Assembly (NCBI RefSeq): GCF_011045165.1 | Contig: NZ_JAAKZI010000002.1 | Span: forward strand, 1-64,000 | DNA: 64,000 bases | From: Arthrobacter silviterrae | GTDB lineage: Bacteria > Actinomycetota > Actinomycetes > Actinomycetales > Micrococcaceae | Direction of reading: 5' to 3' | Shown: one piece after another, positions 1 through 64,000 of the stretch | How the letters are laid out: each line of letters begins with the position of its first letter | Numbering within the stretch: the stretch's first letter is position 1 | Notes under the pieces: model-generated | The model's database searches: none | Told to the model about the DNA's origin: nothing | Seen by the model: only the letters and a program-made list of their open reading frames with translations | Program-made: the position numbers and the translations under genes

Positions 1-53
1 CGGCTAGCCGTCGCGAGCCAAAACAGCCCCCCAAATTTCACCGCCCCCAGACC

Positions 54-96
54 TTGACGTGACGCGGACAACACAGTTACGGTGATCGTATATGAT
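54..96 (+). promoter_or_regulatory. Promoter and GntR-type operator of the hpa operon
   Basis: A -35 box TTGACG (54-59) is followed after 18 bases by TACGGT (78-83), a TAnnnT -10 box. Just downstream, at 85-96, lies ATCGTATATGAT, a 12-bp near palindrome (10 of 12 positions symmetric) at the predicted transcription start. Short TCGTATACGA-like dyads are typical operators of FCD-type GntR repressors, and the second gene of this operon encodes one, so autorepression is inferred. Bases 1-53 hold no gene I can support. Confidence 0.5.
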
Positions 97-154
97 TTCG
101 TACCTGATAGCCGGAACTGCCGGGTTCCGCACGACAACCACCCAGGAGTGTCCC

Positions 155-1627
155 GTGGAACAAGTCACCGCAGCCACCTTCAAGCAGGCCGGCAAGGTTG
201 TCGCAGTCCACGTGGCGTACCAGTCCAGGGCGGACCAGCGCGGACGCACCCCCGCCAAGCCGTCGTACTTCCTGAAGGCTTCGTCATCGCTGAGCCCCAG
301 CGGTGCGGACATTGAGCGCCCGGCCGGCTGTGAACTCCTGGCCTATGAGGGCGAAATTGCCCTGGTCATCGGCACCGCGGCCCGGCGGGTCAGCCCCGGG
401 GACGCGTGGCGGCACGTCGGCTACGTCACCGCCAGCAACGACCTGGGCGTGTACGACCTCAAGTACGCGGACAAGGGCTCCAACGTCCGCTCCAAGTCCG
501 GCGACGGCTTCACCCCGTTCGGCCCGGCACTCATCCCGGCGGCCGACGTCGACCCCTCCTCCCTGCGCGTGCGCACCTGGCTCAACGGCGAACTTGTCCA
601 GAGCGACACCTCGGCCGGCCTGATCTTCCCCTTCAGCCAGCTCGTGGCGGACCTCTCCCAGCTCATGACGCTGGAACCGGGCGACGTCATCCTCACCGGC
701 ACCCCCGCCGGGTCCTCCGTCGCCGTCCCCGGCGACGTCATCGAAGTCGAAGTCGACGACCCCGCGGCAGGGCTGTCCACGGGGCGGCTGCGCACCGCCG
801 TCGTGCAGGGAAGCAGCGAACTGGCGGACTTCGGCAACCAGCCGAAGGCCACCGACACCGACCGCGTGGACGCCTGGGGTTCACCCGAAGCGGCCGGACT
901 GGCACCAACGGGCCTCAGCGCGGAACTCAAGCGCAAGCTGACCAGCGTCGGCACCGCCACGCTCAGCGCCCAACTGCGCAAGCGCGGGCTCAACAACGTC
1001 AGCATCGACGGCCTCAAGTCCACCCGTCCCGAGCTGCGGATCGCCGGCACCGCCCGCACCCTGCGCTTCGTGCCCAACCGGGAGGACCTCTTCAAGACCC
1101 ACGGCGGCGGCTTCAACGCCCAGAAACGCATCATCAATGACCTGCACGACGGCGACGTCCTGGTCATGGAGGCGCGCGGGGAGCCCGGCACCGGCACAGT
1201 CGGGGACATCCTGGCCCTGCGCGCGCAAATCAACGGCGCCGCAGCCATCGTGACCGATGGCGGCGTGCGCGACGTGGCCGCCGTGGCCGCCCTGGACATG
1301 CCCACCTTCTTCACCGGCGCCCACCCGGCCGTCCTGGGCCGCAGGCACATCCCGTGGGACACCGATCTGACCATCTCCTGCGGCGGCGCCACCGTCCAGC
1401 CCGGTGACATCATCGTCGGCGACGCGGACGGCCTGCTGGTGATCCCGCCGTCGTTGGCGGAGGAAGTCGCGGACGGCGCCATCGCCCAGGAACACGAGGA
1501 AACGTTCATCGCCGCGATGGTGGCCGAAGGCCACAGCGTGGAGGGCCTCTATCCCATGAACGCTGCATGGAAGGCGCAGTTTGCGCAGTGGGCGCAGACG
1601 CACCCGAACCCGGCGGCCCAGCCATGA
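155..1627 (+). CDS. FAH-family isomerase/decarboxylase fused to an RraA-like domain (HpcE-like)
   Basis: About 490 residues. Start chosen at GTG 155 because AGGAG (144-148) sits 6 bases upstream; the frame is open further upstream but lacks a site. Residues 1 to about 230 form a fumarylacetoacetate hydrolase domain with the acidic metal motif YEGEIALVIG, as in HpcE/HpaG enzymes that isomerise and decarboxylate homoprotocatechuate ring-cleavage products. Residues about 260-470 form an RraA/4-hydroxy-4-methyl-2-oxoglutarate-aldolase-like fold, with DGGVRDV as the substrate/metal loop and GDIIVGDADG near the end. Enterobacterial HpcE instead carries two FAH domains. The operon context (hpaE, hpaD, hpaH, hpaI) supports a role in the 2-oxohept-3-ene-dioate branch. 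Which domain decarboxylates is inference. The stop overlaps the next start as ATGA. Confidence 0.8.
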   Translation: MEQVTAATFKQAGKVVAVHVAYQSRADQRGRTPAKPSYFLKASSSLSPSGADIERPAGCELLAYEGEIALVIGTAARRVSPGDAWRHVGYVTASNDLGVYDLKYADKGSNVRSKSGDGFTPFGPALIPAADVDPSSLRVRTWLNGELVQSDTSAGLIFPFSQLVADLSQLMTLEPGDVILTGTPAGSSVAVPGDVIEVEVDDPAAGLSTGRLRTAVVQGSSELADFGNQPKATDTDRVDAWGSPEAAGLAPTGLSAELKRKLTSVGTATLSAQLRKRGLNNVSIDGLKSTRPELRIAGTARTLRFVPNREDLFKTHGGGFNAQKRIINDLHDGDVLVMEARGEPGTGTVGDILALRAQINGAAAIVTDGGVRDVAAVAALDMPTFFTGAHPAVLGRRHIPWDTDLTISCGGATVQPGDIIVGDADGLLVIPPSLAEEVADGAIAQEHEETFIAAMVAEGHSVEGLYPMNAAWKAQFAQWAQTHPNPAAQP

Positions 1628-2325
1628 GCAGCGAGGCCGGCACGGAGGCCGCCAGCAAGTCCGAGCGGGCCTATGCGGCCATCAAGGAAAAAATCCTTGG
1701 CGGCGAATACACGCCCGGCTACCGGCTGGTGCTGGCCAAGCTGGCCGGGGACCTCGGCTTCAGCGTGGTCCCCGTGCGGGAGGCCATCCGCCGGCTCGAG
1801 GCCGAAAATTTTGTCACCTTTGAACGCAACGTGGGCGCCACGGTGGCCGGGATTGACCCCACCGAATACCTCTACACGATGCAGACCCTCGGCATTGTCG
1901 AGGGTGCCGCCACGGCACTGTCCGCCCCTCTCATCACGCCGGCGGACATTGCCCGGGCCCGCGCCGTCAACGCCCAGATGCGGGAGAGCCTGGAGCACTT
2001 CGACCCCGTCCGCTTTACGGCGCTGAACCTGGAATTCCACAGCATCCTGTTTGAAAACTGCCCCAACCCGCACATCCTGGATCTGGTCCACCGCGGCTGG
2101 AACCGCCTGCAGGCCCTGCGCTCCTCCACCTTCAGCTACGTCCCAGGCCGCGCCAGCGATTCGGTCAACGAACACGAGGCGCTGCTGCAGCTCCTGGAAG
2201 CCGGTGCCGATGCGGACACCGTGGAACACGCCGCCCGCGCCCACCGGGCGGCCACCCTGAACGCCTACCTGGCGCGCAGCGGGCCCGAAAAACCAGCCCG
2301 GCCCCCGCTGGCAACCACCTACTAG
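1624..2325 (+). CDS. GntR-family regulator of the hpa operon
   Basis: 233 residues. ATG 1624 overlaps the preceding stop, so the two genes are translationally coupled. Residues about 12-75 form a winged helix with the GntR signature (VPVREAIRRLEAE, with EN at the wing). The rest is an all-helical FCD-type effector domain; the DPVRFTALNLEFH stretch carries the Asp and His pattern of a metal-linked ligand pocket. Position inside the operon and the dyad at 85-96 suggest that it represses its own operon and releases on an aromatic acid or ring-cleavage intermediate; the ligand is not visible from sequence. Confidence 0.85.
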   Translation: MSSEAGTEAASKSERAYAAIKEKILGGEYTPGYRLVLAKLAGDLGFSVVPVREAIRRLEAENFVTFERNVGATVAGIDPTEYLYTMQTLGIVEGAATALSAPLITPADIARARAVNAQMRESLEHFDPVRFTALNLEFHSILFENCPNPHILDLVHRGWNRLQALRSSTFSYVPGRASDSVNEHEALLQLLEAGADADTVEHAARAHRAATLNAYLARSGPEKPARPPLATTY

Positions 2326-2363
2326 AGGCACCCACCGAACACCTGAAGAAATGGACTTTTCCC

Positions 2364-3869
2364 ATGGCTGAGCACTACCTTCCGGACAACCTGCCCTCCC
2401 ACATCCAGCACTACATTGACGGAAGCTTCGTCGATTCCGCGGGCGGGGAGACCTTCGACGTGCTGGACCCGGTCTCCAACAGCAACTACGCCACGGCCGC
2501 CGCCGGTCAAAAGGCGGACATCGACCTCGCCGTGGCTGCCGCGACGAAGGCCTTCAACGAAGGCCCGTGGCCGCGCATGAAGCCGCGCGAACGCGCCCGT
2601 GTCCTGAACAGGATCGCCGACGCCGTCGAATCCCAGGAAGCCCGCCTGGCCGAGCTGGAGACCTTCGACTCCGGCCTGCCGATCACCCAGGCGCGCGGCC
2701 AGGCGCTGCGGGCGGCGGAGAACTTCCGCTTCTTCGCGGACTTGATCGTGGCCCAGTTCGACGACGCCATGAAGGTCCCGGGTGCCCAGATCAACTACGT
2801 CAACCGCAAGCCGATCGGCGTGGCCGGGCTCATCACCCCGTGGAACACCCCGTTCATGCTCGAGTCCTGGAAGCTGGCCCCCGCCCTGGCTTCCGGCTGC
2901 ACCGTTGTCCTGAAGCCGGCCGAGTTCACCCCGCTTTCGGCCTCGCTCTGGGCCGGAATCTTCGAGGAAGCAGGCCTCCCCAGGGGCGTCTTCAACCTGG
3001 TCAACGGCCTGGGCGAGGATGCCGGCGACGCCCTGGTCAAGCACCCGGACGTGCCGCTAATCTCCTTCACGGGCGAAACCACCACGGGCCAGACCATCTT
3101 CCGCAACGCCGCCACGAGCCTGAAGGGCCTGTCCATGGAACTGGGCGGCAAGAGCCCCTGCGTGGTCTTCGCCGACGCCGACCTCGACGCCGCGATCGAC
3201 TCCGCCCTGTTCGGCGTCTTCTCCCTCAACGGCGAACGGTGCACCGCCGGCTCCCGCATCCTGGTCGAGCGGAGCATCTACGACGAGTTCTGTGAAAAGT
3301 ATGCCGCCCGGGCCAGGAACATTGTGGTGGGCGACCCCCACGACCCCCGCACGGAAGTGGGCGCGCTGGTCCACCCGGAGCACTACGCCAAGGTCATGTC
3401 CTACGTGGAAATCGGCAAGACCGAGGGCCGCCTGCTGGCCGGCGGCGGCCGCCCCGAGGGCCTGGAGACCGGCAACTACGTGGCACCCACCGTGTTCGCC
3501 GACGTCGCCCCTGAAGCGCGGATCTTCCAGGAGGAGATCTTCGGCCCCGTCGTGGCCATCACGCCTTTCGAGAACGACGGCGAGGCGCTGGCCCTGGCGA
3601 ACGGCGTCAAGTACGGCCTGGCCGCCTATATCTGGACGCAGGACCTGACCCGCGCGCACAACTTCGCCCAGAACGTGGAGGCCGGCATGGTGTGGCTGAA
3701 CAGCCACAATGTCCGCGACCTGCGCACCCCGTTCGGCGGGGTCAAGGCCTCGGGCCTGGGCCACGAGGGAGGCTTCCGCTCGATCGACTTCTACACCGAC
3801 CAGCAGGCCGTCCACATCACGCTGGGCCCGGTCCACACCCCCAAATTCGGCGCCCCCGCCGCCCACTAG
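2364..3869 (+). CDS. hpaE: 5-carboxymethyl-2-hydroxymuconate semialdehyde dehydrogenase
   Basis: 501 residues, normal aldehyde dehydrogenase length. Family motifs are in order: PWNTPF in the Rossmann region, SFTGETTTG for cofactor binding, the general base in MELGGKSP, the catalytic Cys in NGERCTAGSR and the EEIFGPV motif. The protein would oxidise the semialdehyde made by HpaD to 5-carboxymethyl-2-hydroxymuconate using NAD. The substrate assignment rests on position directly before the dioxygenase gene; by itself the sequence says only HpaE/betaine-type ALDH. There are 38 bases after the GntR gene and 27 before hpaD, so co-transcription is expected. Confidence 0.88.
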   Translation: MAEHYLPDNLPSHIQHYIDGSFVDSAGGETFDVLDPVSNSNYATAAAGQKADIDLAVAAATKAFNEGPWPRMKPRERARVLNRIADAVESQEARLAELETFDSGLPITQARGQALRAAENFRFFADLIVAQFDDAMKVPGAQINYVNRKPIGVAGLITPWNTPFMLESWKLAPALASGCTVVLKPAEFTPLSASLWAGIFEEAGLPRGVFNLVNGLGEDAGDALVKHPDVPLISFTGETTTGQTIFRNAATSLKGLSMELGGKSPCVVFADADLDAAIDSALFGVFSLNGERCTAGSRILVERSIYDEFCEKYAARARNIVVGDPHDPRTEVGALVHPEHYAKVMSYVEIGKTEGRLLAGGGRPEGLETGNYVAPTVFADVAPEARIFQEEIFGPVVAITPFENDGEALALANGVKYGLAAYIWTQDLTRAHNFAQNVEAGMVWLNSHNVRDLRTPFGGVKASGLGHEGGFRSIDFYTDQQAVHITLGPVHTPKFGAPAAH

Positions 3870-3896
3870 CCACCATGCTCAACGAGGAGTAACCCA

Positions 3897-4970
3897 ATGA
3901 CTGACTTCATCCCCACCCCAGCGCTTCCGGCCCCGGACATTGTCCGCAGCGCCTACATGGAACTGGTGGTCACCGACCTGGCCAAATCCCGCGCGTTTTA
4001 CGTGGACGTGCTGGGCCTGCACGTCACCGAGGAGGATGAAAACACCATCTACCTCCGCTCGCTGGAGGAATTCATCCACCACAACCTGGTGCTCCGCAAA
4101 GGCCCCGTGGCCGCCGTCGCCGTGGCCGCGTTTCGGGTCAAGTCCCCGGCGGAGGTGGACGCCGCCGAGGCCTACTACCGGGAGCTGGGCTGCCGCACGG
4201 AACGCCGCAGGGACGGATTCGTCAAGGGCATCGGCGACGCCGTCCGCGTGGAGGACCCCCTGGGCTTCCCCTATGAATTCTTTTACGAGACCACCCACGT
4301 GGAGCGCCTGACCCGCCGCTATGATCTCTACAGCGCCGGCGAGCTGGTCCGCCTGGACCACTTCAACCAAGTCACCCCCGACGTCCCCAAGGGCCGCAAG
4401 TACCTCGAGGACCTGGGCTTCCGCGTCTCCGAGGACATCAAGGACTCCGACGGCGTCACCTACGCGGCCTGGATGCACCGCAAGCAGACCGTCCACGACA
4501 CCGCCCTGACCGGCGGCGACGGACCCCGCATGCACCACCTAGCCTTCGCCACCCACGAAAAGGCCAACATCATCGCTATCTGCGACAAGATGGGCGCCCT
4601 GCGCATCTCCGACCGGATCGAACGCGGGCCCGGCCGCCACGGCGTGTCCAACGCCTTCTACCTGTACATCCTGGACCCCGACGACCACCGGATTGAGATC
4701 TACACCCAGGACTACTACACCGGCGACCCGGACAACCCCATCGTCACCTGGGACGTGCACGACAACCAGCGCCGCGACTGGTGGGGCAACCCCGTGGTCC
4801 CCTCCTGGTACACGGAGGCCTCCCTGGTCCTGGACCTCGACGGGAAGCCGCAGGCAGTAGTCAAGCGCACCGAATCCTCCGAAATGGCCGTCACCGTCGG
4901 CGCCGACGGCTTCTCCTACACCCGCGAGCCGGGCGAAGAGCGCGGCTTCAAAATGGGTTCGCAACTCTAA
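3897..4970 (+). CDS. hpaD: 3,4-dihydroxyphenylacetate 2,3-dioxygenase (extradiol, MndD/HPCD type)
   Basis: 357 residues, strong ribosome site GAGGAG 9 bases ahead of ATG. A two-domain vicinal-oxygen-chelate (type I extradiol) dioxygenase. The 2-His-1-carboxylate ligands fall at H155 (LDHFNQV), H214 (MHHLAF) and E267 (RIEIYT), and the second-sphere residues at H200 (TVHD) and Y257 (FYLY). These are the numbers known for A. globiformis MndD and Brevibacterium fuscum HPCD. It opens the homoprotocatechuate ring next to the hydroxyls. Whether Mn or Fe is used in vivo cannot be told, because the two well-studied homologues differ in metal with near-identical sites. Confidence 0.93.
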   Translation: MTDFIPTPALPAPDIVRSAYMELVVTDLAKSRAFYVDVLGLHVTEEDENTIYLRSLEEFIHHNLVLRKGPVAAVAVAAFRVKSPAEVDAAEAYYRELGCRTERRRDGFVKGIGDAVRVEDPLGFPYEFFYETTHVERLTRRYDLYSAGELVRLDHFNQVTPDVPKGRKYLEDLGFRVSEDIKDSDGVTYAAWMHRKQTVHDTALTGGDGPRMHHLAFATHEKANIIAICDKMGALRISDRIERGPGRHGVSNAFYLYILDPDDHRIEIYTQDYYTGDPDNPIVTWDVHDNQRRDWWGNPVVPSWYTEASLVLDLDGKPQAVVKRTESSEMAVTVGADGFSYTREPGEERGFKMGSQL

Positions 4971-4992
4971 CTCGCACCGAAGGGGACACACC

Positions 4993-5778
4993 ATGCTTGA
5001 TGATGAAACCATCGCTCGCATTGCCGACGAGCTTGTGGAGGCAGCCCGCAGCCGGGTGCCGGTGCCGCGGCTGACGGCCCGGTACCCGGAGATGACCGTG
5101 GAGGATTCCTACCGGGTGCAACAGCTGTGGAGGGACCGCGGCGAAGCGGCCGGGCGGGTGCTGGGAGGGCACAAGATCGGCCTGACGTCCAAGGCCATGC
5201 AGTACGCCACGGGCATCACGGAGCCGGACTACGGGGTCATCTTCAAGGACATGATCCTGGACAACGGCGCCACCGTGGAGTGGAAGCAGTATTCGCACCC
5301 GCGAATCGAGGTGGAGCTGGCGTTCCTGCTCAAGAAGGACATCAGCGGCCCGGACGCCACGCTCTTCGACGTCCTGCGCGCCACCGAATACGTGGTGCCG
5401 GCACTGGAAATCCTGGACTCCCGCATTGAGATGGAGGGCCGCACCATTGTGGACACCATCAGCGACAACGCGGCCATGGGCGCCATGGTGGTGGGAGGCA
5501 CCCCGGTGCGCCCGGACGACGTCGACCTGCGCTGGGTGGCTGCCATCCTGTTCAAGAACGAAACCATCGAGGAGACCGGCGTGGCCGCCGGCGTGCTGAA
5601 CCACCCGGCACAGGGCGTGTCCTGGCTGGCCAACAAGATCGCCCCCCACGGCGATTCACTCAGGGCCGGGGAACTGATCCTCGCGGGCTCCTTCACCCGC
5701 CCCCTGTGGGTCAATGCAGGGGACACCGTTTTTGCCGACTACGGAAAGCTGGGGACCATCACATGCCACTTCAAGTAA
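4993..5778 (+). CDS. hpaH: 2-oxo-hept-4-ene-1,7-dioate hydratase
   Basis: 261 residues, the usual length for the HpaH/MhpD hydratase family (FAH superfamily). Visible features are GHKIGLTSKAMQ near residue 55, PDYGVIFKDM, and the acidic metal cluster in RIEVELAFLLKKD (E-x-E). It adds water to the 2-oxo-heptenedioate before aldol cleavage. A GAAGGGG ribosome site precedes ATG 4993. Its last 16 bases overlap the aldolase gene, the expected order for consecutive pathway steps. Confidence 0.9.
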   Translation: MLDDETIARIADELVEAARSRVPVPRLTARYPEMTVEDSYRVQQLWRDRGEAAGRVLGGHKIGLTSKAMQYATGITEPDYGVIFKDMILDNGATVEWKQYSHPRIEVELAFLLKKDISGPDATLFDVLRATEYVVPALEILDSRIEMEGRTIVDTISDNAAMGAMVVGGTPVRPDDVDLRWVAAILFKNETIEETGVAAGVLNHPAQGVSWLANKIAPHGDSLRAGELILAGSFTRPLWVNAGDTVFADYGKLGTITCHFK

Positions 5779-6572
5779 CTCCCGACCCGTCACTGAAGGA
5801 CGCCCTCGCCGCCGCCACCCGACCGCTGGTTGGCATGTGGGTGTGCTCCGGCAGCGCCCTCATGGCCGAGATTTGCGCGGGGGCGGGACTGGATGCGGTG
5901 CTGATCGACGGCGAGCACAGCCCCAACGGGCTTGAGGGAATCCTGGCCCAGCTCCAGGCCGTGCGCAGCTATCCCGTCACGGCCGTGGTGCGCCCGCCCG
6001 CCAACGACACAGTGCTGATCAAGCAGTACTTGGATCTGGGTGTGCAGTCCCTCCTCATCCCCATGGTCCACACGGTTGCCGAGGCGGAGGCGGCCGTCTC
6101 CGCCGTCCACTACCCTCCGCGCGGTGTCAGGGGCGTGGGATCCGCGCTGGCACGGTCCTCGCGCTGGAACCGCATCCCCGGCTACGTGGCAGGGGCATCG
6201 GAGACCATCACCGTGATGGTGCAGATTGAATCCGCCCAGGCCGTTGAAAACGTGGAAGAGATCCTTGCCGTGGACGGCATCGACGCCATCTTCCTGGGCC
6301 CCGCGGACCTCGCCGCGTCCAAGGGCCTGCTGGGACAGCAGGAACACCCCGACATCGTGGCCGCCGTCGAGCACTGCATTGCCGCGGCCAAGGCGGCCGG
6401 CAAGCCGGTGGGCGTCAACGCCTTTGCCGAGGCCACGGCCCGGCACTACATGGAGGCCGGCGTGGACTTCGTCCTGGTCGGCGCGGACGTTGCCCTGCTG
6501 GCACGCGGGAGTGAAGGCCTCGCCGCCCGCTACGTCCCGGCCACGGGCACCGGACCCATGGCCAGCTACTGA
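5763..6572 (+). CDS. hpaI: 4-hydroxy-2-oxoheptanedioate aldolase
   Basis: 269 residues from ATG 5763, which lies inside the hpaH 3' end and gives translational coupling; an in-frame upstream ATG at 5706 would add 19 residues deep in hpaH and is unlikely. HpaI/HpcH class II aldolase features: LIDGEHSPNG with the base His, VRPP with the conserved Arg, the metal Glu in VQIESAQAVENV and the metal Asp in FLGPADLAAS. It splits the 4-hydroxy-2-oxo-heptanedioate into pyruvate and succinate semialdehyde, the last step of the pathway. No succinate-semialdehyde dehydrogenase or HpaB/C hydroxylase gene is in the window. Confidence 0.92.
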   Translation: MPLQVTPDPSLKDALAAATRPLVGMWVCSGSALMAEICAGAGLDAVLIDGEHSPNGLEGILAQLQAVRSYPVTAVVRPPANDTVLIKQYLDLGVQSLLIPMVHTVAEAEAAVSAVHYPPRGVRGVGSALARSSRWNRIPGYVAGASETITVMVQIESAQAVENVEEILAVDGIDAIFLGPADLAASKGLLGQQEHPDIVAAVEHCIAAAKAAGKPVGVNAFAEATARHYMEAGVDFVLVGADVALLARGSEGLAARYVPATGTGPMASY

Positions 6573-6584
6573 GAGTCAGGCCCT

Positions 6585-6608
6585 GGTTTCGACAAGCTCA
6601 ACCACCGG
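6585..6608 (+). repeat. Short dispersed repeat, unit A, reverse copy
   Basis: 24 bp reading GGTTTCGACAAGCTC followed by AACCACCGG. Its reverse complement differs at one base from the 24-bp unit in hsdM at 38958-38981. It sits between the convergent hpaI and hydroxylase genes. Confidence 0.75.
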
Positions 6609-6629
6609 CGGCAGGCCCAACCACCGGTG

Positions 6630-8522
6630 TCAGACGCGCGCGCCCGAGTGGATCCGCGCGAAGTACTCGCCCAGCTCCGCCGTGGCAGTGAGCGGCAGGA
6701 TGTTCGCCACGTACTGGTCCGGGCGGACGACGACGACGACGCCGTCGCGGCTGAGCCCGCGGGCGTCAAAGATGTCCTCGCCCGGGACTGTCCCGTAAAC
6801 CTTTTCATAGTCGACCAGCCCGAACGGCCCCACCAGCGGCTTGAAGACTTCCGGAACCTTGTTGATGTCAATGTCTTCATGCGGCTGCTGGTAGATGACC
6901 TTCACGTCAAACCAGGCGTCGGCGTCGAGCCCGTTCGGCGTGGCCGCGAGCGGTGAGTCCGGCGAGCCGGAGAGCCACTCTGCGAGGTCCGCCACGGGCC
7001 CGGGATCACCGGCCGGGGCCGGGTCGGCGAAGACGTAGATGCGCCAGCGGCCGTCCGCCGTGGCATGGTGGCCCAGGTGGATCGGGTTCGTGTCGCAGAC
7101 GCGGGAGGCCATGGCGGACTTGAAGCGCTTGCCCAGCGGGAAGCCGGCGGCAAGGCCCTGGTGGGTGGCGGCGCCAGTGATCAGCGACGGCGCATACTCG
7201 GTCATGAAGCCTGCAGGGAACTCCGCGGTGCGCACGTAGAAGTCCTCGAGTTCGGCGGGGTCCTCAAATTCCTCCGGCTTCTTGGCCATCATGGTGGACC
7301 AGGTCCTGTCGAAGTCGATGAGGTTCCTGGCCACCACCTGGCGCTCGGCCGAGTAGGTGGACAGCAGGGACTCGGGGCTGCGGCCCTCCAGGACGTGGCC
7401 CAGTTTCCAGGCGATGTTGAAGCCGTCCTGGAGTGAAACGTTCATGCCCTGCCCGGCCTTGGCGCTGTGGGTGTGGCAGGCGTCGCCGGTGATGAAGACG
7501 CGGGGCGTGCGGAGGCCCACCTGGCCGGGGACGACGTCGTCGAACCTGTTGGTGAGGCGGTGGCCCACCTCGTACACGCTGTGCCAGGCAACGTTGCGCA
7601 CATCCAGGGTGTAGGGGTGGAGGATCCGGTTGGCGTTGGCGATGATCTGGTCCATGGAGGTGTTGCGGACGGCTCCGTTGTCATTTTCCGGGACCACGCC
7701 CAGGTCCACGTACATGCGGAAGAGGTGCCCGCCCTCGCGCGGGATCAGCAGGATGGAGCCGCCGTCGTGCGACTGGATGGCGCACTTGGTGCGGATGTCG
7801 GGGAAGTCGGTGCGGGCCAGGACGTCCATGACGCCCCAGGCGTGGTTGGCCTTGTCGCCGGCCATGGTGCAGCCGATCGCGTCGCGGACCTTGCTGCGGG
7901 CGCCGTCGCAACCCACCACGTACTTGGCGCGGATGGTGCGCTCCGCGCCTTGATCGGGGCCGGCGCTGCGGACCAGGGAGACCGTGACTGGATGGTCGCC
8001 GTCGTCAGCCACCTCCAGGGTCTGGAATTCCCAGCCATAGTCGGGGACCAGCCGGGTGGGCGCATGGGCCGCGACCTCGGCAAAGTAGTCCAGGACGCGC
8101 GCCTGGTTGACGATGAGGTGGGGGAATTCGCTGATGCCGGTGGTGTCGTCCACGGCACGGCCGCCGCGGACAATGTTGTGCGGATTATTGGTGTCGGGGC
8201 GCCAGAATGCCATCTCGGTGATCCGGTAGGCCTCGGCAATGATCCGCTCGGCAAAGCCAAAGGCCTGGAACGTTTCCACGCTCCGGGCCTGGATGCCGTC
8301 CGCCTGGCCGATCACCAGGCGGCCGTCGCGGCGCTCGATGATGCGGGTGGTGATGTCCGGGAACTGGGCAAGCTGGGCCGCCGCGAGCATGCCTGCAGGT
8401 CCCGATCCGACGATCAGCACGTCCACCTCGTCCGGAAGCTCGGCGGGGCGGCCGATCCCCGTCCCTGCCGCGGCCTGGATGCGCGGGTCACCGGAAACGT
8501 ATCCGTGGTGGTGAAACTGCAC
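6630..8522 (-). CDS. FAD-dependent aromatic hydroxylase (phenol 2-monooxygenase / 3-hydroxybenzoate 4-monooxygenase type)
   Basis: 630 residues. GTG start at 8522 with AAGGAG 6 bases upstream. An N-terminal dinucleotide fold VLIVGSGPAGMLAA (residues about 34-50), the DG motif GCDGARSKVRDAIG, and the GD motif ITGDACHTHSAKAGQGMN place it in group A flavoprotein hydroxylases. The last 170 residues match the thioredoxin-like tail of the phenol hydroxylase/MobA subgroup. It would ortho-hydroxylate a phenolic acid with NAD(P)H and O2. Convergence with the hpa operon suggests that it feeds a catechol to that pathway, but its substrate (3-hydroxybenzoate, hydroxyphenylacetate or another phenol) is not set by sequence. 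Confidence 0.85.
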   Translation of the reverse strand: MQFHHHGYVSGDPRIQAAAGTGIGRPAELPDEVDVLIVGSGPAGMLAAAQLAQFPDITTRIIERRDGRLVIGQADGIQARSVETFQAFGFAERIIAEAYRITEMAFWRPDTNNPHNIVRGGRAVDDTTGISEFPHLIVNQARVLDYFAEVAAHAPTRLVPDYGWEFQTLEVADDGDHPVTVSLVRSAGPDQGAERTIRAKYVVGCDGARSKVRDAIGCTMAGDKANHAWGVMDVLARTDFPDIRTKCAIQSHDGGSILLIPREGGHLFRMYVDLGVVPENDNGAVRNTSMDQIIANANRILHPYTLDVRNVAWHSVYEVGHRLTNRFDDVVPGQVGLRTPRVFITGDACHTHSAKAGQGMNVSLQDGFNIAWKLGHVLEGRSPESLLSTYSAERQVVARNLIDFDRTWSTMMAKKPEEFEDPAELEDFYVRTAEFPAGFMTEYAPSLITGAATHQGLAAGFPLGKRFKSAMASRVCDTNPIHLGHHATADGRWRIYVFADPAPAGDPGPVADLAEWLSGSPDSPLAATPNGLDADAWFDVKVIYQQPHEDIDINKVPEVFKPLVGPFGLVDYEKVYGTVPGEDIFDARGLSRDGVVVVVRPDQYVANILPLTATAELGEYFARIHSGARV

Positions 8523-8577
8523 GGCACACTCCTTTCGTCTGTGTGGGCGGCGCGTTCACCACCGCTAATTAACTATT

Positions 8578-8606
8578 CGTTATTTGAACACCTAGTTCTA
8601 ATAACG
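8578..8606. promoter_or_regulatory. Inverted repeat between hydroxylase and membrane protein genes
   Basis: CGTTATTTGAA (8578-8588) pairs with TTCTAATAACG (8596-8606), 10 of 11 positions, 7-base spacer. It is AT-rich and lies about 56 bases upstream of the hydroxylase start, a good place for an activator or repressor site. Bases 8523-8787 hold no other gene; the region is a divergent promoter. Confidence 0.55.
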
Positions 8607-8787
8607 CACACTAAGCCTAATTGTGTGCGCCAGCTCACGCAAGGGACGGGGGCGCGGCCGGCGGCGGATGCCGAGACGGACATTCGATCCTGCTAATTCA
8701 GGCTCAATTCGCCGTTTCGGCATCCTGGGCGGAAACGGAGATTCCCGTTCCCCGGAAGCTCCCAGACGGGCACGGGAGAATTCAGGC

Positions 8788-9600
8788 ATGCTAGAGGAAT
8801 ATTCCAGGGAAAGACTTGTGCCCGAAACCGCGCGGCCGGCAGCCGTCCGCAGCGTGGTGTCCAAGGTTCCGGAGGTCACGGCGCTCTTCTGGATCATCAA
8901 GGTGCTGACCACCGGCATGGGCGAAACCACCAGCGACTACCTGGCCCACACCCTCGATCCCGTCATTGCCGTGGGCATCGGAGCGGCCTGTTTCGCCGCA
9001 GCCCTGGTGCTGCAATTTGCCGTGAAGCGCCACATTCCCTGGGTGTATTGGCTGGCCGTGGCCATGGTCAGCGTCTTCGGCACCATGGCGGCGGACGTGC
9101 TGCACGTGGGCCTGGGCATTCCCTACGTGGCCTCCTCCATTTTCTACGCCGCGGTGCTGGCCGCCGTGTTCATCCTGTGGCAGCGAACGGAAAAGACGCT
9201 GTCCATCCACAGCATCCATACGCCCCGGCGCGAACTGTTCTATTGGGCCGCCGTCCTGGCCACCTTTGCCCTGGGGACGGCGGCGGGCGACCTCACGGCC
9301 GTCACCCTGAAGCTTGGCTACCTGGGCTCCGGCGTGCTGTTTGCCGCGGCCATTGCCGTCCCGGCCCTGGCCTATTGGAAGTTCGGGCTCAAGGCGATCC
9401 CCGCATTCTGGGCCGCCTACGTGATCACGCGCCCCCTGGGGGCGTCATTCGCCGACTGGATGGGCGTCTCCCACGCACGCGGCGGCCTGGACTGGGGCAC
9501 CGGCACGGTGAGCATCGGCTGGGCCGTGGCCATCGCCGCGCTGGTGGCGGTGCTGGCCCTGCGGCAGCGCAAACAGGCCACTCCCAGGGTCTCGGCCTAG
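8788..9600 (+). CDS. COG4705-type integral membrane protein
   Basis: 270 residues from ATG 8788, with GGGAGAA 7 bases upstream; the longer frame from 8623 crosses the promoter region and is not preferred. After about 25 polar residues there are seven to eight hydrophobic segments (for example the stretches starting FWIIKVLTTG, IAVGIGAACF, YWLAVAMVSVFG, FYAAVLAAVF, FYWAAVLATF). The repeated GMGETTSDYL and GTAAGDLTAV motifs look like an internal duplication of a three- to four-helix unit. The family is known only as uncharacterised membrane-anchored proteins, so no function is given. Confidence 0.75.
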   Translation: MLEEYSRERLVPETARPAAVRSVVSKVPEVTALFWIIKVLTTGMGETTSDYLAHTLDPVIAVGIGAACFAAALVLQFAVKRHIPWVYWLAVAMVSVFGTMAADVLHVGLGIPYVASSIFYAAVLAAVFILWQRTEKTLSIHSIHTPRRELFYWAAVLATFALGTAAGDLTAVTLKLGYLGSGVLFAAAIAVPALAYWKFGLKAIPAFWAAYVITRPLGASFADWMGVSHARGGLDWGTGTVSIGWAVAIAALVAVLALRQRKQATPRVSA

Positions 9601-9646
9601 CCAACGCCGTAGCCAACGGCCCTAGCAAACGGCCCTAGCCAAGGCC

Positions 9647-10729
9647 CTACGGCATCCGCCCGGCAAACCCCATCGCCACCTCCAAAAGCTGCGGCACGCC
9701 CTGCTCCAGCACGGCACCGAGCCCCTGCCCGCCGTCGTCGCGCTCGCCCCGCTGCCACCGTGTGTAGATGGCCTCGCTGAAAATGGCGGCCTTCCACAGC
9801 GCCAGCACCTGGTACCAGGGCAGGGCGGAGAGGTCCAGGCCATAATGCTGGTTGTACCGCAGCGCCAGCTCATCCCGCGTGGGGTAGCCGGGCTGGGCCG
9901 TGACGGAAGTCAGCTCCATGAACGTCCCGGGCGAGCCGGCCTGCGCGTACGTCGCAGTCAGGTAGCCCAGGTCCGCGAGAGGGTCCCCCAGCGTGGCCAT
10001 TTCCCAGTCCAGCACCGCCTGTATCCGGGCAGGTCCGGACTTGGCAAACATGAGGTTCCCGATCCTGTAGTCGCCGTGGATCAGGGCGGTGCGCTGCGTG
10101 TCCGGCCGGTTCGCCTCGAGCCATTCGGCCAGCTCACCCACCCGGGGCAGCGGACGCGTGGCACCCAGCTCCCACAGCCCGGCGAAGCGCTTCACCTGGC
10201 GTTGCAGGTAGCCGTCAGGGCGCCCAATGTCCGCAACGGCCCCATGGGAAATGTCCACCGAATGCAGCCGCACCAGCATGTCCGCCGCGGCCTCGCCGGT
10301 GGCACGCCGCTGCGCAGGGGCGTCCAGGTGGGCCGGGATGCTGTCGGTGACCACCACGCCGTCGAGGAACTTCATGACGTAAAACGGCACGCCCAGCACA
10401 TTGGGATCCGCGCAGACGGCCAGAATCTTCGGCACCGGCACCCCCAGCGGCGCCAGGACGTGCTGGATCCGTGCCTCGCGGACCATGTCGTGCGTGGACG
10501 GGGGCAGCGGCGGGCGCGGACCGCGCCGAAGCACGACGTCGGCCCCCTTGCGCCTGATCCGGAAGCTCACGTTGGACTGTCCCCCGCCAATGCGGTGCCA
10601 GTGCAGAGGACCGGTCCCGATGCCTGACGCATCGAGGAATTCCTCGGCCCGGTCCACAATCAACAGCGGCGGAATCTCCAGCGCGTCCGCCTCGGCCTGG
10701 GTCCTAACCACGTCCACCATGCCATCCAT
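9647..10729 (-). CDS. APH-like phosphotransferase family protein (acyl-CoA dehydrogenase associated)
   Basis: About 360 residues from ATG 10729, which overlaps the stop of the upstream dehydrogenase gene (TGATG). Kinase-like fold: a glycine loop with GGGQSNVSFRI, lysine-equivalent VVLRRGPR, catalytic loop LIHGDYRIGNLMF and metal loop VLDWEMATLGDP. The family resembles the N-terminal kinase half of ACAD10/11 and in actinobacteria is often coupled to a FadE-like gene, as here. ACAD10/11-type kinases phosphorylate 4-hydroxyacyl-CoAs. That role is plausible here but inferred. Confidence 0.82.
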   Translation of the reverse strand: MDGMVDVVRTQAEADALEIPPLLIVDRAEEFLDASGIGTGPLHWHRIGGGQSNVSFRIRRKGADVVLRRGPRPPLPPSTHDMVREARIQHVLAPLGVPVPKILAVCADPNVLGVPFYVMKFLDGVVVTDSIPAHLDAPAQRRATGEAAADMLVRLHSVDISHGAVADIGRPDGYLQRQVKRFAGLWELGATRPLPRVGELAEWLEANRPDTQRTALIHGDYRIGNLMFAKSGPARIQAVLDWEMATLGDPLADLGYLTATYAQAGSPGTFMELTSVTAQPGYPTRDELALRYNQHYGLDLSALPWYQVLALWKAAIFSEAIYTRWQRGERDDGGQGLGAVLEQGVPQLLEVAMGFAGRMP

Positions 10730-12015
10730 CAGCGTTCCCCTTCGTGCAGCTGGGCCGTGCCCAGAAACGGTTCCCCGGCGTCCACGGCGCGGCGCCGTGC
10801 CGAGGCCGCCCGGCGGGCAATGGCCCATTTGTGGGTTTCCGTGGAGCCGTCATAGATCCGGAACGGGCGAACCTCGTTCAGGTACTGGGCCAGCGGCAGC
10901 CCGTCGGAAACTCCGTCGCCGCCGCACAGCTGCACGGCGCGGTCAATGACCCGGTAGACGGCTTCTGAGCAGTGCACCTTGGCCACGGAGGACAGCGCCG
11001 AGCCGGCCTTCGCATCCACGCCCAGCAGGGCTGCGCACTTGCCGATGATCGCATCCGAGGTTTCGATGTCCAGCTCCGACTGCGCAATCATTTCCTGCGC
11101 GATGCCCAGTTGCGAGATGTGCGCGCCAAAGATTTCGCGGGTGTTGGCCCGGTCCAGGGCAATGTCCTGGGCGCGGCGGGCCAGCCCCAGCCAGCGCATG
11201 CAGTGCGTGAGCCGGGCCGGGCCCAGGCGGAGCTGTGCGTATTTGAAGCCGAGGCCCGCCTCGCCGAGGACGGCGGTATCAGGCACGCGGACGTCGTCGA
11301 ACATCACATGCGGGTGGCCGCCGGGCAGGTACTTGTCCATGGTGTGGATGGGCGTGCCCAGCCGGACCCCGGGCGTGTTCATCGGCACCAGAAACATGGT
11401 GGCGCCGGCCGGTGCGGCGCCCGCGGCCCCCGCGCCCGCGGCCCCCGCAGCGCCGGCGCCGTCGGCAGCGGTCCGGGCCATGACGATGGCAAACGCGGCA
11501 AAGGTGGCCCCGCTGGTGAAGCGCTTGTGCCCGTTGATGACCCACCCCCGGCCGCTGCGGACCGCCGCAGTGGTCAGTGCTTCAGGGTCGGAGCCGGCGC
11601 CGGGATGGGGCTCGGACATGGCAAAGCAGGAGGTGGTTTCCCCGGCGGCCAGAGGGGCCAGGAAGTCGCGCTTCTGCTGCGCCGTGCCGATCAGCGCCAG
11701 CATGTGCATGTTCCCCTCATCCGGCGCCATGCAATTGAGCACGGCGGGGCCGATCGGGGAATAGCCTGCCTCCTGAAACACCGGGGACCAGTGCTGCACG
11801 GCCAGCCCCTGCCCGCCATATTCCTTGGCAACGTGCGGGGCGTAGACGCCGGCCGCCTTGGCCGCCTCCCCGAGTTCGCGCCGGACGGCCAGGTTCAGCG
11901 CCTGGCCGGGGCGCGGTTCCGCGGCCATCACGGTGCCGCGGATGAAGTCCCGGGTGCGCAGGCGCAGCTCCTCAACCTCGGCCGGATAAAGACCGTGCGG
12001 AACGGATGTGGTCAC
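10729..12015 (-). CDS. Acyl-CoA dehydrogenase (FadE-like)
   Basis: 428 residues. Acyl-CoA dehydrogenase features: FAMSEPHPGAGSDPE in the FAD/substrate region, IYDGSTETHKWAIARR near the C-terminus (the conserved Arg and Gly of the FAD loop), and AVQLCGGDGVS. An unusual low-complexity Ala/Gly/Pro insertion (residues about 178-200, starting ADGAGAAG) sits in a loop after the middle beta domain and is encoded by a GC-rich minisatellite at about 11404-11466. It is likely co-transcribed with the kinase-like gene and with the dehydrogenase at 12048; together they suggest activated fatty or branched acid breakdown. Confidence 0.87.
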   Translation of the reverse strand: MTTSVPHGLYPAEVEELRLRTRDFIRGTVMAAEPRPGQALNLAVRRELGEAAKAAGVYAPHVAKEYGGQGLAVQHWSPVFQEAGYSPIGPAVLNCMAPDEGNMHMLALIGTAQQKRDFLAPLAAGETTSCFAMSEPHPGAGSDPEALTTAAVRSGRGWVINGHKRFTSGATFAAFAIVMARTAADGAGAAGAAGAGAAGAAPAGATMFLVPMNTPGVRLGTPIHTMDKYLPGGHPHVMFDDVRVPDTAVLGEAGLGFKYAQLRLGPARLTHCMRWLGLARRAQDIALDRANTREIFGAHISQLGIAQEMIAQSELDIETSDAIIGKCAALLGVDAKAGSALSSVAKVHCSEAVYRVIDRAVQLCGGDGVSDGLPLAQYLNEVRPFRIYDGSTETHKWAIARRAASARRRAVDAGEPFLGTAQLHEGER

Positions 12016-12047
12016 TGTGTGCTCCTGGTTGCAAGGGGTGGAAAGGG

Positions 12048-12824
12048 TCAGCCGAGTCCGCCGGCATTGAGCAGGCCGCCGTCGAGCACCAGCACCTGGC
12101 CGGTGACCCAGGAGGCGTCGGCGGAGGCGAGGAAGCAGACCGCGGCGGCGACGTCGTCGGGCGTGCCCAGGCGCTGGAGGGGGTAGGCGGCGGCCACCTC
12201 GGCCTCGCGCCCCTCATACAGCGCGCGGGCAAACTGGGTCTTGACCACGGCCGGGGCCACGGCGTTGACCCGGATTTCCGGTGCCAGCTCCACGGCGAGG
12301 GTGCGCGTGAGGTGGGCCACGGCGGCCTTGCTGATCCCGTAAAGCCCGATCCCCGGCGCCGGCACCTCCCCGCTGATGGAAGACAGGTTCACCACGTTGC
12401 CGCGCCGGGCCCGGAAGTCCAGCCCGGCATGCACCAGCACGGCCTGGGTCCAGGCAAGCGTGGCGAGGACGTTCACGTCGAAGATTTTGCGCGCAGCGGC
12501 CAGGTCCACGGTCTCCAAGGGCCCGTAGGCCGGGTTGATGCCTGCGTTGTTGACCAGGATGTCCAGCCCGCCAAATTCACGCACGACGGCGTCCAGCACC
12601 TCCGCGCGGTGGCTTGGGTCATCCGCGTGCCCCTCCAGGGCCAGGGAGCCCGGCCCGAGGGAGGCGAGCGCCCCTTCCAGCGGTTCGGGGTGGCGGGCGG
12701 TGATGCACACCCGGGCCCCGCCTGCCGCCAGGCGCTGGGCGATGGCCAGCCCTATCCCCCGGCTGGCGCCCGTCACGATGGCGGTTTTGCCTGTAAAGCT
12801 GCGCGTTGCGGCTTCCTCGCCCAT
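12048..12824 (-). CDS. Short-chain dehydrogenase/reductase
   Basis: 258 residues from ATG 12824, chosen for the GGAGGGGG site just upstream; an earlier in-frame start (12920) falls in repeat DNA. Classical SDR motifs: VTGASRGIGLA cofactor loop, NNAGI, catalytic Ser in LSSISGE, YGISK (Tyr and Lys), and a C-terminus ending VLDGGLLNAGG. Cofactor preference is not clear (Arg after the first strand suggests NADP). First gene of a three-gene set with the acyl-CoA dehydrogenase and the kinase-like protein; a 3-hydroxyacyl-CoA dehydrogenase role is inferred from that context. Confidence 0.85.
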   Translation of the reverse strand: MGEEAATRSFTGKTAIVTGASRGIGLAIAQRLAAGGARVCITARHPEPLEGALASLGPGSLALEGHADDPSHRAEVLDAVVREFGGLDILVNNAGINPAYGPLETVDLAAARKIFDVNVLATLAWTQAVLVHAGLDFRARRGNVVNLSSISGEVPAPGIGLYGISKAAVAHLTRTLAVELAPEIRVNAVAPAVVKTQFARALYEGREAEVAAAYPLQRLGTPDDVAAAVCFLASADASWVTGQVLVLDGGLLNAGGLG

Positions 12825-12891
12825 GCTGCCCCCTCCGTCGGCTGCCGGCGGCCAGCCGGTACTTGCCAGCATGGTGCGCTTCGCGGCAGCG

Positions 12892-12960
12892 GTCAAGGGG
12901 CGGGTCAAGGGGCGGGCCAAGGGGCGGGCGTTCAGGGAGGGACAAGGGGCGGGCGTTCAG
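12892..12960. repeat. Tandem 12-bp repeat (GTCAAGGGGCGG)
   Basis: Units GTCAAGGGGCGG at 12892-12903 and 12904-12915, GCCAAGGGGCGG at 12916-12927 and GACAAGGGGCGG at 12941-12952, the last two each followed by GCGTTCAG. It fills the gap between the SDR start and the GIY-YIG stop and reaches into the latter's final codons. Confidence 0.8.
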
Positions 12961-13475
12961 CCCTTGTCGCGCAGGGCGTTGCGGTGCGCGATTGCCGCGA
13001 CGGCCGAGACGTGCAGCTGTTCGGGTGTGCGGCCGTCGCGGTTGAAGGGCGGGAGGAGTTCGGTTCGCAGCTCTTCCTCGAGACCGGCAACGCTGTCCAA
13101 GTCCTGAACCACACAAAAGGATGTGCCCAGGTTGCTGACCATCCAGGCACTGAGCAGTTCCTCGTCTGGATCGGTCAGCCTCGGGTGGGCGGATCTTCCG
13201 TGCCACTGGGCCTGAAGTCCCAGAACGGCCGCCAGGGAACGGCGGAACGTGGACTTGGACGTTTGCACGTCGTGGTGCTTGGCCCGGCTCCGCAAATTCG
13301 TCGCCTTGCCCACGTACAGCAGGTCACCACGCTTCAACGGCTTCAATTCAGCGGGCCATTCCACGTTCTTGGGCAGCCCGCCCGTCAGGTAACACTTGTA
13401 GAGGCCGGGAGCAAAGGGCATCGCCGACCACGCAGTTTTGGCAGGGGCGGTGGCTGTCCATTTGAGTTCTTTCAT
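12957..13475 (-). CDS. GIY-YIG domain protein
   Basis: 172 residues. GLYKCYL (residue about 24) and LLYVGKATNLRSRAKHH (about 52-68) are the two strands and the Arg helix of a GIY-YIG nuclease domain; the first motif is GLY rather than GIY. The catalytic Glu would lie in the LEEELRTELLPPFN helix followed by an Asn, as in the family. No second DNA-binding domain is visible. It might be a small DNA repair or defence nuclease; the partner is unknown and it is not clearly in an operon. Confidence 0.7.
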   Translation of the reverse strand: MKELKWTATAPAKTAWSAMPFAPGLYKCYLTGGLPKNVEWPAELKPLKRGDLLYVGKATNLRSRAKHHDVQTSKSTFRRSLAAVLGLQAQWHGRSAHPRLTDPDEELLSAWMVSNLGTSFCVVQDLDSVAGLEEELRTELLPPFNRDGRTPEQLHVSAVAAIAHRNALRDKG

Positions 13476-13501
13476 GGCCCTGACTTTACGTCACCGGCAC
13501 A

Positions 13502-13551
13502 GCAACCCCTTGCCCCGGCGGCCGGGGCAACCCCTTGCTCCGGCGGCCGGG
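13502..13551. repeat. Tandem duplication of 25 bp
   Basis: Two adjoining 25-bp copies (13502-13526 and 13527-13551) differing at one base, each starting GCAACCCCTTGC and ending CGGCGGCCGGG. The GC-rich halves, with the GCCGGGCCGCCGGGGCGGCC stretch at 13571-13590, could fold and end transcription of the DMP19-like gene. Confidence 0.75.
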
Positions 13552-13593
13552 CCCCCAATGCTTTAGCGGGGCCGGGCCGCCGGGGCGGCCGGG

Positions 13594-14430
13594 CTACGCC
13601 TCGATAAGCTCGTCGTCGTCCTCGAACTCCACGGCGGCAATGATTTCCTCGGTCTCCGGGTTGATCATGAACGCCTCGTCGTCCTCTTCAATCATGGCGA
13701 AGTCGCCGTGGTCAGTGGTGAAGTGCCAGGCCAGGATGGTGCGGCCGTCAAACTCAAAGTTGGGGTCGCCCATGGTGATCTTTTCGAGCTTGTAGCCGGC
13801 CATCGCGCAGAGTTCACGGATGATGAGCTCAAACTCGGGTGCGTCCTCGGCCGCCTCGGCCTGGCGCTCCCCCAGGTTCGGGACCTGGGCCACGCGGGCC
13901 GAGATGTGCTCTTCCAGTTCCGCTTCGCTGAGCACCAGCAGGCCTTCCTGGCCCCGGAGCCACGCTGCGTTCAGGCCCGTCACGTCCTCGGTTTCGAGCA
14001 GTTCCTCAAATTCGCCGTCCAAGGCTTCGATGGCGTCGACGTCCCCGGAGCGGCCGCCCACCTCGTCGAGGTCGCCGTCGAGGTAGGTCTCGGCGTCGTC
14101 CTCGGAGAGCGAATCGAAGAGCTCGGCGGTGCGGTTGAAGAGTTCCAGGTGCCGCGTGGCTCCCATGGCTTCCAGGCCCTCGCGGATGTAGACGTCCAGT
14201 TCAGAGCGGTCCGGGGACATGAAGACATACTGGGCAAAGCCGCCGTCGAGCGCCTGAGCCAGGTAAAAGTCCACGAAGTAGCTGCGGAGCGCGTTGGGGG
14301 CGATTTCCTCGGAATTGAGCAGCGCACGGTACATGGCGTTCACCACGGACACATTGTCGCCAACAACGTCTTCGTTGCTGGCGGCAGCGCCCTCGGTGGT
14401 CAGGATGACGGGGAATTGGGTGCTGGTCAT
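13594..14430 (-). CDS. DMP19/DUF4375-like acidic protein
   Basis: 278 residues, strongly acidic (runs such as FEDDDELIEA and IEEDDEAFM). GAGGAATT precedes ATG 14430. The segment SYFVDFYLAQALDGGFAQYVF (residues about 49-69) matches the core of the DUF4375 domain, which includes the acidic DNA mimic DMP19 of Neisseria. The C-terminal half holds a second alpha/beta unit with ILAWHFTTDHGDFAMIE. A DNA-mimic role is suggested only by family and charge. It is transcribed alone between ramB and the GIY-YIG gene. Confidence 0.6.
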   Translation of the reverse strand: MTSTQFPVILTTEGAAASNEDVVGDNVSVVNAMYRALLNSEEIAPNALRSYFVDFYLAQALDGGFAQYVFMSPDRSELDVYIREGLEAMGATRHLELFNRTAELFDSLSEDDAETYLDGDLDEVGGRSGDVDAIEALDGEFEELLETEDVTGLNAAWLRGQEGLLVLSEAELEEHISARVAQVPNLGERQAEAAEDAPEFELIIRELCAMAGYKLEKITMGDPNFEFDGRTILAWHFTTDHGDFAMIEEDDEAFMINPETEEIIAAVEFEDDDELIEA

Positions 14431-14593
14431 GGTAATTCCTCACTGCTGTGGGCCGGTGGTGCTGCTTACGCCTTCACGCTACGTCGCAGCAGTGTCCCGT
14501 TTGCCGGCCTGGACATGAACGTCCGGCGAAGATTGGGCAACCAGCGCCCCCTGCCGCAGAGCCCCGCGGACGGCAATCCGGCCCGACGGCGGC

Positions 14594-16084
14594 CTACCGG
14601 CCCTCGTGTGCCGCCAGGAACTTGTACACCTCGGTTTCGTCCACGCCGGGAAATGCTCCCTGCGGCATGGCGGCCAAAAGGTGCGAGTTGGCGCGGGTGG
14701 ACGGCCACGCGTTGCCGGCCCATTCGGCGAACAATGCTGCCGGCGGCCGGCGGCAGCACGCCGGGTCCGGGCACCGCGACTGCGAGCGCTCCGTGGTGTC
14801 CCGGCCCCGGAACCACTTGACGTGGGCATATGGCACGCCGATGCTCAGCGAATACTCCCCCGAGGAGTGGCGTTCGGTCCGCGCCGTGCACCAGTAGGTT
14901 CCGACGGCGGTGTCCGTGTACTGGTTGAACGCACGGAACTTGTCGGGCACGTCGAAAACGGCGCGGGAGGTCCAGAACCGGCACACGGCCTGGCCCTCGA
15001 TGGCTCCGGTGTGGTCGGCGGGAAAGTTGACGCCGTCGTTCTCGTAGGCCTTGTGGATGATCCCGGACTCGTGGACTTTTTGGAAGTGCGTGGTGATGCC
15101 CAGGTGCTCGGTGGCCAGGTTCGTGAAGCGGTGGGCGGCCGTCTCATAGGACACGGCGAAGGCGTCGCGGATGTCCTCGATGGCCAGCTCCTTCGCGGCC
15201 TTGGCCTCCTTCAGGAAGTCCACGGTGGCCCGTTCAGGCATCAGCAGGGACGCGGCAAAGTAGTTGGTGTAGACGCGCTGGCGCAGAAAGTCCGAATAGT
15301 CGCGCGGGGTCTGGTGGCCCAAAAGGTAGTGCCCCAAGGCCTGCAGCAGCACGGACCGGGGGTCATGGTCGGAGCGCTGGCCCTGCGTGAGGTAAATTCG
15401 GCGGTTCTTCAAGTCCGTCACGGAACGGGTGGAATGCGGCAGGTCGCCCACGTAGTGCAGGTCAAATCCAACGTGCTCGGCAATGTCGGCGGCCACGTGG
15501 TGGGACAGCGGCCCGCGGTCGTGGCCCACGGCCTTGAGCAGCTCCTGCGCCTGCACTTCAATCTCCGGGTAGTAGTTGTTCCGGTCGCGCATTTCCAGGC
15601 GCAGCACGTTGTTGGCGCGGCGGGCTTCCTCCGGCGTGGCGGACTGCTCGTCGAGCCGGCGTTCCAGTTCGTTCTGCAGCCCCACCAGAGACTCCAGCAC
15701 TTCCGTGGAAAGCCGCGAGCTGACGCGGACTTTGGGCAGTCCCAGCGACTGGTACAGCGGCCCGCGCTGAGCCCTTTCCAGCTCGATTTCCAGGGCTGCC
15801 CGGCGGCTGGGCGGCTCGGCCCCGAGCAGCTGTTCAAGCCCGACGCCGAGTGCCCCGGCCAGGTGCTGCAGGAGCGTCAGCTTGGGCTCCCGCTTGCCGT
15901 TCTCGATGAGGGAAAGCTGCGACGGCGCAGCCCCCACCTTCGCGCTCAAATCGTCCAGGGTCATGCCGAGCTTTTTGCGCAGGTGGCGCACCCGCCGGCC
16001 CAGGGCAATCACGTCCAGTTCGCCGCCGTCGTCCGCTTCCTTGGCGCTGCGGGCGGGGGCAAGGTTCCAGCCTTCATTGTTCAT
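14594..16084 (-). CDS. ramB: RamB-type acetate metabolism regulator
   Basis: 496 residues from ATG 16084; a TTG at 16111 would add 9 residues but overlaps the likely operator. An XRE-type HTH covers residues about 27-82 (LRKKLGMTLDDLSAKVG, SQLSLIENGKREP). The middle is an IrrE/ImmA peptidase-like domain, with LLQALGHYLLGHQ where a zinc HExxH would be; the Glu is missing, so it is probably not a peptidase. The C-terminal DUF2083-type domain (short-chain acyl sensing) has conserved Cys, e.g. VCRFWTSRAVF. In Corynebacterium, RamB controls isocitrate lyase and malate synthase; here it is divergent from exactly these genes. Confidence 0.9.
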   Translation of the reverse strand: MNNEGWNLAPARSAKEADDGGELDVIALGRRVRHLRKKLGMTLDDLSAKVGAAPSQLSLIENGKREPKLTLLQHLAGALGVGLEQLLGAEPPSRRAALEIELERAQRGPLYQSLGLPKVRVSSRLSTEVLESLVGLQNELERRLDEQSATPEEARRANNVLRLEMRDRNNYYPEIEVQAQELLKAVGHDRGPLSHHVAADIAEHVGFDLHYVGDLPHSTRSVTDLKNRRIYLTQGQRSDHDPRSVLLQALGHYLLGHQTPRDYSDFLRQRVYTNYFAASLLMPERATVDFLKEAKAAKELAIEDIRDAFAVSYETAAHRFTNLATEHLGITTHFQKVHESGIIHKAYENDGVNFPADHTGAIEGQAVCRFWTSRAVFDVPDKFRAFNQYTDTAVGTYWCTARTERHSSGEYSLSIGVPYAHVKWFRGRDTTERSQSRCPDPACCRRPPAALFAEWAGNAWPSTRANSHLLAAMPQGAFPGVDETEVYKFLAAHEGR

Positions 16085-16253
16085 TTCTTGAGAATAGCGG
16101 AAGAAGTGCAAATCTTTCCACCATCTGCCCCTAGCTACCCCTTGAAAACACCGGAATAGTGGAAATCACAAAGAAGGAACACCGACCCCGGAACTAGAGC
16201 AGCTCGAACACAGACAACCGGGACCGGCCACCAACCGCAAAGGAGCGACCCCC
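16085..16253. promoter_or_regulatory. ramB-aceA divergent promoter region
   Basis: 169 bases with no gene. GAAGTGCAAATCTTTCC (16101-16117), read on the other strand, contains AAAGATTTGCACTT, which shares the TTTGCA core with the RamB site known from Corynebacterium (AAAGTTTGCAAA-like). A further purine-rich stretch GTGGAAATCACAAAG occurs at about 16159-16173. The aceA ribosome site AAAGGAG is at 16239-16245. Confidence 0.45.
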
Positions 16254-17576
16254 ATGACCGCAGCATTTGAACCCGCAAAGACGCCGGAGCAGAGCAACGC
16301 CGAGGCCGTCGCCGCCCTCGAACTCGAGTGGTCCGCCAACCCCCGCTGGGACGGCCTGGAGCGCACCTACTCCGCGGAAGAAGTCATCAAGCTGCGCGGC
16401 CGGGTCCAGGAGGACCACACGCTGGCCCGCCGCGGCTCTGAGAAGCTGTGGGACCAGCTGCGCAACGCCACGCCGGGCGCCTACACAAACGCACTTGGCG
16501 CCCTCACCGGCAACCAGGCGGTCCAGCAGGTGAAGGCCGGCCTGAAGGCTGTTTACCTCTCCGGCTGGCAGGTCGCCGCCGACGCCAACTCCAACGGCAA
16601 CACCTACCCCGACCAGTCCCTGTACCCCGTGGACTCGGTGCCCAAGGTGGTCCGCCGCATCAACAACGCACTCCTGCGCGCCGACCAGATTGAGTTTTCC
16701 GAAGGCCTCCAGAGCGTTGAGGACTGGCTGGTGCCGATCGTGGCCGACGCCGAAGCCGGCTTTGGCGGGCCGCTGAACGCCTACGAGCTCATGAAGTCCA
16801 TGATCGTCGCCGGCGCTTCGGGAGTGCACTGGGAAGACCAGCTGGCCAGCGAGAAGAAGTGCGGCCACCTGGGCGGGAAGGTCTTGATCCCCACCGCCCA
16901 GCACGTCCGCACCCTGAACGCCGCCCGCCTGGCCGCCGACGTGGCCGGCGTCCCGTCCGTCATCATTGCCCGCACCGATGCCGAGGCAGCCACCCTGATC
17001 ACCTCCGACGTCGACGACCGGGACAAGCCGTTCCTCACCGGGGAACGCACGGCCGAAGGTTTCTACCACGTCCAGAACGGCCTGGCGCCCTCCATTGCCA
17101 GGGCCCGCGCCTACGCCCCGTACTCCGACCTCATCTGGATGGAAACCGGCACCCCCGACCTGGAGCACGCTAAGAAGTTTGCCGAAGGCGTCAAGTCCGA
17201 ATTTCCCGACCAGATGCTCGCCTACAACTGCTCGCCGTCGTTCAATTGGAAGAAGCACCTCGACGACAGCACCATTGCCAAGTTCCAACGCGAACTCGGC
17301 GCCATGGGGTACACATTCCAGTTCATCACCCTGGCTGGTTTCCATTCCCTGAACTACTCGATGTTTGACCTTGCCCATGGTTACGCCCGCAACGGCATGA
17401 GCTCCTACGTCGAACTGCAGGAGCGCGAATTTGGCGCAGAAGACCGCGGCTACACCGCAACCAAGCACCAGCGCGAAGTGGGCACAGGCTACTTCGACCT
17501 GGTCGCGACAGCCCTGAACCCGAACAGCGGCACCCTCGCATTGGCCGGCTCCACCGAAGCCCAGCAGTTCCACTAA
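16254..17576 (+). CDS. aceA: Isocitrate lyase
   Basis: 440 residues. The catalytic loop KKCGHLGGK (residue about 201) with the active Cys and His is intact, and [10 protein letters not shown] and MFDLAHGYA are conserved substrate and tetramer motifs. It splits isocitrate into glyoxylate and succinate, the first step of the glyoxylate shunt. Strong ribosome site at 16239-16245. The aceA-aceB distance is 33 bases, so one transcript is likely; divergence from ramB fits RamB control. Confidence 0.96.
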
Positions 17577-17609
17577 CACTTCCCCGCACTTTTTGCCCAG
17601 GAGACTCCC

Positions 17610-19274
17610 ATGAACTCGACGAACAGCCTGAACGGAATCACGTTCAACGGCATTACCCTCACCGCTCCCCCCATCCACCGCCAGGAAGAAATCCTGACCC
17701 CCGAGGCCCTGGACTTCATCGCAGCGCTCAACCGGACCACGACAGCGCGCCGCCACGAGCTGCTTGCAGCCCGCCAGGTGCGACGCCGCCAGATCCTCAG
17801 CGGCACCGACCCCCGCTACCTGCGTGAAACGTCCGGCATCCGCGAGGACCCGAACTGGCGCGTGGCCCCTCCGGCCCCTGGCCTGGAGGACCGCCGCGTG
17901 GAGATCACCGGCCCCGTCGACCGCAAGATGACCATCAACGCCCTGAACTCCGGCGCGAAGGTCTGGCTGGCGGACATGGAGGACGCCTCCACGCCCACGT
18001 GGGGAAACGTGATCCGCGGCCAGCTGAACCTGATCGACGCCCTGGAGCGCCGCATTGACTTCACCAGTGCCGAAGGCAAGGACTACCGGCTCGCACCTGC
18101 CGAGGAACTGCCCACCATCGTGGTCCGTCCCCGCGGCTGGCACCTGCCGGAGAAGCACCTGCTCATCAATGGCCGGCCCCTGGCTGGCGGAATCGTCGAC
18201 TTCGGCCTGTTCTTCTTCCACAACGCCCGCCGGCTGATCGCCCAGGGCAAGGGCCCGTACTTTTACCTGCCGAAGATTGAAAACCACCTGGAGGCACGGC
18301 TCTGGAATGACATCTTCATCCAGGCCCAGGACCTGCTCGGCATCCCGCAGGGCACCATCCGCGCCACCGTCCTGATCGAGACCATCACGGCCGCCTTTGA
18401 GATGGAGGAAATCCTCTACGAACTGCGCGACCACGCCGCCGGCCTGAACGCGGGCCGCTGGGACTACCTGTTCTCGGTGATCAAGAACTTCCGCACCCGC
18501 GGCCCCCGCTTCGTGCTGCCGGACCGCAACCAGATCACCATGACGGCACCATTCATGCGCGCCTACACCGAACAGCTGGTGCGTGCCTGCCACCGCCGCG
18601 GCGCCATGGCCATTGGCGGCATGTCCGCCTTTGTCCCGAACCGCCGCGATCCCGAGGCCAACGCCAACGCCATGCGGAAAACCCGGGCGGACAAGACCCG
18701 TGAGGCCAATGACGGCTTTGACGGTTCCTGGGTGGCGCACCCGGACCTGGTCCCCGTGGCCATGGAGGTCTTTGACGACATGCTGGGCTGGAACCCGAAC
18801 CAGATCTCCCGGCTCCGCGAGGACGTGGAACTGGACGACCACGCGCTGCTGGACGTTGCCGGCACCCAGGGCACCATCACCGAACAGGGCATCCGCGACA
18901 ACATCTGGGTGGGCATCCAGTACATCGAGTCGTGGCTGCGCGGCCACGGCGCCGTCGCCCTGAACAACCTCATGGAAGACGCCGCCACCGCCGAAATTTC
19001 CCGTTCGCAGATCTGGCAGTGGATCCACAGCCAGGCCATCACGGACACGGGCGAGCTCATCACCTTTGACTGGGTGAGGGAAATGCTGGAGGAGGAATTC
19101 GCCAAGATGCCGCGCTTTGACGCGGACCGCTTTGACGACGCCCTGGAGATCTTCGAGACCGTTGCCCTGGGCGAGGAATTCCCCACCTTCCTGACGCTCA
19201 CGGCCTACGCGAAGTACCTGCACGCAGCCCCGGAGCAGCAGCCCGCCGAGACCCGGGTGCTCGCCGCCGCATAA
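17610..19274 (+). CDS. aceB: Malate synthase A
   Basis: 554 residues, the length of the A isoform. Visible are [10 protein letters not shown] and [26 protein letters not shown] with the metal Glu, [18 protein letters not shown] with the second acidic ligand, and [12 protein letters not shown]. It condenses glyoxylate with acetyl-CoA to malate. CAGGAG lies upstream of ATG 17610. It completes the glyoxylate shunt with aceA and lets the cell grow on the acetyl-CoA or C2 units that the upstream aromatic and acyl-CoA pathways release. Confidence 0.96.
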
Positions 19275-19348
19275 GTTTGGTTGTTCCATCGGACGCGTCG
19301 CCACTGCAGGCCCGACGGTCGGGCCCCGATGGACAGCCTTAATCCCCC

Positions 19349-19403
19349 CAACGGGCACTTAACGTGGATGTTTTTGAAGAACATCCACGTTAAGTGCCTG
19401 TTG
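19349..19403. repeat. Palindromic intergenic element, copy 1
   Basis: 24-base arms 19349-19372 and 19380-19403 with one mismatch and a 7-base loop. The core arm is CACTTAACGTGGATGTT. It lies 75 bases after aceB and 53 before the DsbA-like gene. A second copy with the same core is at 32913-32969. As a strong hairpin it could end or stabilise the aceA-aceB message, but no T-run follows. Confidence 0.9.
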
Positions 19404-19455
19404 GCGCGTCTTGTGCCGTGGAATAAAGCGGCACCCGCTGCCCGTTGCCGAGAGT

Positions 19456-20160
19456 ATGAAGATTGAGATCTGGTCCGATGTTGCGTGCCCGTGGTGCTAC
19501 ATCGGCAAACGCCGTTTTGAAACTGCCCTGAACGATTTTGCCCACAAGGATTCCGTGGAGGTGCAGTGGCGCAGCTACCAGCTGGACCCCACCCTCCCCG
19601 AGCACTACGACGGCACCGAGATCAGCTACCTGGCCGAGCGCAAGGGCATGGACCCGGCGCAGGTGAAGGGCATGTTTGCCCACGTCACCGAGCAGGCCAA
19701 GGGTGAGGGCCTGGACTACAAGTTCGACGACGTGGTGGTCGCCAACAGCTTCAACGCCCACCAGCTCATCCACCTCGCAGCCACCCAGGGCAAGGCCGAC
19801 GCCGTCAAGGAAGCCCTGCTGTCGGCCCACTTTGAGCACGGCGAAGACATAGGCAGCCGCGAGTTCCTGGTGCGTGCCGGTTCCGCCGCCGGCCTGGCCG
19901 AGGCTGACATCAACGATGCCCTGGACACGGACAAATACGCCGACGACGTCCGCCACGACTTCGCCGAGGCCCGCGCACTGGGCGTGAGCGGGGTGCCGTT
20001 CTTCGTCATTGACAGGAAGTACGGGATCTCCGGCGCCCAACCATCAGCCCTGTTCACGCAGGCCCTCGACGAGGCCTGGCAGGAAGCCCACCCGCTGGCC
20101 ATGGTTTCCTCCGGGGATGCCAACGGCGAGGTGTGCGGCCCCGACGGCTGCGCCATCTAG
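19456..20160 (+). CDS. DsbA-family oxidoreductase (FrnE-like)
   Basis: 234 residues from ATG 19456; no signal peptide, so cytoplasmic. A thioredoxin fold with CPWC at residues 11-14 (EIWSDVACPWCYIGK) and the cis-Pro in SGVPFFVID. The insert is the helical DsbA domain. The C-terminal tail has CGPDGC, a second Cys pair seen in many actinobacterial FrnE-type proteins. FrnE-like enzymes are thiol-disulfide isomerases linked with polyketide biosynthesis or oxidative stress; the substrate here is unknown. It stands alone between aceB and the oxidoreductase genes. Confidence 0.85.
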   Translation: MKIEIWSDVACPWCYIGKRRFETALNDFAHKDSVEVQWRSYQLDPTLPEHYDGTEISYLAERKGMDPAQVKGMFAHVTEQAKGEGLDYKFDDVVVANSFNAHQLIHLAATQGKADAVKEALLSAHFEHGEDIGSREFLVRAGSAAGLAEADINDALDTDKYADDVRHDFAEARALGVSGVPFFVIDRKYGISGAQPSALFTQALDEAWQEAHPLAMVSSGDANGEVCGPDGCAI

Positions 20161-20200
20161 CCGACGGCGGCCCATCTAGCACGGCTGTACCAGCTAGCAT

Positions 20201-20226
20201 CGCCGGGCCCGCACCGCCGGGCCCGC
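20201..20226. repeat. Direct 12-bp GC repeat at a convergent gene boundary
   Basis: CGCCGGGCCCGC occurs twice (20201-20212 and 20215-20226) just before the stop of the next minus-strand gene. The two copies can pair through the GGGCCC core, so it may end transcription from both sides. Confidence 0.4.
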
Positions 20227-21255
20227 TCAGCAGTGGACGGGCTGCCCGCTTGCAACGGACGCCTGCGCGGCCTTGACGATTTCCAGCGTCCGCAGGCCGC
20301 TGCCGCCGTCGGGCTGCGGCTGGCGCCCTGCCTGGATGGCGGAGATGAACTCGTCGATCATGAGCGAATCGAGATCGGCCCCGTAGGGCAGCCAGGCCGC
20401 ACCCAGCGCGTCAAAGCCGCCCACGTGGGACGCGAAGGGGTCGATCCTGACCGAACCCTTGGTGCCCGTCACGGTGAATGTCAGCCCGCCCCAGGTGGGC
20501 GCACTGGCCGGCTGGCTCCACGAACAGTCAATGGTGGCTATGACCCCGCCCTGATACGTGATGGTGACGAGCCCCCCGGTCTCCACGGTGACCCCGCGCT
20601 GGGCGTGGAGGATGCGGTTGGACACGGCGTGGATGCGCTGGGCTGGGACGCCCAGCAGGTCATCGAGCAGGTCCGCGCAGTGGACCACATGGTCCACCAG
20701 GGCGCCGCCGCCCGCCAGTTCGGGATCGGTGAACCAGGCCCTGTCGGAGGGCATCCAGCCGTTGTTGGTACCCACCACGGACACAATGTCGCCCAGCTCA
20801 CCGGCCCGGACCATGCCCCTTAGTTCCTGGTAGGCCGGTGAAAACCGGACGGGGAAGGCTGTCATCAGCCTGACCCCCGCCGCGGCGGCCGCCTCCAGGG
20901 CAAGCTCCGCATCCGCCACGCTGGTGGCCAGCGGCTTCTCGCACAAAACGTGCGCCCCGGCAGCCGCAAACTGCTGGACCAGCCCGGCATGCTTGGAGTT
21001 CTCGCTGCAGATGACCACAGCGTCGGGCCGCCAGTCCAGCACCTCCTGGTAGCTGTCGGCATAGGCGGCGCCGTGGGCTGCGGCAAACGCGGCACCCCTG
21101 AGCTCCCCCTCCGGAGACTGGGCGCTGTCAGGGTCCGCTGTCAAAAGTTCGACGTCGGCGCGCCCGGCAAGGTGCCGGATGTAGCTGGCGGCGTGCGTGT
21201 GGGCGAAGGACAGCACGGCCACCCGCAGCCGGCCGGGGCGGATGGGGGCGGTCAT
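20227..21255 (-). CDS. Gfo/Idh/MocA-family oxidoreductase
   Basis: 342 residues. The N-terminal NAD(P) fold starts LRVAVLSFAHTHAASYI, an atypical dinucleotide strand with FAHTHA in place of GxGxxG; this variant is known in some family members. CEKPLA with the conserved Lys (residue about 100) and GGGALVDHVVHCADLL with the active-site Asp/His follow. The C-terminal sheet domain is complete. It probably oxidises a sugar or cyclitol at a ring carbon. It overlaps the next gene by 4 bases and so is the second gene of a pair. Confidence 0.85.
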   Translation of the reverse strand: MTAPIRPGRLRVAVLSFAHTHAASYIRHLAGRADVELLTADPDSAQSPEGELRGAAFAAAHGAAYADSYQEVLDWRPDAVVICSENSKHAGLVQQFAAAGAHVLCEKPLATSVADAELALEAAAAAGVRLMTAFPVRFSPAYQELRGMVRAGELGDIVSVVGTNNGWMPSDRAWFTDPELAGGGALVDHVVHCADLLDDLLGVPAQRIHAVSNRILHAQRGVTVETGGLVTITYQGGVIATIDCSWSQPASAPTWGGLTFTVTGTKGSVRIDPFASHVGGFDALGAAWLPYGADLDSLMIDEFISAIQAGRQPQPDGGSGLRTLEIVKAAQASVASGQPVHC

Positions 21256-22274
21256 GAAGGCACCTCTTCGCTGGTGAGGACGTGGGTGGTTGAGAAGGGG
21301 ACGGATTGCCCGGTGCGGAGGGATTCCAGCGCCGCTTCGGCGATTGCCACGGCAATGATGCCGTCCTCCAGCGACACCCGCGGGGCCGCGCCGCCGGCAA
21401 AGGCGTCAGCGAACTCGCGAATTTCGGTCAGGTACGGGCTTTCCTCAACCCCGGCGGGAGGCAGGTAGGAATCCGCCACCCCGGCCGGCAGGTTCCTGAC
21501 CACCGAGGTGTCTGCGGCAGAGTCGAAACGCAGGGCGCCGGAGTCCCCGGCAATGTCAAAGGATGTGCGGAAATCCATCCCCGGAGGCCCCCACACGCCC
21601 TGGATGTGGGAGATCGCACCGGCTACATGGGTGAGGGTCACGTGGGCGCTGACAATGCGCGCCGGCTCCCCGTCCCCAGCGCCGTCGGCGCCTGCCGTGT
21701 TTTGCACCGCATAGACGGCGGTGATGTCGCCGGCCAGCCAGCGGGCCTGGTCGAGGTCGTGGATCATCTGGTCCATGATGATGCCCCCCGACTGTTCCAC
21801 ATCGTAAAACCAGGGGCTGGCCGGGCCGGCGCCGCCACGGTTGAACCTGAGCACGGCGGGAGTGCCCACCCTGCCGCCGTCGACCGCTTCCTTAGCTGCG
21901 GCGTAGGCCGGAAAGTACCGGACCACATGCCCGGGGTAGAGCTGCACACCGGCCTCGCGGACCGCGCCCAGAATGGCCTTCCCGTCCACCACTGTGCGGC
22001 CAACGGGCTTTTCACACACGATGTCCTTGCCTGCTGCCGCCGCGGCCACCGCGATGCTGCGGTGGCTGGTGGTCGGGGTGCAGATGTCGACAATGTCGGC
22101 GCCGGCCAGCAGTTCCTGCAGCGATGCCGCCACGGACAGTCCGTACTGGGCCGCCAGCTCCTCCGCGCCCTCGAGGGAGAAAACGGTGACTGTTGCACCG
22201 AGTTCCAGCCAGGCAGGCACATGTACATGGGTGATCCCGCCGGAACCGACCAGTCCTACTCGAATCTGTTTCAT
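21252..22274 (-). CDS. Gfo/Idh/MocA-family oxidoreductase
   Basis: 340 residues. RVGLVGSGGITHVHV is a regular GxGxxx cofactor loop, followed by CEKPVGRTV with the catalytic Lys and GGIIMDQMIHDLDQARWL with the Asp/His pair. It forms a coupled pair with the gene at 20227. Paired Gfo/Idh/MocA genes beside an ABC sugar importer often carry out oxidation and later reduction in a 3-keto sugar route; this is inference. No clear ribosome site precedes ATG 22274. Confidence 0.87.
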   Translation of the reverse strand: MKQIRVGLVGSGGITHVHVPAWLELGATVTVFSLEGAEELAAQYGLSVAASLQELLAGADIVDICTPTTSHRSIAVAAAAAGKDIVCEKPVGRTVVDGKAILGAVREAGVQLYPGHVVRYFPAYAAAKEAVDGGRVGTPAVLRFNRGGAGPASPWFYDVEQSGGIIMDQMIHDLDQARWLAGDITAVYAVQNTAGADGAGDGEPARIVSAHVTLTHVAGAISHIQGVWGPPGMDFRTSFDIAGDSGALRFDSAADTSVVRNLPAGVADSYLPPAGVEESPYLTEIREFADAFAGGAAPRVSLEDGIIAVAIAEAALESLRTGQSVPFSTTHVLTSEEVPS

Positions 22275-22293
22275 GGCTGGAGACTACCAGCGG

Positions 22294-22503
22294 CTAGGGC
22301 TGGGACGTGGTTATCTCGAATCTCAGCTGCGCCCAAGCACCTCCACCGCCTCCGCGCGCTGGCTGGTCAGCCAGAGCCGCATAGAGCTTGTGGGTGTCCC
22401 TGGGATTGATCCGCCCCCGCACGGACGCCATGTACTTCAGCGGATAGGTGCACAGCACTGCCCGCAGGGTGCCGAGCGCCTTCGGCCGCGCCGACCACGG
22501 CAA
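22294..22503 (-). pseudogene. Possible 3' remnant of a glycoside hydrolase gene
   Basis: An open stretch of about 69 residues with the C-terminal sequence LCTYPLKYMASVRGRINPRDTHKLYAALAD. I recall a similar YPLEYxAAxRPxVNPExTxxLYxAL pattern at the end of actinobacterial cellulase-like or mannosidase-like glycoside hydrolases. No N-terminal domain remains. An ATG at 22515-22517 in another frame, with a purine-rich stretch upstream, might be the start of the fused original. Likely a deletion scar between the importer and oxidoreductase genes. The rest of 22275-22613 holds only the terminator. Confidence 0.4.
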
Positions 22504-22543
22504 AATTGCTCTTCATGCTGGTGTTCCGTCCTGTTGTTTAAGT

Positions 22544-22595
22544 ACGACGGCGGCACCAGGGCGGGTTTTGCAACTCGCCCGGGTGCCGCCGTCGT
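22544..22595 (-). terminator. Terminator hairpin of the sugar importer operon
   Basis: 24-base arms (22544-22567 and 22572-22595; about 22 of 24 paired) around a 4-base loop. The stem begins ACGACGGCGGCACC. It sits 18 bases after the stop of the last permease gene on the minus strand. Confidence 0.8.
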
Positions 22596-22613
22596 CCGTC
22601 TTGAAAGGGGCCG

Positions 22614-23453
22614 CTACTTGACGGCGCCCGCCGTCAAACCTGCCACGAAGTTCTTTTGCAGGAGCAGGAAGCCGATCACGATCGGGATGCTGACCACCAC
22701 GGAGGCGGCCATGATCTGGTTCCAGTACACATTGGTCTGCGTCGAGTAGAGCTGCAGGCCCACGGCCAGGGTCCGGTTGGCGTCGGTGGTCATGACCGAG
22801 GCGAAGAGGACCTCGCCCCAGCTGGTCATGAAGCTGTAGATGGCCACGGCGACCAGGCCGGGCCGGGCGGCGGGCAGGATGACCCGGATGAGTGCGCGCA
22901 TCGGCCCGCAGCCATCCACCTTTGCGGCCTCGTCCAGCTCGCGCGGGATGCCGTCAAAGTAGCCGGCCAGCATCCAGATGGAGAACGGCAGCGAGAACGT
23001 CAGGTACGTGATGATCAGCCCGGTCCGGGTGCCCACCAGCTGCAGGCCGAAGTTGGTGTTGATGTTGACGAAGATCAGGAACAGCGGCAGCAGGAACAGC
23101 ACGCCGGGCAGCATCTGGGTGGACAGGACAGTGGTGGAGAAGATGGTGCGGCCGCGGAAGTTGTAGCGGGAGATCGCATAGGAGGCGAAGATGGCGATGA
23201 TCAGCGAGAGCACGGTGGCCACGCTGGAGACGATGACCGAGTTGAGGAAGTAGCTGGCCAGCGGCACCGTCTGCCACATGTCGATGTAGGGCTGGATGGT
23301 CAGCGTGCTGGGCCACCAGGAGAACGCTCCCTGGACATCCTTCAACGGTTTCAGGCCGGAGATGACCATGACCCAGATGGGGACGATCGTGAAGATGCTC
23401 AGCAGCGTGATGGTGGTGATTCTGAACGCCTTGGCGCTGGTGGTTTCATGCAC
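22614..23453 (-). CDS. Sugar ABC transporter permease (MalG-like)
   Basis: 279 residues with six hydrophobic segments. The cytoplasmic EAA loop is ELDEAAKVDGCGPMRAL, in the usual place before the fifth helix. It pairs with the MalF-like protein (8-base gene overlap) to form the membrane channel of a CUT1 importer. No ATPase gene is in the cluster; CUT1 systems in actinobacteria commonly share one MsiK-type ATPase encoded elsewhere. Confidence 0.93.
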   Translation of the reverse strand: MHETTSAKAFRITTITLLSIFTIVPIWVMVISGLKPLKDVQGAFSWWPSTLTIQPYIDMWQTVPLASYFLNSVIVSSVATVLSLIIAIFASYAISRYNFRGRTIFSTTVLSTQMLPGVLFLLPLFLIFVNINTNFGLQLVGTRTGLIITYLTFSLPFSIWMLAGYFDGIPRELDEAAKVDGCGPMRALIRVILPAARPGLVAVAIYSFMTSWGEVLFASVMTTDANRTLAVGLQLYSTQTNVYWNQIMAASVVVSIPIVIGFLLLQKNFVAGLTAGAVK

Positions 23454-24429
23454 GGTCTTTCCTCCGGTTCATGATGAGAAGGTAGATTCCGCTGACGACC
23501 AGCAGGAACAGCAGGAGCAGCACGGACATGGCCGCACCGGAACCGAAGTTCCACGTCAGGAACGACGCGTTGTAGATGTGGAAGGAGATCAGGTCCCCGG
23601 CCGGCGGGTTGGAGCCGCCAAACAGCACAAACGGGGTGTTGAAGTCGTTGAAGGTCCACAGGAACATGACCAGCAGCAGCACCATGTTGACGGGGCGCAG
23701 CATGGGCAGCGTGATCGCCGACCACTGGCGCAGCGGCTTGGCGCCGTCCACGGCGGACGCCTCGTAGACGTCGTTGGGGATCGACTGCAGCCCGGCCATT
23801 AGCATGAGGAAGGCAAACGGCCACATGCGCCAGATGGCCACGATGACCACCGCCCAGAACGCGTTGTTGCCGATCAGCCAGAATGGCCTGTCGCCGGGCA
23901 GGCCCAGGTTGTCGAAGAAGAAGTGGTTGATGGCCCCGTTGTCCTTCTGCAGCATGAATTTCCAGGCAATGACGCCGGCGTACATGGGAAGGGCGTAGGG
24001 AATCAGGAACAGGGTGCGGAAGAAGCCGCGGCCGAAGAAGGATTTTTGCAGGGCGACGGCGGCGGCCATGCCGAGCCCCCACGAAATGCCGACCACCAGG
24101 ATGGTGAATGCGGCCGTGATCAGGAAGGACTTCAGGAGCCCGGAGCCGACGGCGGAATTGAAGTCGAGTGCGATCTGGTAGTTCTTCAGGCCGGTGACCG
24201 GGGCGTTGCCCCAGTTGGAAATGAACATCTTGGTGAGCTTGAGGAAGCTCATCCAGATCCCGGTCACCATGGGAATGACGTGGATGACCAGCTCAAAAAT
24301 GACGGCGGGGGCAAGCAGCGCATAAGGCAGCCACCAGCCGGCGCGGCGGCCTTTGCGGTTCTCGCCGCGAGGCGCCTTGGCTGACGCCCCGGACTTTCGG
24401 GTGGTGGTGGTTGCAGACACTGCGGACAC
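23446..24429 (-). CDS. Sugar ABC transporter permease (MalF-like)
   Basis: 327 residues. A Lys/Arg-rich N-terminus (residues 10-30) precedes six membrane spans. The EAA motif is DVYEASAVDGAKPLRQW. MalF-type partner of the following permease. It is separated from the binding-protein gene by 94 bases holding a strong hairpin (24455-24497), which would keep the membrane proteins at lower level than the binding protein. Confidence 0.93.
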   Translation of the reverse strand: MSAVSATTTTRKSGASAKAPRGENRKGRRAGWWLPYALLAPAVIFELVIHVIPMVTGIWMSFLKLTKMFISNWGNAPVTGLKNYQIALDFNSAVGSGLLKSFLITAAFTILVVGISWGLGMAAAVALQKSFFGRGFFRTLFLIPYALPMYAGVIAWKFMLQKDNGAINHFFFDNLGLPGDRPFWLIGNNAFWAVVIVAIWRMWPFAFLMLMAGLQSIPNDVYEASAVDGAKPLRQWSAITLPMLRPVNMVLLLVMFLWTFNDFNTPFVLFGGSNPPAGDLISFHIYNASFLTWNFGSGAAMSVLLLLFLLVVSGIYLLIMNRRKDRA

Positions 24430-24454
24430 TCACCTTTCTGGGAAGGACTTGGTC

Positions 24455-24497
24455 GGTGAAGGGGCGGGGCCGGCTGCGCGGGCCCCGCCCCTTCACC
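24455..24497 (-). terminator. Intercistronic hairpin between binding protein and permeases
   Basis: Perfect 17-base arms (GGTGAAGGGGCGGGGCC, 24455-24471, and its complement 24481-24497) with a 9-base loop. No T-run follows. Its position matches that of the malE-malF type attenuating or mRNA-stabilising hairpins. Confidence 0.8.
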
Positions 24498-24523
24498 GCC
24501 TGGTTGGGCTGGACAACTGACGG

Positions 24524-25831
24524 TTAGCCGGCGGCCTCGACTGCCTGCTGCGCGGTGGTCAGGGCCGCCTTGATGTCTGCCTTGCTGACGGTGCCGCCGG
24601 AAGCAACCTTGGCGAACATCTGGTTCATGGCCTTGCCGACAGTGCTCTCAAACTGGTCCTCGGCCGCCACCAGCGGGAGGGGCTTGGACTTGTTGGAGTA
24701 GATGTCCTCAAAGGTCTTGGCCTGCTCCGCATTGGTGGTGAAGCTCGGGGTCACTCCCTGGAGGACGGGGAGTGCGGCGAAGGACTTGTCCAGGGAGGCC
24801 TGCGTGGCTTCGCTGGTCATGAACTTCACGAACTGGAGGGCGGCGTCCTTGTTCTTCGTGTTCTTGAAGATGGACATGTTGATCCCCGCCACCATCGTGG
24901 CAATCTGCTGCCCGCCGGCCGGCGCCGGGAAGGCGACCACGCCGTAGGCGTCATCCTTCATGCCCTGCGAGGCAATGGAGCTGTTGGCGTTGTTCTGGCT
25001 CAGCACCATGGCCGCCTTGCCGTTGGCGAAGTCGTTGATGGCCTGGGTGCCGTTGTCGTACTGGGCGTTGGAGGGGTTGACCACCTTGTCCGCCTGCATC
25101 AGGTCCAGGTAGCGGGCAATGCCGTTGACGATTCCATCGGAGGTGAAGGTGGGCTTGCCGTCGGGGCCAAAGAATTCAGCACCGTTCTGGGCTGCATTGA
25201 TGAACGCGAAGTGGGAATTTTCCGTGTAGCTTCCTGCCGCCAGGGTCATGCCGTGGACGCTGCCGGCGGTCAGCTTCTTGGCGTCGGCCACCATCTCTTC
25301 CCAGGTGGTGGGAGGGGTCAGGCCGGCATCCTTGAACATGGCCTTGTTGTAGTACAGCCCGTAGGCCAGTCCGTACAGGGGGACGGAGGTGGGGTCCTGT
25401 CCGGGGACGCCGCCGGTGTCCATGGCCGTCTTGACGAACTTGGCCTTGCCGCCAATCGCGTCAAAGGCTGCGGAGTCGAACGGCATGAAGGCGCCGGTGG
25501 ACTGCAGGGAAGCCGCCCAGGTGTTGCCGATGTTGAGCACATCGGGTGACTGGCCGGAGGTGACGGCGGTCTGGATGCGGGTCTGCAGGTCATTCCAGCC
25601 GATCACTTCAAGGTTGACCTTGATGCCCGTCTGGTCCTGGAATTTCTGCAGCTCCGGCGTGAGCACCTGCTTGTCGTTGTCAAGGCTGGTGCCCTGGTTG
25701 CTGGCCCAGTAGGTGAGGGTCTTTCCCCCGCCATTCGTGGCGCCGGAATTGCTGGTGCCACCGCTGCAGCCTGTTGCGGTTATTGCAAGGGCTGCGATTG
25801 CCGCTGCTGCGGCAAAAGTACGAATTTTCAC
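24524..25831 (-). CDS. Sugar-binding lipoprotein of an ABC importer
   Basis: 435 residues. Signal peptide MKIRTFAAAAAIAALAITATG with lipobox Cys at residue 22, then a Ser/Gly/Asn linker. The mature part has the CUT1 binding-protein pattern (YGLAYGLYYNKAMFKDAG, ALQFVKFMTSEATQ). It would be anchored on the outer face of the membrane and hand a sugar to the two permeases. First gene of the importer operon, under the promoter at 25920-25956. Confidence 0.93.
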   Translation of the reverse strand: MKIRTFAAAAAIAALAITATGCSGGTSNSGATNGGGKTLTYWASNQGTSLDNDKQVLTPELQKFQDQTGIKVNLEVIGWNDLQTRIQTAVTSGQSPDVLNIGNTWAASLQSTGAFMPFDSAAFDAIGGKAKFVKTAMDTGGVPGQDPTSVPLYGLAYGLYYNKAMFKDAGLTPPTTWEEMVADAKKLTAGSVHGMTLAAGSYTENSHFAFINAAQNGAEFFGPDGKPTFTSDGIVNGIARYLDLMQADKVVNPSNAQYDNGTQAINDFANGKAAMVLSQNNANSSIASQGMKDDAYGVVAFPAPAGGQQIATMVAGINMSIFKNTKNKDAALQFVKFMTSEATQASLDKSFAALPVLQGVTPSFTTNAEQAKTFEDIYSNKSKPLPLVAAEDQFESTVGKAMNQMFAKVASGGTVSKADIKAALTTAQQAVEAAG

Positions 25832-25919
25832 TGTCGCGACTTCCTTGTCATTGTCGTGCGATTCCCGATTTTTCGTGATCTGAGCGTCCCGGGCGAACCC
25901 GTTCCCCTACGTGAGACCA

Positions 25920-25956
25920 AACCTAGATGAACTTATGTCGATCGTCAATCAAAAGT
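25920..25956 (-). promoter_or_regulatory. Promoter and operator of the sugar importer operon
   Basis: On the minus strand TTGACG (25948-25943), 17 bases, TAGGTT (25925-25920). The surrounding 37 bases match the promoter at 28607-28643 at 30 of 37 positions, including a dyad ACTTTTG / CATAAGT around the -35 box. The shared block is described as a finding. Confidence 0.75.
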
Positions 25957-26102
25957 AATGAATCATTTTTAAGGCTATTGGATTGCAGTCATCAAATCTC
26001 GGCTGCCGGGGCGCGAAAATTCGGTAGCAGCTCGGCCAAAAACCTTGCAATCACGCGGTTTTTGGGATGAAAAATGGGCCACCTGCCGTGTGACCAGCTT
26101 AA

Positions 26103-26116
26103 CTGAACCGGTTCAG
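26103..26116. promoter_or_regulatory. Perfect palindrome, LacI-type operator
   Basis: CTGAACCGGTTCAG is a perfect 14-bp palindrome with the central CG of LacI/GalR operators. It lies 52 bases after the end of the lacI-type gene and about 270 bases upstream of the binding-protein start. The gene-free stretch 25832-26168 contains this site, the importer promoter (25920-25956), an AT-rich segment (25950-25990), and nothing else I can support. Confidence 0.6.
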
Positions 26117-26168
26117 CGCTGCGGCATCGTTACCGCTTTGTTATGATCCGCAGGCGGTGCCGGCAGGC

Positions 26169-27293
26169 CTACTGGGGCGCCGGGCCGAGGCTTTCGCGGG
26201 CCATCAGCGCGCCTGCCGGCATGGCAACATCGGCAGCCCTGTGACCATCCATGACATCCAAAAGCAGGGCGGCGGAGCGGCGGCCCAGCTCCATGGTGTT
26301 GCGTGCCAGTGCCGCGACGCCGGGCGAGCTGAGCTGGCACAGGAGCGAATCGTCCCAGCTCAGCGCGGACACGTGGGCCGGGACCGGCACGCCGAGCCGC
26401 TTCAGCGCCTGGAGCCCGCCCACTGCCATGAGGTCATTGCCATAGACCACGGCCGTCGGAAACTCCGGGGACCCCACGGCCAAGCCGGCGATGACAGCGG
26501 TAGTGGCCTTCCCGCCGTCGTCCGCGGTGTAGTCGGAGGCACTGGTCACGGCCGTCATCCCCAGCCGGCCGGCCGCGGCCAGGAGCCCAGCCCAGCGGGC
26601 GGTCTCGTGGGTGAGGGCCATGGGGCCGGAAACATAGGCGAAATGGCGGTGGCCCAGGCGGTGCAGGGCGTCAACCACGGTGGCCGCATCCCGCCCCTGG
26701 TCCACCGTGGTGTTGGCGCCATAGGCTGTGCGGGCGGCATCCCCGGCGGCGCCCACCAGCACGTGCGGCAGGCGCAGGGCGGCCAGCAGCTGCAGGCGGG
26801 GATCATCCGCCACATGGTCAAAGACAATGACGCCGCCCACGCGGCCCTCCCCGGCCCACCGCCGGTAGACGGCCAGGTCCCGGCGGGTTCCGGGGTCGGC
26901 TTCCGGGGTCACCATGCGCAGCACCAGGTTCAGGTCATGGTCGCTCAGGACAGCCTCAATGCCGGCCAGCACGTTCATGTAAAACGATTCCGAGCCCACC
27001 TCTTCGGGGGACCTGGCCAGCACTATCCCCACGGCATCGCTGCGGGACTGGGACAGGGCGCGGGCGCTGGAACTGGGATACCAGCCCAGCTCGGCCGCCA
27101 AGGCAAGCACGCGGGCACGGGTGGGGCCGCTGACGCCGGGCTGGCCGTTGAGGGCGTAGGAAACCGACGCCTTGGACAGGCCCAGCCGGGCAGCCAGGCC
27201 GGCAATGGTCACCTTGCCGGCGCCTCCGCCGGCGCCGGTTTCCCGGCCGGCGCCGTCCGTGCCCGTTTCCCGGCCTCCCCCGGCCCCGCTCAT
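26169..27293 (-). CDS. LacI-family transcription regulator
   Basis: 374 residues. A Gly-rich tail of about 25 residues with a repeat (ETGTDGAGR, ETGAGGGAG) comes before the HTH TIAGLAARLGLSKASVSYAL and hinge-helix region. The periplasmic-binding-like sensor has GVIVFDHV and a normal C-terminus. It overlaps the ROK gene by 4 bases (ATGA), so the two regulators are made together. Likely target: the palindrome at 26103-26116, upstream of the importer. The sugar effector is not known. Confidence 0.9.
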   Translation of the reverse strand: MSGAGGGRETGTDGAGRETGAGGGAGKVTIAGLAARLGLSKASVSYALNGQPGVSGPTRARVLALAAELGWYPSSSARALSQSRSDAVGIVLARSPEEVGSESFYMNVLAGIEAVLSDHDLNLVLRMVTPEADPGTRRDLAVYRRWAGEGRVGGVIVFDHVADDPRLQLLAALRLPHVLVGAAGDAARTAYGANTTVDQGRDAATVVDALHRLGHRHFAYVSGPMALTHETARWAGLLAAAGRLGMTAVTSASDYTADDGGKATTAVIAGLAVGSPEFPTAVVYGNDLMAVGGLQALKRLGVPVPAHVSALSWDDSLLCQLSSPGVAALARNTMELGRRSAALLLDVMDGHRAADVAMPAGALMARESLGPAPQ

Positions 27294-28561
27294 GCCTGCT
27301 GGTGCTCCGCCACCAGGCGCTCCACGCCGTCCGGTGCCAGCACATGGTCAATCACCATGCGCCCGGCACCCAGGACGCCCGCGTGGTCGGCCGCCATGGA
27401 CTGGACAATGCGCAGCCGCGCCGTGGCCAGGGGCAGGGAGCGCTGGTACACCACTTCGCGGACACCTGCCATCAGGTATTCGCCGGCGGAGGACAGCCCG
27501 CCGCCAATGACAATCACGGACGGGTTGAGCAGGTTGACGCAGGCCGCCAGCACGTCCCCCACATCGCGGCCGGCCTGGCGCATGGCCTGGATGGCGGCCA
27601 GGTTTCCGCGGCGGGCCAGCTCCAAAACGTCCTCCCCGGTGGCCGCCGGCACGCCGCTGGCAGCGAGGGCTGCAGCCACGGCGGGGCCGGACGCCATGGC
27701 TTCCAGGCAGCCGTAATTGCCGCACCGGCACAGCACCTCGCCCCCGCGCGGCACCCGCACGTGGCCAATGTCTCCGGCCGTGCCGTCCGCGCCGCGCTGC
27801 AACAGGCCGCCGCTGACAATGCCAGCACCGATGCCCGTGGCGACCTTGATGAACAGGAGGTTCTCGGCGTCGGGCCAGTACACCGCCCTCTCGCCCAGGG
27901 CCATGATGTTCACGTCATTGTCCACCAGCACGTCGGTGTCGAAGCGGCGCTGGACATATGCGGGAACGTCAAAACCGTCCCAGCCGGGCATGATGGGCGG
28001 GCTGGCCGGCTTGCCCGTGGAATGTTCCACCGGTCCGGGCAGGCCTATGCCAATGCCCACCAGCTCGCGTTCATGCCGTCCCGCCTGCGCCAGCAGCTGC
28101 CCGCAGTGGTCCAGGACGGCGTCAAGAACGGGCACCGGTCCCGTGGAAATGTCAATGGATTCGCGCAGCTCGCTGAGCACCTTGCCGCTGAGGTCCGTCA
28201 GGCCAATGAGCACGTGCGTGGCGCCTACGTCGACGGCCAGGATCACGCGGGCGGTGGGCTGAAAGGCAAAGCGCGACGGCGGCCGCCCACCGGAGGAGAC
28301 GGCCTCACCTGCCGGACCGATCAGCCCGGAGGAGGCCAGGGCGTCGATCCGCGCGGCCACCGTGGAACGGGCCAGGCCGGTGATGGCCGCCAATTCGGCC
28401 CGTGTCCTGGCGTGGCCGTCACGCAACAGCTGGAACACCTCGCCGGCCCGCGCGGAGCCCACCCCGGCCGCATTGGCCGCACTGTTCGGGCCGCCGTTCG
28501 GCGCGGTGGGTGCTGTGCGGGGAATTGCGGGTGACTTCGCCATCCCCAATAAATAACACAC
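27290..28561 (-). CDS. ROK-family transcription regulator
   Basis: Up to 423 residues from GTG 28561; ATG 28543 (MAKSP) is the other candidate. N-terminal winged helix (LARSTVAARIDALASSGLI, residues about 60-85), then a ROK kinase-like fold with DVGATHVLIGLTD for phosphate binding, GIGIGLPGPVE, and the zinc site GHVRVPRGGEVLCRCGNYGCLEA (His and Cys cluster). Catalytic Asp in LVDNDVN is kept, so ligand-type binding is plausible. Divergent from the TIM-barrel gene at 28682; likely reader of the shared promoter dyad. Confidence 0.9.
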   Translation of the reverse strand: MCYLLGMAKSPAIPRTAPTAPNGGPNSAANAAGVGSARAGEVFQLLRDGHARTRAELAAITGLARSTVAARIDALASSGLIGPAGEAVSSGGRPPSRFAFQPTARVILAVDVGATHVLIGLTDLSGKVLSELRESIDISTGPVPVLDAVLDHCGQLLAQAGRHERELVGIGIGLPGPVEHSTGKPASPPIMPGWDGFDVPAYVQRRFDTDVLVDNDVNIMALGERAVYWPDAENLLFIKVATGIGAGIVSGGLLQRGADGTAGDIGHVRVPRGGEVLCRCGNYGCLEAMASGPAVAAALAASGVPAATGEDVLELARRGNLAAIQAMRQAGRDVGDVLAACVNLLNPSVIVIGGGLSSAGEYLMAGVREVVYQRSLPLATARLRIVQSMAADHAGVLGAGRMVIDHVLAPDGVERLVAEHQQA

Positions 28562-28605
28562 GGGCTTCTATCTGTCACAATTCTTGTCAATGTGATTTGG
28601 TGCCC

Positions 28606-28643
28606 AACTTTTGCTTGACGCTCGTCAAAAGTTCCCCTAAGTT
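28606..28643 (+). promoter_or_regulatory. Promoter and operator of the sugar oxidation operon
   Basis: TTGACG (28615-28620), 17 bases, TAAGTT (28638-28643). Perfect 8-base arms AACTTTTG (28606-28613) and CAAAAGTT (28626-28633) flank the -35 box. The block recurs at the importer promoter (25920-25956), which suggests one regulator for both. Confidence 0.75.
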
Positions 28644-28681
28644 GAAGTGGAACACTCTTTCAGCCTTCTCAGGAGACCCCA

Positions 28682-29416
28682 GTGACGTATTCCCTGCAGC
28701 TTTACACCGTGCGCAAACCGCTTGAGGAAGACTTGCCCGGCACCATTGCCCGCGTGGCTGAACTTGGCTTTACCAAGGTGGAGCCGTACAACTTTGTGGC
28801 CACCGCCGACGCCCTCGCCGAAGCCTTCGCAGTCAACGGCATCACGGCCCCTTCCGGCCACGCCCCGCTGTTGAAGGACGACCAGGATGAAATCTTCGCC
28901 GCCGCCAAGAAGCTGGGCATGACCACGGTGATCGATCCGTTCATCCCGGCCGAACAGTGGCAGAGCGCCGAGGAAATCCATAAGACGGCGGCCGGGCTCA
29001 ACGCCGCCGCCAAGAAGGGCGCCCAATACGGCATCCGCGTGGGCTACCACAACCATGCCTGGGAGCTGGAGTCCAAGATCAACGGCACCACTGCATTGGA
29101 ATACTTTGCAACGCTACTGGATCCGGAACTGGTGCTGGAGGTGGACACTTACTGGGTCTCCGTGGGCGGCGCCAATGCCGTGGACGTCCTGACCAGCCTG
29201 GGCGAGCGCGTGAAGTACATCCACATCAAGGACGGCCCCCTGACCACGGACACCAAGGCCCAGCTGCCCGCCGGCCAGGGCGCGGTGCCCGTCTGGGACG
29301 TCATTGGTGCCGCAAAGTCACTGGAAGTCGGCGTGCTGGAGTTTGACGACTACGCCGGGGACATTTTTGATGGCATCGCCCAGAGCCTTGCCTTCCTGAA
29401 CCGCGGAAAGGCCTGA
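28682..29416 (+). CDS. Xylose-isomerase-like TIM-barrel protein
   Basis: 244 residues; GTG start with AGGAG 7 bases upstream. Fold features: SLQLYTVRKPLEEDLPG at the first strand, KVEPYNF with the first metal Glu, GYHNHAWELE, LEVDTYWVSVGGA with the metal Asp, YIHIKDG and GVLEFDDYAGD with the last acidic ligand. Proteins of this family act as sugar epimerases, isomerases or keto-sugar eliminating enzymes. First gene of an operon with two Gfo/Idh/MocA genes and a second TIM barrel. Confidence 0.85.
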   Translation: MTYSLQLYTVRKPLEEDLPGTIARVAELGFTKVEPYNFVATADALAEAFAVNGITAPSGHAPLLKDDQDEIFAAAKKLGMTTVIDPFIPAEQWQSAEEIHKTAAGLNAAAKKGAQYGIRVGYHNHAWELESKINGTTALEYFATLLDPELVLEVDTYWVSVGGANAVDVLTSLGERVKYIHIKDGPLTTDTKAQLPAGQGAVPVWDVIGAAKSLEVGVLEFDDYAGDIFDGIAQSLAFLNRGKA

Positions 29417-29421
29417 TCCCC

Positions 29422-30528
29422 GTGGCAAAAACCGGACCCGTCGGCGTCGCCGTCATTGGCGCTGGAAACATCAGCAAGCAGTACCTGGACAACCTCACCA
29501 CCTTCCCGGACGTGAAGGTGCTGGTCATTGCCGACCTCTTCGAGGAGGCCGCCGCGGCCCGCGCCGCCGAATACGGCATCGAAGCCTCCGGCGGCGTCAA
29601 CGTGGCGCTGAACCACCCGGGCGTGGAAATCATCGTCAACCTGACCATCCCCGCCGCCCATGTGGAAGTGGCCACGGCCGCCGTCAAGGCGGGCAAGCAC
29701 GTGTGGACCGAGAAGCCGTTTTCGCTGGACCGCGAAAGCGGGCTGGGGCTGCTCAAGGAAGCCCAGGCCGCCGGCGTTCGCCTTGGCTGCGCGCCAGACA
29801 CCTTCCTGGGTGCGGGGCTGCAGACCGCCCGCCGCCTGATCGACGCCGGCGAAATCGGCACCCCCCTGACGGCCCTGACCATGTTCCAGTCCCCCGGCCC
29901 GGAATCCTGGCATCCAAACCCCGCGTTCCTCTTCCAAAAGGGTGCCGGCCCGCTCTTTGACATGGCACCGTACTACCTCACGGCGCTGGTCCAGACCTTC
30001 GGGCCCATCGCCGCCGTGGCCGCCGTCGGCAATACCGCCTTCCCCACCCGCACCATTGGTTCCGGGCCCAAGGAAGGCGAGGTGTTCGACGTCGAGGTCC
30101 CCACCCATGTCAGCGCCATCGCCAAGTTCACCTCGGGTGCGTCATCACACAGCGTCTTCAGTTTTGAATCCCCCAAGACCCGCATGGGATTTGTCGAGAT
30201 CACCGGCACCGAGGGGACCATCTCGCTGCCGGACCCCAACAATTTCGACGGCGACATCCAGCTGTGCAAGCGCGGCGAGGACGGCTGGACCACCATTGCC
30301 GCCACAGGCCCGGCCAACGGTCGCGGCATGGGCGTGCTGGACCTGGCCCGCTCCATCCGCGCCGGCGTGCCGCACCGGGTCCCGGGCGAACTCGCCTTCC
30401 ACGTGCTGGACGCCATGGTCTCGATTGCCGAATCCGTGGAAAGCGGCGAATTTGTCGCCGTCGACAGCACGGCCCCGGCCTCGGCACCGCTGCCGGCGGA
30501 CTGGAACCCCACCGAAGCAACCCTCTAG
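29422..30528 (+). CDS. Gfo/Idh/MocA-family oxidoreductase
   Basis: 368 residues; GTG 29422 six bases after the preceding stop. GVAVIGAGNISKQYLDNL cofactor loop, TEKPFSLDRE with the catalytic Lys, and GAGPLFDMAPYYLTALVQTFGP, where Asp and Tyr replace the usual Asp-His pair. A slightly different subfamily from its neighbours. Probably reverses or follows a keto-sugar step in the operon. Confidence 0.87.
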   Translation: MAKTGPVGVAVIGAGNISKQYLDNLTTFPDVKVLVIADLFEEAAAARAAEYGIEASGGVNVALNHPGVEIIVNLTIPAAHVEVATAAVKAGKHVWTEKPFSLDRESGLGLLKEAQAAGVRLGCAPDTFLGAGLQTARRLIDAGEIGTPLTALTMFQSPGPESWHPNPAFLFQKGAGPLFDMAPYYLTALVQTFGPIAAVAAVGNTAFPTRTIGSGPKEGEVFDVEVPTHVSAIAKFTSGASSHSVFSFESPKTRMGFVEITGTEGTISLPDPNNFDGDIQLCKRGEDGWTTIAATGPANGRGMGVLDLARSIRAGVPHRVPGELAFHVLDAMVSIAESVESGEFVAVDSTAPASAPLPADWNPTEATL

Positions 30529-30540
30529 GAATCCGAACAC

Positions 30541-31866
30541 ATGAACTCCCCCCAGACCCTGGCCAGCGCCCGGCCCCTCGGCGTCGCGGTGATTGGCTAC
30601 GCCTTCATGGGCCAGGCGCACTCCAACGCCTGGCGCACCGTGGCCAACCACTTCGACGTGCCCGCCTTTGAACAAAAGGTCCTGGTGGGCCGGCACGCCG
30701 AGGCCGTGGCCACGGCTGCGGCGAAGTACGGCTGGAGCGAGTCCGCCACGGACTGGCGCTCGGTGCTGGAGCGGGACGACATCGACATCGTGGACATTTG
30801 CGCCCCGGGCTGGCTGCACGCGGAAATCGCGACGGCGGCCCTGGCTGCAGGGAAGCACGTGCTGGTGGAAAAGCCGCTGGCGAATTCGCTGGCGGAATCC
30901 GAGGCCATGGTCCGTGCCGCCCAGGCCGCCAGAAGCGCCGGGGTGCGGTCCATGGTGGGCTTCAACTACCGCCGCGTGCCCGCGCTGGCCCTGGCGCGCC
31001 AGCTCATCGCGGAGGGCAGGCTCGGCACCATCCGCCAGGTCCGCGCCTCCTACCTGCAGGACTGGCTGGCGGACCCTGACTCCCCCATGACCTGGCGCCT
31101 GCGCAAGGAAACGGCCGGCTCCGGAGCGCTGGGGGACATCGCCTCCCACGCCATCGACCAGGTCCAGTTCCTGCTGGACGACACCGTCACCGAGGTGAGC
31201 GGGCGCCTGCACACCTTCACCTCCGAGCGGCCGGGCCCGGACGGCCCGGAAGCGGTCACCGTCGACGACGCCGCCTGGGCCACGCTTTCCCTGGCCGGCG
31301 GCGCCGTGGCCAGCGTTGACGTGTCGCGTGTGGCACTGGGGCAAAAGAATGCGCTGCGGGTGGAGGTTTATGGCACCAGCGGGTCCCTGACGTTCAATTT
31401 GGAAAACCCCAACGAACTGTTCTTCCTGGACGGCACCGAGCCCATCGAGGTGCAGGGCTTCCGCCGCATCCTGGTCACCGAACCGGAACACCCCTACATG
31501 GTGGGCTGGTGGCCGCAGGGACACGTGATTGGCTGGGAGCACAGCTTCACCCACCAGCTCCGCGACTTCCTGCTGGCCATCCGCAATGGAACCGATCCCT
31601 CGCCGTCGTTCGAGGAAGGGCTCGGCGTGCAGCAGGTCTTGGCCGCCATCGAGGCCTCCTCCGCCGCCGGCGGCGCCACCCTCCCCGTGGTTGGGCCCGG
31701 TGGCCGGGCTGCCGGTGGTCGAGCAGCGAGCCCTGCGAGCGCGTCGAGACCCGAACCCGGTGGTCGAGCAGCGAGCTCCGGGCCCGGTGGTCGAGCAGCG
31801 AGCCCTGCGAGCGCGTCGAGACCCGAACCCGCCGAAACCCCGTCGTCCCTGCCAACAAGGAGTTAA
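30541..31866 (+). CDS. Gfo/Idh/MocA-family oxidoreductase with a repeat-encoded C-terminal tail
   Basis: 441 residues by reading frame, but the conserved domain ends near residue 383 (QQVLAAIEASSAAGGATLPVV). GVAVIGYAFMGQAHSNAW is the cofactor loop; VEKPLANS carries the catalytic Lys; GFNYRRVPALALAR and YLQDWLADPDSPMTWRLRKE resemble the levoglucosan-dehydrogenase-like branch of the family; GSGALGDIASHAIDQVQFLL has the Asp-His pair. The last ~55 residues (GGRAASPASASRPEP twice) translate copies of a dispersed DNA repeat (31712-31823). The stop TAA lies 2 bases before the next start. Oxidation of a glycoside or anhydrosugar at C3 is inferred. Confidence 0.85.
   Translation: MNSPQTLASARPLGVAVIGYAFMGQAHSNAWRTVANHFDVPAFEQKVLVGRHAEAVATAAAKYGWSESATDWRSVLERDDIDIVDICAPGWLHAEIATAALAAGKHVLVEKPLANSLAESEAMVRAAQAARSAGVRSMVGFNYRRVPALALARQLIAEGRLGTIRQVRASYLQDWLADPDSPMTWRLRKETAGSGALGDIASHAIDQVQFLLDDTVTEVSGRLHTFTSERPGPDGPEAVTVDDAAWATLSLAGGAVASVDVSRVALGQKNALRVEVYGTSGSLTFNLENPNELFFLDGTEPIEVQGFRRILVTEPEHPYMVGWWPQGHVIGWEHSFTHQLRDFLLAIRNGTDPSPSFEEGLGVQQVLAAIEASSAAGGATLPVVGPGGRAAGGRAASPASASRPEPGGRAASSGPGGRAASPASASRPEPAETPSSLPTRS
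31712..31823 (+). repeat. Dispersed repeat, unit B, three copies in coding DNA
   Basis: 40-bp copies at 31712-31751 and 31784-31823, both starting CCGGTGGTCGAGCAGCGAGC and ending GCGTCGAGACC, with a shortened copy at 31757-31778 between them. The same unit is at 39006-39045 and, reversed, at 49701-49739. Confidence 0.85.
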
Positions 31867-31868
31867 AC

Positions 31869-32870
31869 ATGCCCCGCCCGTACACCCTGTTCACCGGCCA
31901 GTGGGCCGACCTCCCCTTCGAGGAAGTGGCCCGGCTGGCCTCCGGATGGGGCTATGACGGCTTGGAGATCGCCTGTTCCGGCGACCACCTGGACCCGTGG
32001 CGCTGGGACGAGCCCGGCTACGTGGCCGGCAAGCTCGCCACCCTGGAGAAGTACGGCCTCAAGGTGTGGGCCATCTCGAACCATCTCAAGGGCCAGGCCG
32101 TGTGCGACAACCCCATCGACTTCCGCCACCAGGCCATCGTGGGCTCCAAGGTGTGGGGCGACGGCGACCCGGAAGGCGTGCGCCAGCGTGCCGCGGAGGA
32201 AATGAAACTCACCGCAAAGCTCGCCCAGGCCCTGGGCGTCAAGACGGTGGTCGGGTTCACGGGCTCCTCGATCTGGCAGTACGTTGCCATGTTCCCGCCC
32301 GTCCCGGAATCCGTGATCGACGCCGGCTACCAGGACTTCGCCGACCGCTGGAACCCCATTCTGGACGTTTTTGACGAATGCGGGGTGCGCTTCGCCCACG
32401 AGGTCCACCCCTCCGAAATCGCCTACGACTACTGGACCACCGTGCGCACCCTGGAAGCCATCGGCCACCGCCCGGCGTTCGGACTGAACTGGGACCCGAG
32501 CCACTTCATGTGGCAGGGCATCGACCCGGTCTCCTTCATCTGGGACTTCAAGGACCGCATCTACCATGTGGACTGCAAGGACACGAAGCTGCGCATGACC
32601 GGGCGCAACACCGTCATGGGATCGCACCTGCCGTGGGGCGACCCCCGCCGCGGCTGGGACTTTGTCTCCGCCGGGCGCGGCGACGTGCCCTGGGAATCGG
32701 CATTCCGCGCGCTGACGGCCATTGGCTACGACGGCCCAATCTCCGTGGAGTGGGAGGACGCCGGCATGGACCGCCTGCAGGGCGCCCCCGAAGCCCTGGC
32801 CGCGCTGAAGAAGTACAACTTCGCCCCGTCAGAACTCTCCTTCGACGCCGCCTTCAGCAACCAGGACTGA
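31869..32870 (+). CDS. Sugar phosphate isomerase/epimerase-like TIM-barrel protein
   Basis: 333 residues; AAGGAG (31857-31862) overlaps the upstream gene's end and fixes ATG 31869. Metal site residues are spread as in the family: GLEIACSGDHL, FAHEVHPSEIAY, LNWDPSHFMW, YHVDCKDTKL and SVEWEDAGMD. A larger member than the 244-residue gene at 28682; the two may form the eliminating or epimerising pair of a keto-sugar route. Last gene of the operon; followed by the palindromic element at 32913-32969. Confidence 0.88.
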   Translation: MPRPYTLFTGQWADLPFEEVARLASGWGYDGLEIACSGDHLDPWRWDEPGYVAGKLATLEKYGLKVWAISNHLKGQAVCDNPIDFRHQAIVGSKVWGDGDPEGVRQRAAEEMKLTAKLAQALGVKTVVGFTGSSIWQYVAMFPPVPESVIDAGYQDFADRWNPILDVFDECGVRFAHEVHPSEIAYDYWTTVRTLEAIGHRPAFGLNWDPSHFMWQGIDPVSFIWDFKDRIYHVDCKDTKLRMTGRNTVMGSHLPWGDPRRGWDFVSAGRGDVPWESAFRALTAIGYDGPISVEWEDAGMDRLQGAPEALAALKKYNFAPSELSFDAAFSNQD

Positions 32871-32912
32871 CCCGCCCCTCCCCCGCCACCCCACCCACCC
32901 TCTACTCACCGC

Positions 32913-32969
32913 CGAACGGGCATTTAACGTGGATGTTCCGCGCGAACATCCACGTTAAGTGTCCGCTCG
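32913..32969. repeat. Palindromic intergenic element, copy 2
   Basis: 26-base arms (32913-32938 and 32944-32969) with three mismatches and a 5-base loop CGCGC. The core TTAACGTGGATGTT is identical to the copy at 19349-19403, while the loop is different. It follows the last gene of the sugar operon. Confidence 0.9.
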
Positions 32970-33025
32970 GCGAAACAAATAGGCGGCGGGCGCCACCAAC
33001 GCACGGCGCTAGACTCGAATCCATC

Positions 33026-33409
33026 ATGAGCATCCCGAAGAACGCGCCGGCATCCGTGCGCATTGACGCCTGGCTGTGGTCCATCCGCGTGTACAAGACG
33101 CGCTCCGTGGCGACGGCGGCGTGCCGCGCCGGGCACGTGAAACTCAATGACGTCAACGCCAAGGCGGCCCACACCGTGGTCCCGGGCGACACCATCCGCG
33201 TCCGGGAGTCCGGTTGGGAGCGGATCCTGGAGGTCCGTCAGCTCATCAATAAGCGCGTCGGGCCGGAGGCGGCGTCGCACTGCTTCACCGACCACACTCC
33301 CCCGCGCCCGGTGCTGCCCGCCCTCGGCCTGCCCCAGCGGGACCGCGGCACCGGCCGCCCAACCAAAAAGGACCGCCGCGACATGGACAGGCTCCGCGGC
33401 CAGGACTGA
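33026..33409 (+). CDS. S4-domain RNA-binding protein (Hsp15/RqcP-like)
   Basis: 127 residues from ATG 33026. The S4 fold RIDAWLWSIRVYKTRSVATAAC, then GHVKLNDVNAKAAHTVVPGDTI covers residues 11-60. The basic C-terminal tail (RPTKKDRRDMDRLRG) fits RNA contact. Hsp15/RqcP-type S4 proteins act on stalled 50S-peptidyl-tRNA complexes. Ribosome site is weak. Stands alone, with a terminator 22 bases after the stop. Confidence 0.88.
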   Translation: MSIPKNAPASVRIDAWLWSIRVYKTRSVATAACRAGHVKLNDVNAKAAHTVVPGDTIRVRESGWERILEVRQLINKRVGPEAASHCFTDHTPPRPVLPALGLPQRDRGTGRPTKKDRRDMDRLRGQD

Positions 33410-33431
33410 CGCCCGGCGGTCCAACGGCAGG

Positions 33432-33480
33432 CCGGGAGCCGGCGTCGCGCATTAAGTACGACGCCGGCTCCCGGACTTTT
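33432..33480 (+). terminator. Rho-independent terminator
   Basis: Perfect 16-base arms CCGGGAGCCGGCGTCG (33432-33447) and complement (33459-33474), 11-base loop, then ACTTTT. Between convergent genes, so it may serve both. Confidence 0.85.
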
Positions 33481-33494
33481 GCGTGCCGCGGCAG

Positions 33495-34301
33495 CTACCG
33501 CTTCTCTTGGACCGTGACGGTCCAGGAGTCAATGTTTGCCGCAGTGACGTCGAGGTAGTACTTCCCCGCCGACTTGTGGAGGGCGGTCACACTTGACTCT
33601 GCCTTGCTGAGCATGACCAGGGGGAATGCGCCATCTTTGGTGATGTCCTTCCCCTCGGGTTCGAGGTACACGGCGGCAATAACCGAGTCCGCCCCGCCCT
33701 TGAAGTCGTAGCTCAGCTGGGCCTCGGCGCCTGTCAGTTCGAAGACCTGGCTGGACGCCCCCGCGGTTCCGCTCAGGGTTGCCACGGTGGTCCACGTCTT
33801 CGCGGCTGGCGCGGGAGCCTTGACAGGCGCGGGCGCAGCGGGCTTCGCTGCCGGTGCAGGTGCCGCCGGTGCTGGTGCCGCTGCCGAAGGAGCAGCAGCC
33901 GGAGAGACAGCCGGCGCCGCCTCAGGCAGAGTCGTTCCGGACCCGGAACCAGCGGCCCCTCCGGACACGGCGCCCACCACGATCAGCACGGCGGTGACAA
34001 TCCAGGCGAGCACCTTGTGTTTCGCGTAGCCGGCCAGCAGGAACCCCTGCTTGTCCCGCTGCTTTCCGGCGAGCGTGATGATGAGGTCCACCAGCGCCCA
34101 GATGCCGAAGCCGCCCAGGGTCACGAGCTTGAGGATTCCGGTGCCCACCTTGCCCAGGTAGAACCTGTCGATGCCGAGGCCGCCCAGCAGCAGGGCCAGG
34201 ACCCAGGTGGTCATGAAGGACTTGTTGCCGACCCCGGGCAGGGGCAGCGGAATGGGTTGCAGGGACGGGGTCCCCGGATTGATGGTGTGGGTCATTGTCA
34301 T
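33495..34301 (-). CDS. TM2-domain membrane protein
   Basis: 268 residues. Residues about 28-80 form a TM2 domain: two hydrophobic helices with the LGGLGIDRFYLGKVGTGILK motif and a short turn. A third helix (WIVTAVLIVVGAVSG) leads to a Pro/Ala-rich linker (residues 125-165) and a C-terminal beta-rich extracellular domain without a recognised family. Probably a membrane-anchored protein with an outer sensory or binding domain. The next gene upstream (34381) has a similar plan and may be a partner. Confidence 0.8.
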   Translation of the reverse strand: MTMTHTINPGTPSLQPIPLPLPGVGNKSFMTTWVLALLLGGLGIDRFYLGKVGTGILKLVTLGGFGIWALVDLIITLAGKQRDKQGFLLAGYAKHKVLAWIVTAVLIVVGAVSGGAAGSGSGTTLPEAAPAVSPAAAPSAAAPAPAAPAPAAKPAAPAPVKAPAPAAKTWTTVATLSGTAGASSQVFELTGAEAQLSYDFKGGADSVIAAVYLEPEGKDITKDGAFPLVMLSKAESSVTALHKSAGKYYLDVTAANIDSWTVTVQEKR

Positions 34302-34380
34302 TTCCTTTCGGGGACGCGGCGGGTCCCGCCGCGTCGTGAGTGTTGTGGTTGCCGCGATGCGGCGGTGCAGTGGCCATGGC

Positions 34381-35037
34381 CTACTGCTTGGTCCAGCTCC
34401 CGCAGCGGGAGCTCTTGAAGTCCTGCCCGGCGCTGAGCGTCACGGATGGGCGCCCGCCCCCGGGTAGGTCGTTTTGGATGATGTCGGCGCCGTTGCTCCC
34501 GCTGGCGTAGATGCCCCAGTAGCAGGTTGAGCCGACGTCGGCCGTGGCCACGTACGTGCCCGGATCGATGTTCCGGCCCACGGTCCAGGTGCCGTCGCCA
34601 ACAGTGTTCTGCGCCTTTTTTGCCTCTGCCCCGCTGACGGCGGCCTCGCGCTTTTTTACCGCCGCTTCGGCCTCGCCGAGCTTCTTTTCCGCGGCGCCAA
34701 AAGCAGCCTCCCGCTCAGATACCGCGTCCTCGCGAGCCTTGATTTGGCTTTGCAGGGTGGCGTACTTGCCGTCCAGCGTGCGGAATGCAGCCCGTGAGTT
34801 GCCGAGGGCCTCGTCCACACCAGTTTTGGCCTGCGAAAGCTGGACATAGGCGTCACTGGCTGTGGGATCTGGCAGCGTGCTGCCGAACCAGGTGCCCGCG
34901 CCGAGAAGCACGACGGCGGCCGCACCGCCCGCGAGCACCTTCAGTTTCCATGGGCGCCGGGTGGCGCCCTTCGCTGCCGGGCCGGCTTTGGTGGGCGGCA
35001 CCGGGCCGCCCGGTTGAAGGCTGGTGGTGTGGTTCAT
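34381..35037 (-). CDS. Membrane-anchored coiled-coil protein with a CxW-type surface domain
   Basis: 218 residues from ATG 35037 with AGGGGACC upstream. One membrane helix (VLAGGAAAVVLLGAGTWFG, residues 33-51), then a coiled coil (KAREDAVSEREAAFGAAEKK, about 85-145), then a beta-rich domain seen at the end of many actinobacterial secreted proteins: DGTWTVGRNIDPGTY, CYWGIYASG, and FKSSRCGSWTK with two Cys. The role is unknown. Confidence 0.7.
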   Translation of the reverse strand: MNHTTSLQPGGPVPPTKAGPAAKGATRRPWKLKVLAGGAAAVVLLGAGTWFGSTLPDPTASDAYVQLSQAKTGVDEALGNSRAAFRTLDGKYATLQSQIKAREDAVSEREAAFGAAEKKLGEAEAAVKKREAAVSGAEAKKAQNTVGDGTWTVGRNIDPGTYVATADVGSTCYWGIYASGSNGADIIQNDLPGGGRPSVTLSAGQDFKSSRCGSWTKQ

Positions 35038-35131
35038 GGTTGGTCCCCTACAAGGCTGTGAATGATGAGTGGTGAATGAGGGTGTGGGGCGGCCGCTCCC
35101 CCAATGGACGGCCACCCCACGTGGATGCGGT

Positions 35132-35350
35132 TCAGCGGCCAGGCACAGGCCCGTCCGGGCACTGCACGGGGCTGCGCCCCGAATCTGCGGCAGGCACTTT
35201 CCCCTGTGCTGCTGCCGGTCCCCGCTTGCACGGTGGCCGTCTCCCGCCAAACAGGACGCCGTCGGCCAGGCCCAGCATGTGCCCGTAGCTGCTGAAGATC
35301 AGCCGGCCGCCGTCGGCGCCCGGTGCTTCGATTGGCCTGGTGGGCTTCAC
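35132..35350 (-). CDS. Possible small protein
   Basis: 72 residues from GTG 35350, with AGGGGGAA 5 bases upstream. Sequence includes GGRLIFSSYGHMLGLADGVLFGG and a basic, Pro/Gly-rich end. No family recognised. The gene-free stretch 35038-35522 otherwise holds only the inverted repeat at 35431-35448 and the promoter of the defence island. Confidence 0.3.
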   Translation of the reverse strand: MKPTRPIEAPGADGGRLIFSSYGHMLGLADGVLFGGRRPPCKRGPAAAQGKVPAADSGRSPVQCPDGPVPGR

Positions 35351-35430
35351 GATGGTTCCCCCTTGAGTCGTTGTCCTGCATTGACAGGAACCAGCCAATC
35401 CTTTTCCAAGGGCATAATCACAAATGCTGC

Positions 35431-35448
35431 TGATAAGGGGACTTATCA
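35431..35448. promoter_or_regulatory. Inverted repeat upstream of the restriction-modification operon
   Basis: TGATAAG and CTTATCA (7-base perfect arms, 4-base centre GGGA), 75 bases ahead of the start at 35523. A candidate operator for the HTH protein encoded first in the operon or for another controller. The AT-rich region 35405-35460 around it differs from the surroundings. Confidence 0.5.
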
Positions 35449-35522
35449 ACAAGTTGTTCACAGGGTGTGAATTGCCGCCTAAGCTGTAGACGCGGCCATA
35501 GTGCGGATCGAAGGGAGGGCGC

Positions 35523-37577
35523 GTGGACAATCAAGGAACGGCGTTGCGCATCTCCTTGGCGGAAATTGCGGCCCTGGCCCGGGTAAAGCGCCCCGTGGTG
35601 TCCATGTGGCGCACCCGCAGCGCGAACACGCCCGCACCGTTCCCGGACCCGGTCCGCGTTCTGCGCGGCCAGCAGCTTTTCGATGCCCTGGAAGTCGGCA
35701 CCTGGCTGGACGCAACCCAGCACGGCAACAACCCGCAGGCGGCGGCGGACATGGCCGCGTTTGCCCGGGCGGACTCCGCCCGGACGGATCCGGAGGCGGC
35801 CTTTGCCGCCCAGTCCGCCCTCATCACGCTGCGCCGGCTGACGGGCGGCCCCCTGCAAGGGCTCGGCACCGCGGACTTGCTGGACGCCGCCGACGAAGTA
35901 GACCCGGATGACGAGTTTCTCTACTCGGAAATCGAGGGCCTGGGCCAGAGCGCCGCGGCTGCTGCCGCCCAGGCCGACCAGCTGGTCGACGCCGCCTACT
36001 CCCCTGCCGCCGCGCTGGAGCAGCTCCTGGGTGACCGTTTCCGGGCGGGCCTGCGCGGCCAGGCGGAAACGGCCCTCGCGGACGCCGCCGTCGCGCTGGC
36101 AGCACGGACCGCCGCGGAACTGGCTCGGGACAGCGCAGGCGGGCGGCCCGTCTTCGTCGACGCCACAGCCGGCGGCAGCGACGTGCTCGTGGCGGTGCTG
36201 GACCTGCTGCCCGAGGACGCGGACCCGGTGGTCCTGACCCGCGACGGCCGCGACCCGGCATCCCGCACTGCCCTCCGCCGGCTGCTGGTCCACGGAGCGC
36301 GCCGCAGGCCGCTGGTCGTGCCGAAAAGCGGCCAGTTCACCGTCGGGGAGCCCGCCGTCCACGTGGCCGCCTATCCGCCGCCCGGCGCCCCCGGACTCGC
36401 GCCCCAGGACATCCTGGCTGACATCGAGAACACCGTGCTGCAGATGGATGACTCGCAGCGCGGTGTGGTCATGGCCCCCGCCTCAGTGCTCACGGACGCC
36501 CTGGACAACCCCAGGGCAGCCGAAGTGCGCTCGGACCTGCTGCGCTCGGGCCGGGTGCGCGCCGTGGTCCGCCTGCCCGCCGGCCTGGTCCCCGCCAAGA
36601 CGCGCCAGGCCCTGGCCCTGTGGGTGCTGGGGCCCGCCCACGCGTCGGTGCCGATCGCCGAGCGCTGGACCATGGTCGCCGACCTCACCGACACCCCACT
36701 GACGGCCGCCGTGGTCCAGGACCTGGTGGGCGACCTCGCCGTGTCCCTCGGGACGGCGGGCCTGATCCGCGCCCATTCCATGCGCTTTGCCCGCGTTGTG
36801 CCCACCTCTCGCCTGCTGGCCCGCCGCGGCGCCCTGGTGCGGAACGGCGCCGGCCCCCGCAGCGACCCCACCGCGGCCGAGCAGGCAGTCAGGGTGGACA
36901 GCCTTGTCGCGCAGCTCAACGATCCAGCCGCCGCCCCGTCGCCCCTGGCCGTCCGGGTGTCGCTGGGCCACGGCACGCCGGGCGCCGCCTCCGTCGAGGA
37001 ACTGCTGGCCCAGGGCCACCTGCGCTATGTCAAGGGCGTGCGCCTGGCCGCCGGCCTGCCCCTGGCGGACGACGGCGGCGCCCGGGTTCTCGGCCCAACG
37101 GACCTTGGGCACGGCGAGGGGAAGGGACGCGGTGGTGCGCCGACACGGCGGATTGACCGCCTGGTCCTGGCAGCCTCCCACCCCAATGCGCGGCTGACCG
37201 AGCCCGGCGACGTCGTCTTTGTTACGGCGCCGGCACCGTCGGCGATGGTTGACGCTGACGGCGGGGCCGTCGTCGAATATCCGGCGCGGGTGCTGCGCAT
37301 CAGCGCGGCGGATCCGGGCGGGCTCATGCCGGAACTGCTCGCAGCGGACATCAATGCGGCCCGGTCCAGGGACTGGCGGCACTGGCTGCTCCGGCTGGTG
37401 CCGCACGCCACGGCGCAGGAACTGCGGCCCGTGCTGGCCCTGCTGGAGCAGGAACGCACCGCGGCCCGGCTCCGGCTGGAACGCCTCACAGAACTCACCA
37501 CGCTCCTGCGCGACGGCGTCAGCGCCGGCGGGCTGGCCGTGGACGCTACGATCGAAACGACCCACAAAGGAAGCTGA
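35523..37577 (+). CDS. Degenerate HsdM-like protein with N-terminal HTH, ahead of hsdM
   Basis: 684 residues; GTG 35523 with GAAGGGAGGG upstream. Residues about 9-35 look like an HTH (SLAEIAALARVKRPVVSMWR). Residues about 100-420 follow the layout of type I methylases, but the motifs are damaged: DATAGGSD (residue about 213) replaces the SAM-binding DPACGSGG, and AYPPPG (about 283) replaces the catalytic NPPF/Y. The later VVMAPASVLTDA, VRAVVRLPAGLVPAKT and ALWVLGP strands keep the HsdM pattern. The C-terminal 200 residues look like an HsdS-like recognition half with a long helix (LLEQERTAARLRLERL). It ends 3 bases before hsdM, so it is made with it. Probably a non-catalytic subunit or regulator of this type I system; the function is not established. 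Confidence 0.7.
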   Translation: MDNQGTALRISLAEIAALARVKRPVVSMWRTRSANTPAPFPDPVRVLRGQQLFDALEVGTWLDATQHGNNPQAAADMAAFARADSARTDPEAAFAAQSALITLRRLTGGPLQGLGTADLLDAADEVDPDDEFLYSEIEGLGQSAAAAAAQADQLVDAAYSPAAALEQLLGDRFRAGLRGQAETALADAAVALAARTAAELARDSAGGRPVFVDATAGGSDVLVAVLDLLPEDADPVVLTRDGRDPASRTALRRLLVHGARRRPLVVPKSGQFTVGEPAVHVAAYPPPGAPGLAPQDILADIENTVLQMDDSQRGVVMAPASVLTDALDNPRAAEVRSDLLRSGRVRAVVRLPAGLVPAKTRQALALWVLGPAHASVPIAERWTMVADLTDTPLTAAVVQDLVGDLAVSLGTAGLIRAHSMRFARVVPTSRLLARRGALVRNGAGPRSDPTAAEQAVRVDSLVAQLNDPAAAPSPLAVRVSLGHGTPGAASVEELLAQGHLRYVKGVRLAAGLPLADDGGARVLGPTDLGHGEGKGRGGAPTRRIDRLVLAASHPNARLTEPGDVVFVTAPAPSAMVDADGGAVVEYPARVLRISAADPGGLMPELLAADINAARSRDWRHWLLRLVPHATAQELRPVLALLEQERTAARLRLERLTELTTLLRDGVSAGGLAVDATIETTHKGS

Positions 37578-37580
37578 GCA

Positions 37581-39290
37581 ATGGCACCGAAGAAAAGCAC
37601 CGCGAAAAAAGTGGATGCCGCCCCGTCCACCATGAAGGAACTCAAGGACACCCTGTGGAAGGCCGCAGACAAGCTGCGTGGCTCCATGGACGCGTCCCAA
37701 TACAAGGACGTCATTCTGGGCCTGGTGTTCCTCAAGTATGTCTCGGATGCCTTTGACGAGCGGCGCGAGCAGATCCGCGCGGAGCTGGCGGCGGACGGCC
37801 TGAACGAGGAGCAGGTGGGCCAGCTGATCGACGACGCCGACGAATACACGGGACGGGGCGTGTTTTGGGTCCCGCCGCGTGCCCGCTGGCCGTACCTGGC
37901 GCAGAACGCCAAGGGAACGCAGGCCACCCTGGACGAGCACGCCAAGGGCATTGGCGAGCTGATCGACGACGCCATGGCGTACATCATGGGTGCCAACCCC
38001 ACGCTGGCCGCCACCCTGCCCATGATCTTCAATAGGGACAATGTGGACCAACGCCGCCTGGGCGAGCTGCTGGACCTGTTCAACTCCGCCAAGTTCACGG
38101 GCAACGGCGCCACGAAGGCCCGCGACCTGCTGGGCGAGGTGTATGAATACTTCCTGGAGAAGTTTGCCCGTGCCGAAGGCAAGAGGGGCGGCGAGTTCTA
38201 CACCCCGGCCGGCGTGGTGCGGGTGCTGGTGCAGGTGCTCCGCCCGGACCACGGCCGTGTGTACGACCCCTGCTGCGGTTCCGGCGGCATGTTTGTCCAG
38301 GCCGAGAAGTTCCTGGAGGCCCACCACCGGGAGGGCTCCGAAATCTCCGTCTATGGGCAGGAGCTGAATGAGCGCACCTGGCGGATGGCCAAGATGAACC
38401 TGGCCATCCACGGGCTCAACGGCAACCTGGCCTCGCGCTGGGGAGACACCTTTGCCCGGGACCAGCACCCGGACATGCAGGCGGACTTCATTATGGCGAA
38501 CCCGCCATTCAACATCAAGGACTGGGCCCGGTCTGAGTCCGATCCCCGCTGGAAGTATGGCGTTCCGCCGTCCGGGAACGCGAACTACGCGTGGATCCAG
38601 CACATCATTTCCAAGTTGGCTCCGGGCGGTTCGGCGGGCGTGGTCATGGCGAACGGGTCCATGTCTTCGAATTCCGGCGGAGAGGGCGAAATCCGGGCGC
38701 AGCTCGTTGAGGCTGATCTGGTGTCCTGCATGATCGCGCTCCCCACGCAGCTGTTCCGCTCCACGGGCATCCCCGTGTGCACCTGGTTCTTCGCGAAGGA
38801 CAAGACCGTGGGTGCGCACGGTTCCGTGGACAGGACCGGACAGGTGCTGTTCATCGACGCCAGGAACCTGGGCCACATGGTGGACAGGGCCGAGCGTGCT
38901 CTGAGTGATGAGGACATCGCACTGATCGCGGACACTTTCCACGCCTGGCGAGGGACACCGGTGGTTGAGCCTGTCGAAACCCCGGTGGTCGAGCCCGCCG
39001 AAACCCCGGTGGTCGAGCAGCGAGCTCTGCGAGCGCGTCGAGACCCAGACCTCCCCGAAACCCCGTACGCCGACATCCAGGGCTTCTGCTACTCAGCCAC
39101 TCTCGCCGAGATCAAGGCCGCCGACTACGCCCTGACCCCCGGCCGTTACGTCGGCGCCGCAGAAGTAGAGGACGACGGCGAGCCGATCGAAGAAAAGATC
39201 GCCCGCTTGTCCGCCGAACTCTTCGCCCAATTCGACGAGTCCGACCGTCTGGCCGCAGTCGTCCGTGAGCAGCTGGGGAGGGTTTCATGA
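37581..39290 (+). CDS. hsdM: Type I restriction-modification methylase subunit HsdM
   Basis: 569 residues. N-terminal helical domain (KLRGSMDASQYKDVILGLVFLKY), then an N6-adenine methylase fold with intact SAM motif DPCCGSGGMF (residue 229) and catalytic NPPF (residue 307). FYTPAGVVRVLV and GVPPSGNANYAWIQHII are also typical. Residues about 460-489 are translated from a dispersed DNA repeat (VVEPVETPVVEPAETPVVEQ) inserted, in frame, between IADTFHAWRG and the conserved YADIQGFCYSATLAEI...LTPGRYVG end. The insert is in a surface loop of the family, so activity may be kept. It overlaps hsdS by 4 bases. Confidence 0.94.
   Translation: MAPKKSTAKKVDAAPSTMKELKDTLWKAADKLRGSMDASQYKDVILGLVFLKYVSDAFDERREQIRAELAADGLNEEQVGQLIDDADEYTGRGVFWVPPRARWPYLAQNAKGTQATLDEHAKGIGELIDDAMAYIMGANPTLAATLPMIFNRDNVDQRRLGELLDLFNSAKFTGNGATKARDLLGEVYEYFLEKFARAEGKRGGEFYTPAGVVRVLVQVLRPDHGRVYDPCCGSGGMFVQAEKFLEAHHREGSEISVYGQELNERTWRMAKMNLAIHGLNGNLASRWGDTFARDQHPDMQADFIMANPPFNIKDWARSESDPRWKYGVPPSGNANYAWIQHIISKLAPGGSAGVVMANGSMSSNSGGEGEIRAQLVEADLVSCMIALPTQLFRSTGIPVCTWFFAKDKTVGAHGSVDRTGQVLFIDARNLGHMVDRAERALSDEDIALIADTFHAWRGTPVVEPVETPVVEPAETPVVEQRALRARRDPDLPETPYADIQGFCYSATLAEIKAADYALTPGRYVGAAEVEDDGEPIEEKIARLSAELFAQFDESDRLAAVVREQLGRVS
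38958..39045 (+). repeat. Dispersed repeat tract A-A-B inside hsdM
   Basis: Unit A (24 bp, CCGGTGGTTGAGCC...) at 38958-38981 and 38982-39005, then unit B (40 bp) at 39006-39045. The tract is in frame with hsdM. Confidence 0.9.
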
Positions 39291-40480
39291 GCGACTGGAC
39301 AGCTTTAGAACTTGGGGCTTCGCTTGAAGCTCTGATCGACAATAGGGGGAAGAACCCACCCTACGAGACTGACGGGGTCCCAACAGTTTCCGGAATGACA
39401 GTTAGCCCTGGCGTCCTTGACCTCGCTTCCGCCAGAAGGGTATCGCATGAGACGTGGCAGCAGTGGATGCCTGAACCCACCAAGCGGAATGATGTCGTCC
39501 TGACTAGTGAAGCACCGTTGGGGCGTGCCGCATTGGTCCCCACCGATGATCCTTTGGTACTAGCCCAACGCGTGTTCGGTCTCCGCGGAAAACCCGGCAT
39601 TTTGGATAGCAGATTCTTGTATTACGCGTTCCAAACCGCCGCCGTCAAAGCTGATTTGCAAGGCCGCGCAACGGGTACCACCGTACTGGGTATCAGACAG
39701 CCTTCCTTGAAGAAAGTTCAGATTCCGGCACCATGCTACGCCGAACAGCAAGCCATCGCAGAAGTCCTGGGCGCCCTCGACGACAAGATCGCCGCCAACA
39801 CCAGAATCGCTGCGACAGCTGAACTGTTGGCGGCGTCACTCTACCAAAGAGCGCTCAAAGAGGCTGAATGGTCCAACCTGACCTTCGCCGATTTGGCACA
39901 AGTCTCAGGTGGCGGGACACCAAGCACAAAGACGCCGGAATACTGGGATGGCGATATTCCGTGGGCTACCCCGACCGATCTGACCGCTCTTCAAGGCCCA
40001 TATTTGGAGGCGACGTCGCGAACTATTTCAGCCGACGGCCTATCCGCATGCGCGTCGCCTTTGTACCCGAAAGGCTCGATTCTCATGACGTCGCGGGCTA
40101 CTATCGGAGCGTTTGCCATTGCGCAATTGCCTACCGCGGTCAACCAGGGATTTATTGTCGTGCAGCCCAACGACCCAGCATTGGACTATTGGATTTTCCA
40201 TGAAATGCGGAGCCGTGTTGACGAGTTCATTTCGCTGGCGAATGGAGCCACATTCCTGGAGCTCAGCCGAGGAAACTTCAAGAAGTTCAAAGTTAGACTT
40301 GCCGCCGACTCCGTCATAACCGGCTTCACTGAACAGGCGAGACCCTTGCATGATTCCGCTCGCATGGCCCTCTTGGAAAATACCAAGCTCGCCGCAACCC
40401 GTGACGCCTTGCTCCCCCAGCTGATGTCAGGCAAGCTGCGCGTCAAGGACTTGGAGTCGATCGTCTCCGCGGCAATCTAA
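39287..40480 (+). CDS. hsdS: Type I restriction specificity subunit HsdS
   Basis: 397 residues. Two target recognition domains: residues about 5-165 and 195-365. The conserved helical spacers are AEQQAIAEVLGALDDKIAAN (about 148-167) and LENTKLAATRDALLPQLMSGKLR near the C-terminus. It would set the bipartite DNA site for HsdM and HsdR. Base composition is clearly lower in GC than hsdM and changes within the gene, as expected for exchange of recognition domains. ATGA overlap with hsdM. The recognised sequence cannot be read from the protein. Confidence 0.92.
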   Translation: MSDWTALELGASLEALIDNRGKNPPYETDGVPTVSGMTVSPGVLDLASARRVSHETWQQWMPEPTKRNDVVLTSEAPLGRAALVPTDDPLVLAQRVFGLRGKPGILDSRFLYYAFQTAAVKADLQGRATGTTVLGIRQPSLKKVQIPAPCYAEQQAIAEVLGALDDKIAANTRIAATAELLAASLYQRALKEAEWSNLTFADLAQVSGGGTPSTKTPEYWDGDIPWATPTDLTALQGPYLEATSRTISADGLSACASPLYPKGSILMTSRATIGAFAIAQLPTAVNQGFIVVQPNDPALDYWIFHEMRSRVDEFISLANGATFLELSRGNFKKFKVRLAADSVITGFTEQARPLHDSARMALLENTKLAATRDALLPQLMSGKLRVKDLESIVSAAI

Positions 40481-40499
40481 GCCCGAGGTTGGCGGTGTT

Positions 40500-40751
40500 T
40501 CGACATCGCCAACCTCCGTAATTAGGCACCCGATCAGCTGCGCCGGATCCGGTCAGCTCAGAAACAGAAATACTAGTGGCACGGGCAATAGCCACCAATT
40601 CACGGGTCTTTGCCACACTGTCGCCGGACACGATCCAGGAATGGGGTCGTTGCGAAATATCCGTCAGGGCAGAAGGCTCGCGTTGGGTCAGGCCGGCTGT
40701 CTCATACGCAGTTTTTACGCGCCACCCCGTGTGGACATTCTGGTCCGCACC
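40500..40751 (-). pseudogene. Decayed XRE-type HTH regulator
   Basis: Minus-strand frame opening after a stop at 40752-40754 reads GWRVKTAYETAGLTQRE, then DISQRPHSWIVSGDSVAK and TRELVAIARATSISVSELTG. This is the HTH core of an actinobacterial XRE family that usually precedes an ImmA/IrrE-type gene. There is no ATG or GTG before the core, residues between the two helices are altered, and the C-terminus is lost where the frame runs into hsdS. The stretch 40481-40992 holds nothing else except the hipBA control region. Confidence 0.6.
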
Positions 40752-40941
40752 CTACAACTGGGCTACGGTCGAAGCATCCCGGGAGCAAGCCATCTGGACG
40801 CATCGTCACTTCTTGGACGGTGGGCAGGCAGCCACATTGTCCATAACTTCCAGCACTAAAAAGGACTAATGCACTTGATTCTGTTACATTAATCAATTCT
40901 ACATCTAATGAACCTGTTTTCAAGTACATTATCTGGATACG

Positions 40942-40974
40942 GTGGTTATGTACCAATATCAGGTACATAACCAC
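40942..40974. promoter_or_regulatory. hipBA operator palindrome
   Basis: Perfect 13-base arms GTGGTTATGTACC (40942-40954) and GGTACATAACCAC (40962-40974) with a 7-base centre, ending 18 bases before the hipB start. AT-rich surroundings (40865-40940) should hold the promoter. Such dyads are where HipB-HipA complexes repress their own operon. Confidence 0.75.
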
Positions 40975-40992
40975 GGCGTCGAAAGGGTTGCA

Positions 40993-41292
40993 ATGACGAG
41001 CACGCCGACAACCACAAGAGTGGGCGCCTCACTACGCGCGCGGCGGATCAGCCTTGGATTGTCACAGTCGGGCCTCTCCGACCAGCTCGGCATTTCCAGG
41101 GCGAGGATCAGCGCCATGGAGAATGGAGTATTCGGCAACGCCAGGCTCCTTTTCGAAGTGTCGGAAGCCTTGGGGCTCGACATCTTCCTGCTCGCCCGGG
41201 AAGAGAAAGTGGCCCGCGAAATTCGCCACAACCAGGAATCCCAACAAGGCACAACCAGGGGCACCAGGGTCAAGAGGACCAGCCGTGGATGA
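40993..41292 (+). CDS. hipB: HipB-type antitoxin/repressor
   Basis: 99 residues from ATG 40993 with GAAAGGG 5 bases upstream. XRE HTH: LRARRISLGLSQSGLSDQLGISRARISAMENG (residues about 14-45), then ALGLDIFLLAREE. The Lys/Arg-rich tail (TRGTRVKRTSRG) is unusual for HipB. Translated together with hipA (8-base overlap). It would bind the palindrome upstream and hold HipA inactive. Confidence 0.88.
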   Translation: MTSTPTTTRVGASLRARRISLGLSQSGLSDQLGISRARISAMENGVFGNARLLFEVSEALGLDIFLLAREEKVAREIRHNQESQQGTTRGTRVKRTSRG

Positions 41293-42574
41293 CTTTCTGA
41301 ATGTCTGGCTGAACGGCGTCCATGTTGCTGCGCTAACGTCCGACGGCCCCGGTGGGGGCGCATCGCTCACGTACACGCCTGAGGCCATCGAGAGGTGGGG
41401 GTTGGGATTTCCTCTCCTCTCCGTCCGGCTGCCGGTCTCAGGCGACAGGTACCCCGCAACGATGACCCGCGCCTTCATTGACGGCTTGCTCCCAGAAGAC
41501 CACATCAGGGCCCTGCTGGCAGATAAGGCCCGAGTCGCCACGGACGACTCCTATGGCCTGCTGCGCGCATACGGCATGGACTGCGCCGGGGCCATACAAG
41601 TGCTTGACGCCGAGTCGGAGGCAGCCGCCCGCAACGGCACCATCCGATGGTTGAACGAGACTGAGCTTGCAGACGCCGTCGCCGACCTCCCCTCGGCGCC
41701 GCTGGGAGTCTCAGTTACCCCGGGAGTGCGTTCAAGTTTGGGCGGCCTGCAAGGCAAGCTCGTTGTCGTCGTCGACGGCGGCCGTATTGGCTTACCCCTC
41801 AATGGGCAACCATCAACACACATCCTCAAACCGGCACGGCTAACCGAAAAAGGACAGGAACGCTGGCCAGGCATAGCCCAGTTGGAGACCTGGGGACTGC
41901 GGCTCATTAGAGCGGCCCACGCTGCAGGGGTATCCGCCAATGCAGCCGGTGCGCGCGTGATCAACATTTCTGGCCGGCCTGCAATTCTGGTCAAGCGATT
42001 TGATCGTGAAATCAACGCCGCCGGGGACGTCCAACGCATTCACCAAGAGGATTTCGCCCAAGCCCTCGGAATCAAGGAAAAATACCAGCGGGACGACAGC
42101 ACCCCGCCTCGGCTTATCGACACGGCAGCGTTGCTCGCCAGCCATGCAACGACACCAGCCCAGTCCCTCATTGAGCTATTGGAACTGGTGACCATCAACG
42201 CCGCGATCGGCAATTGCGACATGCATGCAAGGAACCTGGCGCTCTTACATCGTGATGGGAAGATCGGGCTGACACCTGCCTATGACGTGGTCCCAACAGC
42301 CGTTTGGTCCGACCACGACCGGGAATTGGCACTGCGCATTGGTGACGAGGCATTTCTCGACGACCTTCGGGGCGTTCACCTTGAACGGGAGGCGGTTTCA
42401 TGGGGCATGCGGCGGCCTGTTGCCAAAAGGACTATCAAGCGCACACTCGACATTCTCACCCAGGAACTGCCCGGCGTCCGGCAGGTTGCTGTTGAAGAAG
42501 GGTGGGATCACCCCATGCTGGATGTCGCCACAAGCGATGCACTTGCGCGCGTCGAGCTCTTGCGCTTCCAATAG
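41285..42574 (+). CDS. hipA: HipA-type Ser/Thr kinase toxin
   Basis: 429 residues from GTG 41285, inside the hipB 3' end. HipA features: the SSLGGLQGKLVVVVDGG nucleotide loop (residue about 150), THILKPA, catalytic Asp in GNCDMHARNLALL (residue 312), and metal Asp in AYDVVPTAVW (residue 334). HipA of E. coli phosphorylates glutamyl-tRNA synthetase; the target here is unknown. Both key Asp are present, so it is likely active. It lies between hsdS and hsdR. Confidence 0.92.
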   Translation: MDDFLNVWLNGVHVAALTSDGPGGGASLTYTPEAIERWGLGFPLLSVRLPVSGDRYPATMTRAFIDGLLPEDHIRALLADKARVATDDSYGLLRAYGMDCAGAIQVLDAESEAAARNGTIRWLNETELADAVADLPSAPLGVSVTPGVRSSLGGLQGKLVVVVDGGRIGLPLNGQPSTHILKPARLTEKGQERWPGIAQLETWGLRLIRAAHAAGVSANAAGARVINISGRPAILVKRFDREINAAGDVQRIHQEDFAQALGIKEKYQRDDSTPPRLIDTAALLASHATTPAQSLIELLELVTINAAIGNCDMHARNLALLHRDGKIGLTPAYDVVPTAVWSDHDRELALRIGDEAFLDDLRGVHLEREAVSWGMRRPVAKRTIKRTLDILTQELPGVRQVAVEEGWDHPMLDVATSDALARVELLRFQ

Positions 42575-42646
42575 TCGTACACCGCCCCGGCACCGGATGC
42601 ACCGGCAGCCAAGGCGGCCGTCGAAAGGAGGGGTTCTCAACTTCAG

Positions 42647-44452
42647 TCAGAACGAAGCGAGCAGCCTAACGTTCACCTCACCTGGGTCAAAGGCCTTGGG
42701 ATCCAGCAATTCCCCGGCGGCCAGGCCCAGCCAGTCCCGGTATTCGTCATGCTGCTCATGGCTGGGATCGTTGACCGCTTCCACCATGGACTCCCAACCC
42801 CACACGCCGCCGCTGTCCTCGGCCGGCCCGGCACCCCGGCCGCCGGTACAGCGGACGGCGGGGACACCGCCGTCGTACGGAAGGACCTTCTCCAAGGTGA
42901 CCGTGTGCTGCCAGTCGTCGCCAAAGTCATAGACGTAGGTGATGGCGTCCTTCTCGGCCGAGAGCAGCTCGCCAATCTTCACGGCCGACTCGTCGATGGG
43001 CATCGGGTCGCCGAAGTCGAACTCGGGCCCCACCGGCCCATACGCCGTCCCGCCGTAGCCGCCCACCTGGAATTCGTGGAGGTGCGAATCCATCCACCCG
43101 AATGACAGCTGCAGGACCTGGTGCATCTGGTCCAGCGTGAGGTCGGAACGCAGCACCAGGCGGCGCCAGATGGGCGGCTTGGACCCCTTGAGCATGACCT
43201 TCAGCTGCAACAGCCGGGCAGGGGCACCGGATTTCCGCCGCTTGCGCTTGGCGATCTTCGGCTCGGGCGCCTGCTCCGCAGGCCAGGAGTCGTCGTTAGG
43301 GAAACCGGCATGCACGACGGCGAGAATCGACGGCGCCACGGCGGGCGGCACGGCAATGATTCCTTCCATGGTGACCAGGCCCAGCTCGGCCAGCTCGGCC
43401 ATCCGCTCCTGCAGGAGCCTGGCACCGAACTCATTGACGTCCAGGGCCTCCAGATTGTCCGGGTCAAACAGGGCCGCGGCCGGAACCGGCGCGTTGGCAC
43501 ACGCCGCAAAGAGGACCGAGGCCTGCGCCATGGCCGCCTCCGGAACCCACGGTGCCCATTCCACCTCGCCCACGATGGCGACGGCCAGGAACTTGGTGGT
43601 GAAATCGCGCAGCACGGCTAGACGACCGGGGTGGCCGGGCACCAGGAATTCCTCGGCGAGCGGGGTGGGCCAGACCTTGGTGGAGCCGATATCGACGAGC
43701 CCGCTTGCATCCAGGGCCACCCAGAACTTGTCCAGCAGCGGGAGCTCCCGCATGGACTTGACCGTGCGGACATGGCCCGGCGGTGCGTGTTCAAGGCTGA
43801 AGAACGGCAGCTGCTCGCGCTTGGCGTTGGCTTTGGCACCCCTGGCCGCCACCCCGACGGCGGCTGCGGCCGCCTCGATGTCCTTCAGGCGCAGTGCACC
43901 CGTGGACGTGACATCCTTGCCCGAGCCGATCCACGTCAGCAGCGCTTCCATCCTCTGGGCCAGCACGGTCCCTTCGAGGCCGGCCAGTTCCTCCTGCTCC
44001 GTCAGGATCGGGAGAGTGACTTGCGGCAGCACCCTTTCCTCCTTCATGTGAAACAGGTCATCCACGGCCTCGAAGTCCTCATCCGTCCCGGTCCAGGCGT
44101 CCGTTGCGCTGAGGAATTCCAGATACACGTGAACGGCGTGGAAGGCGAAGCCGGCCCAGTCTTCTTCGTCGTCGGGCTCGGACAGGACCGCCTCCATGGC
44201 GAGCCCGAACGGGGCCGGTTCAAAATTGGTGGCCGCCGCTGCGGGCGATGCGTGGAAATAGGCGGCAACAAGACGCTTGACGGGACCCAGCAACACCAGC
44301 GCGTCTTCGGCAGGAACGTTCTCCGCCTCCCGGCACCAATCAACAAACGCCGGCGTGATGGCGTCCACGGCGCGGGATGCGCGCAGTTCGCCGACCGACG
44401 TCACGTTGCGGTGGGCGGTTTTTGATTTGGGGCGGGTCGTTTTCTTGGCCAT
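42647..44452 (-). CDS. Plasmid pRiA4b ORF-3 family protein
   Basis: 601 residues. The C-terminal 185 residues form the PRiA4_ORF3/IS1096 TnpR-like domain: LKVMLKGSKPPIWRRLVLRS, MHQVLQLSFGWMDSHLHEF, YVYDFGDDWQHTVTLEK and a C-terminal WGWESM. The long N-terminal part (residues 1-400) is helical with no family I recognise. The domain is common in mobile and defence regions but has no settled function. Its position between hipBA and a broken nuclease gene fits an island gene. Confidence 0.75.
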   Translation of the reverse strand: MAKKTTRPKSKTAHRNVTSVGELRASRAVDAITPAFVDWCREAENVPAEDALVLLGPVKRLVAAYFHASPAAAATNFEPAPFGLAMEAVLSEPDDEEDWAGFAFHAVHVYLEFLSATDAWTGTDEDFEAVDDLFHMKEERVLPQVTLPILTEQEELAGLEGTVLAQRMEALLTWIGSGKDVTSTGALRLKDIEAAAAAVGVAARGAKANAKREQLPFFSLEHAPPGHVRTVKSMRELPLLDKFWVALDASGLVDIGSTKVWPTPLAEEFLVPGHPGRLAVLRDFTTKFLAVAIVGEVEWAPWVPEAAMAQASVLFAACANAPVPAAALFDPDNLEALDVNEFGARLLQERMAELAELGLVTMEGIIAVPPAVAPSILAVVHAGFPNDDSWPAEQAPEPKIAKRKRRKSGAPARLLQLKVMLKGSKPPIWRRLVLRSDLTLDQMHQVLQLSFGWMDSHLHEFQVGGYGGTAYGPVGPEFDFGDPMPIDESAVKIGELLSAEKDAITYVYDFGDDWQHTVTLEKVLPYDGGVPAVRCTGGRGAGPAEDSGGVWGWESMVEAVNDPSHEQHDEYRDWLGLAAGELLDPKAFDPGEVNVRLLASF

Positions 44453-44458
44453 CCCACC

Positions 44459-45021
44459 ATGCTTTCACATGGGGCAGGTGGCCGGCTGGCGGCGGGCAAG
44501 GAACTTCTGGTTCGGGAAATGGCTGCTGAGGGCTGGGGTGCCAAGATGGTCTTGCGGCTTGCTGCCGATCTTAAGGAAAAGTTTCCTGAGGCACGCGGAT
44601 ACTCATCGCGATACCTACGTTATATGAAGTCGTTTGCCGAGGCCTGGCCCGATCTTCAAGAAGTTGCAAAAGGCTGTTGCAACTTTGCCATGAGGATACA
44701 ACGTCATGTTGTTGGAGAAGCTCGTTCGCCCCAAAGTGGGACATTGCGGCAATTGTGAAAGCGCAGCTTTCACAATTGCCGTGGTACCACCACATTGCGC
44801 TTATGCAGAAGCTCAGCGATCCCGATACCCGCCTCTGGTACGCAGCGGCCGTCGTCGAACATGGCTGGTCCCGCAACGTGCTGGTCCATCAAATCGAAAT
44901 CCGGCTGCACGAATGTTCCGGACAGGCCATCAGCAATTTCAAGGCCGTTCTCCTGCCGGAGGAGTTCAAATCCAGCCTGCCGAGCATCGAACTCTTGGAG
45001 GCGGAACTGCGCGGCGGGTGA
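44459..45021 (+). pseudogene. Broken DUF1016/YhcG PDDEXK nuclease gene
   Basis: Two fragments in different frames. First (44459 to about 44655): GKELLVREMAAEGWGAKMVLRLAADLKEKF and GYSSRYLRYMKSFAEAWPDLQEV, the N-terminal HTH of DUF1016. Second (about 44760-44960): LSQLPWYHHIALMQKLSDP, LWYAAAVVEHGWSRNVLVHQIE and AISNFKAVL. About 100 bases between them are foreign to the family. The C-terminal PD-(D/E)XK nuclease half is absent. So the gene is inactive through insertion, frameshift and truncation. The stretch 44453-45047 holds no intact gene. Confidence 0.8.
44748..44780. repeat. Perfect 15-bp inverted repeat in the broken nuclease gene
   Basis: GGCAATTGTGAAAGC (44748-44762) and its exact complement (44766-44780) with a 3-base loop GCA, at the junction of the two fragments. 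Might be a scar or end of the inserted DNA. Confidence 0.75.
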
Positions 45022-45047
45022 CTGCTGGCGAGAGCGCAAGCAAGCCT

Positions 45048-46211
45048 TTAGGGAATGCCTCCGAAGTTATCCTGGAGAATGCTCGGGAGGAAACCCAGCT
45101 CGTCCAGCTGCCGGATGATGAACGGCGTGAGCGGCCCGGGTGCCATGACAAGCCGGTAGCTTCGCTTTCCCTCAGCCACCGGTTGGATCAACCTCTTATC
45201 GACAAGCCTGCGGATGTGCTGGCTGCGTACCGGTATCGACCCGGGAATGGCCGATTCTAGATCTGATGCCCTGACTTCAGTCAACCTTGCCACTATGTCA
45301 AGAGCACTGGCGTCGCGTATCGAATATGCACCGGCGTCCACGCCACGCTTGATGGCCGGTCGAAGTAGGCGGTCCAGGACAAACGACCCATCGCTGAGTC
45401 TGTTCAGTTTCTGCAGATCATTGAGCATGCCTTCCAGAAGGTATTGGCACCACCTGATAATGGCATCCGGCTTCAGGGAATCGGCGTCTTCAAGCATTCG
45501 ATAGTACAAGGACCGGTCCGCACCGAAGACAGTTGTCGGGTTGACCGCCCGATACTTTGTGGTGTCGGTGAAGCCTTGGGACACCATGATCGCGTATGTA
45601 AAGAGCCTGCATACCCGCCCATTTCCATTACCAAAAGGGTGTATCCAGACAAATCGGTGATGAGCAATGGCCACTTTGAGCAGGTCATAGCTCCGCTCAA
45701 CCGGTCGATTCACAAAATCAAGCAGCTCACTCATGTCGCCCTGCACCGCAACCGGCGACGGAGGAGTATGGGCTGATCCGCCGATTGTGACGTCAGTGGT
45801 CCGATATGCTCCCGGCGTCCGGTCGCCTTCTCGTTTCAGTCCCAAGACTGCAATCTTGTGAAGTTCCCTGACTAGGCCGTGCGTGATTGGACTGCCGGGC
45901 TCAACGACTTGGTCAATAAGGGCGGCCGCCTCCTGAAGCTGGACAATTTCCTTTACCCCTTCAGCCGCCGTTGAGTCGCCCATGCCCGTGTATGTTGCGG
46001 CTCCCTCGACAGCATCGACGATGGATGTCCTGTTCCCTTCAATGCGCGCGCTCATGATGCTCGCCATCAGTTGAAACAGCGACTTCAGCTGTAGAAACAC
46101 GGCTGGATGGGTGGTTCCGCCCCCAAGATCTCCGCGCATCCGTTCCAGATCGATGATTGTTCCAGCCAACGGAGAGCTGAAGGAGAAGTCCGGAAATTCA
46201 ATGCTCTGCAT
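45048..46211 (-). CDS. Fic-domain protein (AMP transferase)
   Basis: 387 residues. Fic motif IHPFGNGNGRVCR, with the catalytic His at residue 191; the family ends HxFx(D/E)GNGRxxR, and here Asn replaces the usual Asp/Glu. An inhibitory helix with SARIEGNR (S54...E58-G59) places it in class II (self-inhibited). The C-terminal third has a winged-helix-like domain (VRSQHIRRLVDKRLIQPV). It would transfer AMP to a protein when released. It sits back to back with hsdR. Confidence 0.9.
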   Translation of the reverse strand: MQSIEFPDFSFSSPLAGTIIDLERMRGDLGGGTTHPAVFLQLKSLFQLMASIMSARIEGNRTSIVDAVEGAATYTGMGDSTAAEGVKEIVQLQEAAALIDQVVEPGSPITHGLVRELHKIAVLGLKREGDRTPGAYRTTDVTIGGSAHTPPSPVAVQGDMSELLDFVNRPVERSYDLLKVAIAHHRFVWIHPFGNGNGRVCRLFTYAIMVSQGFTDTTKYRAVNPTTVFGADRSLYYRMLEDADSLKPDAIIRWCQYLLEGMLNDLQKLNRLSDGSFVLDRLLRPAIKRGVDAGAYSIRDASALDIVARLTEVRASDLESAIPGSIPVRSQHIRRLVDKRLIQPVAEGKRSYRLVMAPGPLTPFIIRQLDELGFLPSILQDNFGGIP

Positions 46212-46308
46212 GCCAAAACCTTAGCATCACAACCTGAACAACTTAGTAAAATACCGAAACTTCCCTTTGTATTCAACGATTATTGGACTATGTGAATCTC
46301 TGACAATT

Positions 46309-46332
46309 AAGTTCCTGGCGCGCCAAGAACTT
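46309..46332. promoter_or_regulatory. 24-bp palindrome upstream of hsdR
   Basis: AAGTTCCTGGCG|CGCCAAGAACTT, symmetric at 11 of 12 arm positions, in the AT-rich stretch between the fic gene and hsdR, 150 bases ahead of hsdR. Possible operator or terminator. The rest of 46212-46481 holds only the hsdR leader with GGGGAGA. Confidence 0.55.
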
Positions 46333-46481
46333 AGAGGCTTCCCAACTGGAACTGCATCTCTAGAGTTTAGGGTGGCCATCCAAGCTGCTGATAACCCCTC
46401 CTACCGGCCCACAACGGCACCGGCTGCACGCTCTGCTGGTACCGTCAACATCAGGTCCAGACTCACGTGGGGAGAACAAAC

Positions 46482-49400
46482 ATGGCAGTGGCAGGCACCG
46501 GCTTTTCGGAAGCCGACTGGGAGGGCCTTGCCCTCGAACAGCTGGCCGAGCCGCTGGGCTGGCAGCCCATGCGCGGCGAGGCGGTCGCCCCGGGCCGGGA
46601 TGAGCGCGAATCATGGTCTGAGTTGCTGATCCGTCCCCGCATTCTCGCCGCCCTGCAGAAGCTCAACCCCACGGTCCCCCTGCAGTACCTCAAGCAGGCC
46701 CTGGCCGAAATCACCTCCCCCAAATCCAACGACGCCATCACCGAAAACCAGCGCATCCACGCGTACCTGGTCCACGGGTACCGCCTCAGCTACATCGACA
46801 GCGACGGCACCGACGTCAACGCCACCGTCCACCTGCTCAGCGCCGACCCGGACCGCAACGACTGGCTCGCCGTCAACCAGGTCACGCTGGTGGCCGGGGA
46901 CTACAAGCGCCGCTTCGACCTGGTCCTCTACTGCAACGGCATGCCGGTCAGCATCGTGGAACTGAAGAAGGCCGGCAGCGCCAACGCCGACCTCGCCGCC
47001 GCCCACGCACAGCTGCAGACGTACCTGCGTGAGTTCCCCATGGCCTTCCGCTTCTGCGTCTTCACCCTGGCCAGCGACGGTATCCAAGCCAAATACGGCA
47101 CCCCCTTCACCCCGTTCAACCACTTCTCCCCCTGGAACGTGGACGACGACGGCGTCCCCGTCCCGCCGGGATTCACCCTGGACGGGGAAGCCGTCACCGG
47201 CATGGAAACAGCCCTGCAGGGCCTCTACAACCAGGACCGCTTCCTGCAACTGCTCAACGACTTCACCGCCTTCGACGAAAACGCGGACGGGCTGAGCAAG
47301 CGCATCGCCAAGCCGCACCAGTACTTCGCCGTCACCAAGGCCGTGGGAAACACGGTCCAGGCGGTGGAATCGAACGGGAAGGCCGGCGTCGTCTGGCACA
47401 CCCAGGGATCCGGCAAGTCCATGGAAATGGAGCTGTACACCAACCGCGTGATCCGCCACCCCCGGCTGAAAAACCCGACGGTGGTGGTCATCACCGACCG
47501 CAACGAGCTGGACGGGCAGCTGTACGAGACGTTCGCGCAGAGCCAGCTGCTGCCGGAGGCGCCCCGCCAGATCCGCCGCCGCTCCGAGCTCCGCGAGGAG
47601 CTGGGCAACCGCACCACCGGCGGCATCTACTTCACCACGCTGCAAAAGTTTGGCCGCAGCCAGGCCGAAAAGGAGGCGGGCACCGACCACCCGCTGCTGA
47701 GCGACCGGCGGAACATCATCGTGGTGGTGGACGAGGCGCACCGCAGCCACTACGACGACCTGGACGGCTACGCCCGGCACCTGCGCGACGCCCTGCCGCA
47801 CGCCACCCTCATCGCGTTCACAGGCACGCCGATCTCCTTCGAGGACCGCAACACCCGCGACGTCTTTGGCGACTACATCGACATCTACGACCTCACCCGG
47901 GCCGTGGACGACGGCGCCACCGTGCCCGTCTATTTCGAGCCGCGCCTGATCAAGGTGGGGCTGGCCGGCTCGGTCACCGAGGAGCAGCTGGATGCGGCCG
48001 CGGACGACGCCACCGTGGGCCTGGACCTGACCGAGCGGGCGCGCATCGAGGCGAGCGTCGCCGTCGTCAATGCCGTGTATGGCGCGCCGCAGCGCATCGC
48101 CGCGCTGGCCGCGGACCTGGTGGGGCACTGGGAGGGCCGGCGGGCCGCGATGTACAAATTCATTGAGGGGCCGGGCAAGGCCATGATCGTGGGCGGCACC
48201 CGGGAGATTTGCGCGAACCTGTACACGGCGATCGTGGAGCTGCGCCCGGACTGGCACTCCGGCGAGCTCGACGGCGGCAAGATCAAGGTGGTCTACTCCG
48301 GCGACGCCAGCGATGTGCCCCCGGTGTCGAAGCACGTACGGCGCGACTCGCAAAACGCCGCCATCAAGGCCCGGCTCAAGAACCCCGACGACGAGCTGGA
48401 ACTGGTGATCGTCAAGGACATGATGCTCACCGGCTTCGACGCCCCGCCGCTGCACACCCTCTACCTGGACCGGCCTCTCAAGGGCGCCCTGCTGATGCAG
48501 ACCCTGGCTCGGGTGAACCGGACCTTCCGGGGCAAGGAGGACGGGCTGCTGGTGGCCTACGCACCGCTGGCCGACAACCTGGCCAAGGCGCTGGGCGAAT
48601 ACACGCAGTCCGACCAGGCCAACAAGCCGGTGGGCCGCAATGTTGACGAAGCCATTGCGATGACGGTGACGCTGCTGGGGACGCTGGGGCAGCTGCTGTC
48701 CGGTTATGACTGGAAAGCGCAGTTAAACAAGGGCGGACCCAAGGCATGGGTCAATGCCGCAACCGGGGCCACCTCCTACCTGCGGTCCCCGTCAACACCG
48801 GGAAACGCACCGCAGGACGGCGAGGAAACCCTGGCCTCCAAGTACCGCCGCTACAGCGGGCAGCTGTCACGGGCCTGGGCGCTGTGCTCCGGCTCCACCG
48901 CACTCGCCGGGTTGCGGCCGGAGGTGCAAATGTACGAGGAAATCCGCGTCTACATGGCCAAGTTCGATGCCGCCGACCGTCAGGCTTCGGGCCAGCCAAT
49001 ACCCGAGGACATCCAGCGGCTGCTGGGCGACTTGATCGCCGGGGCGACCTCGTCCGGCGAGGTGCTGGACATCTACTCGGCCGCCGGGATGCCCAAGCCG
49101 TCGCTGGACGACCTCACGCCCGAGTTCATTGCCAAGACGAAGTCCGCCCGGAACCCGCAACTGGCCATCGAAGCCTTGCGGAAGCTGGTGTCCGAGGAAT
49201 CCGTGGCCACCACGCGGAACAACATTGTGCGCCAGCGGGCCTTCTCCGAACGCATCACCGAGCTGATGCGCAAGTACACAAACCAGCAGCTCACCTCTGC
49301 CGAAGTCATTGCGGAGCTGGTGGAAATGGCGAAGGAAATATCCAAGGAAAGTGACCGGGGCAAGTCCTTCAGCCCGCCCCTGGACCAGGATGAACTGGCC

Positions 49401-49673
49401 TACTACGACGCCGTCTCCGACAATGAATCCGCCGTCGACGTCATGGGGACGGGGGTCTTGGCGGAGATCGCCCGCCAGTTGGTGGTCGTGATGCGCCGCG
49501 ACATCCGCACCGACTGGACCGTCCGCGACGACGTCCGGGCCAAGCTGCGATCCTCCATCAAGCGGCTGCTGGTCCGCAACGGCTACCCGCCGGACAAGCA
49601 GCCCGAGGCCATCAAGCTGGTCATGGAGCAGATGGAATCCATGGCGCCGCGGTTCGCCGAGGCGCGGGGCTGA
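46482..49673 (+). CDS. hsdR: Type I restriction enzyme subunit HsdR
   Basis: 1063 residues from ATG 46482 (GGGGAGA upstream). N-terminal PD-(D/E)XK nuclease: FDLVLYCNGMPVSIVELKKAG with D and E-x-K. Motor domain: GSGKSMEM (Walker A, residue about 309), VVDEAHRSH (DEAH box, about 416), FTGTPISFED, and helicase motifs MLTGFDAPPLHTLYLDRPL and QTLARVNRTF. C-terminal HsdM-binding helical part. It should cut DNA after translocation when assembled with HsdM and HsdS. It is 6 kb from hsdS with other genes in between, and has its own promoter region. Confidence 0.95.
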   Translation: MAVAGTGFSEADWEGLALEQLAEPLGWQPMRGEAVAPGRDERESWSELLIRPRILAALQKLNPTVPLQYLKQALAEITSPKSNDAITENQRIHAYLVHGYRLSYIDSDGTDVNATVHLLSADPDRNDWLAVNQVTLVAGDYKRRFDLVLYCNGMPVSIVELKKAGSANADLAAAHAQLQTYLREFPMAFRFCVFTLASDGIQAKYGTPFTPFNHFSPWNVDDDGVPVPPGFTLDGEAVTGMETALQGLYNQDRFLQLLNDFTAFDENADGLSKRIAKPHQYFAVTKAVGNTVQAVESNGKAGVVWHTQGSGKSMEMELYTNRVIRHPRLKNPTVVVITDRNELDGQLYETFAQSQLLPEAPRQIRRRSELREELGNRTTGGIYFTTLQKFGRSQAEKEAGTDHPLLSDRRNIIVVVDEAHRSHYDDLDGYARHLRDALPHATLIAFTGTPISFEDRNTRDVFGDYIDIYDLTRAVDDGATVPVYFEPRLIKVGLAGSVTEEQLDAAADDATVGLDLTERARIEASVAVVNAVYGAPQRIAALAADLVGHWEGRRAAMYKFIEGPGKAMIVGGTREICANLYTAIVELRPDWHSGELDGGKIKVVYSGDASDVPPVSKHVRRDSQNAAIKARLKNPDDELELVIVKDMMLTGFDAPPLHTLYLDRPLKGALLMQTLARVNRTFRGKEDGLLVAYAPLADNLAKALGEYTQSDQANKPVGRNVDEAIAMTVTLLGTLGQLLSGYDWKAQLNKGGPKAWVNAATGATSYLRSPSTPGNAPQDGEETLASKYRRYSGQLSRAWALCSGSTALAGLRPEVQMYEEIRVYMAKFDAADRQASGQPIPEDIQRLLGDLIAGATSSGEVLDIYSAAGMPKPSLDDLTPEFIAKTKSARNPQLAIEALRKLVSEESVATTRNNIVRQRAFSERITELMRKYTNQQLTSAEVIAELVEMAKEISKESDRGKSFSPPLDQDELAYYDAVSDNESAVDVMGTGVLAEIARQLVVVMRRDIRTDWTVRDDVRAKLRSSIKRLLVRNGYPPDKQPEAIKLVMEQMESMAPRFAEARG

Positions 49674-49700
49674 CGGGGGTTCCTCGGGCTCGACGCGCCT

Positions 49701-49739
49701 GGTCTCGACGCGCTCGCAGAGCTCGCTGCTCGACCACCG
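49701..49739 (-). repeat. Dispersed repeat, unit B, reverse copy
   Basis: 39 bp that are the exact reverse complement of 39 of the 40 bases of unit B at 39006-39045 in hsdM. It lies 28 bases after hsdR, next to the convergent monooxygenase gene. Confidence 0.9.
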
Positions 49740-49742
49740 CGC

Positions 49743-50777
49743 TCAACCAGCGTTCGGCGTCCACCCGATGGCCGGGGCGATGTACTTGGCGATGTTCCCG
49801 AGCATCTTGGCGTTGTAGTCCACACCCAGCTGGTTCGGGACGGTCAGCATGAGCGTGTCCGCAGCCTGGACCGCGGCATCCGCGGCCAGGTCCCGGGCAA
49901 TGTCTTCCGGATCCCCCATGTAGCTCTTGCCAAAGCGCGACAGCAGGCCGTCTATCATGCCCACCTGGTCCTTGTTCTCCGCCTGCGAGCGCAGCCCAAA
50001 GTACATCCTGTCGACATCGTCCACCACCGGGATCACGCTGCGGCTGACGGAGACGCGCGGCGTGAAGTCATGGCCCTGCGCAGCCCATTCGTCGCGGAAC
50101 AGCTGGATCTGCTCGGCCTGGAGCTGGTCAAACGGCACACCCGTGTCCTCCGTCAGCAGCGTGGAGCTCATGAGGTTCATGCCCTGCTGCGCCGCCCAGA
50201 CGGCCGTGGCGCGGGAGCCAGCTCCCCACCAAATGCGCCGGGACAGCCCGGGCGACTGCGGCTCAATCCGCAGCAGCCGCTCCCCACCCATGTAGGCGTG
50301 CTCCCCCGGCTCCGCCACGCCGGTACCCGAAATGGCCTGACGGAACCGGGCGGTGTGCCGCCGGGCCATGTCCGCCGTGCTCTCGCCGTCGTCCGGGAAA
50401 TAGCCAAAGTCCGCCGCGCCGTTGGCAGCCGGCTCGGGTGAGCCGCGGCTGACGCCCAGCTGCAGCCTGCCACCGCTGATCAGGTCCGTGGCCGCGGCCT
50501 GTTCGGCCATGTACAGGGGATTTTCATAACGCATGTCGATGACGCCGGTGCCAATTTCAATCCGGCTGGTGCGCGCAGCAATGGCGGCCATGAGCGGAAA
50601 CGGCGAGGCCTGCTGGCGGGCAAAGTGGTGGACGCGGAAGAACGCGCCGTCAATGCCGATCTCCTCGGCGGCAACGGCCAGGTCAATGGCCTGCAGCAGC
50701 GAATCGGCGGCACTGTTGGTTTGCGAGCCGCGGCCGGTGCCGTAGTGCCCGAAGGAAAGAAAGCCTATGCGTTTCAT
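49743..50777 (-). CDS. Luciferase-like (LLM class) flavin-dependent monooxygenase
   Basis: 344 residues from ATG 50777; upstream GTG 50801 is also possible, as neither has a good ribosome site. Typical start MKRIGFLSFGHY, ARTSRIEIGTGVIDMRYENPLYMAEQAA and GRLQLGVSRGSPEPA of the bacterial luciferase family; the last is the FMN phosphate region. It would use reduced FMN from a separate reductase. Substrate unknown. Convergent with hsdR. Confidence 0.85.
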   Translation of the reverse strand: MKRIGFLSFGHYGTGRGSQTNSAADSLLQAIDLAVAAEEIGIDGAFFRVHHFARQQASPFPLMAAIAARTSRIEIGTGVIDMRYENPLYMAEQAAATDLISGGRLQLGVSRGSPEPAANGAADFGYFPDDGESTADMARRHTARFRQAISGTGVAEPGEHAYMGGERLLRIEPQSPGLSRRIWWGAGSRATAVWAAQQGMNLMSSTLLTEDTGVPFDQLQAEQIQLFRDEWAAQGHDFTPRVSVSRSVIPVVDDVDRMYFGLRSQAENKDQVGMIDGLLSRFGKSYMGDPEDIARDLAADAAVQAADTLMLTVPNQLGVDYNAKMLGNIAKYIAPAIGWTPNAG

Positions 50778-50861
50778 GTTTGGCACAACACGGCCCGGCA
50801 CTGGGCTATTCCATGCATTTGCATGGACCCGGCCGGGCTGGTGCTGGTGATCCTAAGGTGA

Positions 50862-51005
50862 TCAGTGCTTCTTGATGATGTGTGAGACGGGATCCGCGGA
50901 CTCGTCCGCCGATCCCCGGGCCTTCTTCTCGGCCCGCTTGGCCTTGATGGCGTGACCCTTGTCCATCTTCTTGTGGTCGTGGTGGTGTGGCTGTTTGTCA
51001 GGCAT
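50862..51005 (-). CDS. Small His/Lys-rich protein
   Basis: 47 residues from ATG 51005. The strong ribosome site GAGGAG 7 bases upstream makes it likely to be real. Sequence MPDKQPHHHDHKKMDKGH followed by AIKAKRAEKKARGSA; ends HIIKKH. A cluster of His and acidic residues could bind metal, and the basic remainder nucleic acid, but no family is recognised. It stands between the monooxygenase and the ABC exporter on the same strand. Confidence 0.6.
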   Translation of the reverse strand: MPDKQPHHHDHKKMDKGHAIKAKRAEKKARGSADESADPVSHIIKKH

Positions 51006-51115
51006 TGAACGAACGCTCCTCTGCAAATAAAAAACAGTGTTGGTTCGGGCCGTGCGGTCCAAATCGTCCCCTGTTTGAACGTTACGCCCATTTTCCGCAC
51101 GGCACCACGGGTGGG

Positions 51116-52861
51116 TTATTCGTCGGACCGCCACGAATTCCACAGCGCCGCATAGGCCCCGTCCTGCGCCAGCAGTTCATCGTGGGAGCCGAGCTCGGTG
51201 ATCCTGCCCTTTTCGACCACGGCCACCCTGTCGGCGTCGTGGGCCGTGTGCAGCCGGTGCGCAATGGCCACCACCGTGCGCCCCGTCAGCACGGCGCTGA
51301 GCGAAAACTCCAGCTCGCGGGCGGCAGCAGGGTCAATGAGCGAGGTGGCCTCGTCCAGGACCAGCGTGTGGGGGTCGGCCAGCACCAGCCGGGCCAGCGC
51401 CAGCTCCTGCGCCTGCCCGGGCGTGAGCGTGTGGGCGCCGGACCCCACCTCGGTGGCCAGCCCGTTGGGGAGGGCGCGCACCCAGGCCAGGGAGCCGACG
51501 TCGGCCAGGGCAGTTTCCAGTTCGGCGTCAGTTGCGCCGGACTTGCCCAGGCGGAGGTTGTCCGCCAGGGTGCCCACGAAGACGTGGTGCTCCTGGGTCA
51601 CGAGCGCCACTTCGCCGTGGAGTTCGTCCAGCGGACGGTCCACCAGGGGCACCCCGCCCACGGTGACCGAACCGCCCGTGGGCGGGTGGATCCCGGCAAT
51701 CAGGCGGCCCAGCGTGGACTTGCCCGCGCCGGACGGACCCACCATGGCCAGCCGCTCGCCCGGCCGCAGCGACAGGTCAACGCCGTGCAGCACGTCGTGG
51801 CCCTCTCGGTAGGCGTAGCGGACCTTGTCCACCACCAATGAGTCGTCCGCAGGGACGGCATCCGTGGCGGTGCGGTCACCGGGAACGTCACGGATGCCGA
51901 CAATGCGGGCCAGCGAGGACGCCCCCACCTGGATTTCGTCAATCCACATGATCAGCGTGTCCACCGGGTCAATCAGCTGCATGGCATAAAGCGCCACCGT
52001 GGCCACCATGCCCGGGGTCACCGCCCCGCCCGCGGCCAGCCAGCCGCCCCACAGCAGCACGGCGGCGACGGGCAGCCAGAAGGACAGCTCCGCCACGGGG
52101 AACAAGACGCTGCGCAGGCCCAGCGTGTACCTCTCGCGCTCAAAGCAGCCGCATAGCGCCGAGTCAATGCGCGTGCGCCGCAGCGGCCCCAGGCTGAGCG
52201 CGTCAACCGTGCGGGCACCCTCAATGGTTTCGGTGATGGCGCCGTTGAGCACCGCGTAGCTTTCCCGCTCGGCGAGGTAGCCGGGCGTGGCGCGCTTGAG
52301 GTACCAGCGGGTTACCGGCACCAGCAGCGGCGCCCCCACCAGGAGCGCCAGGGCCAGCACGGGGCTGGTGAACACGGCCGCCGCAACGGTCAGCAGGATG
52401 GTGGCCACGGACACCAGCACCTGGGGCACGCCGAAGCGGACGGTATGGGACACGGAGTCGACGTCGTTGGTGGTGCGGGTGACCAGGTCGCCAGTGCCGG
52501 CCTTTTCCACCGTGGACAGCGGCAGGCTGGTCACCTGCTCCATGAATTCCTCGCGCAGCTGGGCAAAGACCTTCTCGCCCAGGACCATGCCCGTGCGCCG
52601 GGCCCAGCGGGCCAGCAGGGTTTGGACCAGGACAAAGCCGGCCAGCCCCAGCGCCACGGCAGCCACAAAACCGGCCGTGGTTCCGTGGGTGATGGCGTCC
52701 ACCAGGCGGCCCAGCAGGAACGGACCGGCCAGGCCGGCGACGGCGGCCACCACGTAAAGGCCCACCACCTGGAAGAGCGGCTTGCGGTGTTGGCGCATCA
52801 GCCGCAGGCCCTCGGCCCGCACCTGGGCGGACCCGGCCACGGGAAGCAGGTTGCCAGTCAT
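51116..52861 (-). CDS. ABC exporter subunit with intact Walker motifs and degenerate signature
   Basis: 581 residues: six-span membrane domain (residues 25-320), then nucleotide-binding domain. Walker A VGPSGAGKSTLGRL and Walker B TLVLDEATSLID are intact, Q loop VTQEHHVF, H loop IAHRLH. The signature is LTPGQAQE instead of LSGGQ. It pairs with the protein encoded by the upstream overlapping gene, which has the reverse pattern. Type IV (exporter) fold of the heterodimeric kind; cargo unknown (drug, lipid or siderophore are possibilities). Confidence 0.9.
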   Translation of the reverse strand: MTGNLLPVAGSAQVRAEGLRLMRQHRKPLFQVVGLYVVAAVAGLAGPFLLGRLVDAITHGTTAGFVAAVALGLAGFVLVQTLLARWARRTGMVLGEKVFAQLREEFMEQVTSLPLSTVEKAGTGDLVTRTTNDVDSVSHTVRFGVPQVLVSVATILLTVAAAVFTSPVLALALLVGAPLLVPVTRWYLKRATPGYLAERESYAVLNGAITETIEGARTVDALSLGPLRRTRIDSALCGCFERERYTLGLRSVLFPVAELSFWLPVAAVLLWGGWLAAGGAVTPGMVATVALYAMQLIDPVDTLIMWIDEIQVGASSLARIVGIRDVPGDRTATDAVPADDSLVVDKVRYAYREGHDVLHGVDLSLRPGERLAMVGPSGAGKSTLGRLIAGIHPPTGGSVTVGGVPLVDRPLDELHGEVALVTQEHHVFVGTLADNLRLGKSGATDAELETALADVGSLAWVRALPNGLATEVGSGAHTLTPGQAQELALARLVLADPHTLVLDEATSLIDPAAARELEFSLSAVLTGRTVVAIAHRLHTAHDADRVAVVEKGRITELGSHDELLAQDGAYAALWNSWRSDE

Positions 52862-54765
52862 GGGCGCTGCCCTTCTGTTGTCAGGGTTGGCTCTGTTGCC
52901 AAGGTTGAATCTGTTGCCAGGGTTGAGGCGGTGCCCAGTGTTTCGCCGTCGTGCATGGGGCCGGAGCCGCCGTGCAGGGGGCCGCCGTCGTGCAGGGGGC
53001 CGGAGCCGTCGTGCAGGGGGCCGGAGCCGCCGTGCCCGTCCATGCCCTGCCCTCGGATCACCGTGCCGCGGTACGCCGGGACGGTGTCAAGCAGTTCGCG
53101 GTGGGTGCCCTGGGCGCGCAGTTCGCCGCCCTCCAGGAACAGGATGGTGTCCATGGCGCCGAGCATCAGGGGGCTGGCGGTGACCACCACGGTGGTGTTG
53201 GCCCCGGCGCCCCGGGAAGCGCGGAGGGCTGCGGCAATGCGGGATTCGGTGTGCGCGTCCACGGCGCTGGTGGGCTCAATGAGCACCAGCACCTCCGCCT
53301 CGGTCAGCACGGCGCGGGCCAGTGCCAGGCGCTGGCGCTGGCCGCCGGAAAAACCGCGGCCCTTCTCCGTGACCTCGTCATCAAGCCCGTGTTCCAGGCC
53401 GTCAAAGACGTCGTCGGCACTGGCCACCTCGATGGCCGCCATGATCTCCGTGTCGCTGTGGCGCCCGGCGGGATCCAGCTCCTCCCGGAGGGTGCCGGTG
53501 AACAGCTGCGGGTCCGCGTCGGAGACCACGATGCGCGAGCGCACGTCCGCAAGCGGAACGTGGTGCAGCACGGCGGACCCCCACCGCACCGTGGCTTCGC
53601 GCGGCACTGCGTCCTCAAAGCGCCCCAGCCGCCGGGCCAGCCCGGCCGAATCGTCGGGGTCGGAGGAGACCACGGCCGTGAGCCGGCCGGGCTGGATGAC
53701 CGCGCCCGTTGCCGTGTCCACCAAAGCGCTGGCTGCCGCCGGCGCCGGGACTGTGGTGCCGCCGTCGTGCACGGCGGACGGGGTGGACAGCACGTCAATG
53801 ATGCGCCGGGCGCCCACATGGGCGCGGATGAAGCGGGACACTGCGTCGGCGGCGGTGCGGATGGGCGAAACGAGGAAAACGGCGTACCCGTACAGGGCCA
53901 CCAGCTGCCCGGTTTCAATCTGGCCGGACAGCGCCTGCAGCGCACCAATCCAGGTGAACGCCACGCTGAACACGCCCACCACCAGCACCTGGGCGGCGTC
54001 AAGATCGGCCAGCGAGTACGCCACCTTGTTGCCGGCAAGCTGCGTTTCGCGGGACCGCTCGCGGTAGCGCTCCACGAAGATGTGCTCCCCGCCGATGCCG
54101 CGCAGCACCCGCAGCCCGGCCACGGTGTCCGCCCCCAGGGCCGTCATTTTCCCGGCGGCCTCGCGCTGTTCCTTCTGCCGTCTCTGCAGCGGGCGGATCA
54201 CAAACAGCAGCATGGCGCCGCAGAACGGCACGCCCAGCAGCACCACCAGGCCCAGCTGCCATGACGACTGGAAGACCAGCACCGTCACCAGCAGGTAGCC
54301 GATGACGGAGCCGGCCAGCCGGGCTGCGACGTCGTAAATTTCGCCGATGCGCATGGCGTCCGAGGCCGCCGTGGACACCACCTCCCCGGTGGAAAACTTT
54401 TGCGGCAGGGCGTCGCCGCTGCGGGTCACCTTGTGCCCCACCAGCTGCGCGGAACGGAAGGCGGCCTGCATCCAGCAGCTCACGGCCGTGCGGTGGCGCA
54501 GCGTGGCGGACACGGACTGGATGAGCGTGAGGCCCACCAGCAGCACCACCCAATAGGTGAGTCGCGAGAAGTTGCCCGCCACGATCCCCTGGTCCACGGC
54601 CTTCCCCAGCACATAGGGCGTCAGGGCCTGGCAGGCAGTCCACACCGAGCCGTACAGCACGCCGGCCGCCAGCGTGCCGCGTTCCTCCCGGGCCAGCCAC
54701 CACAGGTAGCGGGCCGGGGAGCGGAGGTCAACGGAGCCGGAGCCGGAATAGGGAAATGAACGCAC
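52858..54765 (-). CDS. ABC exporter subunit with degenerate Walker A and intact signature
   Basis: 635 residues from GTG 54765 (AGAAGG upstream). Six-span membrane domain (about 25-320). In the nucleotide-binding domain the P-loop is VVSSDPDDSAGL, with no GxxGxGKS and no Lys, and Walker B reads VLVLIEPTSAVD with Ile for Asp. The signature FSGGQRQR is canonical. The last 60 residues are two kinds of tandem repeat (GSGPLHDG and TLATDS types). ATGA overlap with the following gene. Together the two make one complete ATP site (Walker motifs from the partner, signature from here). Confidence 0.88.
   Translation of the reverse strand: MRSFPYSGSGSVDLRSPARYLWWLAREERGTLAAGVLYGSVWTACQALTPYVLGKAVDQGIVAGNFSRLTYWVVLLVGLTLIQSVSATLRHRTAVSCWMQAAFRSAQLVGHKVTRSGDALPQKFSTGEVVSTAASDAMRIGEIYDVAARLAGSVIGYLLVTVLVFQSSWQLGLVVLLGVPFCGAMLLFVIRPLQRRQKEQREAAGKMTALGADTVAGLRVLRGIGGEHIFVERYRERSRETQLAGNKVAYSLADLDAAQVLVVGVFSVAFTWIGALQALSGQIETGQLVALYGYAVFLVSPIRTAADAVSRFIRAHVGARRIIDVLSTPSAVHDGGTTVPAPAAASALVDTATGAVIQPGRLTAVVSSDPDDSAGLARRLGRFEDAVPREATVRWGSAVLHHVPLADVRSRIVVSDADPQLFTGTLREELDPAGRHSDTEIMAAIEVASADDVFDGLEHGLDDEVTEKGRGFSGGQRQRLALARAVLTEAEVLVLIEPTSAVDAHTESRIAAALRASRGAGANTTVVVTASPLMLGAMDTILFLEGGELRAQGTHRELLDTVPAYRGTVIRGQGMDGHGGSGPLHDGSGPLHDGGPLHGGSGPMHDGETLGTASTLATDSTLATEPTLTTEGQRP
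52877..53037. repeat. Coding minisatellites at the 3' end of the ABC gene
   Basis: Three 18-bp copies (52877-52894, 52895-52912, 52913-52930; type GTTGCCAAGGTTGAATCT) and a 52947-53037 tract of 24-27-bp GGGGGCCGGAGCCG-type copies. All lie in frame and encode the C-terminal repeats. Confidence 0.8.
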
Positions 54766-54941
54766 AAGTGCCTTCTAACAAAATGGTGGATTGGCAGGCG
54801 GAACAGACGCGATCAAGCACGCCACAGGGGCGGTGCGATCAGCGGTCATCGGGGGCTGCGTTATCTAACTCACAATTACCAACACTAACCCACACCGGCG
54901 CCGTTACTCCAGTCATTTTCCCAATTCCGTGCAAGCCGGCC

Positions 54942-56465
54942 TCAGCCCCGCGGCAGCGCACCTCCCGGGGCCGCATTATTTGCTGCGCCTGCCGCCTGCC
55001 GACGGTACTCCCCGTATTGCCGGCGAACCTCCGGGCGGCCGTCCTGCACCGGCTCGCCGGCGAATGCCAGCGGCCACTGCGGCCGCTCCCCCGACAGCAG
55101 CCAGGCGGCCTGCGCGGCGGCCCCGCGCGCCACGTACTCGCCGGGCTGCGGCACGGCCACCGGCACGCCGAACACCTGCGCCGCCACCGCCTGGACGGCC
55201 GGATTTTGCGCGGCCCCGCCAATCAGCAGCACCCTCTGGGCGGACACCCCGGTGGCGGCAACTGCGTCGAGCCCGTCCGCGAGTCCGCACAGCATGCCCT
55301 CGATGGCCGCCCGCGCCAGGTTTTCACGGGTGGTGGAGGCGATGCTCAGTCCGTGCAGGCTGGCTTGTGCGTGCGGCAGGTTGGGCGTCCGTTCCCCCTC
55401 AAACCAAGGCACCAGCACGACGCCGGCACTGCCGGGTTGCGCTGCCATCGCCAGCTCCGCGAGCCCGCCGAAATCAACGCCGAGCAGTGCCGCAGTGGTG
55501 CTGAGCACGCGTGCGGCGTTGAGGGTGACGGCGATGGGCAGGAACGCGCCGGCCGCGTCGGCAAAACCCGCCACCGTGCCCGAGGGGTCGTTGGGGGGCG
55601 TGTCGGAGACGGCGAATACGGTGCCGCTGGTGCCGATCGAGACCACCACGTCTCCCCGGACGGCGCCGAGCCCCAGCGCACCGGCGGCGTTGTCCCCGGC
55701 GCCTGCACCGATTTTTACGGCGTTGGCGGGCACCCCGTCCAGCAGCCCGGCCGCCACCGTCCCCACGGTCTCCGACGGGGCGGCGACTCTGGGCAAAATG
55801 ACAGTTTCCGCTGCCTGGCCGCCCGGTGTTCGGCCGGCTTCCCGCGCCGGGCGGCCCAGCGCTACCTCAAACAGTTCCAGGTCATAGCTGCCGCCGGCGG
55901 GCTGCCAGTAGCCGGTGCCGCTGGCGTCTGACCGGTCCGTCGAGAGCTCTTCGAGCTCAGGCCCCAGCGGGCTTTCGCCGGCCGGGCCAAAGCCGCGCAG
56001 CCGCCACGTGAGCCAGTCGTGCGGGAGCGCCACGGCGGCCACCCGGGCGGCAATGTCCGGTTCGTTCTCCCGCACCCAGCGCAACTTGGTGATGGTGAAG
56101 GAGGCCACCGGCACGGACCCGCAGCGGCGGGCCAGGGCCACCGGCCCCAGTTCGGCCACGAGGGCGCCGGCCGCCTCCGCGGAACGGGTGTCGTTCCACA
56201 GCAGGGCGTCCCGCAGCACCCGCCCGCCGGAATCCAGCAGCACCAGGCCGTGCTGTTGGCCGGCAATGGCGACGGCGGCCACATCACCCAGCCCACCGGC
56301 GTCGTCAGCTGCCTCAAGAAGCGCGGACCACCAGTGCGACGGGTTTACCTCCGTCCCGTCCGGGTGGGCGGCCTTGCCTGTGCGCACGGTGCGGCCCGTG
56401 CCGGCGTCGACAATGGTGACCTTGCAGCTTTGGGTCGAGGAGTCGACGCCGGCAACGAGCACCAT
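54942..56465 (-). CDS. xylB: Xylulokinase
   Basis: 507 residues. FGGY kinase family: LVAGVDSSTQSCKVTIVD phosphate loop, AIAGQQHGLVLLD, the Asp base in LPHDWLTWRLRG, and the C-terminal GGAAQNPAVQAVAAQVFG ATP loop. It phosphorylates D-xylulose made by XylA. Two bases separate it from xylA on the same strand, so one operon. A 176-base gap with no recognised feature lies between it and the ABC genes. Confidence 0.93.
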   Translation of the reverse strand: MVLVAGVDSSTQSCKVTIVDAGTGRTVRTGKAAHPDGTEVNPSHWWSALLEAADDAGGLGDVAAVAIAGQQHGLVLLDSGGRVLRDALLWNDTRSAEAAGALVAELGPVALARRCGSVPVASFTITKLRWVRENEPDIAARVAAVALPHDWLTWRLRGFGPAGESPLGPELEELSTDRSDASGTGYWQPAGGSYDLELFEVALGRPAREAGRTPGGQAAETVILPRVAAPSETVGTVAAGLLDGVPANAVKIGAGAGDNAAGALGLGAVRGDVVVSIGTSGTVFAVSDTPPNDPSGTVAGFADAAGAFLPIAVTLNAARVLSTTAALLGVDFGGLAELAMAAQPGSAGVVLVPWFEGERTPNLPHAQASLHGLSIASTTRENLARAAIEGMLCGLADGLDAVAATGVSAQRVLLIGGAAQNPAVQAVAAQVFGVPVAVPQPGEYVARGAAAQAAWLLSGERPQWPLAFAGEPVQDGRPEVRRQYGEYRRQAAGAANNAAPGGALPRG

Positions 56466-56467
56466 GG

Positions 56468-57658
56468 TTAGCGCGCGCCGAGGAGGTGCTCGATGAACAG
56501 CTGCTGGAGCTTGACGAAGCCGAAGCCCTTTCCGCCGAAGTAGGAGTCGGCGTCGAAGTCCTCATAAGCGGACGTGTCGGCACGGAACGCCTCCCAGCCT
56601 TCCCCGGCGTTCAGGGTGGGCTGGTTGATTTCCGCAACGCGGGAGGCGGCGAGTGCGGCCTGGACCTCGGGGTCGGCGCGGAACGCCGCGGCGCGCTCCT
56701 TGAGCAGCAGGTAGGTGCGCATGTTGGCGGCGGCCGAGTCCCAGACGCCGTTGATGTCCTCGGTGCGGGAGGGCTTGTAGTCGAAGTGGCGGGGACCGGT
56801 GTAGGAGGGGCCGCCGTTGGGGCCGCCGAATTCCAGCAGGTCCACCAGGGAGAACGCGTTTTGCAGGTCGCCGTGGCCAAACACCAGGTCCTGGTCAAAC
56901 TTGATGGAGCGCTGGCCGTTGAGGTCGATGTGGAACAACTTGCCCTGGTAGAGCGCCTGGGCAATTCCGTGGGTGAAGTTCAGCCCCGCCATCTGCTCGT
57001 GGCCCGTTTCCGGGTTGATGCCCACCAATTCGGGGCGTTCCAGCGTCTCGATGAAGGCGAGGGCGTGGCCCAGGGTGGGCAGGAGGATGTCGCCGCGGGG
57101 TTCGTTCGGCTTGGGCTCGATGGCGAAGCGGATGTTGTAGCCCTTGTCCGTGACGTAGTCGCCCAGCAGGTTCACGGCCTCCCGGTACCGCTCCAGGGCG
57201 CCGCGGATGTCCTTGGCGGCGTCGTATTCGCTGCCCTCGCGACCGCCCCACATGACAAATGTTTCGGCGCCCAGCTCTGCGGCGAGGTCCAGGTTTTCGA
57301 TGACCTTGCGGAGGGCGAAGCGGCGCACTCCCCTGTCGTTGCTGGTGAAGCCGCCATCCTTGAACACGGGGTGGCTGAACAGGTTGGTGGTGATCATGGG
57401 GACCACCATGCCGGTGGCGTCGAGGGCGCCCTTGAGCCGGTCAATCTCATGCTGGCGCTCCGCGGCCGTGGCGTCAAAGGGGAACAGGTCGTTGTCGTGG
57501 AATGTCAGGCCGTAGGCGCCCAGCTCGCTGAGCTTGTTCACGGCCTCCACGGTGTCCAGCTTGGGGCGGGTGGCCTGGCCGAACTGGTCCTGGGCCTCCC
57601 AGCCCACGGTCCAGAGGCCGAAGGAAAATTTGTCGTCGCGGGTGGGCTCAAGGGCCAT
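56468..57658 (-). CDS. xylA: Xylose isomerase
   Basis: 396 residues, actinomycete class I. Catalytic pair H54 and D57 (LTFHDND), with metal ligands in [36 protein letters not shown] and HFDYKPSRT. It converts xylose to xylulose. Under the strong promoter at 57713-57740. Arthrobacter xylose isomerases are well studied and end near this length. Confidence 0.96.
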
Positions 57659-57712
57659 GGGGATCCTCCAGGGAAGGTGTCGGGCGTCACTGTCAAATAA
57701 GTTCTGTGATCA

Positions 57713-57740
57713 AACATATACGGAATTTCCTTGCTGTCAA
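57713..57740 (-). promoter_or_regulatory. xylAB promoter with possible XylR operator
   Basis: On the minus strand TTGACA (57740-57735), 16 bases, TATGTT (57718-57713). ATACGGA at 57718-57724 lies at the -10/spacer edge and recurs inverted as TCCGTAT at 57775-57781, on the alditol oxidase side. Bases 57659-57868 are the divergent control region; the nearby ROK regulator is the likely reader. Confidence 0.6.
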
Positions 57741-57868
57741 GAGTTTTCTTCCCTGCCACGTTTGACCGAAACACTCCGTATCACCCTAGCGGTAGGCCGA
57801 ATTGCTTGTTATGTTGTTTTGAGCAGCAAATAGCACTTCTCCCTTCCGATCCGTGAAGAAAGCTGGAC

Positions 57869-59146
57869 ATGACCGCGCAGCAGAAAACCGCCGAATACAA
57901 CTGGGCCGGCAATTACCGGTACGGCTCGGACGCCATTGTGTTCCCTGAATCGGAAGCGCAGTTGCAGGCCGTAGCAGCCGGGGCAGATTCCCTGCAGGCG
58001 CTGGGCTCCCGGCACTCGTTCAACGCCATTGCCGACACGGACGGCGTGCAGGTTTCGCTGGCCCGCATGCCCCGGAAGGCCGCCATTGACGCTGCCGCCG
58101 CCACCGTGACGGTCGACGCCGGGCGCACGTACGGGTCCCTCGCCGTCGAGCTGGCGGCCCAGGGCTGGGCGCTGGCAAACCTGGCCTCCCTGCCGCACAT
58201 CTCCGTGGCCGGCGCCATTGCCACGGCCACGCACGGCTCCGGGGACGCGAACACGAACCTGGCCGCCGCCGTCCAGGGGCTGCGCCTGGTGGATGCGGCA
58301 GGGGATGTCCACCAGCTCAGCCGCGCCGAGACACCGGACTTCGCCGGCCAGGTGGTGGGGCTGGGCGCCCTGGGCATCGCCACGGAAGTCACCCTGGCCA
58401 TTGAGCCGGCCTTCCAAGTGGCCCAGCATGTTTACCTCGGCATCCCCTGGGACGGGGTCCTGGCCGACTACAGCGCCGTCACGTCCCGGGCCTACTCCGT
58501 AAGCCTGTTCACCGACTGGAGCGGGGACGCCGTTGGCCAAGCCTGGTTCAAGCAGCGGCCCGGCGATGGCCGCCCAACGGAATTTCCGGCGTCACACCTG
58601 GGCGGGAAGGCAGCACGGGAATCGGTCCACCCCGTGCCCGGCGTACCGGCCGTCAACTGCACCACGCAGCTGGGCGCGGTTGGCCCGTGGGAGGACCGGC
58701 TGGCGCACTTCCGGATGGACTTTTTGCCCAGCAGCGGCGCCGAAATCCAGTCTGAATACCTGGTGGCGCGCGAACATGCCGTCCCGGCGATCAACGCCCT
58801 GCGCGCCCTGTCCGGCACCATCACGCCTCTGCTGCAGGTCTCGGAAATCCGCTCCGTGGCGGCCGACGACCTCTGGCTGAGCACCGCCTACGGCCGGGAC
58901 AGCGTGGCCTTCCACTTCACCTGGGTCCGGGACCAGGCGGCGGTGGAGTCCGTGGTCCGCGTCATTGAGGCGGCGCTGGCCCCCTTCGCCGCACGCCCCC
59001 ACTGGGGCAAGGTGTTCGACGCCGGCGCCTCCTCCCTGGCCCCCCTCTACCCGCGCTTTGCCGACTTCAAGGCGCTGGCGCTGCGCATGGACCCGGCCGG
59101 CAAGTTCCGCAATGCCTTCCTGCAGCGCAGCATTTTCGCCGAATGA
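57869..59146 (+). CDS. Alditol/xylitol oxidase (VAO-family flavoprotein)
   Basis: 425 residues. FAD-binding part with ALGSRHSFN, where His 49 would bind FAD covalently as in Streptomyces AldO, then LPHISVAGAIATATHGSG. C-terminal D-arabinono-lactone-oxidase-like domain with HFTWVRDQ and HWGK. It would oxidise xylitol or sorbitol to the aldose with release of hydrogen peroxide. Divergent from xylAB, which could take the xylose formed. No catalase gene is seen in the window. Confidence 0.85.
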   Translation: MTAQQKTAEYNWAGNYRYGSDAIVFPESEAQLQAVAAGADSLQALGSRHSFNAIADTDGVQVSLARMPRKAAIDAAAATVTVDAGRTYGSLAVELAAQGWALANLASLPHISVAGAIATATHGSGDANTNLAAAVQGLRLVDAAGDVHQLSRAETPDFAGQVVGLGALGIATEVTLAIEPAFQVAQHVYLGIPWDGVLADYSAVTSRAYSVSLFTDWSGDAVGQAWFKQRPGDGRPTEFPASHLGGKAARESVHPVPGVPAVNCTTQLGAVGPWEDRLAHFRMDFLPSSGAEIQSEYLVAREHAVPAINALRALSGTITPLLQVSEIRSVAADDLWLSTAYGRDSVAFHFTWVRDQAAVESVVRVIEAALAPFAARPHWGKVFDAGASSLAPLYPRFADFKALALRMDPAGKFRNAFLQRSIFAE

Positions 59147-60369
59147 GGCAAAATAAGGCCATGGCCCCCTCCATCCCGACAAACGCCAAAGCAGCCGGGC
59201 CGGACGCTTCGCGGTCCACCAGCGCGTCCCGGCTGCTGACCCTGGTGCACCACAACCGGCAGCTCAGCCGGGCCAGCCTGACCAGGCTGACGGGGCTGAA
59301 CCGGTCCACCATCAGCGTGCTGATCAGCCACCTCACGGCCCAGCAGCTGGTGGTGGAGTCGGCGCCGGTTGGCGGCAGCCAGGTGGGGCGCCCCAGCCCG
59401 CAGGTCAGCCCGCACCCGGGCCTGGTGGCGCTGGCAGTCAACCCCGAGATCGACGCCGTCACGATTGGGCTGGTGGGGCTCGGCGGGCGGGTCATCAAGA
59501 AGATCCGCTACAGCACCGGGCGCATCCCGACCGCCGCCGAGGCCGTCAACATTGCCGCTGCCGTCATTGACGGCATGCGCGGCGAACTGGAGGCCAATTA
59601 CCGCGTGGTTGGGGCGGGCATCGCCGTCCCCGGACTGGTGACGTCTGCGGACGGCACGGTCCGCTACGCCCCGCACCTGGGGTGGGACAGCGAACCGCTG
59701 GCGGACATGTTTGCCGGCCTGACGGGCTACCCGGCCTTCGTCGCCAACGATGCTTCCCTGGCAGCGGAGGCGGAAATGGTCTTTGGCGCGGGGACCGGGA
59801 TCAAAAACTTGGTGTACCTCAACGGCGGGGCCAGCGGAATTGGCGGCGGAATCATCAGCGAGGGCCGCCTGCTGGCCGGGGCGTCGGGCTACGCTGGCGA
59901 ACTGGGGCACACCTTTGTCCGCAGCGACGGACTGCCCTGCCACTGCGGTTCCCGGGGCTGCCTGGAGACGGAGGTGCGGCAGGCACCGCTGGTGGAGCTG
60001 CTCAAGCTGGCCACGGACGATCCTTCCGCCATCGGACCGGCGCTGTGCGCCAGCACCGACCCTGCCGTGGCGGCCGAGGTGGCACGGCAGATCGGCTTCC
60101 TGGCCATCGCCCTGCGAAACGTCGTCAACATTTTCAACCCGGGGGCCATTGTGCTGGACGGCTTCCTGGCCGCGCTCCATGCGGCGGCACCGGACGCCTT
60201 GGAATCCGCCGTGCGCGCCCAGTCCATGCGGGAGCCGGCATCCCAGGTGCTCATCTCCCCCGCCTCCCTGGGCACGGACCTGATGATGGTGGGCGCAGCC
60301 GAGCTCGCCTTTGCCGGTTTTCTGGCCGATCCCGTGGGCTACTTCGGGGAGCAGCCGGCCATCTCCTAG
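59143..60369 (+). CDS. ROK-family regulator (XylR-like)
   Basis: 408 residues from ATG 59143, which overlaps the preceding stop (ATGA); ATG 59161 is an alternative with AAGG upstream. Winged HTH (TRLTGLNRSTISVLISHLTAQ, residues about 40-62), ROK fold with GAGIAVPGLV, FVANDASLAAEAE, and the zinc cluster GHTFVRSDGLPCHCGSRGCLE. Coupled to the alditol oxidase and next to xylAB, so xylose or a pentitol is the likely ligand. Confidence 0.85.
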   Translation: MRQNKAMAPSIPTNAKAAGPDASRSTSASRLLTLVHHNRQLSRASLTRLTGLNRSTISVLISHLTAQQLVVESAPVGGSQVGRPSPQVSPHPGLVALAVNPEIDAVTIGLVGLGGRVIKKIRYSTGRIPTAAEAVNIAAAVIDGMRGELEANYRVVGAGIAVPGLVTSADGTVRYAPHLGWDSEPLADMFAGLTGYPAFVANDASLAAEAEMVFGAGTGIKNLVYLNGGASGIGGGIISEGRLLAGASGYAGELGHTFVRSDGLPCHCGSRGCLETEVRQAPLVELLKLATDDPSAIGPALCASTDPAVAAEVARQIGFLAIALRNVVNIFNPGAIVLDGFLAALHAAAPDALESAVRAQSMREPASQVLISPASLGTDLMMVGAAELAFAGFLADPVGYFGEQPAIS

Positions 60370-60419
60370 AATCATGGGTAGGCATCCACGCAGCAACCAC
60401 GGAGAGGGGCGCCCACTTG

Positions 60420-61379
60420 GTGACGGACCCCGCAGTGCGCCATGACCAATTGGTGCAGAAGGTGGCACACCTGTACTACATGTCAGGCGCCACCCAATTG
60501 GAGATCGCCGCCGCCGAGAACCTCTCCCGGGCCACGGTCTCCCGGCTGCTGGCCGAGGCCAAGCGGCGCGGCGTGGTGCAGATCCGCATTGGCCCGCCCG
60601 TTGACAGGATGCCGTCCCTCGAGGCCACGGTGCGGAAGGCGTTCGGGCTCGAAAGCGCCGTCATTTCCATGGACCGGCCCCGTTCCCTGTATGAGAAAAA
60701 CAACCGCCTCGGCTACGTTGCTGCCCGCTACCTGGAAACCCACCTCGAGGGCGTGAGGCAGCTCGGGGTGGCTGCCAGCCGCACCCTGTCCTCCGTGGCC
60801 AAGTCCCTGAGCCCCGGCCGCCATGCCGGCCTGACGGTGATCGACCTGCTGGCGTGCCCGTCCCGGCTGGACCGCTCGGGCGACGAGCGCATCCACGTGG
60901 GTGAACACATCTGCCAGCAGCTGGGCGGGAACTTCATCCCCGTCCCGGCCAACTTCCTCTACCGAGACCCGGCGGCCCGCCTGAAGGCCCTGGAATCCCC
61001 AGAAGTGGCCCATGGACTGGAGCTGGGGCCGCGGAGCGACCTGGCCCTGATCGGGGTGGGGTCCATGCAGCGCTTTGACGGCACCGGCACCTACAGCCCC
61101 GTCTCCCCCGGGGCGCTGGCCGAGCTGGAAGCCGCAGGGGCTGCAGCCCACCTGTGCGGCCACTTCTTCGATGCCGAAGGACGCGAGGTGAAGTCCGAGG
61201 TGACGGACAGGCTCATTGGCATCACCCTGCCGGACCTGCTGAAAATCCCGCGCCGGCTGATGGTCACGGCCGGCCCGGCCAAGGTGGTCCCGCTGGCGGC
61301 GGCCATCCGCGGCGGCTTCGTCAACGAACTGGTCACGGATGAGTCCACGGCCAGGGAGCTGCTGCGTTCCTTCGGCTAG
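60420..61379 (+). CDS. SorC/DeoR-type sugar regulator
   Basis: 319 residues from GTG 60420 with GAGAGGGG about 10 bases upstream. N-terminal HTH YYMSGATQLEIAAAENLSRATVSRLLAEAKRRGVV and a sugar-phosphate-binding SorC domain (LGVAASRTLSS, LIGVGSMQRFDGTGTYSP). SorC proteins bind phosphorylated sugars and act as activators or repressors. Target unknown; the pentitol genes nearby are candidates. Confidence 0.87.
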   Translation: MTDPAVRHDQLVQKVAHLYYMSGATQLEIAAAENLSRATVSRLLAEAKRRGVVQIRIGPPVDRMPSLEATVRKAFGLESAVISMDRPRSLYEKNNRLGYVAARYLETHLEGVRQLGVAASRTLSSVAKSLSPGRHAGLTVIDLLACPSRLDRSGDERIHVGEHICQQLGGNFIPVPANFLYRDPAARLKALESPEVAHGLELGPRSDLALIGVGSMQRFDGTGTYSPVSPGALAELEAAGAAAHLCGHFFDAEGREVKSEVTDRLIGITLPDLLKIPRRLMVTAGPAKVVPLAAAIRGGFVNELVTDESTARELLRSFG

Positions 61380-61408
61380 GCCCGCTGGTACGGAGCTACG
61401 TTTGCGGC

Positions 61409-61458
61409 CACTGGCGGAGGCCAGTCAGCGTGCGGGCACTGGCGGAGGCCAGTCAGCG
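61409..61458. repeat. Duplicated 22-bp hairpin at the acdS end
   Basis: Exact copies CACTGGCGGAGG/CCAGTCAGCG at 61409-61430 and 61437-61458. Each can fold (CACTGGC with GCCAGT). The second copy includes the acdS stop and its last codon, so a duplication of the gene's end is visible. Confidence 0.8.
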
Positions 61459-62460
61459 GAACAGTCCGCTGTAGGCGTTCAGGGCGAGCTGTCCGCCGAG
61501 GTGCGCGTAAAGCACGTTGCTGGTGGCGGGAATGTCCCGGGAGCGGACCAGGTCAATCAACCCGGCCATGGACTTGCCCTCGTAGACGGGGTCGATGATC
61601 ATGCCTTCGAGGGAGCCGGTGAGGCGGATGGCGTCGAGTGTGGATTGGACGGGGATGCCGTAGAAGTCGCCGGCCCAGCCCTCCATGACGGTGATTTCAT
61701 CGTCGCGGAGCTCGCGTCCCAGGCCGATCAGCCCAGCGGTGTGGCGGGCGATCCGGGCAACCTGTGCGCGTGTTTTCTCGATCGTGGCGGAGGCGTCGAT
61801 GCCGATTACGCGTCGGGGGCGGTCCTGCCCGGCGAAGCCCGCAATCATGCCGGCGTGGGTGGAGCCGGTGACGGTGCAGACCACGATGGTGTCGAAGAAG
61901 ACGCCCAGCTCCTCCTCCTGCGCCTGGACTTCGTACGCCCAGTTGGCGAAGCCCAGCCCGCCAAGGTGGTGTTCGGAGGCGCCGGCCGGGATCGGGTAGG
62001 GCTTGCCGCCGTCGTCCTTGACCTCCTTGATGGCCTGTTCCCAGCTGCTGCGGATGCCGATGTCGAAGCCGGCCTTGTCCAGGCGGACGTCGGCGCCCAT
62101 GATGCGCGAGAGCTGGATGTTGCCCACGCGGTCGCTGAGCGGGTCCGGCCAGTCGACCCAGTTTTCCTGCACGAGGCGGGCCTTCATGCCGAGCTTCGCG
62201 GCGACGGCGGCCACCTGGCGGGTGTGGTTGGACTGGTACCCGCCAATGGAGACGAGCGTGTCGGCGCCCTGGGCGATGGCGTCGGGGACGATGTATTCGA
62301 GCTTGCGGGTCTTGTTGCCGCCGAAGGCCAGCCCGCTGTTGCAATCCTCGCGCTTGGCCCAGATTTTGGCGCCGCCCAGGTGTTGGGTCAGGCGGGGGAG
62401 GTCGTGGATGGAGCTCGGGCCGAACGTCAGGGGGTAACGCTCAAAGTCGGTGATTGCCAT
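61453..62460 (-). CDS. acdS: 1-aminocyclopropane-1-carboxylate deaminase
   Basis: 335 residues from ATG 62460 with GAGGACC upstream. PLP Lys 50 in [24 protein letters not shown] and [14 protein letters not shown] for phosphate. The two residues that separate ACC deaminase from D-cysteine desulfhydrase are Glu 294 (PVYEGKSM) and Leu 321 (YAHLGGQ), matching E295 and L322 of the characterised enzymes with a one-residue offset. It splits ACC into 2-oxobutyrate and ammonia. Divergent from a GntR gene. Confidence 0.92.
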
Positions 62461-62512
62461 GGTGGCGGTCCTCAATGGTGGGCGGGTGCTGCGGATCACA
62501 TCGCAGGTCGAT

Positions 62513-62548
62513 ATGCAATATATTGCATGCCATAAACGCCACTGTCAA
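62513..62548 (-). promoter_or_regulatory. acdS promoter and GntR operator
   Basis: Minus strand TTGACA (62548-62543), 17 bases, CAATAT (62525-62520). The perfect 16-bp palindrome ATGCAATATATTGCAT (62513-62528) covers the -10 box. So a repressor bound here would block acdS. It lies 62 bases from the divergent GntR start. Confidence 0.8.
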
Positions 62549-62577
62549 CCATTGCGCCACACGGCCCCGCGCCGGGT

Positions 62578-62583
62578 TACCAT
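62578..62583 (+). promoter_or_regulatory. -10 box for leaderless GntR transcript
   Basis: TACCAT 7 bases before ATG 62591, with no ribosome site upstream. This spacing suggests transcription starts at or near the A of the ATG, a leaderless message. The -35 box is unclear (TTGCGC at 62552-62557, spacer 20). Confidence 0.45.
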
Positions 62584-62590
62584 AAGTTCC

Positions 62591-63244
62591 ATGCCCACAC
62601 CAGCCCCCCAAGGCATCCACAAGCGTTCGCTGCTGCGCAACGACGTTTACGAATCCATCCGAGACGCCATCGTTGACGGCACCTTTGCCGCGGGCGAACG
62701 CCTGAGGGATCCTGAGCTGGAGGCCTGGCTGGGCGTCAGCCGCACACCCATCCGGGAGGCCCTGCTGCGGCTGGAGCGCGCCGGGCTGGTCATCGCGAAG
62801 CCGGGCCGGGCCACCATCGTGGCGCCCCTGGACCCGGCGTCCACCGTGAACGCGCAGCAGGTGGTGGCGTCCATGCATGAGCTGGCCGCCCGCCTGGCGG
62901 TTCCACAGCTGGGCGGTCCGCAGCTGGCCGCCATGACCGAGTCCAACGCACGCTTTGAGCACGCCCTGATGCACGACGACGTCGAACTCGCCTTGGCTGC
63001 CGACGACGACTTCCACGCAGTCTTCCTCGACGCCTGCGGCAATGGAATGATCCCGGACATCCTGGAGCAGGCGCTGCCCCTGCTGCGCCGGGTGGAGCGG
63101 CAGCGTTTCAGCTCCCGCTCAGCCCGGCATTCCGTCACCGCGCATGCCGAGATCATCCGGCTGGCAGGCATGGGCGACGCCGACGCAGCCGCCCTCGCAA
63201 CCCGGGAGAACTGGCTTTCGCTCGGTGCCGGAGCCGAAGATTGA
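62591..63244 (+). CDS. GntR-family regulator, divergent from acdS
   Basis: 217 residues from ATG 62591. Winged helix LEAWLGVSRTPIREALLRLERAGLV and an FCD effector domain with the metal pattern in DDFHAVFLDACG and SVTAHAEIIRLA. The palindrome at 62513-62528 is its likely operator. In proteobacteria acdS is mostly under an Lrp-type AcdR; here a GntR protein is likely to take this place. Effector unknown (ACC is a guess). Confidence 0.88.
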   Translation: MPTPAPQGIHKRSLLRNDVYESIRDAIVDGTFAAGERLRDPELEAWLGVSRTPIREALLRLERAGLVIAKPGRATIVAPLDPASTVNAQQVVASMHELAARLAVPQLGGPQLAAMTESNARFEHALMHDDVELALAADDDFHAVFLDACGNGMIPDILEQALPLLRRVERQRFSSRSARHSVTAHAEIIRLAGMGDADAAALATRENWLSLGAGAED

Positions 63245-63259
63245 GCCGACGGGCAACGT

Positions 63260-63297
63260 GGGTGGGGTGCAACGCGACGCCGCGCTGCACCCCACCC
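63260..63297. terminator. Bidirectional terminator hairpin
   Basis: GGGTGGGGTGCA (63260-63271) pairs perfectly with TGCACCCCACCC (63286-63297), 14-base loop, between two convergent genes. Confidence 0.8.
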
Positions 63298-63315
63298 TTC
63301 ATTCATGCGGCCGCT

Positions 63316-64000
63316 CTACGCGCGAACGTCCCGCCCGGCACCGGAGAGCGCCGCGAGCGGCGATTCCCACCCGGCAAGCACAGCCAACACGTCCACGTTC
63401 TTCTCGACATCCAGTGCCTGCGCATATGCGGCCGTGATGACATCGTCAATGCGCACCCGCTGTCCGGTCCCGGCCGACTGTACGGCCGCCTCCACCATTG
63501 CCAGCGAGTGGACGTTGGAGTGGATTTCCCCGTCGGGGACCTCCCCGCTGCGGACCGCAGCCACAAACTCGGCCAGCGATCCGGCAATTTCCTCCGGTCC
63601 GCCGTCGGAAGCGGGAACCTCCAGCGCTGCGCCTTCGATCCCCTCCGCAGTTGGTGCGTTGTCTCCGTCCCACAGTGCGGTCCCCCGCGCGCCGTTCACG
63701 CGCCAACTGCCGTTCCAGGAGGTTTCCGCACCGTCGGCGCACCATGAGCCTGAGTACACGTAGCGGAGCCCGCCGGCGAACTCAAAGATGGCGGTGGCAG
63801 CGGCGTCGGCCTGGAACCAGCTCCAGCTCGGGTTGAATTCTTCGCAGTACACGCTCACGGGATCCTGGCCCGTCAAGTGCCGGACGGCGTCGAACGGGTG
63901 GATGGCCATGTCCAGCAGCAGCACGTGGTCCATCTCCTCGCGGAAGCCGCCAAAGTGCGGGGCCTTGAAGAACTCAGTTGTGATGACGCCGATGTCGCCC
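63316..64000 (-). CDS. Gfo/Idh/MocA-family oxidoreductase, 5' part beyond the window
   Basis: C-terminal 228 residues; the frame stays open to the window edge (GDIGVITTEFFKAPHFGG before MDHVLLLDMAIHPFDAV). MDHVLLLDMAIHPFDAVRHL carries the Asp-His pair of the family; the cofactor domain is outside. The stop lies 18 bases beyond the terminator. A fifth family member in this window, but not part of the sugar island at 20-33 kb. Confidence 0.85.
   Translation of the reverse strand, partial: GDIGVITTEFFKAPHFGGFREEMDHVLLLDMAIHPFDAVRHLTGQDPVSVYCEEFNPSWSWFQADAAATAIFEFAGGLRYVYSGSWCADGAETSWNGSWRVNGARGTALWDGDNAPTAEGIEGAALEVPASDGGPEEIAGSLAEFVAAVRSGEVPDGEIHSNVHSLAMVEAAVQSAGTGQRVRIDDVITAAYAQALDVEKNVDVLAVLAGWESPLAALSGAGRDVRA

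Follow-up and report, generated by a model that had tools for sequence, protein, structure and literature searches.

The window analysed here is a 64,000-nt stretch of Arthrobacter silviterrae DNA (contig NZ_JAAKZI010000002.1, positions 1 to 64,000) that carries a type I restriction locus (Table 1). The gene preceding hsdM, here called X, is a real, conserved gene and the first of the operon; its open reading frame, with a GTG start, is present in the sequence, and hsdM begins three bases after its stop codon, as the original prediction had stated. The hsdR gene is found 6 kb further along, past minus-strand genes, so the promoter of X may not drive hsdR in the window. Toxin-antitoxin genes sit between hsdS and hsdR. 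An operator-like palindrome, TGATAA-N6-TTATCA, stands 74 nt before X; it lies beyond the region that the original prediction described and is a new observation.

Table 1. Features of the X-hsd locus (positions in the 64,000-nt window).
Feature	Position	Strand	Description
Operator-like palindrome TGATAA-N6-TTATCA	35431..35448		sole genome copy at ≤1 mismatch
-10-like hexamer TAAGCT	35480..35485	+	exactly 31 nt past the palindrome; without recognisable -35
Gene X	35523..37577	+	684 aa: predicted winged HTH, dead N6-methylase fold and HsdS-like half
Winged HTH (predicted)	35544..35726	+	X residues 8-68
Methylase fold (predicted)	36138..36827	+	X residues 206-435; without NPPF, SAM motif eroded
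HsdS-like half (predicted)	36981..37538	+	X residues 487-672; TRD-like domain and long helix
Shine-Dalgarno-like AAAGGAAG	37566..37573	+	at the end of X, ahead of hsdM
hsdM	37581..39290	+	ATG start, 569 aa; NPPF and DPCCGSGG intact
hsdS	39287..40480	+	397 aa, specificity subunit; two Methylase_S stretches
hsdR	46467..49673	+	1068 aa

The AlphaFold model of X, obtained with 15 sequences (mean pLDDT 74.8, pTM 0.56), had type I M subunits as its top Foldseek matches (7eew, 7vs4 and 3lkd, E-values down to 1.7e-9), with EcoKI and EcoR124I ranking below them. X is therefore predicted to have a methylase fold of the HsdM type, in agreement with the original prediction. Pfam N6_Mtase matched 6 of the 23 aligned relatives at E ≤1 (best 3.3e-4), X itself gave no Pfam match at E 5, and an hhalign comparison of the profile of X with its own HsdM returned nothing (probability 0.2%). 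Since this last comparison was empty, the kinship of X with methylases rests on structure and on the weak Pfam matches. Matches in a PDB sequence search with X were marginal at most (best 2okc, E 0.076), and none of the PADLOC anti-phage models matched X at E 5.

The loss of the catalytic NPPF, proposed from the window copy, was confirmed across the X proteins, as the motif (N/D/S)PP(F/Y/W) was found in 0 of 46 from the family and genome-contig loci (38 distinct, 3 partial) and in 0 of 48 from loci L064-L077 and L114-L147 (some partial). The accompanying claim that the SAM motif had been lost holds for the window copy, in which it is degraded to DATAGGSD, but not for all relatives, some of which keep a GxG-type version (DPWPGYGD in L018, DPAAGAGD in L066). 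Judged from the sequences, loss of the catalytic motif thus appears uniform across the X family and loss of the SAM pocket uneven. Six pairs gave dN/dS values of 0.22-0.29, indicating constraint, and these values and the conservation of X rule out a pseudogene or chance open reading frame.

In the model, the winged HTH consists of helices at residues 12-19 and 23-33, strands at 45-47 and 50-54 and a helix at 55-65. It is the best conserved part of X (mean pairwise identity of 47% among 13 class-wide proteins), and HTH_17 was matched in one of the 23 relatives (8.8e-4). The original prediction held that an HTH had been gained; the HTH itself is predicted here, but that it was gained is open to doubt, as this N-terminal HTH also stands ahead of a methylase domain in the solitary HTH-N6_Mtase proteins of Actinomycetes (L078-L092 and L056). 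These proteins are likely to be the nearest relatives of X. The 15 sequences L078-L092 retain DPACGxG in 11 cases and NPPF or NPPY in three (L080, L085 and L092). They differ from X in the absence of the TGATAA palindrome from all 16 upstreams, measured from the HTH, in which the best sites had 4-6 mismatches.

The C-terminal part of X is predicted to be half an HsdS, as had been proposed. A model of residues 437-684 alone (pLDDT 75.6) matched HsdS structures first (3okg, E 1.8e-6), others being 1yf2, 5ybb and PacII S, and hhalign paired the C-terminal part with HsdS of the same clade (probability 74.5%, E 2.7e-5). HsdS has two TRDs and two conserved helical regions, whereas X has one TRD-like domain and one long helix.

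X was found directly upstream of 57 of the 59 close HsdM genes in 395 family genomes, the matches in G098:C102 and G015 each being taken as one span. On a tree of 55 chosen HsdM sequences, the X label required 2 changes, as against a mean of 10.3 when shuffled, and X accompanied essentially one HsdM clade. A survey of X next to hsdM had been set beforehand as a test of the original prediction, and by these figures its presence is not erratic; together with the missing catalytic motif, they bear out the view that X accompanies hsdM as a conserved protein without catalysis. X likewise lies ahead of hsd genes in other families of Actinomycetes, on plasmids and in a single phage record, and is annotated "hypothetical protein" in the five plasmid records found. 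The search for X in family f26 gave 2/22, both previously found loci, and a phylum sample of 159 genomes at E 1e-20, a cut that would retain 13 of 14 known X loci, yielded no X match except that of the window. Some loci came twice from two collections, and the counts given as distinct or unique have duplicates removed.

The stop codon of X and the start of hsdM overlap by 1 nt in 30 of 37 distinct contexts. Departures from this arrangement were found at a few loci. X still follows the palindrome in G895 and G881, while two genes (3 kb) stand between it and hsdM. L048 has open hsdM, hsdS and hsdR genes, and both X and the palindrome are gone, so X appears to be dispensable. The weak X relatives in L049 and L050 are 706-aa HTH proteins ahead of a 51% HsdM, and the palindrome was not found upstream of them. 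L013, L016 and L017, with broken or gapped X genes, were left out of the alignments; each has an exact palindrome.

Every X copy for which the upstream sequence was examined had the palindrome or a close variant ahead of it. The 390 family genomes searched contain 60 exact palindromes, 41 of them 56-170 nt upstream of X and 19 elsewhere; 41 of the 57 X copies searched thus have an exact palindrome, and the remaining 16 a site with one or two mismatches. G391 and G393 were outside this pattern search and both have exact sites; G029 is a C-terminal piece only, without upstream. The class set L064-L077 had the palindrome at 14 of 14 loci (6 exact, 4 with one mismatch, 2 with two and 2 with a TGTTAA/CGTTAA variant), and four plasmid records and one phage record had it in every case (2 exact, 3 with one mismatch). 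L114-L147, gathered once the pattern was already fixed, had it at 33 of the 33 loci with an N-terminus (8 exact, 15 with one mismatch, 6 with two, 2 with three and 2 exact with a 5-nt spacer); L125, which has no N-terminus, was left out of this count. Among 3400 resampled upstreams, none reached one mismatch, 12 reached two and 110 reached three, so the three-mismatch sites of L118 and L147 are weak singly. The spacers of the sites at X are mostly G+C.

In most cases, the palindrome lies 31-34 nt ahead of a TAnnnT box, and a conserved -35 element is absent. The spacing in 51 unique upstreams was 31 nt in 40, 32 in five and 33 in four, and the columns at the expected -35 position carried at most 0.46 bits. 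A site upstream of the -35 position, at a nearly fixed distance from the -10 box and with no -35 consensus, is typical of activator-dependent promoters. The near-fixed spacing and the missing -35 therefore point to X as a probable activator rather than a repressor. The palindrome scan also returned a minus-strand terminator-like site; an RNA hairpin or terminator was considered as the purpose of the palindrome and rejected, given the near-fixed -10 spacing and an unremarkable RNA fold (z -1.0).

We suggest that X probably arose from a methylase and serves as the dedicated transcription factor of the type I restriction operon to which it belongs. The sequence-based evidence for this reading comprises the predicted fold, the loss of the catalytic motif, the genomic association, and the palindrome with its spacing and its joint occurrence with X. 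A solitary HTH-methylase-TRD protein would have lost catalysis and become fixed as the first member of an hsdMSR operon; X, probably as a dimer, would bind TGATAA-N6-TTATCA upstream of its own promoter and activate transcription of X-hsdM-hsdS(-hsdR), and the stop-start overlap would cause HsdM to be produced in step with X. The HTH may be the domain that reads the putative operator, the alternative being a dimer of the half-HsdS. Covariation of HTH and operator was dropped as proof of the reader because the pattern is mixed: the helix SRQAVSMW in L070 and L071 goes with TGTTAA/CGTTAA sites and RRPVPT/QRPVPT helices pair with near-exact and exact sites, but L118 has altered half-sites (CGGTAA/TTACCA) despite an ordinary helix, RRPVVSNW. 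Of the three roles first proposed for X (control of expression, a third recognition arm or a sensor of unmodified DNA), control of expression is the best supported, through a palindrome not reported at that time. We also consider, tentatively, that X may be a methylase decoy, its dead M-half-S body and HTH sensing free HsdM through the HsdS-like half; contact of HsdM with that half could provide feedback. If so, expression of the operon would be tied to methylation capacity, and a controller gauging modification potential ahead of restriction would be useful when a plasmid brings the operon into a new cell.

Negative autoregulation, with X repressing the operon from the same operator, is a possible but less favoured reading. 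It has precedents in RptR, which is encoded first in type I systems and acts as a repressor (excerpt of PMC12255303), and in M.SsoII, which represses its own gene (excerpt of PMC3978073); the position of the palindrome upstream of -35, the near-fixed distance to the -10 box and the lack of a -35 consensus speak against it. X could instead be chiefly a structural, non-catalytic subunit of an X-HsdM or X-HsdM-HsdS complex, with the palindrome belonging to another regulator, which we regard as unlikely. METTL14, which supports METTL3, and M2 of PacII, which joins M1 and S, are parallels for such an assembly, and the HsdM-like fold, the HsdS-like half with its long helix and the tie to essentially one HsdM clade would suit it. 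The stop-start overlap and the covariation of X with HsdM (identity correlation of 0.77 for 105 pairs from 15 loci) equally suit a subunit, although common descent of linked genes also gives such a correlation. Against it, the hsdM, hsdS and hsdR genes are all complete, L048 has them without X, X remains behind the palindrome in G895 and G881 where it is parted from hsdM, and the palindrome would be left without explanation.

It is quite improbable that X has another role and that the reader of the palindrome is a host regulator not linked to the locus. A Fur/Zur-like protein with TGATAA-type boxes would be one candidate; 19 of the 60 exact sites in the family genomes are not at X, and two of these 19 have AT-rich, seemingly Fur-like spacers. 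However, the genome of the window has a single such site, the one at X; in several families and on plasmids the site is again next to X, the spacers of sites at X are mostly G+C, and the one HTH protein constantly present in the locus is X. It is very improbable that X serves as a variable third recognition arm that alters or broadens the target of the system, even though X carries an HsdS-like half: X follows HsdM, not the variable HsdS (r 0.07-0.08 over the 15 loci), and in nine close pairs its TRD-like part is 69-77% identical where HsdS is 27-50% identical.

C proteins are small HTH proteins of about 80-100 aa, not related to methylases, whereas X has 684 aa with a winged HTH and falls outside that family. 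They resemble X, as does HsdC of Mollicutes hsd operons, which binds direct repeats (GTGTTAN5)2 (excerpt of PMC5282649), in being operon-linked regulators with their own site at a restriction operon. Like these controllers, X is operon-linked, has a predicted DNA-binding domain and has a conserved site at its own promoter, a tie of association. RptR, the first-gene repressor of type I systems of Gammaproteobacteria, is an alpha-helical protein of 9 kDa whose binding sites are TAGCTA repeats covering the -10 box (excerpt of PMC12255303). It shares with X the first place in the hsd operon, a dedicated role and a palindromic site at its own promoter, and its systems share with the window the toxin-antitoxin genes; X differs in its methylase- and HsdS-derived body and its single interrupted palindrome of 18 bp, which lies ahead of the -35 position. 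M.SsoII likewise joins an HTH to a methylase body and has an inverted repeat in its own R-M promoter, but it is an active C5 methylase of a type II system (excerpt of PMC3978073), whereas X has an N6/type I fold without the catalytic motif and an HsdS-like half. In the non-canonical type I M1M2S system PacII, M2 joins M1 and S, and both M1 (NPPF) and M2 (NPPY, m4C) are catalytic (excerpt of PMC9613975); X is similarly a second M-like protein beside the first, but it has neither NPPF nor NPPY, adds an HTH and half-HsdS, and is not of the M1M2S type. No X-like protein was described in open-licence PMC titles and abstracts among the matches listed. By analogy, X is best read as working like C proteins, HsdC or RptR, but with a different body.

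The restraint of type I systems on entering new cells is only partly understood; EcoKI is restrained through HsdR proteolysis, and descriptions of small dedicated regulators are few (excerpt of PMC12255303). In a widespread type I lineage of actinobacteria, a dead methylase appears to have been turned into a dedicated controller, and the step from palindrome to regulator is directly testable. If this is true, it would reveal a route from enzyme to transcription factor, one class containing solitary methylases that look active, others that are degraded, and the controller.

X, the protein encoded directly upstream of hsdM, is preceded by a candidate operator, the palindrome TGATAA-N6-TTATCA with a mostly G+C spacer. 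In the window genome (4.29 Mb in 106 contigs; nearest named relatives, Arthrobacter), this palindrome is the only such site when up to one mismatch is allowed. The 390 family genomes searched contained 60 exact sites. Of these, 41 were located upstream of X at a distance of 56-170 nt; the remaining 19 lay elsewhere, including four in genomes that also carry X. An exact site was found at 41 of the 57 X copies in these genomes, and the other 16 had a site with 1 or 2 mismatches. All 14 X copies of the class sample (L064-L077) also had a site (6 exact, 4 with 1 mismatch, 2 with 2 and 2 of a TGTTAA/CGTTAA variant). The loci from three other families (L114-L147) were collected once the pattern had been fixed and, counting those with an N-terminus, yielded a site at 33/33: 8 exact, 15, 6 and 2 with 1, 2 and 3 mismatches, respectively, and 2 exact with a 5-nt spacer. 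Among 3400 resampled upstream regions, none matched at 1 mismatch, 12 did so at 2 and 110 at 3; taken one by one, the 3-mismatch cases are therefore weak. Upstream of the HTH of the solitary HTH-methylases, which are relatives of X standing alone, the best match had 4-6 mismatches in 16/16. Seven of the 19 stray exact sites start with TGATAAGC and four correspond to TGATAAGCNNGCTTATCA; these may belong to another regulator.

The palindrome also lies at a nearly fixed distance from a -10-like hexamer, TAnnnT (TAAGCT in the window), which starts exactly 31 nt downstream of it in 40 of 51 unique upstream regions, 32 nt in 5 and 33 nt in 4, and lies 31-34 nt past the palindrome in 29/33 of the L114-L147 loci. 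No column of the expected -35 region exceeds 0.46 bits, and a sigma-70 scan gave no match. With TAnnnT taken as the -10 box, the operator centre would be near -52. Constant spacing, lack of a -35 element and a site located upstream of where one would lie are typical of activator-dependent promoters.

Coordinates of X, the hsd genes and associated loci
Feature	Position	Remarks
Candidate operator	35431-35448	upstream of X
TAnnnT hexamer	35480-35485	
X	35523-37577	684 aa; 3 bases short of hsdM
hsdM	37581-39290	after X
hsdS	39287-40480	after hsdM
Genes between hsdS and hsdR	40942-46211	
hsdR	46467-49673	
X-free hsd locus	L048:4996-6627 (-)	
X-like HTH protein	L049:4183-6300 (-)	706 aa
X-like HTH protein	L050:5692-7809 (-)	706 aa
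Solitary HTH-N6_Mtase protein	L056:5848-7776	
Phage-record locus	L149:9001-16919	X-hsdM-hsdS-hsdR

The window's hsdS-hsdR interval carries a hipB-hipA toxin-antitoxin pair (HipA_C, E 1.1e-38) together with PRiA4_ORF3 and Fic genes on the minus strand; at L005, a YhcG/DUF1016 nuclease takes the place of this gene set.

X matched 59 of the 395 family genomes (E 1e-3), one match (G065) being a solitary HTH-methylase. X was directly upstream and on the same strand at 57 of the 59 HsdM places in the family (identity at least 78%). The aligned ends are separated by 6-95 nt in 56 of these and by 666 nt in the other, where the X alignment ended early. In the two exceptions, X and hsdM were split over two contigs (G105), or X was missing and, by eye, only X-tail-like sequence preceded hsdM (G079). 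HsdM was downstream in 57 of 60 X copies, the others being G105, a partial X match (G349) and a copy in which X residues 1-388 run into hsdR (G391). In the class sample, X matched 75/296 genomes (E 1e-3), mostly through the HTH only; the 15 such loci inspected (L078-L092) all encode HTH proteins, and in 14 the reading frame also shows similarity to HsdM. HsdM adjoins X in 10 of the 14 copies proper, L064-L077; in L073 it is found about 0.9 kb further along. L074 stops at a contig end, and L076 and L077 are N-terminal pieces with no hsdM in the fetched flank. Searches of the three other families (E 1e-35) matched 14/170, 5/35 and 20/131 genomes, and HsdM adjoins X in 29 of the 34 new loci. It is about 0.8 kb on in L146 and 3 kb away, beyond two genes (one an amidase), in L137 and L142; L123 and L124 end too early to reach hsdM. 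In a phylum sample of 159 genomes (E 1e-20), the window itself was the sole match. When X is mapped as a label on a tree of 55 selected HsdM proteins, 2 changes suffice, against a shuffled mean of 10.3. Matches to X also came from five records of plasmids and from one of a phage, the last without annotation; X preceded hsdM, hsdS and hsdR in all five records opened (four plasmids and the phage). The phage record, MT835479.1 from human gut, has the operator with 1 mismatch; it may represent a system carried by a phage or bacterial DNA assigned in error.

At E 5, neither Pfam nor PADLOC gave a match to X, and NCBIfam gave just two, both at chance level. The AlphaFold model, built from 15 sequences (pLDDT 74.8), predicts a winged HTH (residues 8-68), a helical region (71-205) and a methylase fold (206-435) followed by a linker and a C-terminal half; its top Foldseek matches are type I M subunits, and a profile of X compared directly with that of its own HsdM gave no match. 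Residues 437-684, modelled separately (pLDDT 75.6), matched HsdS structures best, and by hhalign this half resembles the first half of the HsdS of its own clade. No X protein was found to have an NPPF-type catalytic motif, either among the 46 from the family and genome_contigs loci (38 of them distinct and 3 partial) or among the 48, some partial, from L064-L077 and L114-L147. Erosion of the SAM motif is uneven among relatives, a few retaining a GxG-like form. The dN/dS values indicate purifying selection on X (0.22-0.29, 6 pairs; HsdM 0.06-0.08, 3 pairs).

X stop and hsdM start codons share one base (TAATG, TGATG or TAGTG) in 34/45 loci (30/37 distinct contexts), usually with the ribosome-binding sequence AAGGAAC within the final codons of X; members of the clade to which the window belongs have a gap of 3-14 nt. 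X identity correlates with that of HsdM (0.77) but not HsdS (0.08; 105 pairs, 15 loci), and although the former value is also expected from linked descent, the contrast is informative: among 9 close pairs, identity is 69-77% for the TRD-like part of X and 27-50% for HsdS. X thus tracks HsdM and not HsdS, making a variable specificity arm, a version of the third recognition arm raised in the original prediction, unlikely on these sequence comparisons. In L137 and L142, X still stands behind the operator despite the two genes that intervene before hsdM, an arrangement easier to reconcile with a regulator than with a subunit under strict coupling.

The evidence here is all comparative, and some other protein might in principle be the one served by the operator. 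X is the DNA-binding protein constantly associated with the site, both in different families and on plasmids, and palindromic sites are suited to dimers; we infer that X binds the palindrome, probably as a dimer. The HTH would most likely make the contact, and is the best conserved X domain class-wide (mean pairwise identity 47% vs 20-38% elsewhere; 13 proteins). Covariation between HTH and operator is mixed: L070 and L071 combine an altered half-site with an altered recognition helix (SRQAVSMW), but this is weakened by L118, with altered half-sites yet an ordinary helix. Alternatively, the site could be read by the half-HsdS of X, because interrupted palindromes are the targets of half-HsdS dimers. 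For X as a regulator, HsdM is a possible input: it grips HsdS by its helices and might grip X likewise.

Dedicated regulators of hsd or other restriction operons include RptR (PMC12255303), HsdC (PMC5282649) and M.SsoII, a methylase able to bear a regulatory HTH (PMC3978073), and PacII-type systems have two M subunits, each catalytic (PMC9613975). None of these joins an HTH and a half-HsdS to a dead methylase, as X does, and no X-like protein was described in titles or abstracts of the open-licence literature among the matches listed. A solitary HTH-N6_Mtase family occurs in Actinomycetes (L078-L092 and L056). Several members keep the SAM motif DPACGxG with DPPT, DPPA or EPPL replacing NPPF, and some may thus retain SAM binding but not DNA methylation. 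The L049 and L050 proteins have an X-like HTH, are otherwise unrecognised by Pfam and immediately precede an HsdM of 51% identity; the palindrome is absent upstream of both, and they are perhaps a far diverged second branch.

L048 keeps hsdM, hsdS and hsdR but has lost X and the operator, with only X-tail-like sequence before hsdM. Persistence of the operon without X, at this one locus, limits the reading of X as a regulator, and L048 provides a ready natural comparison strain.
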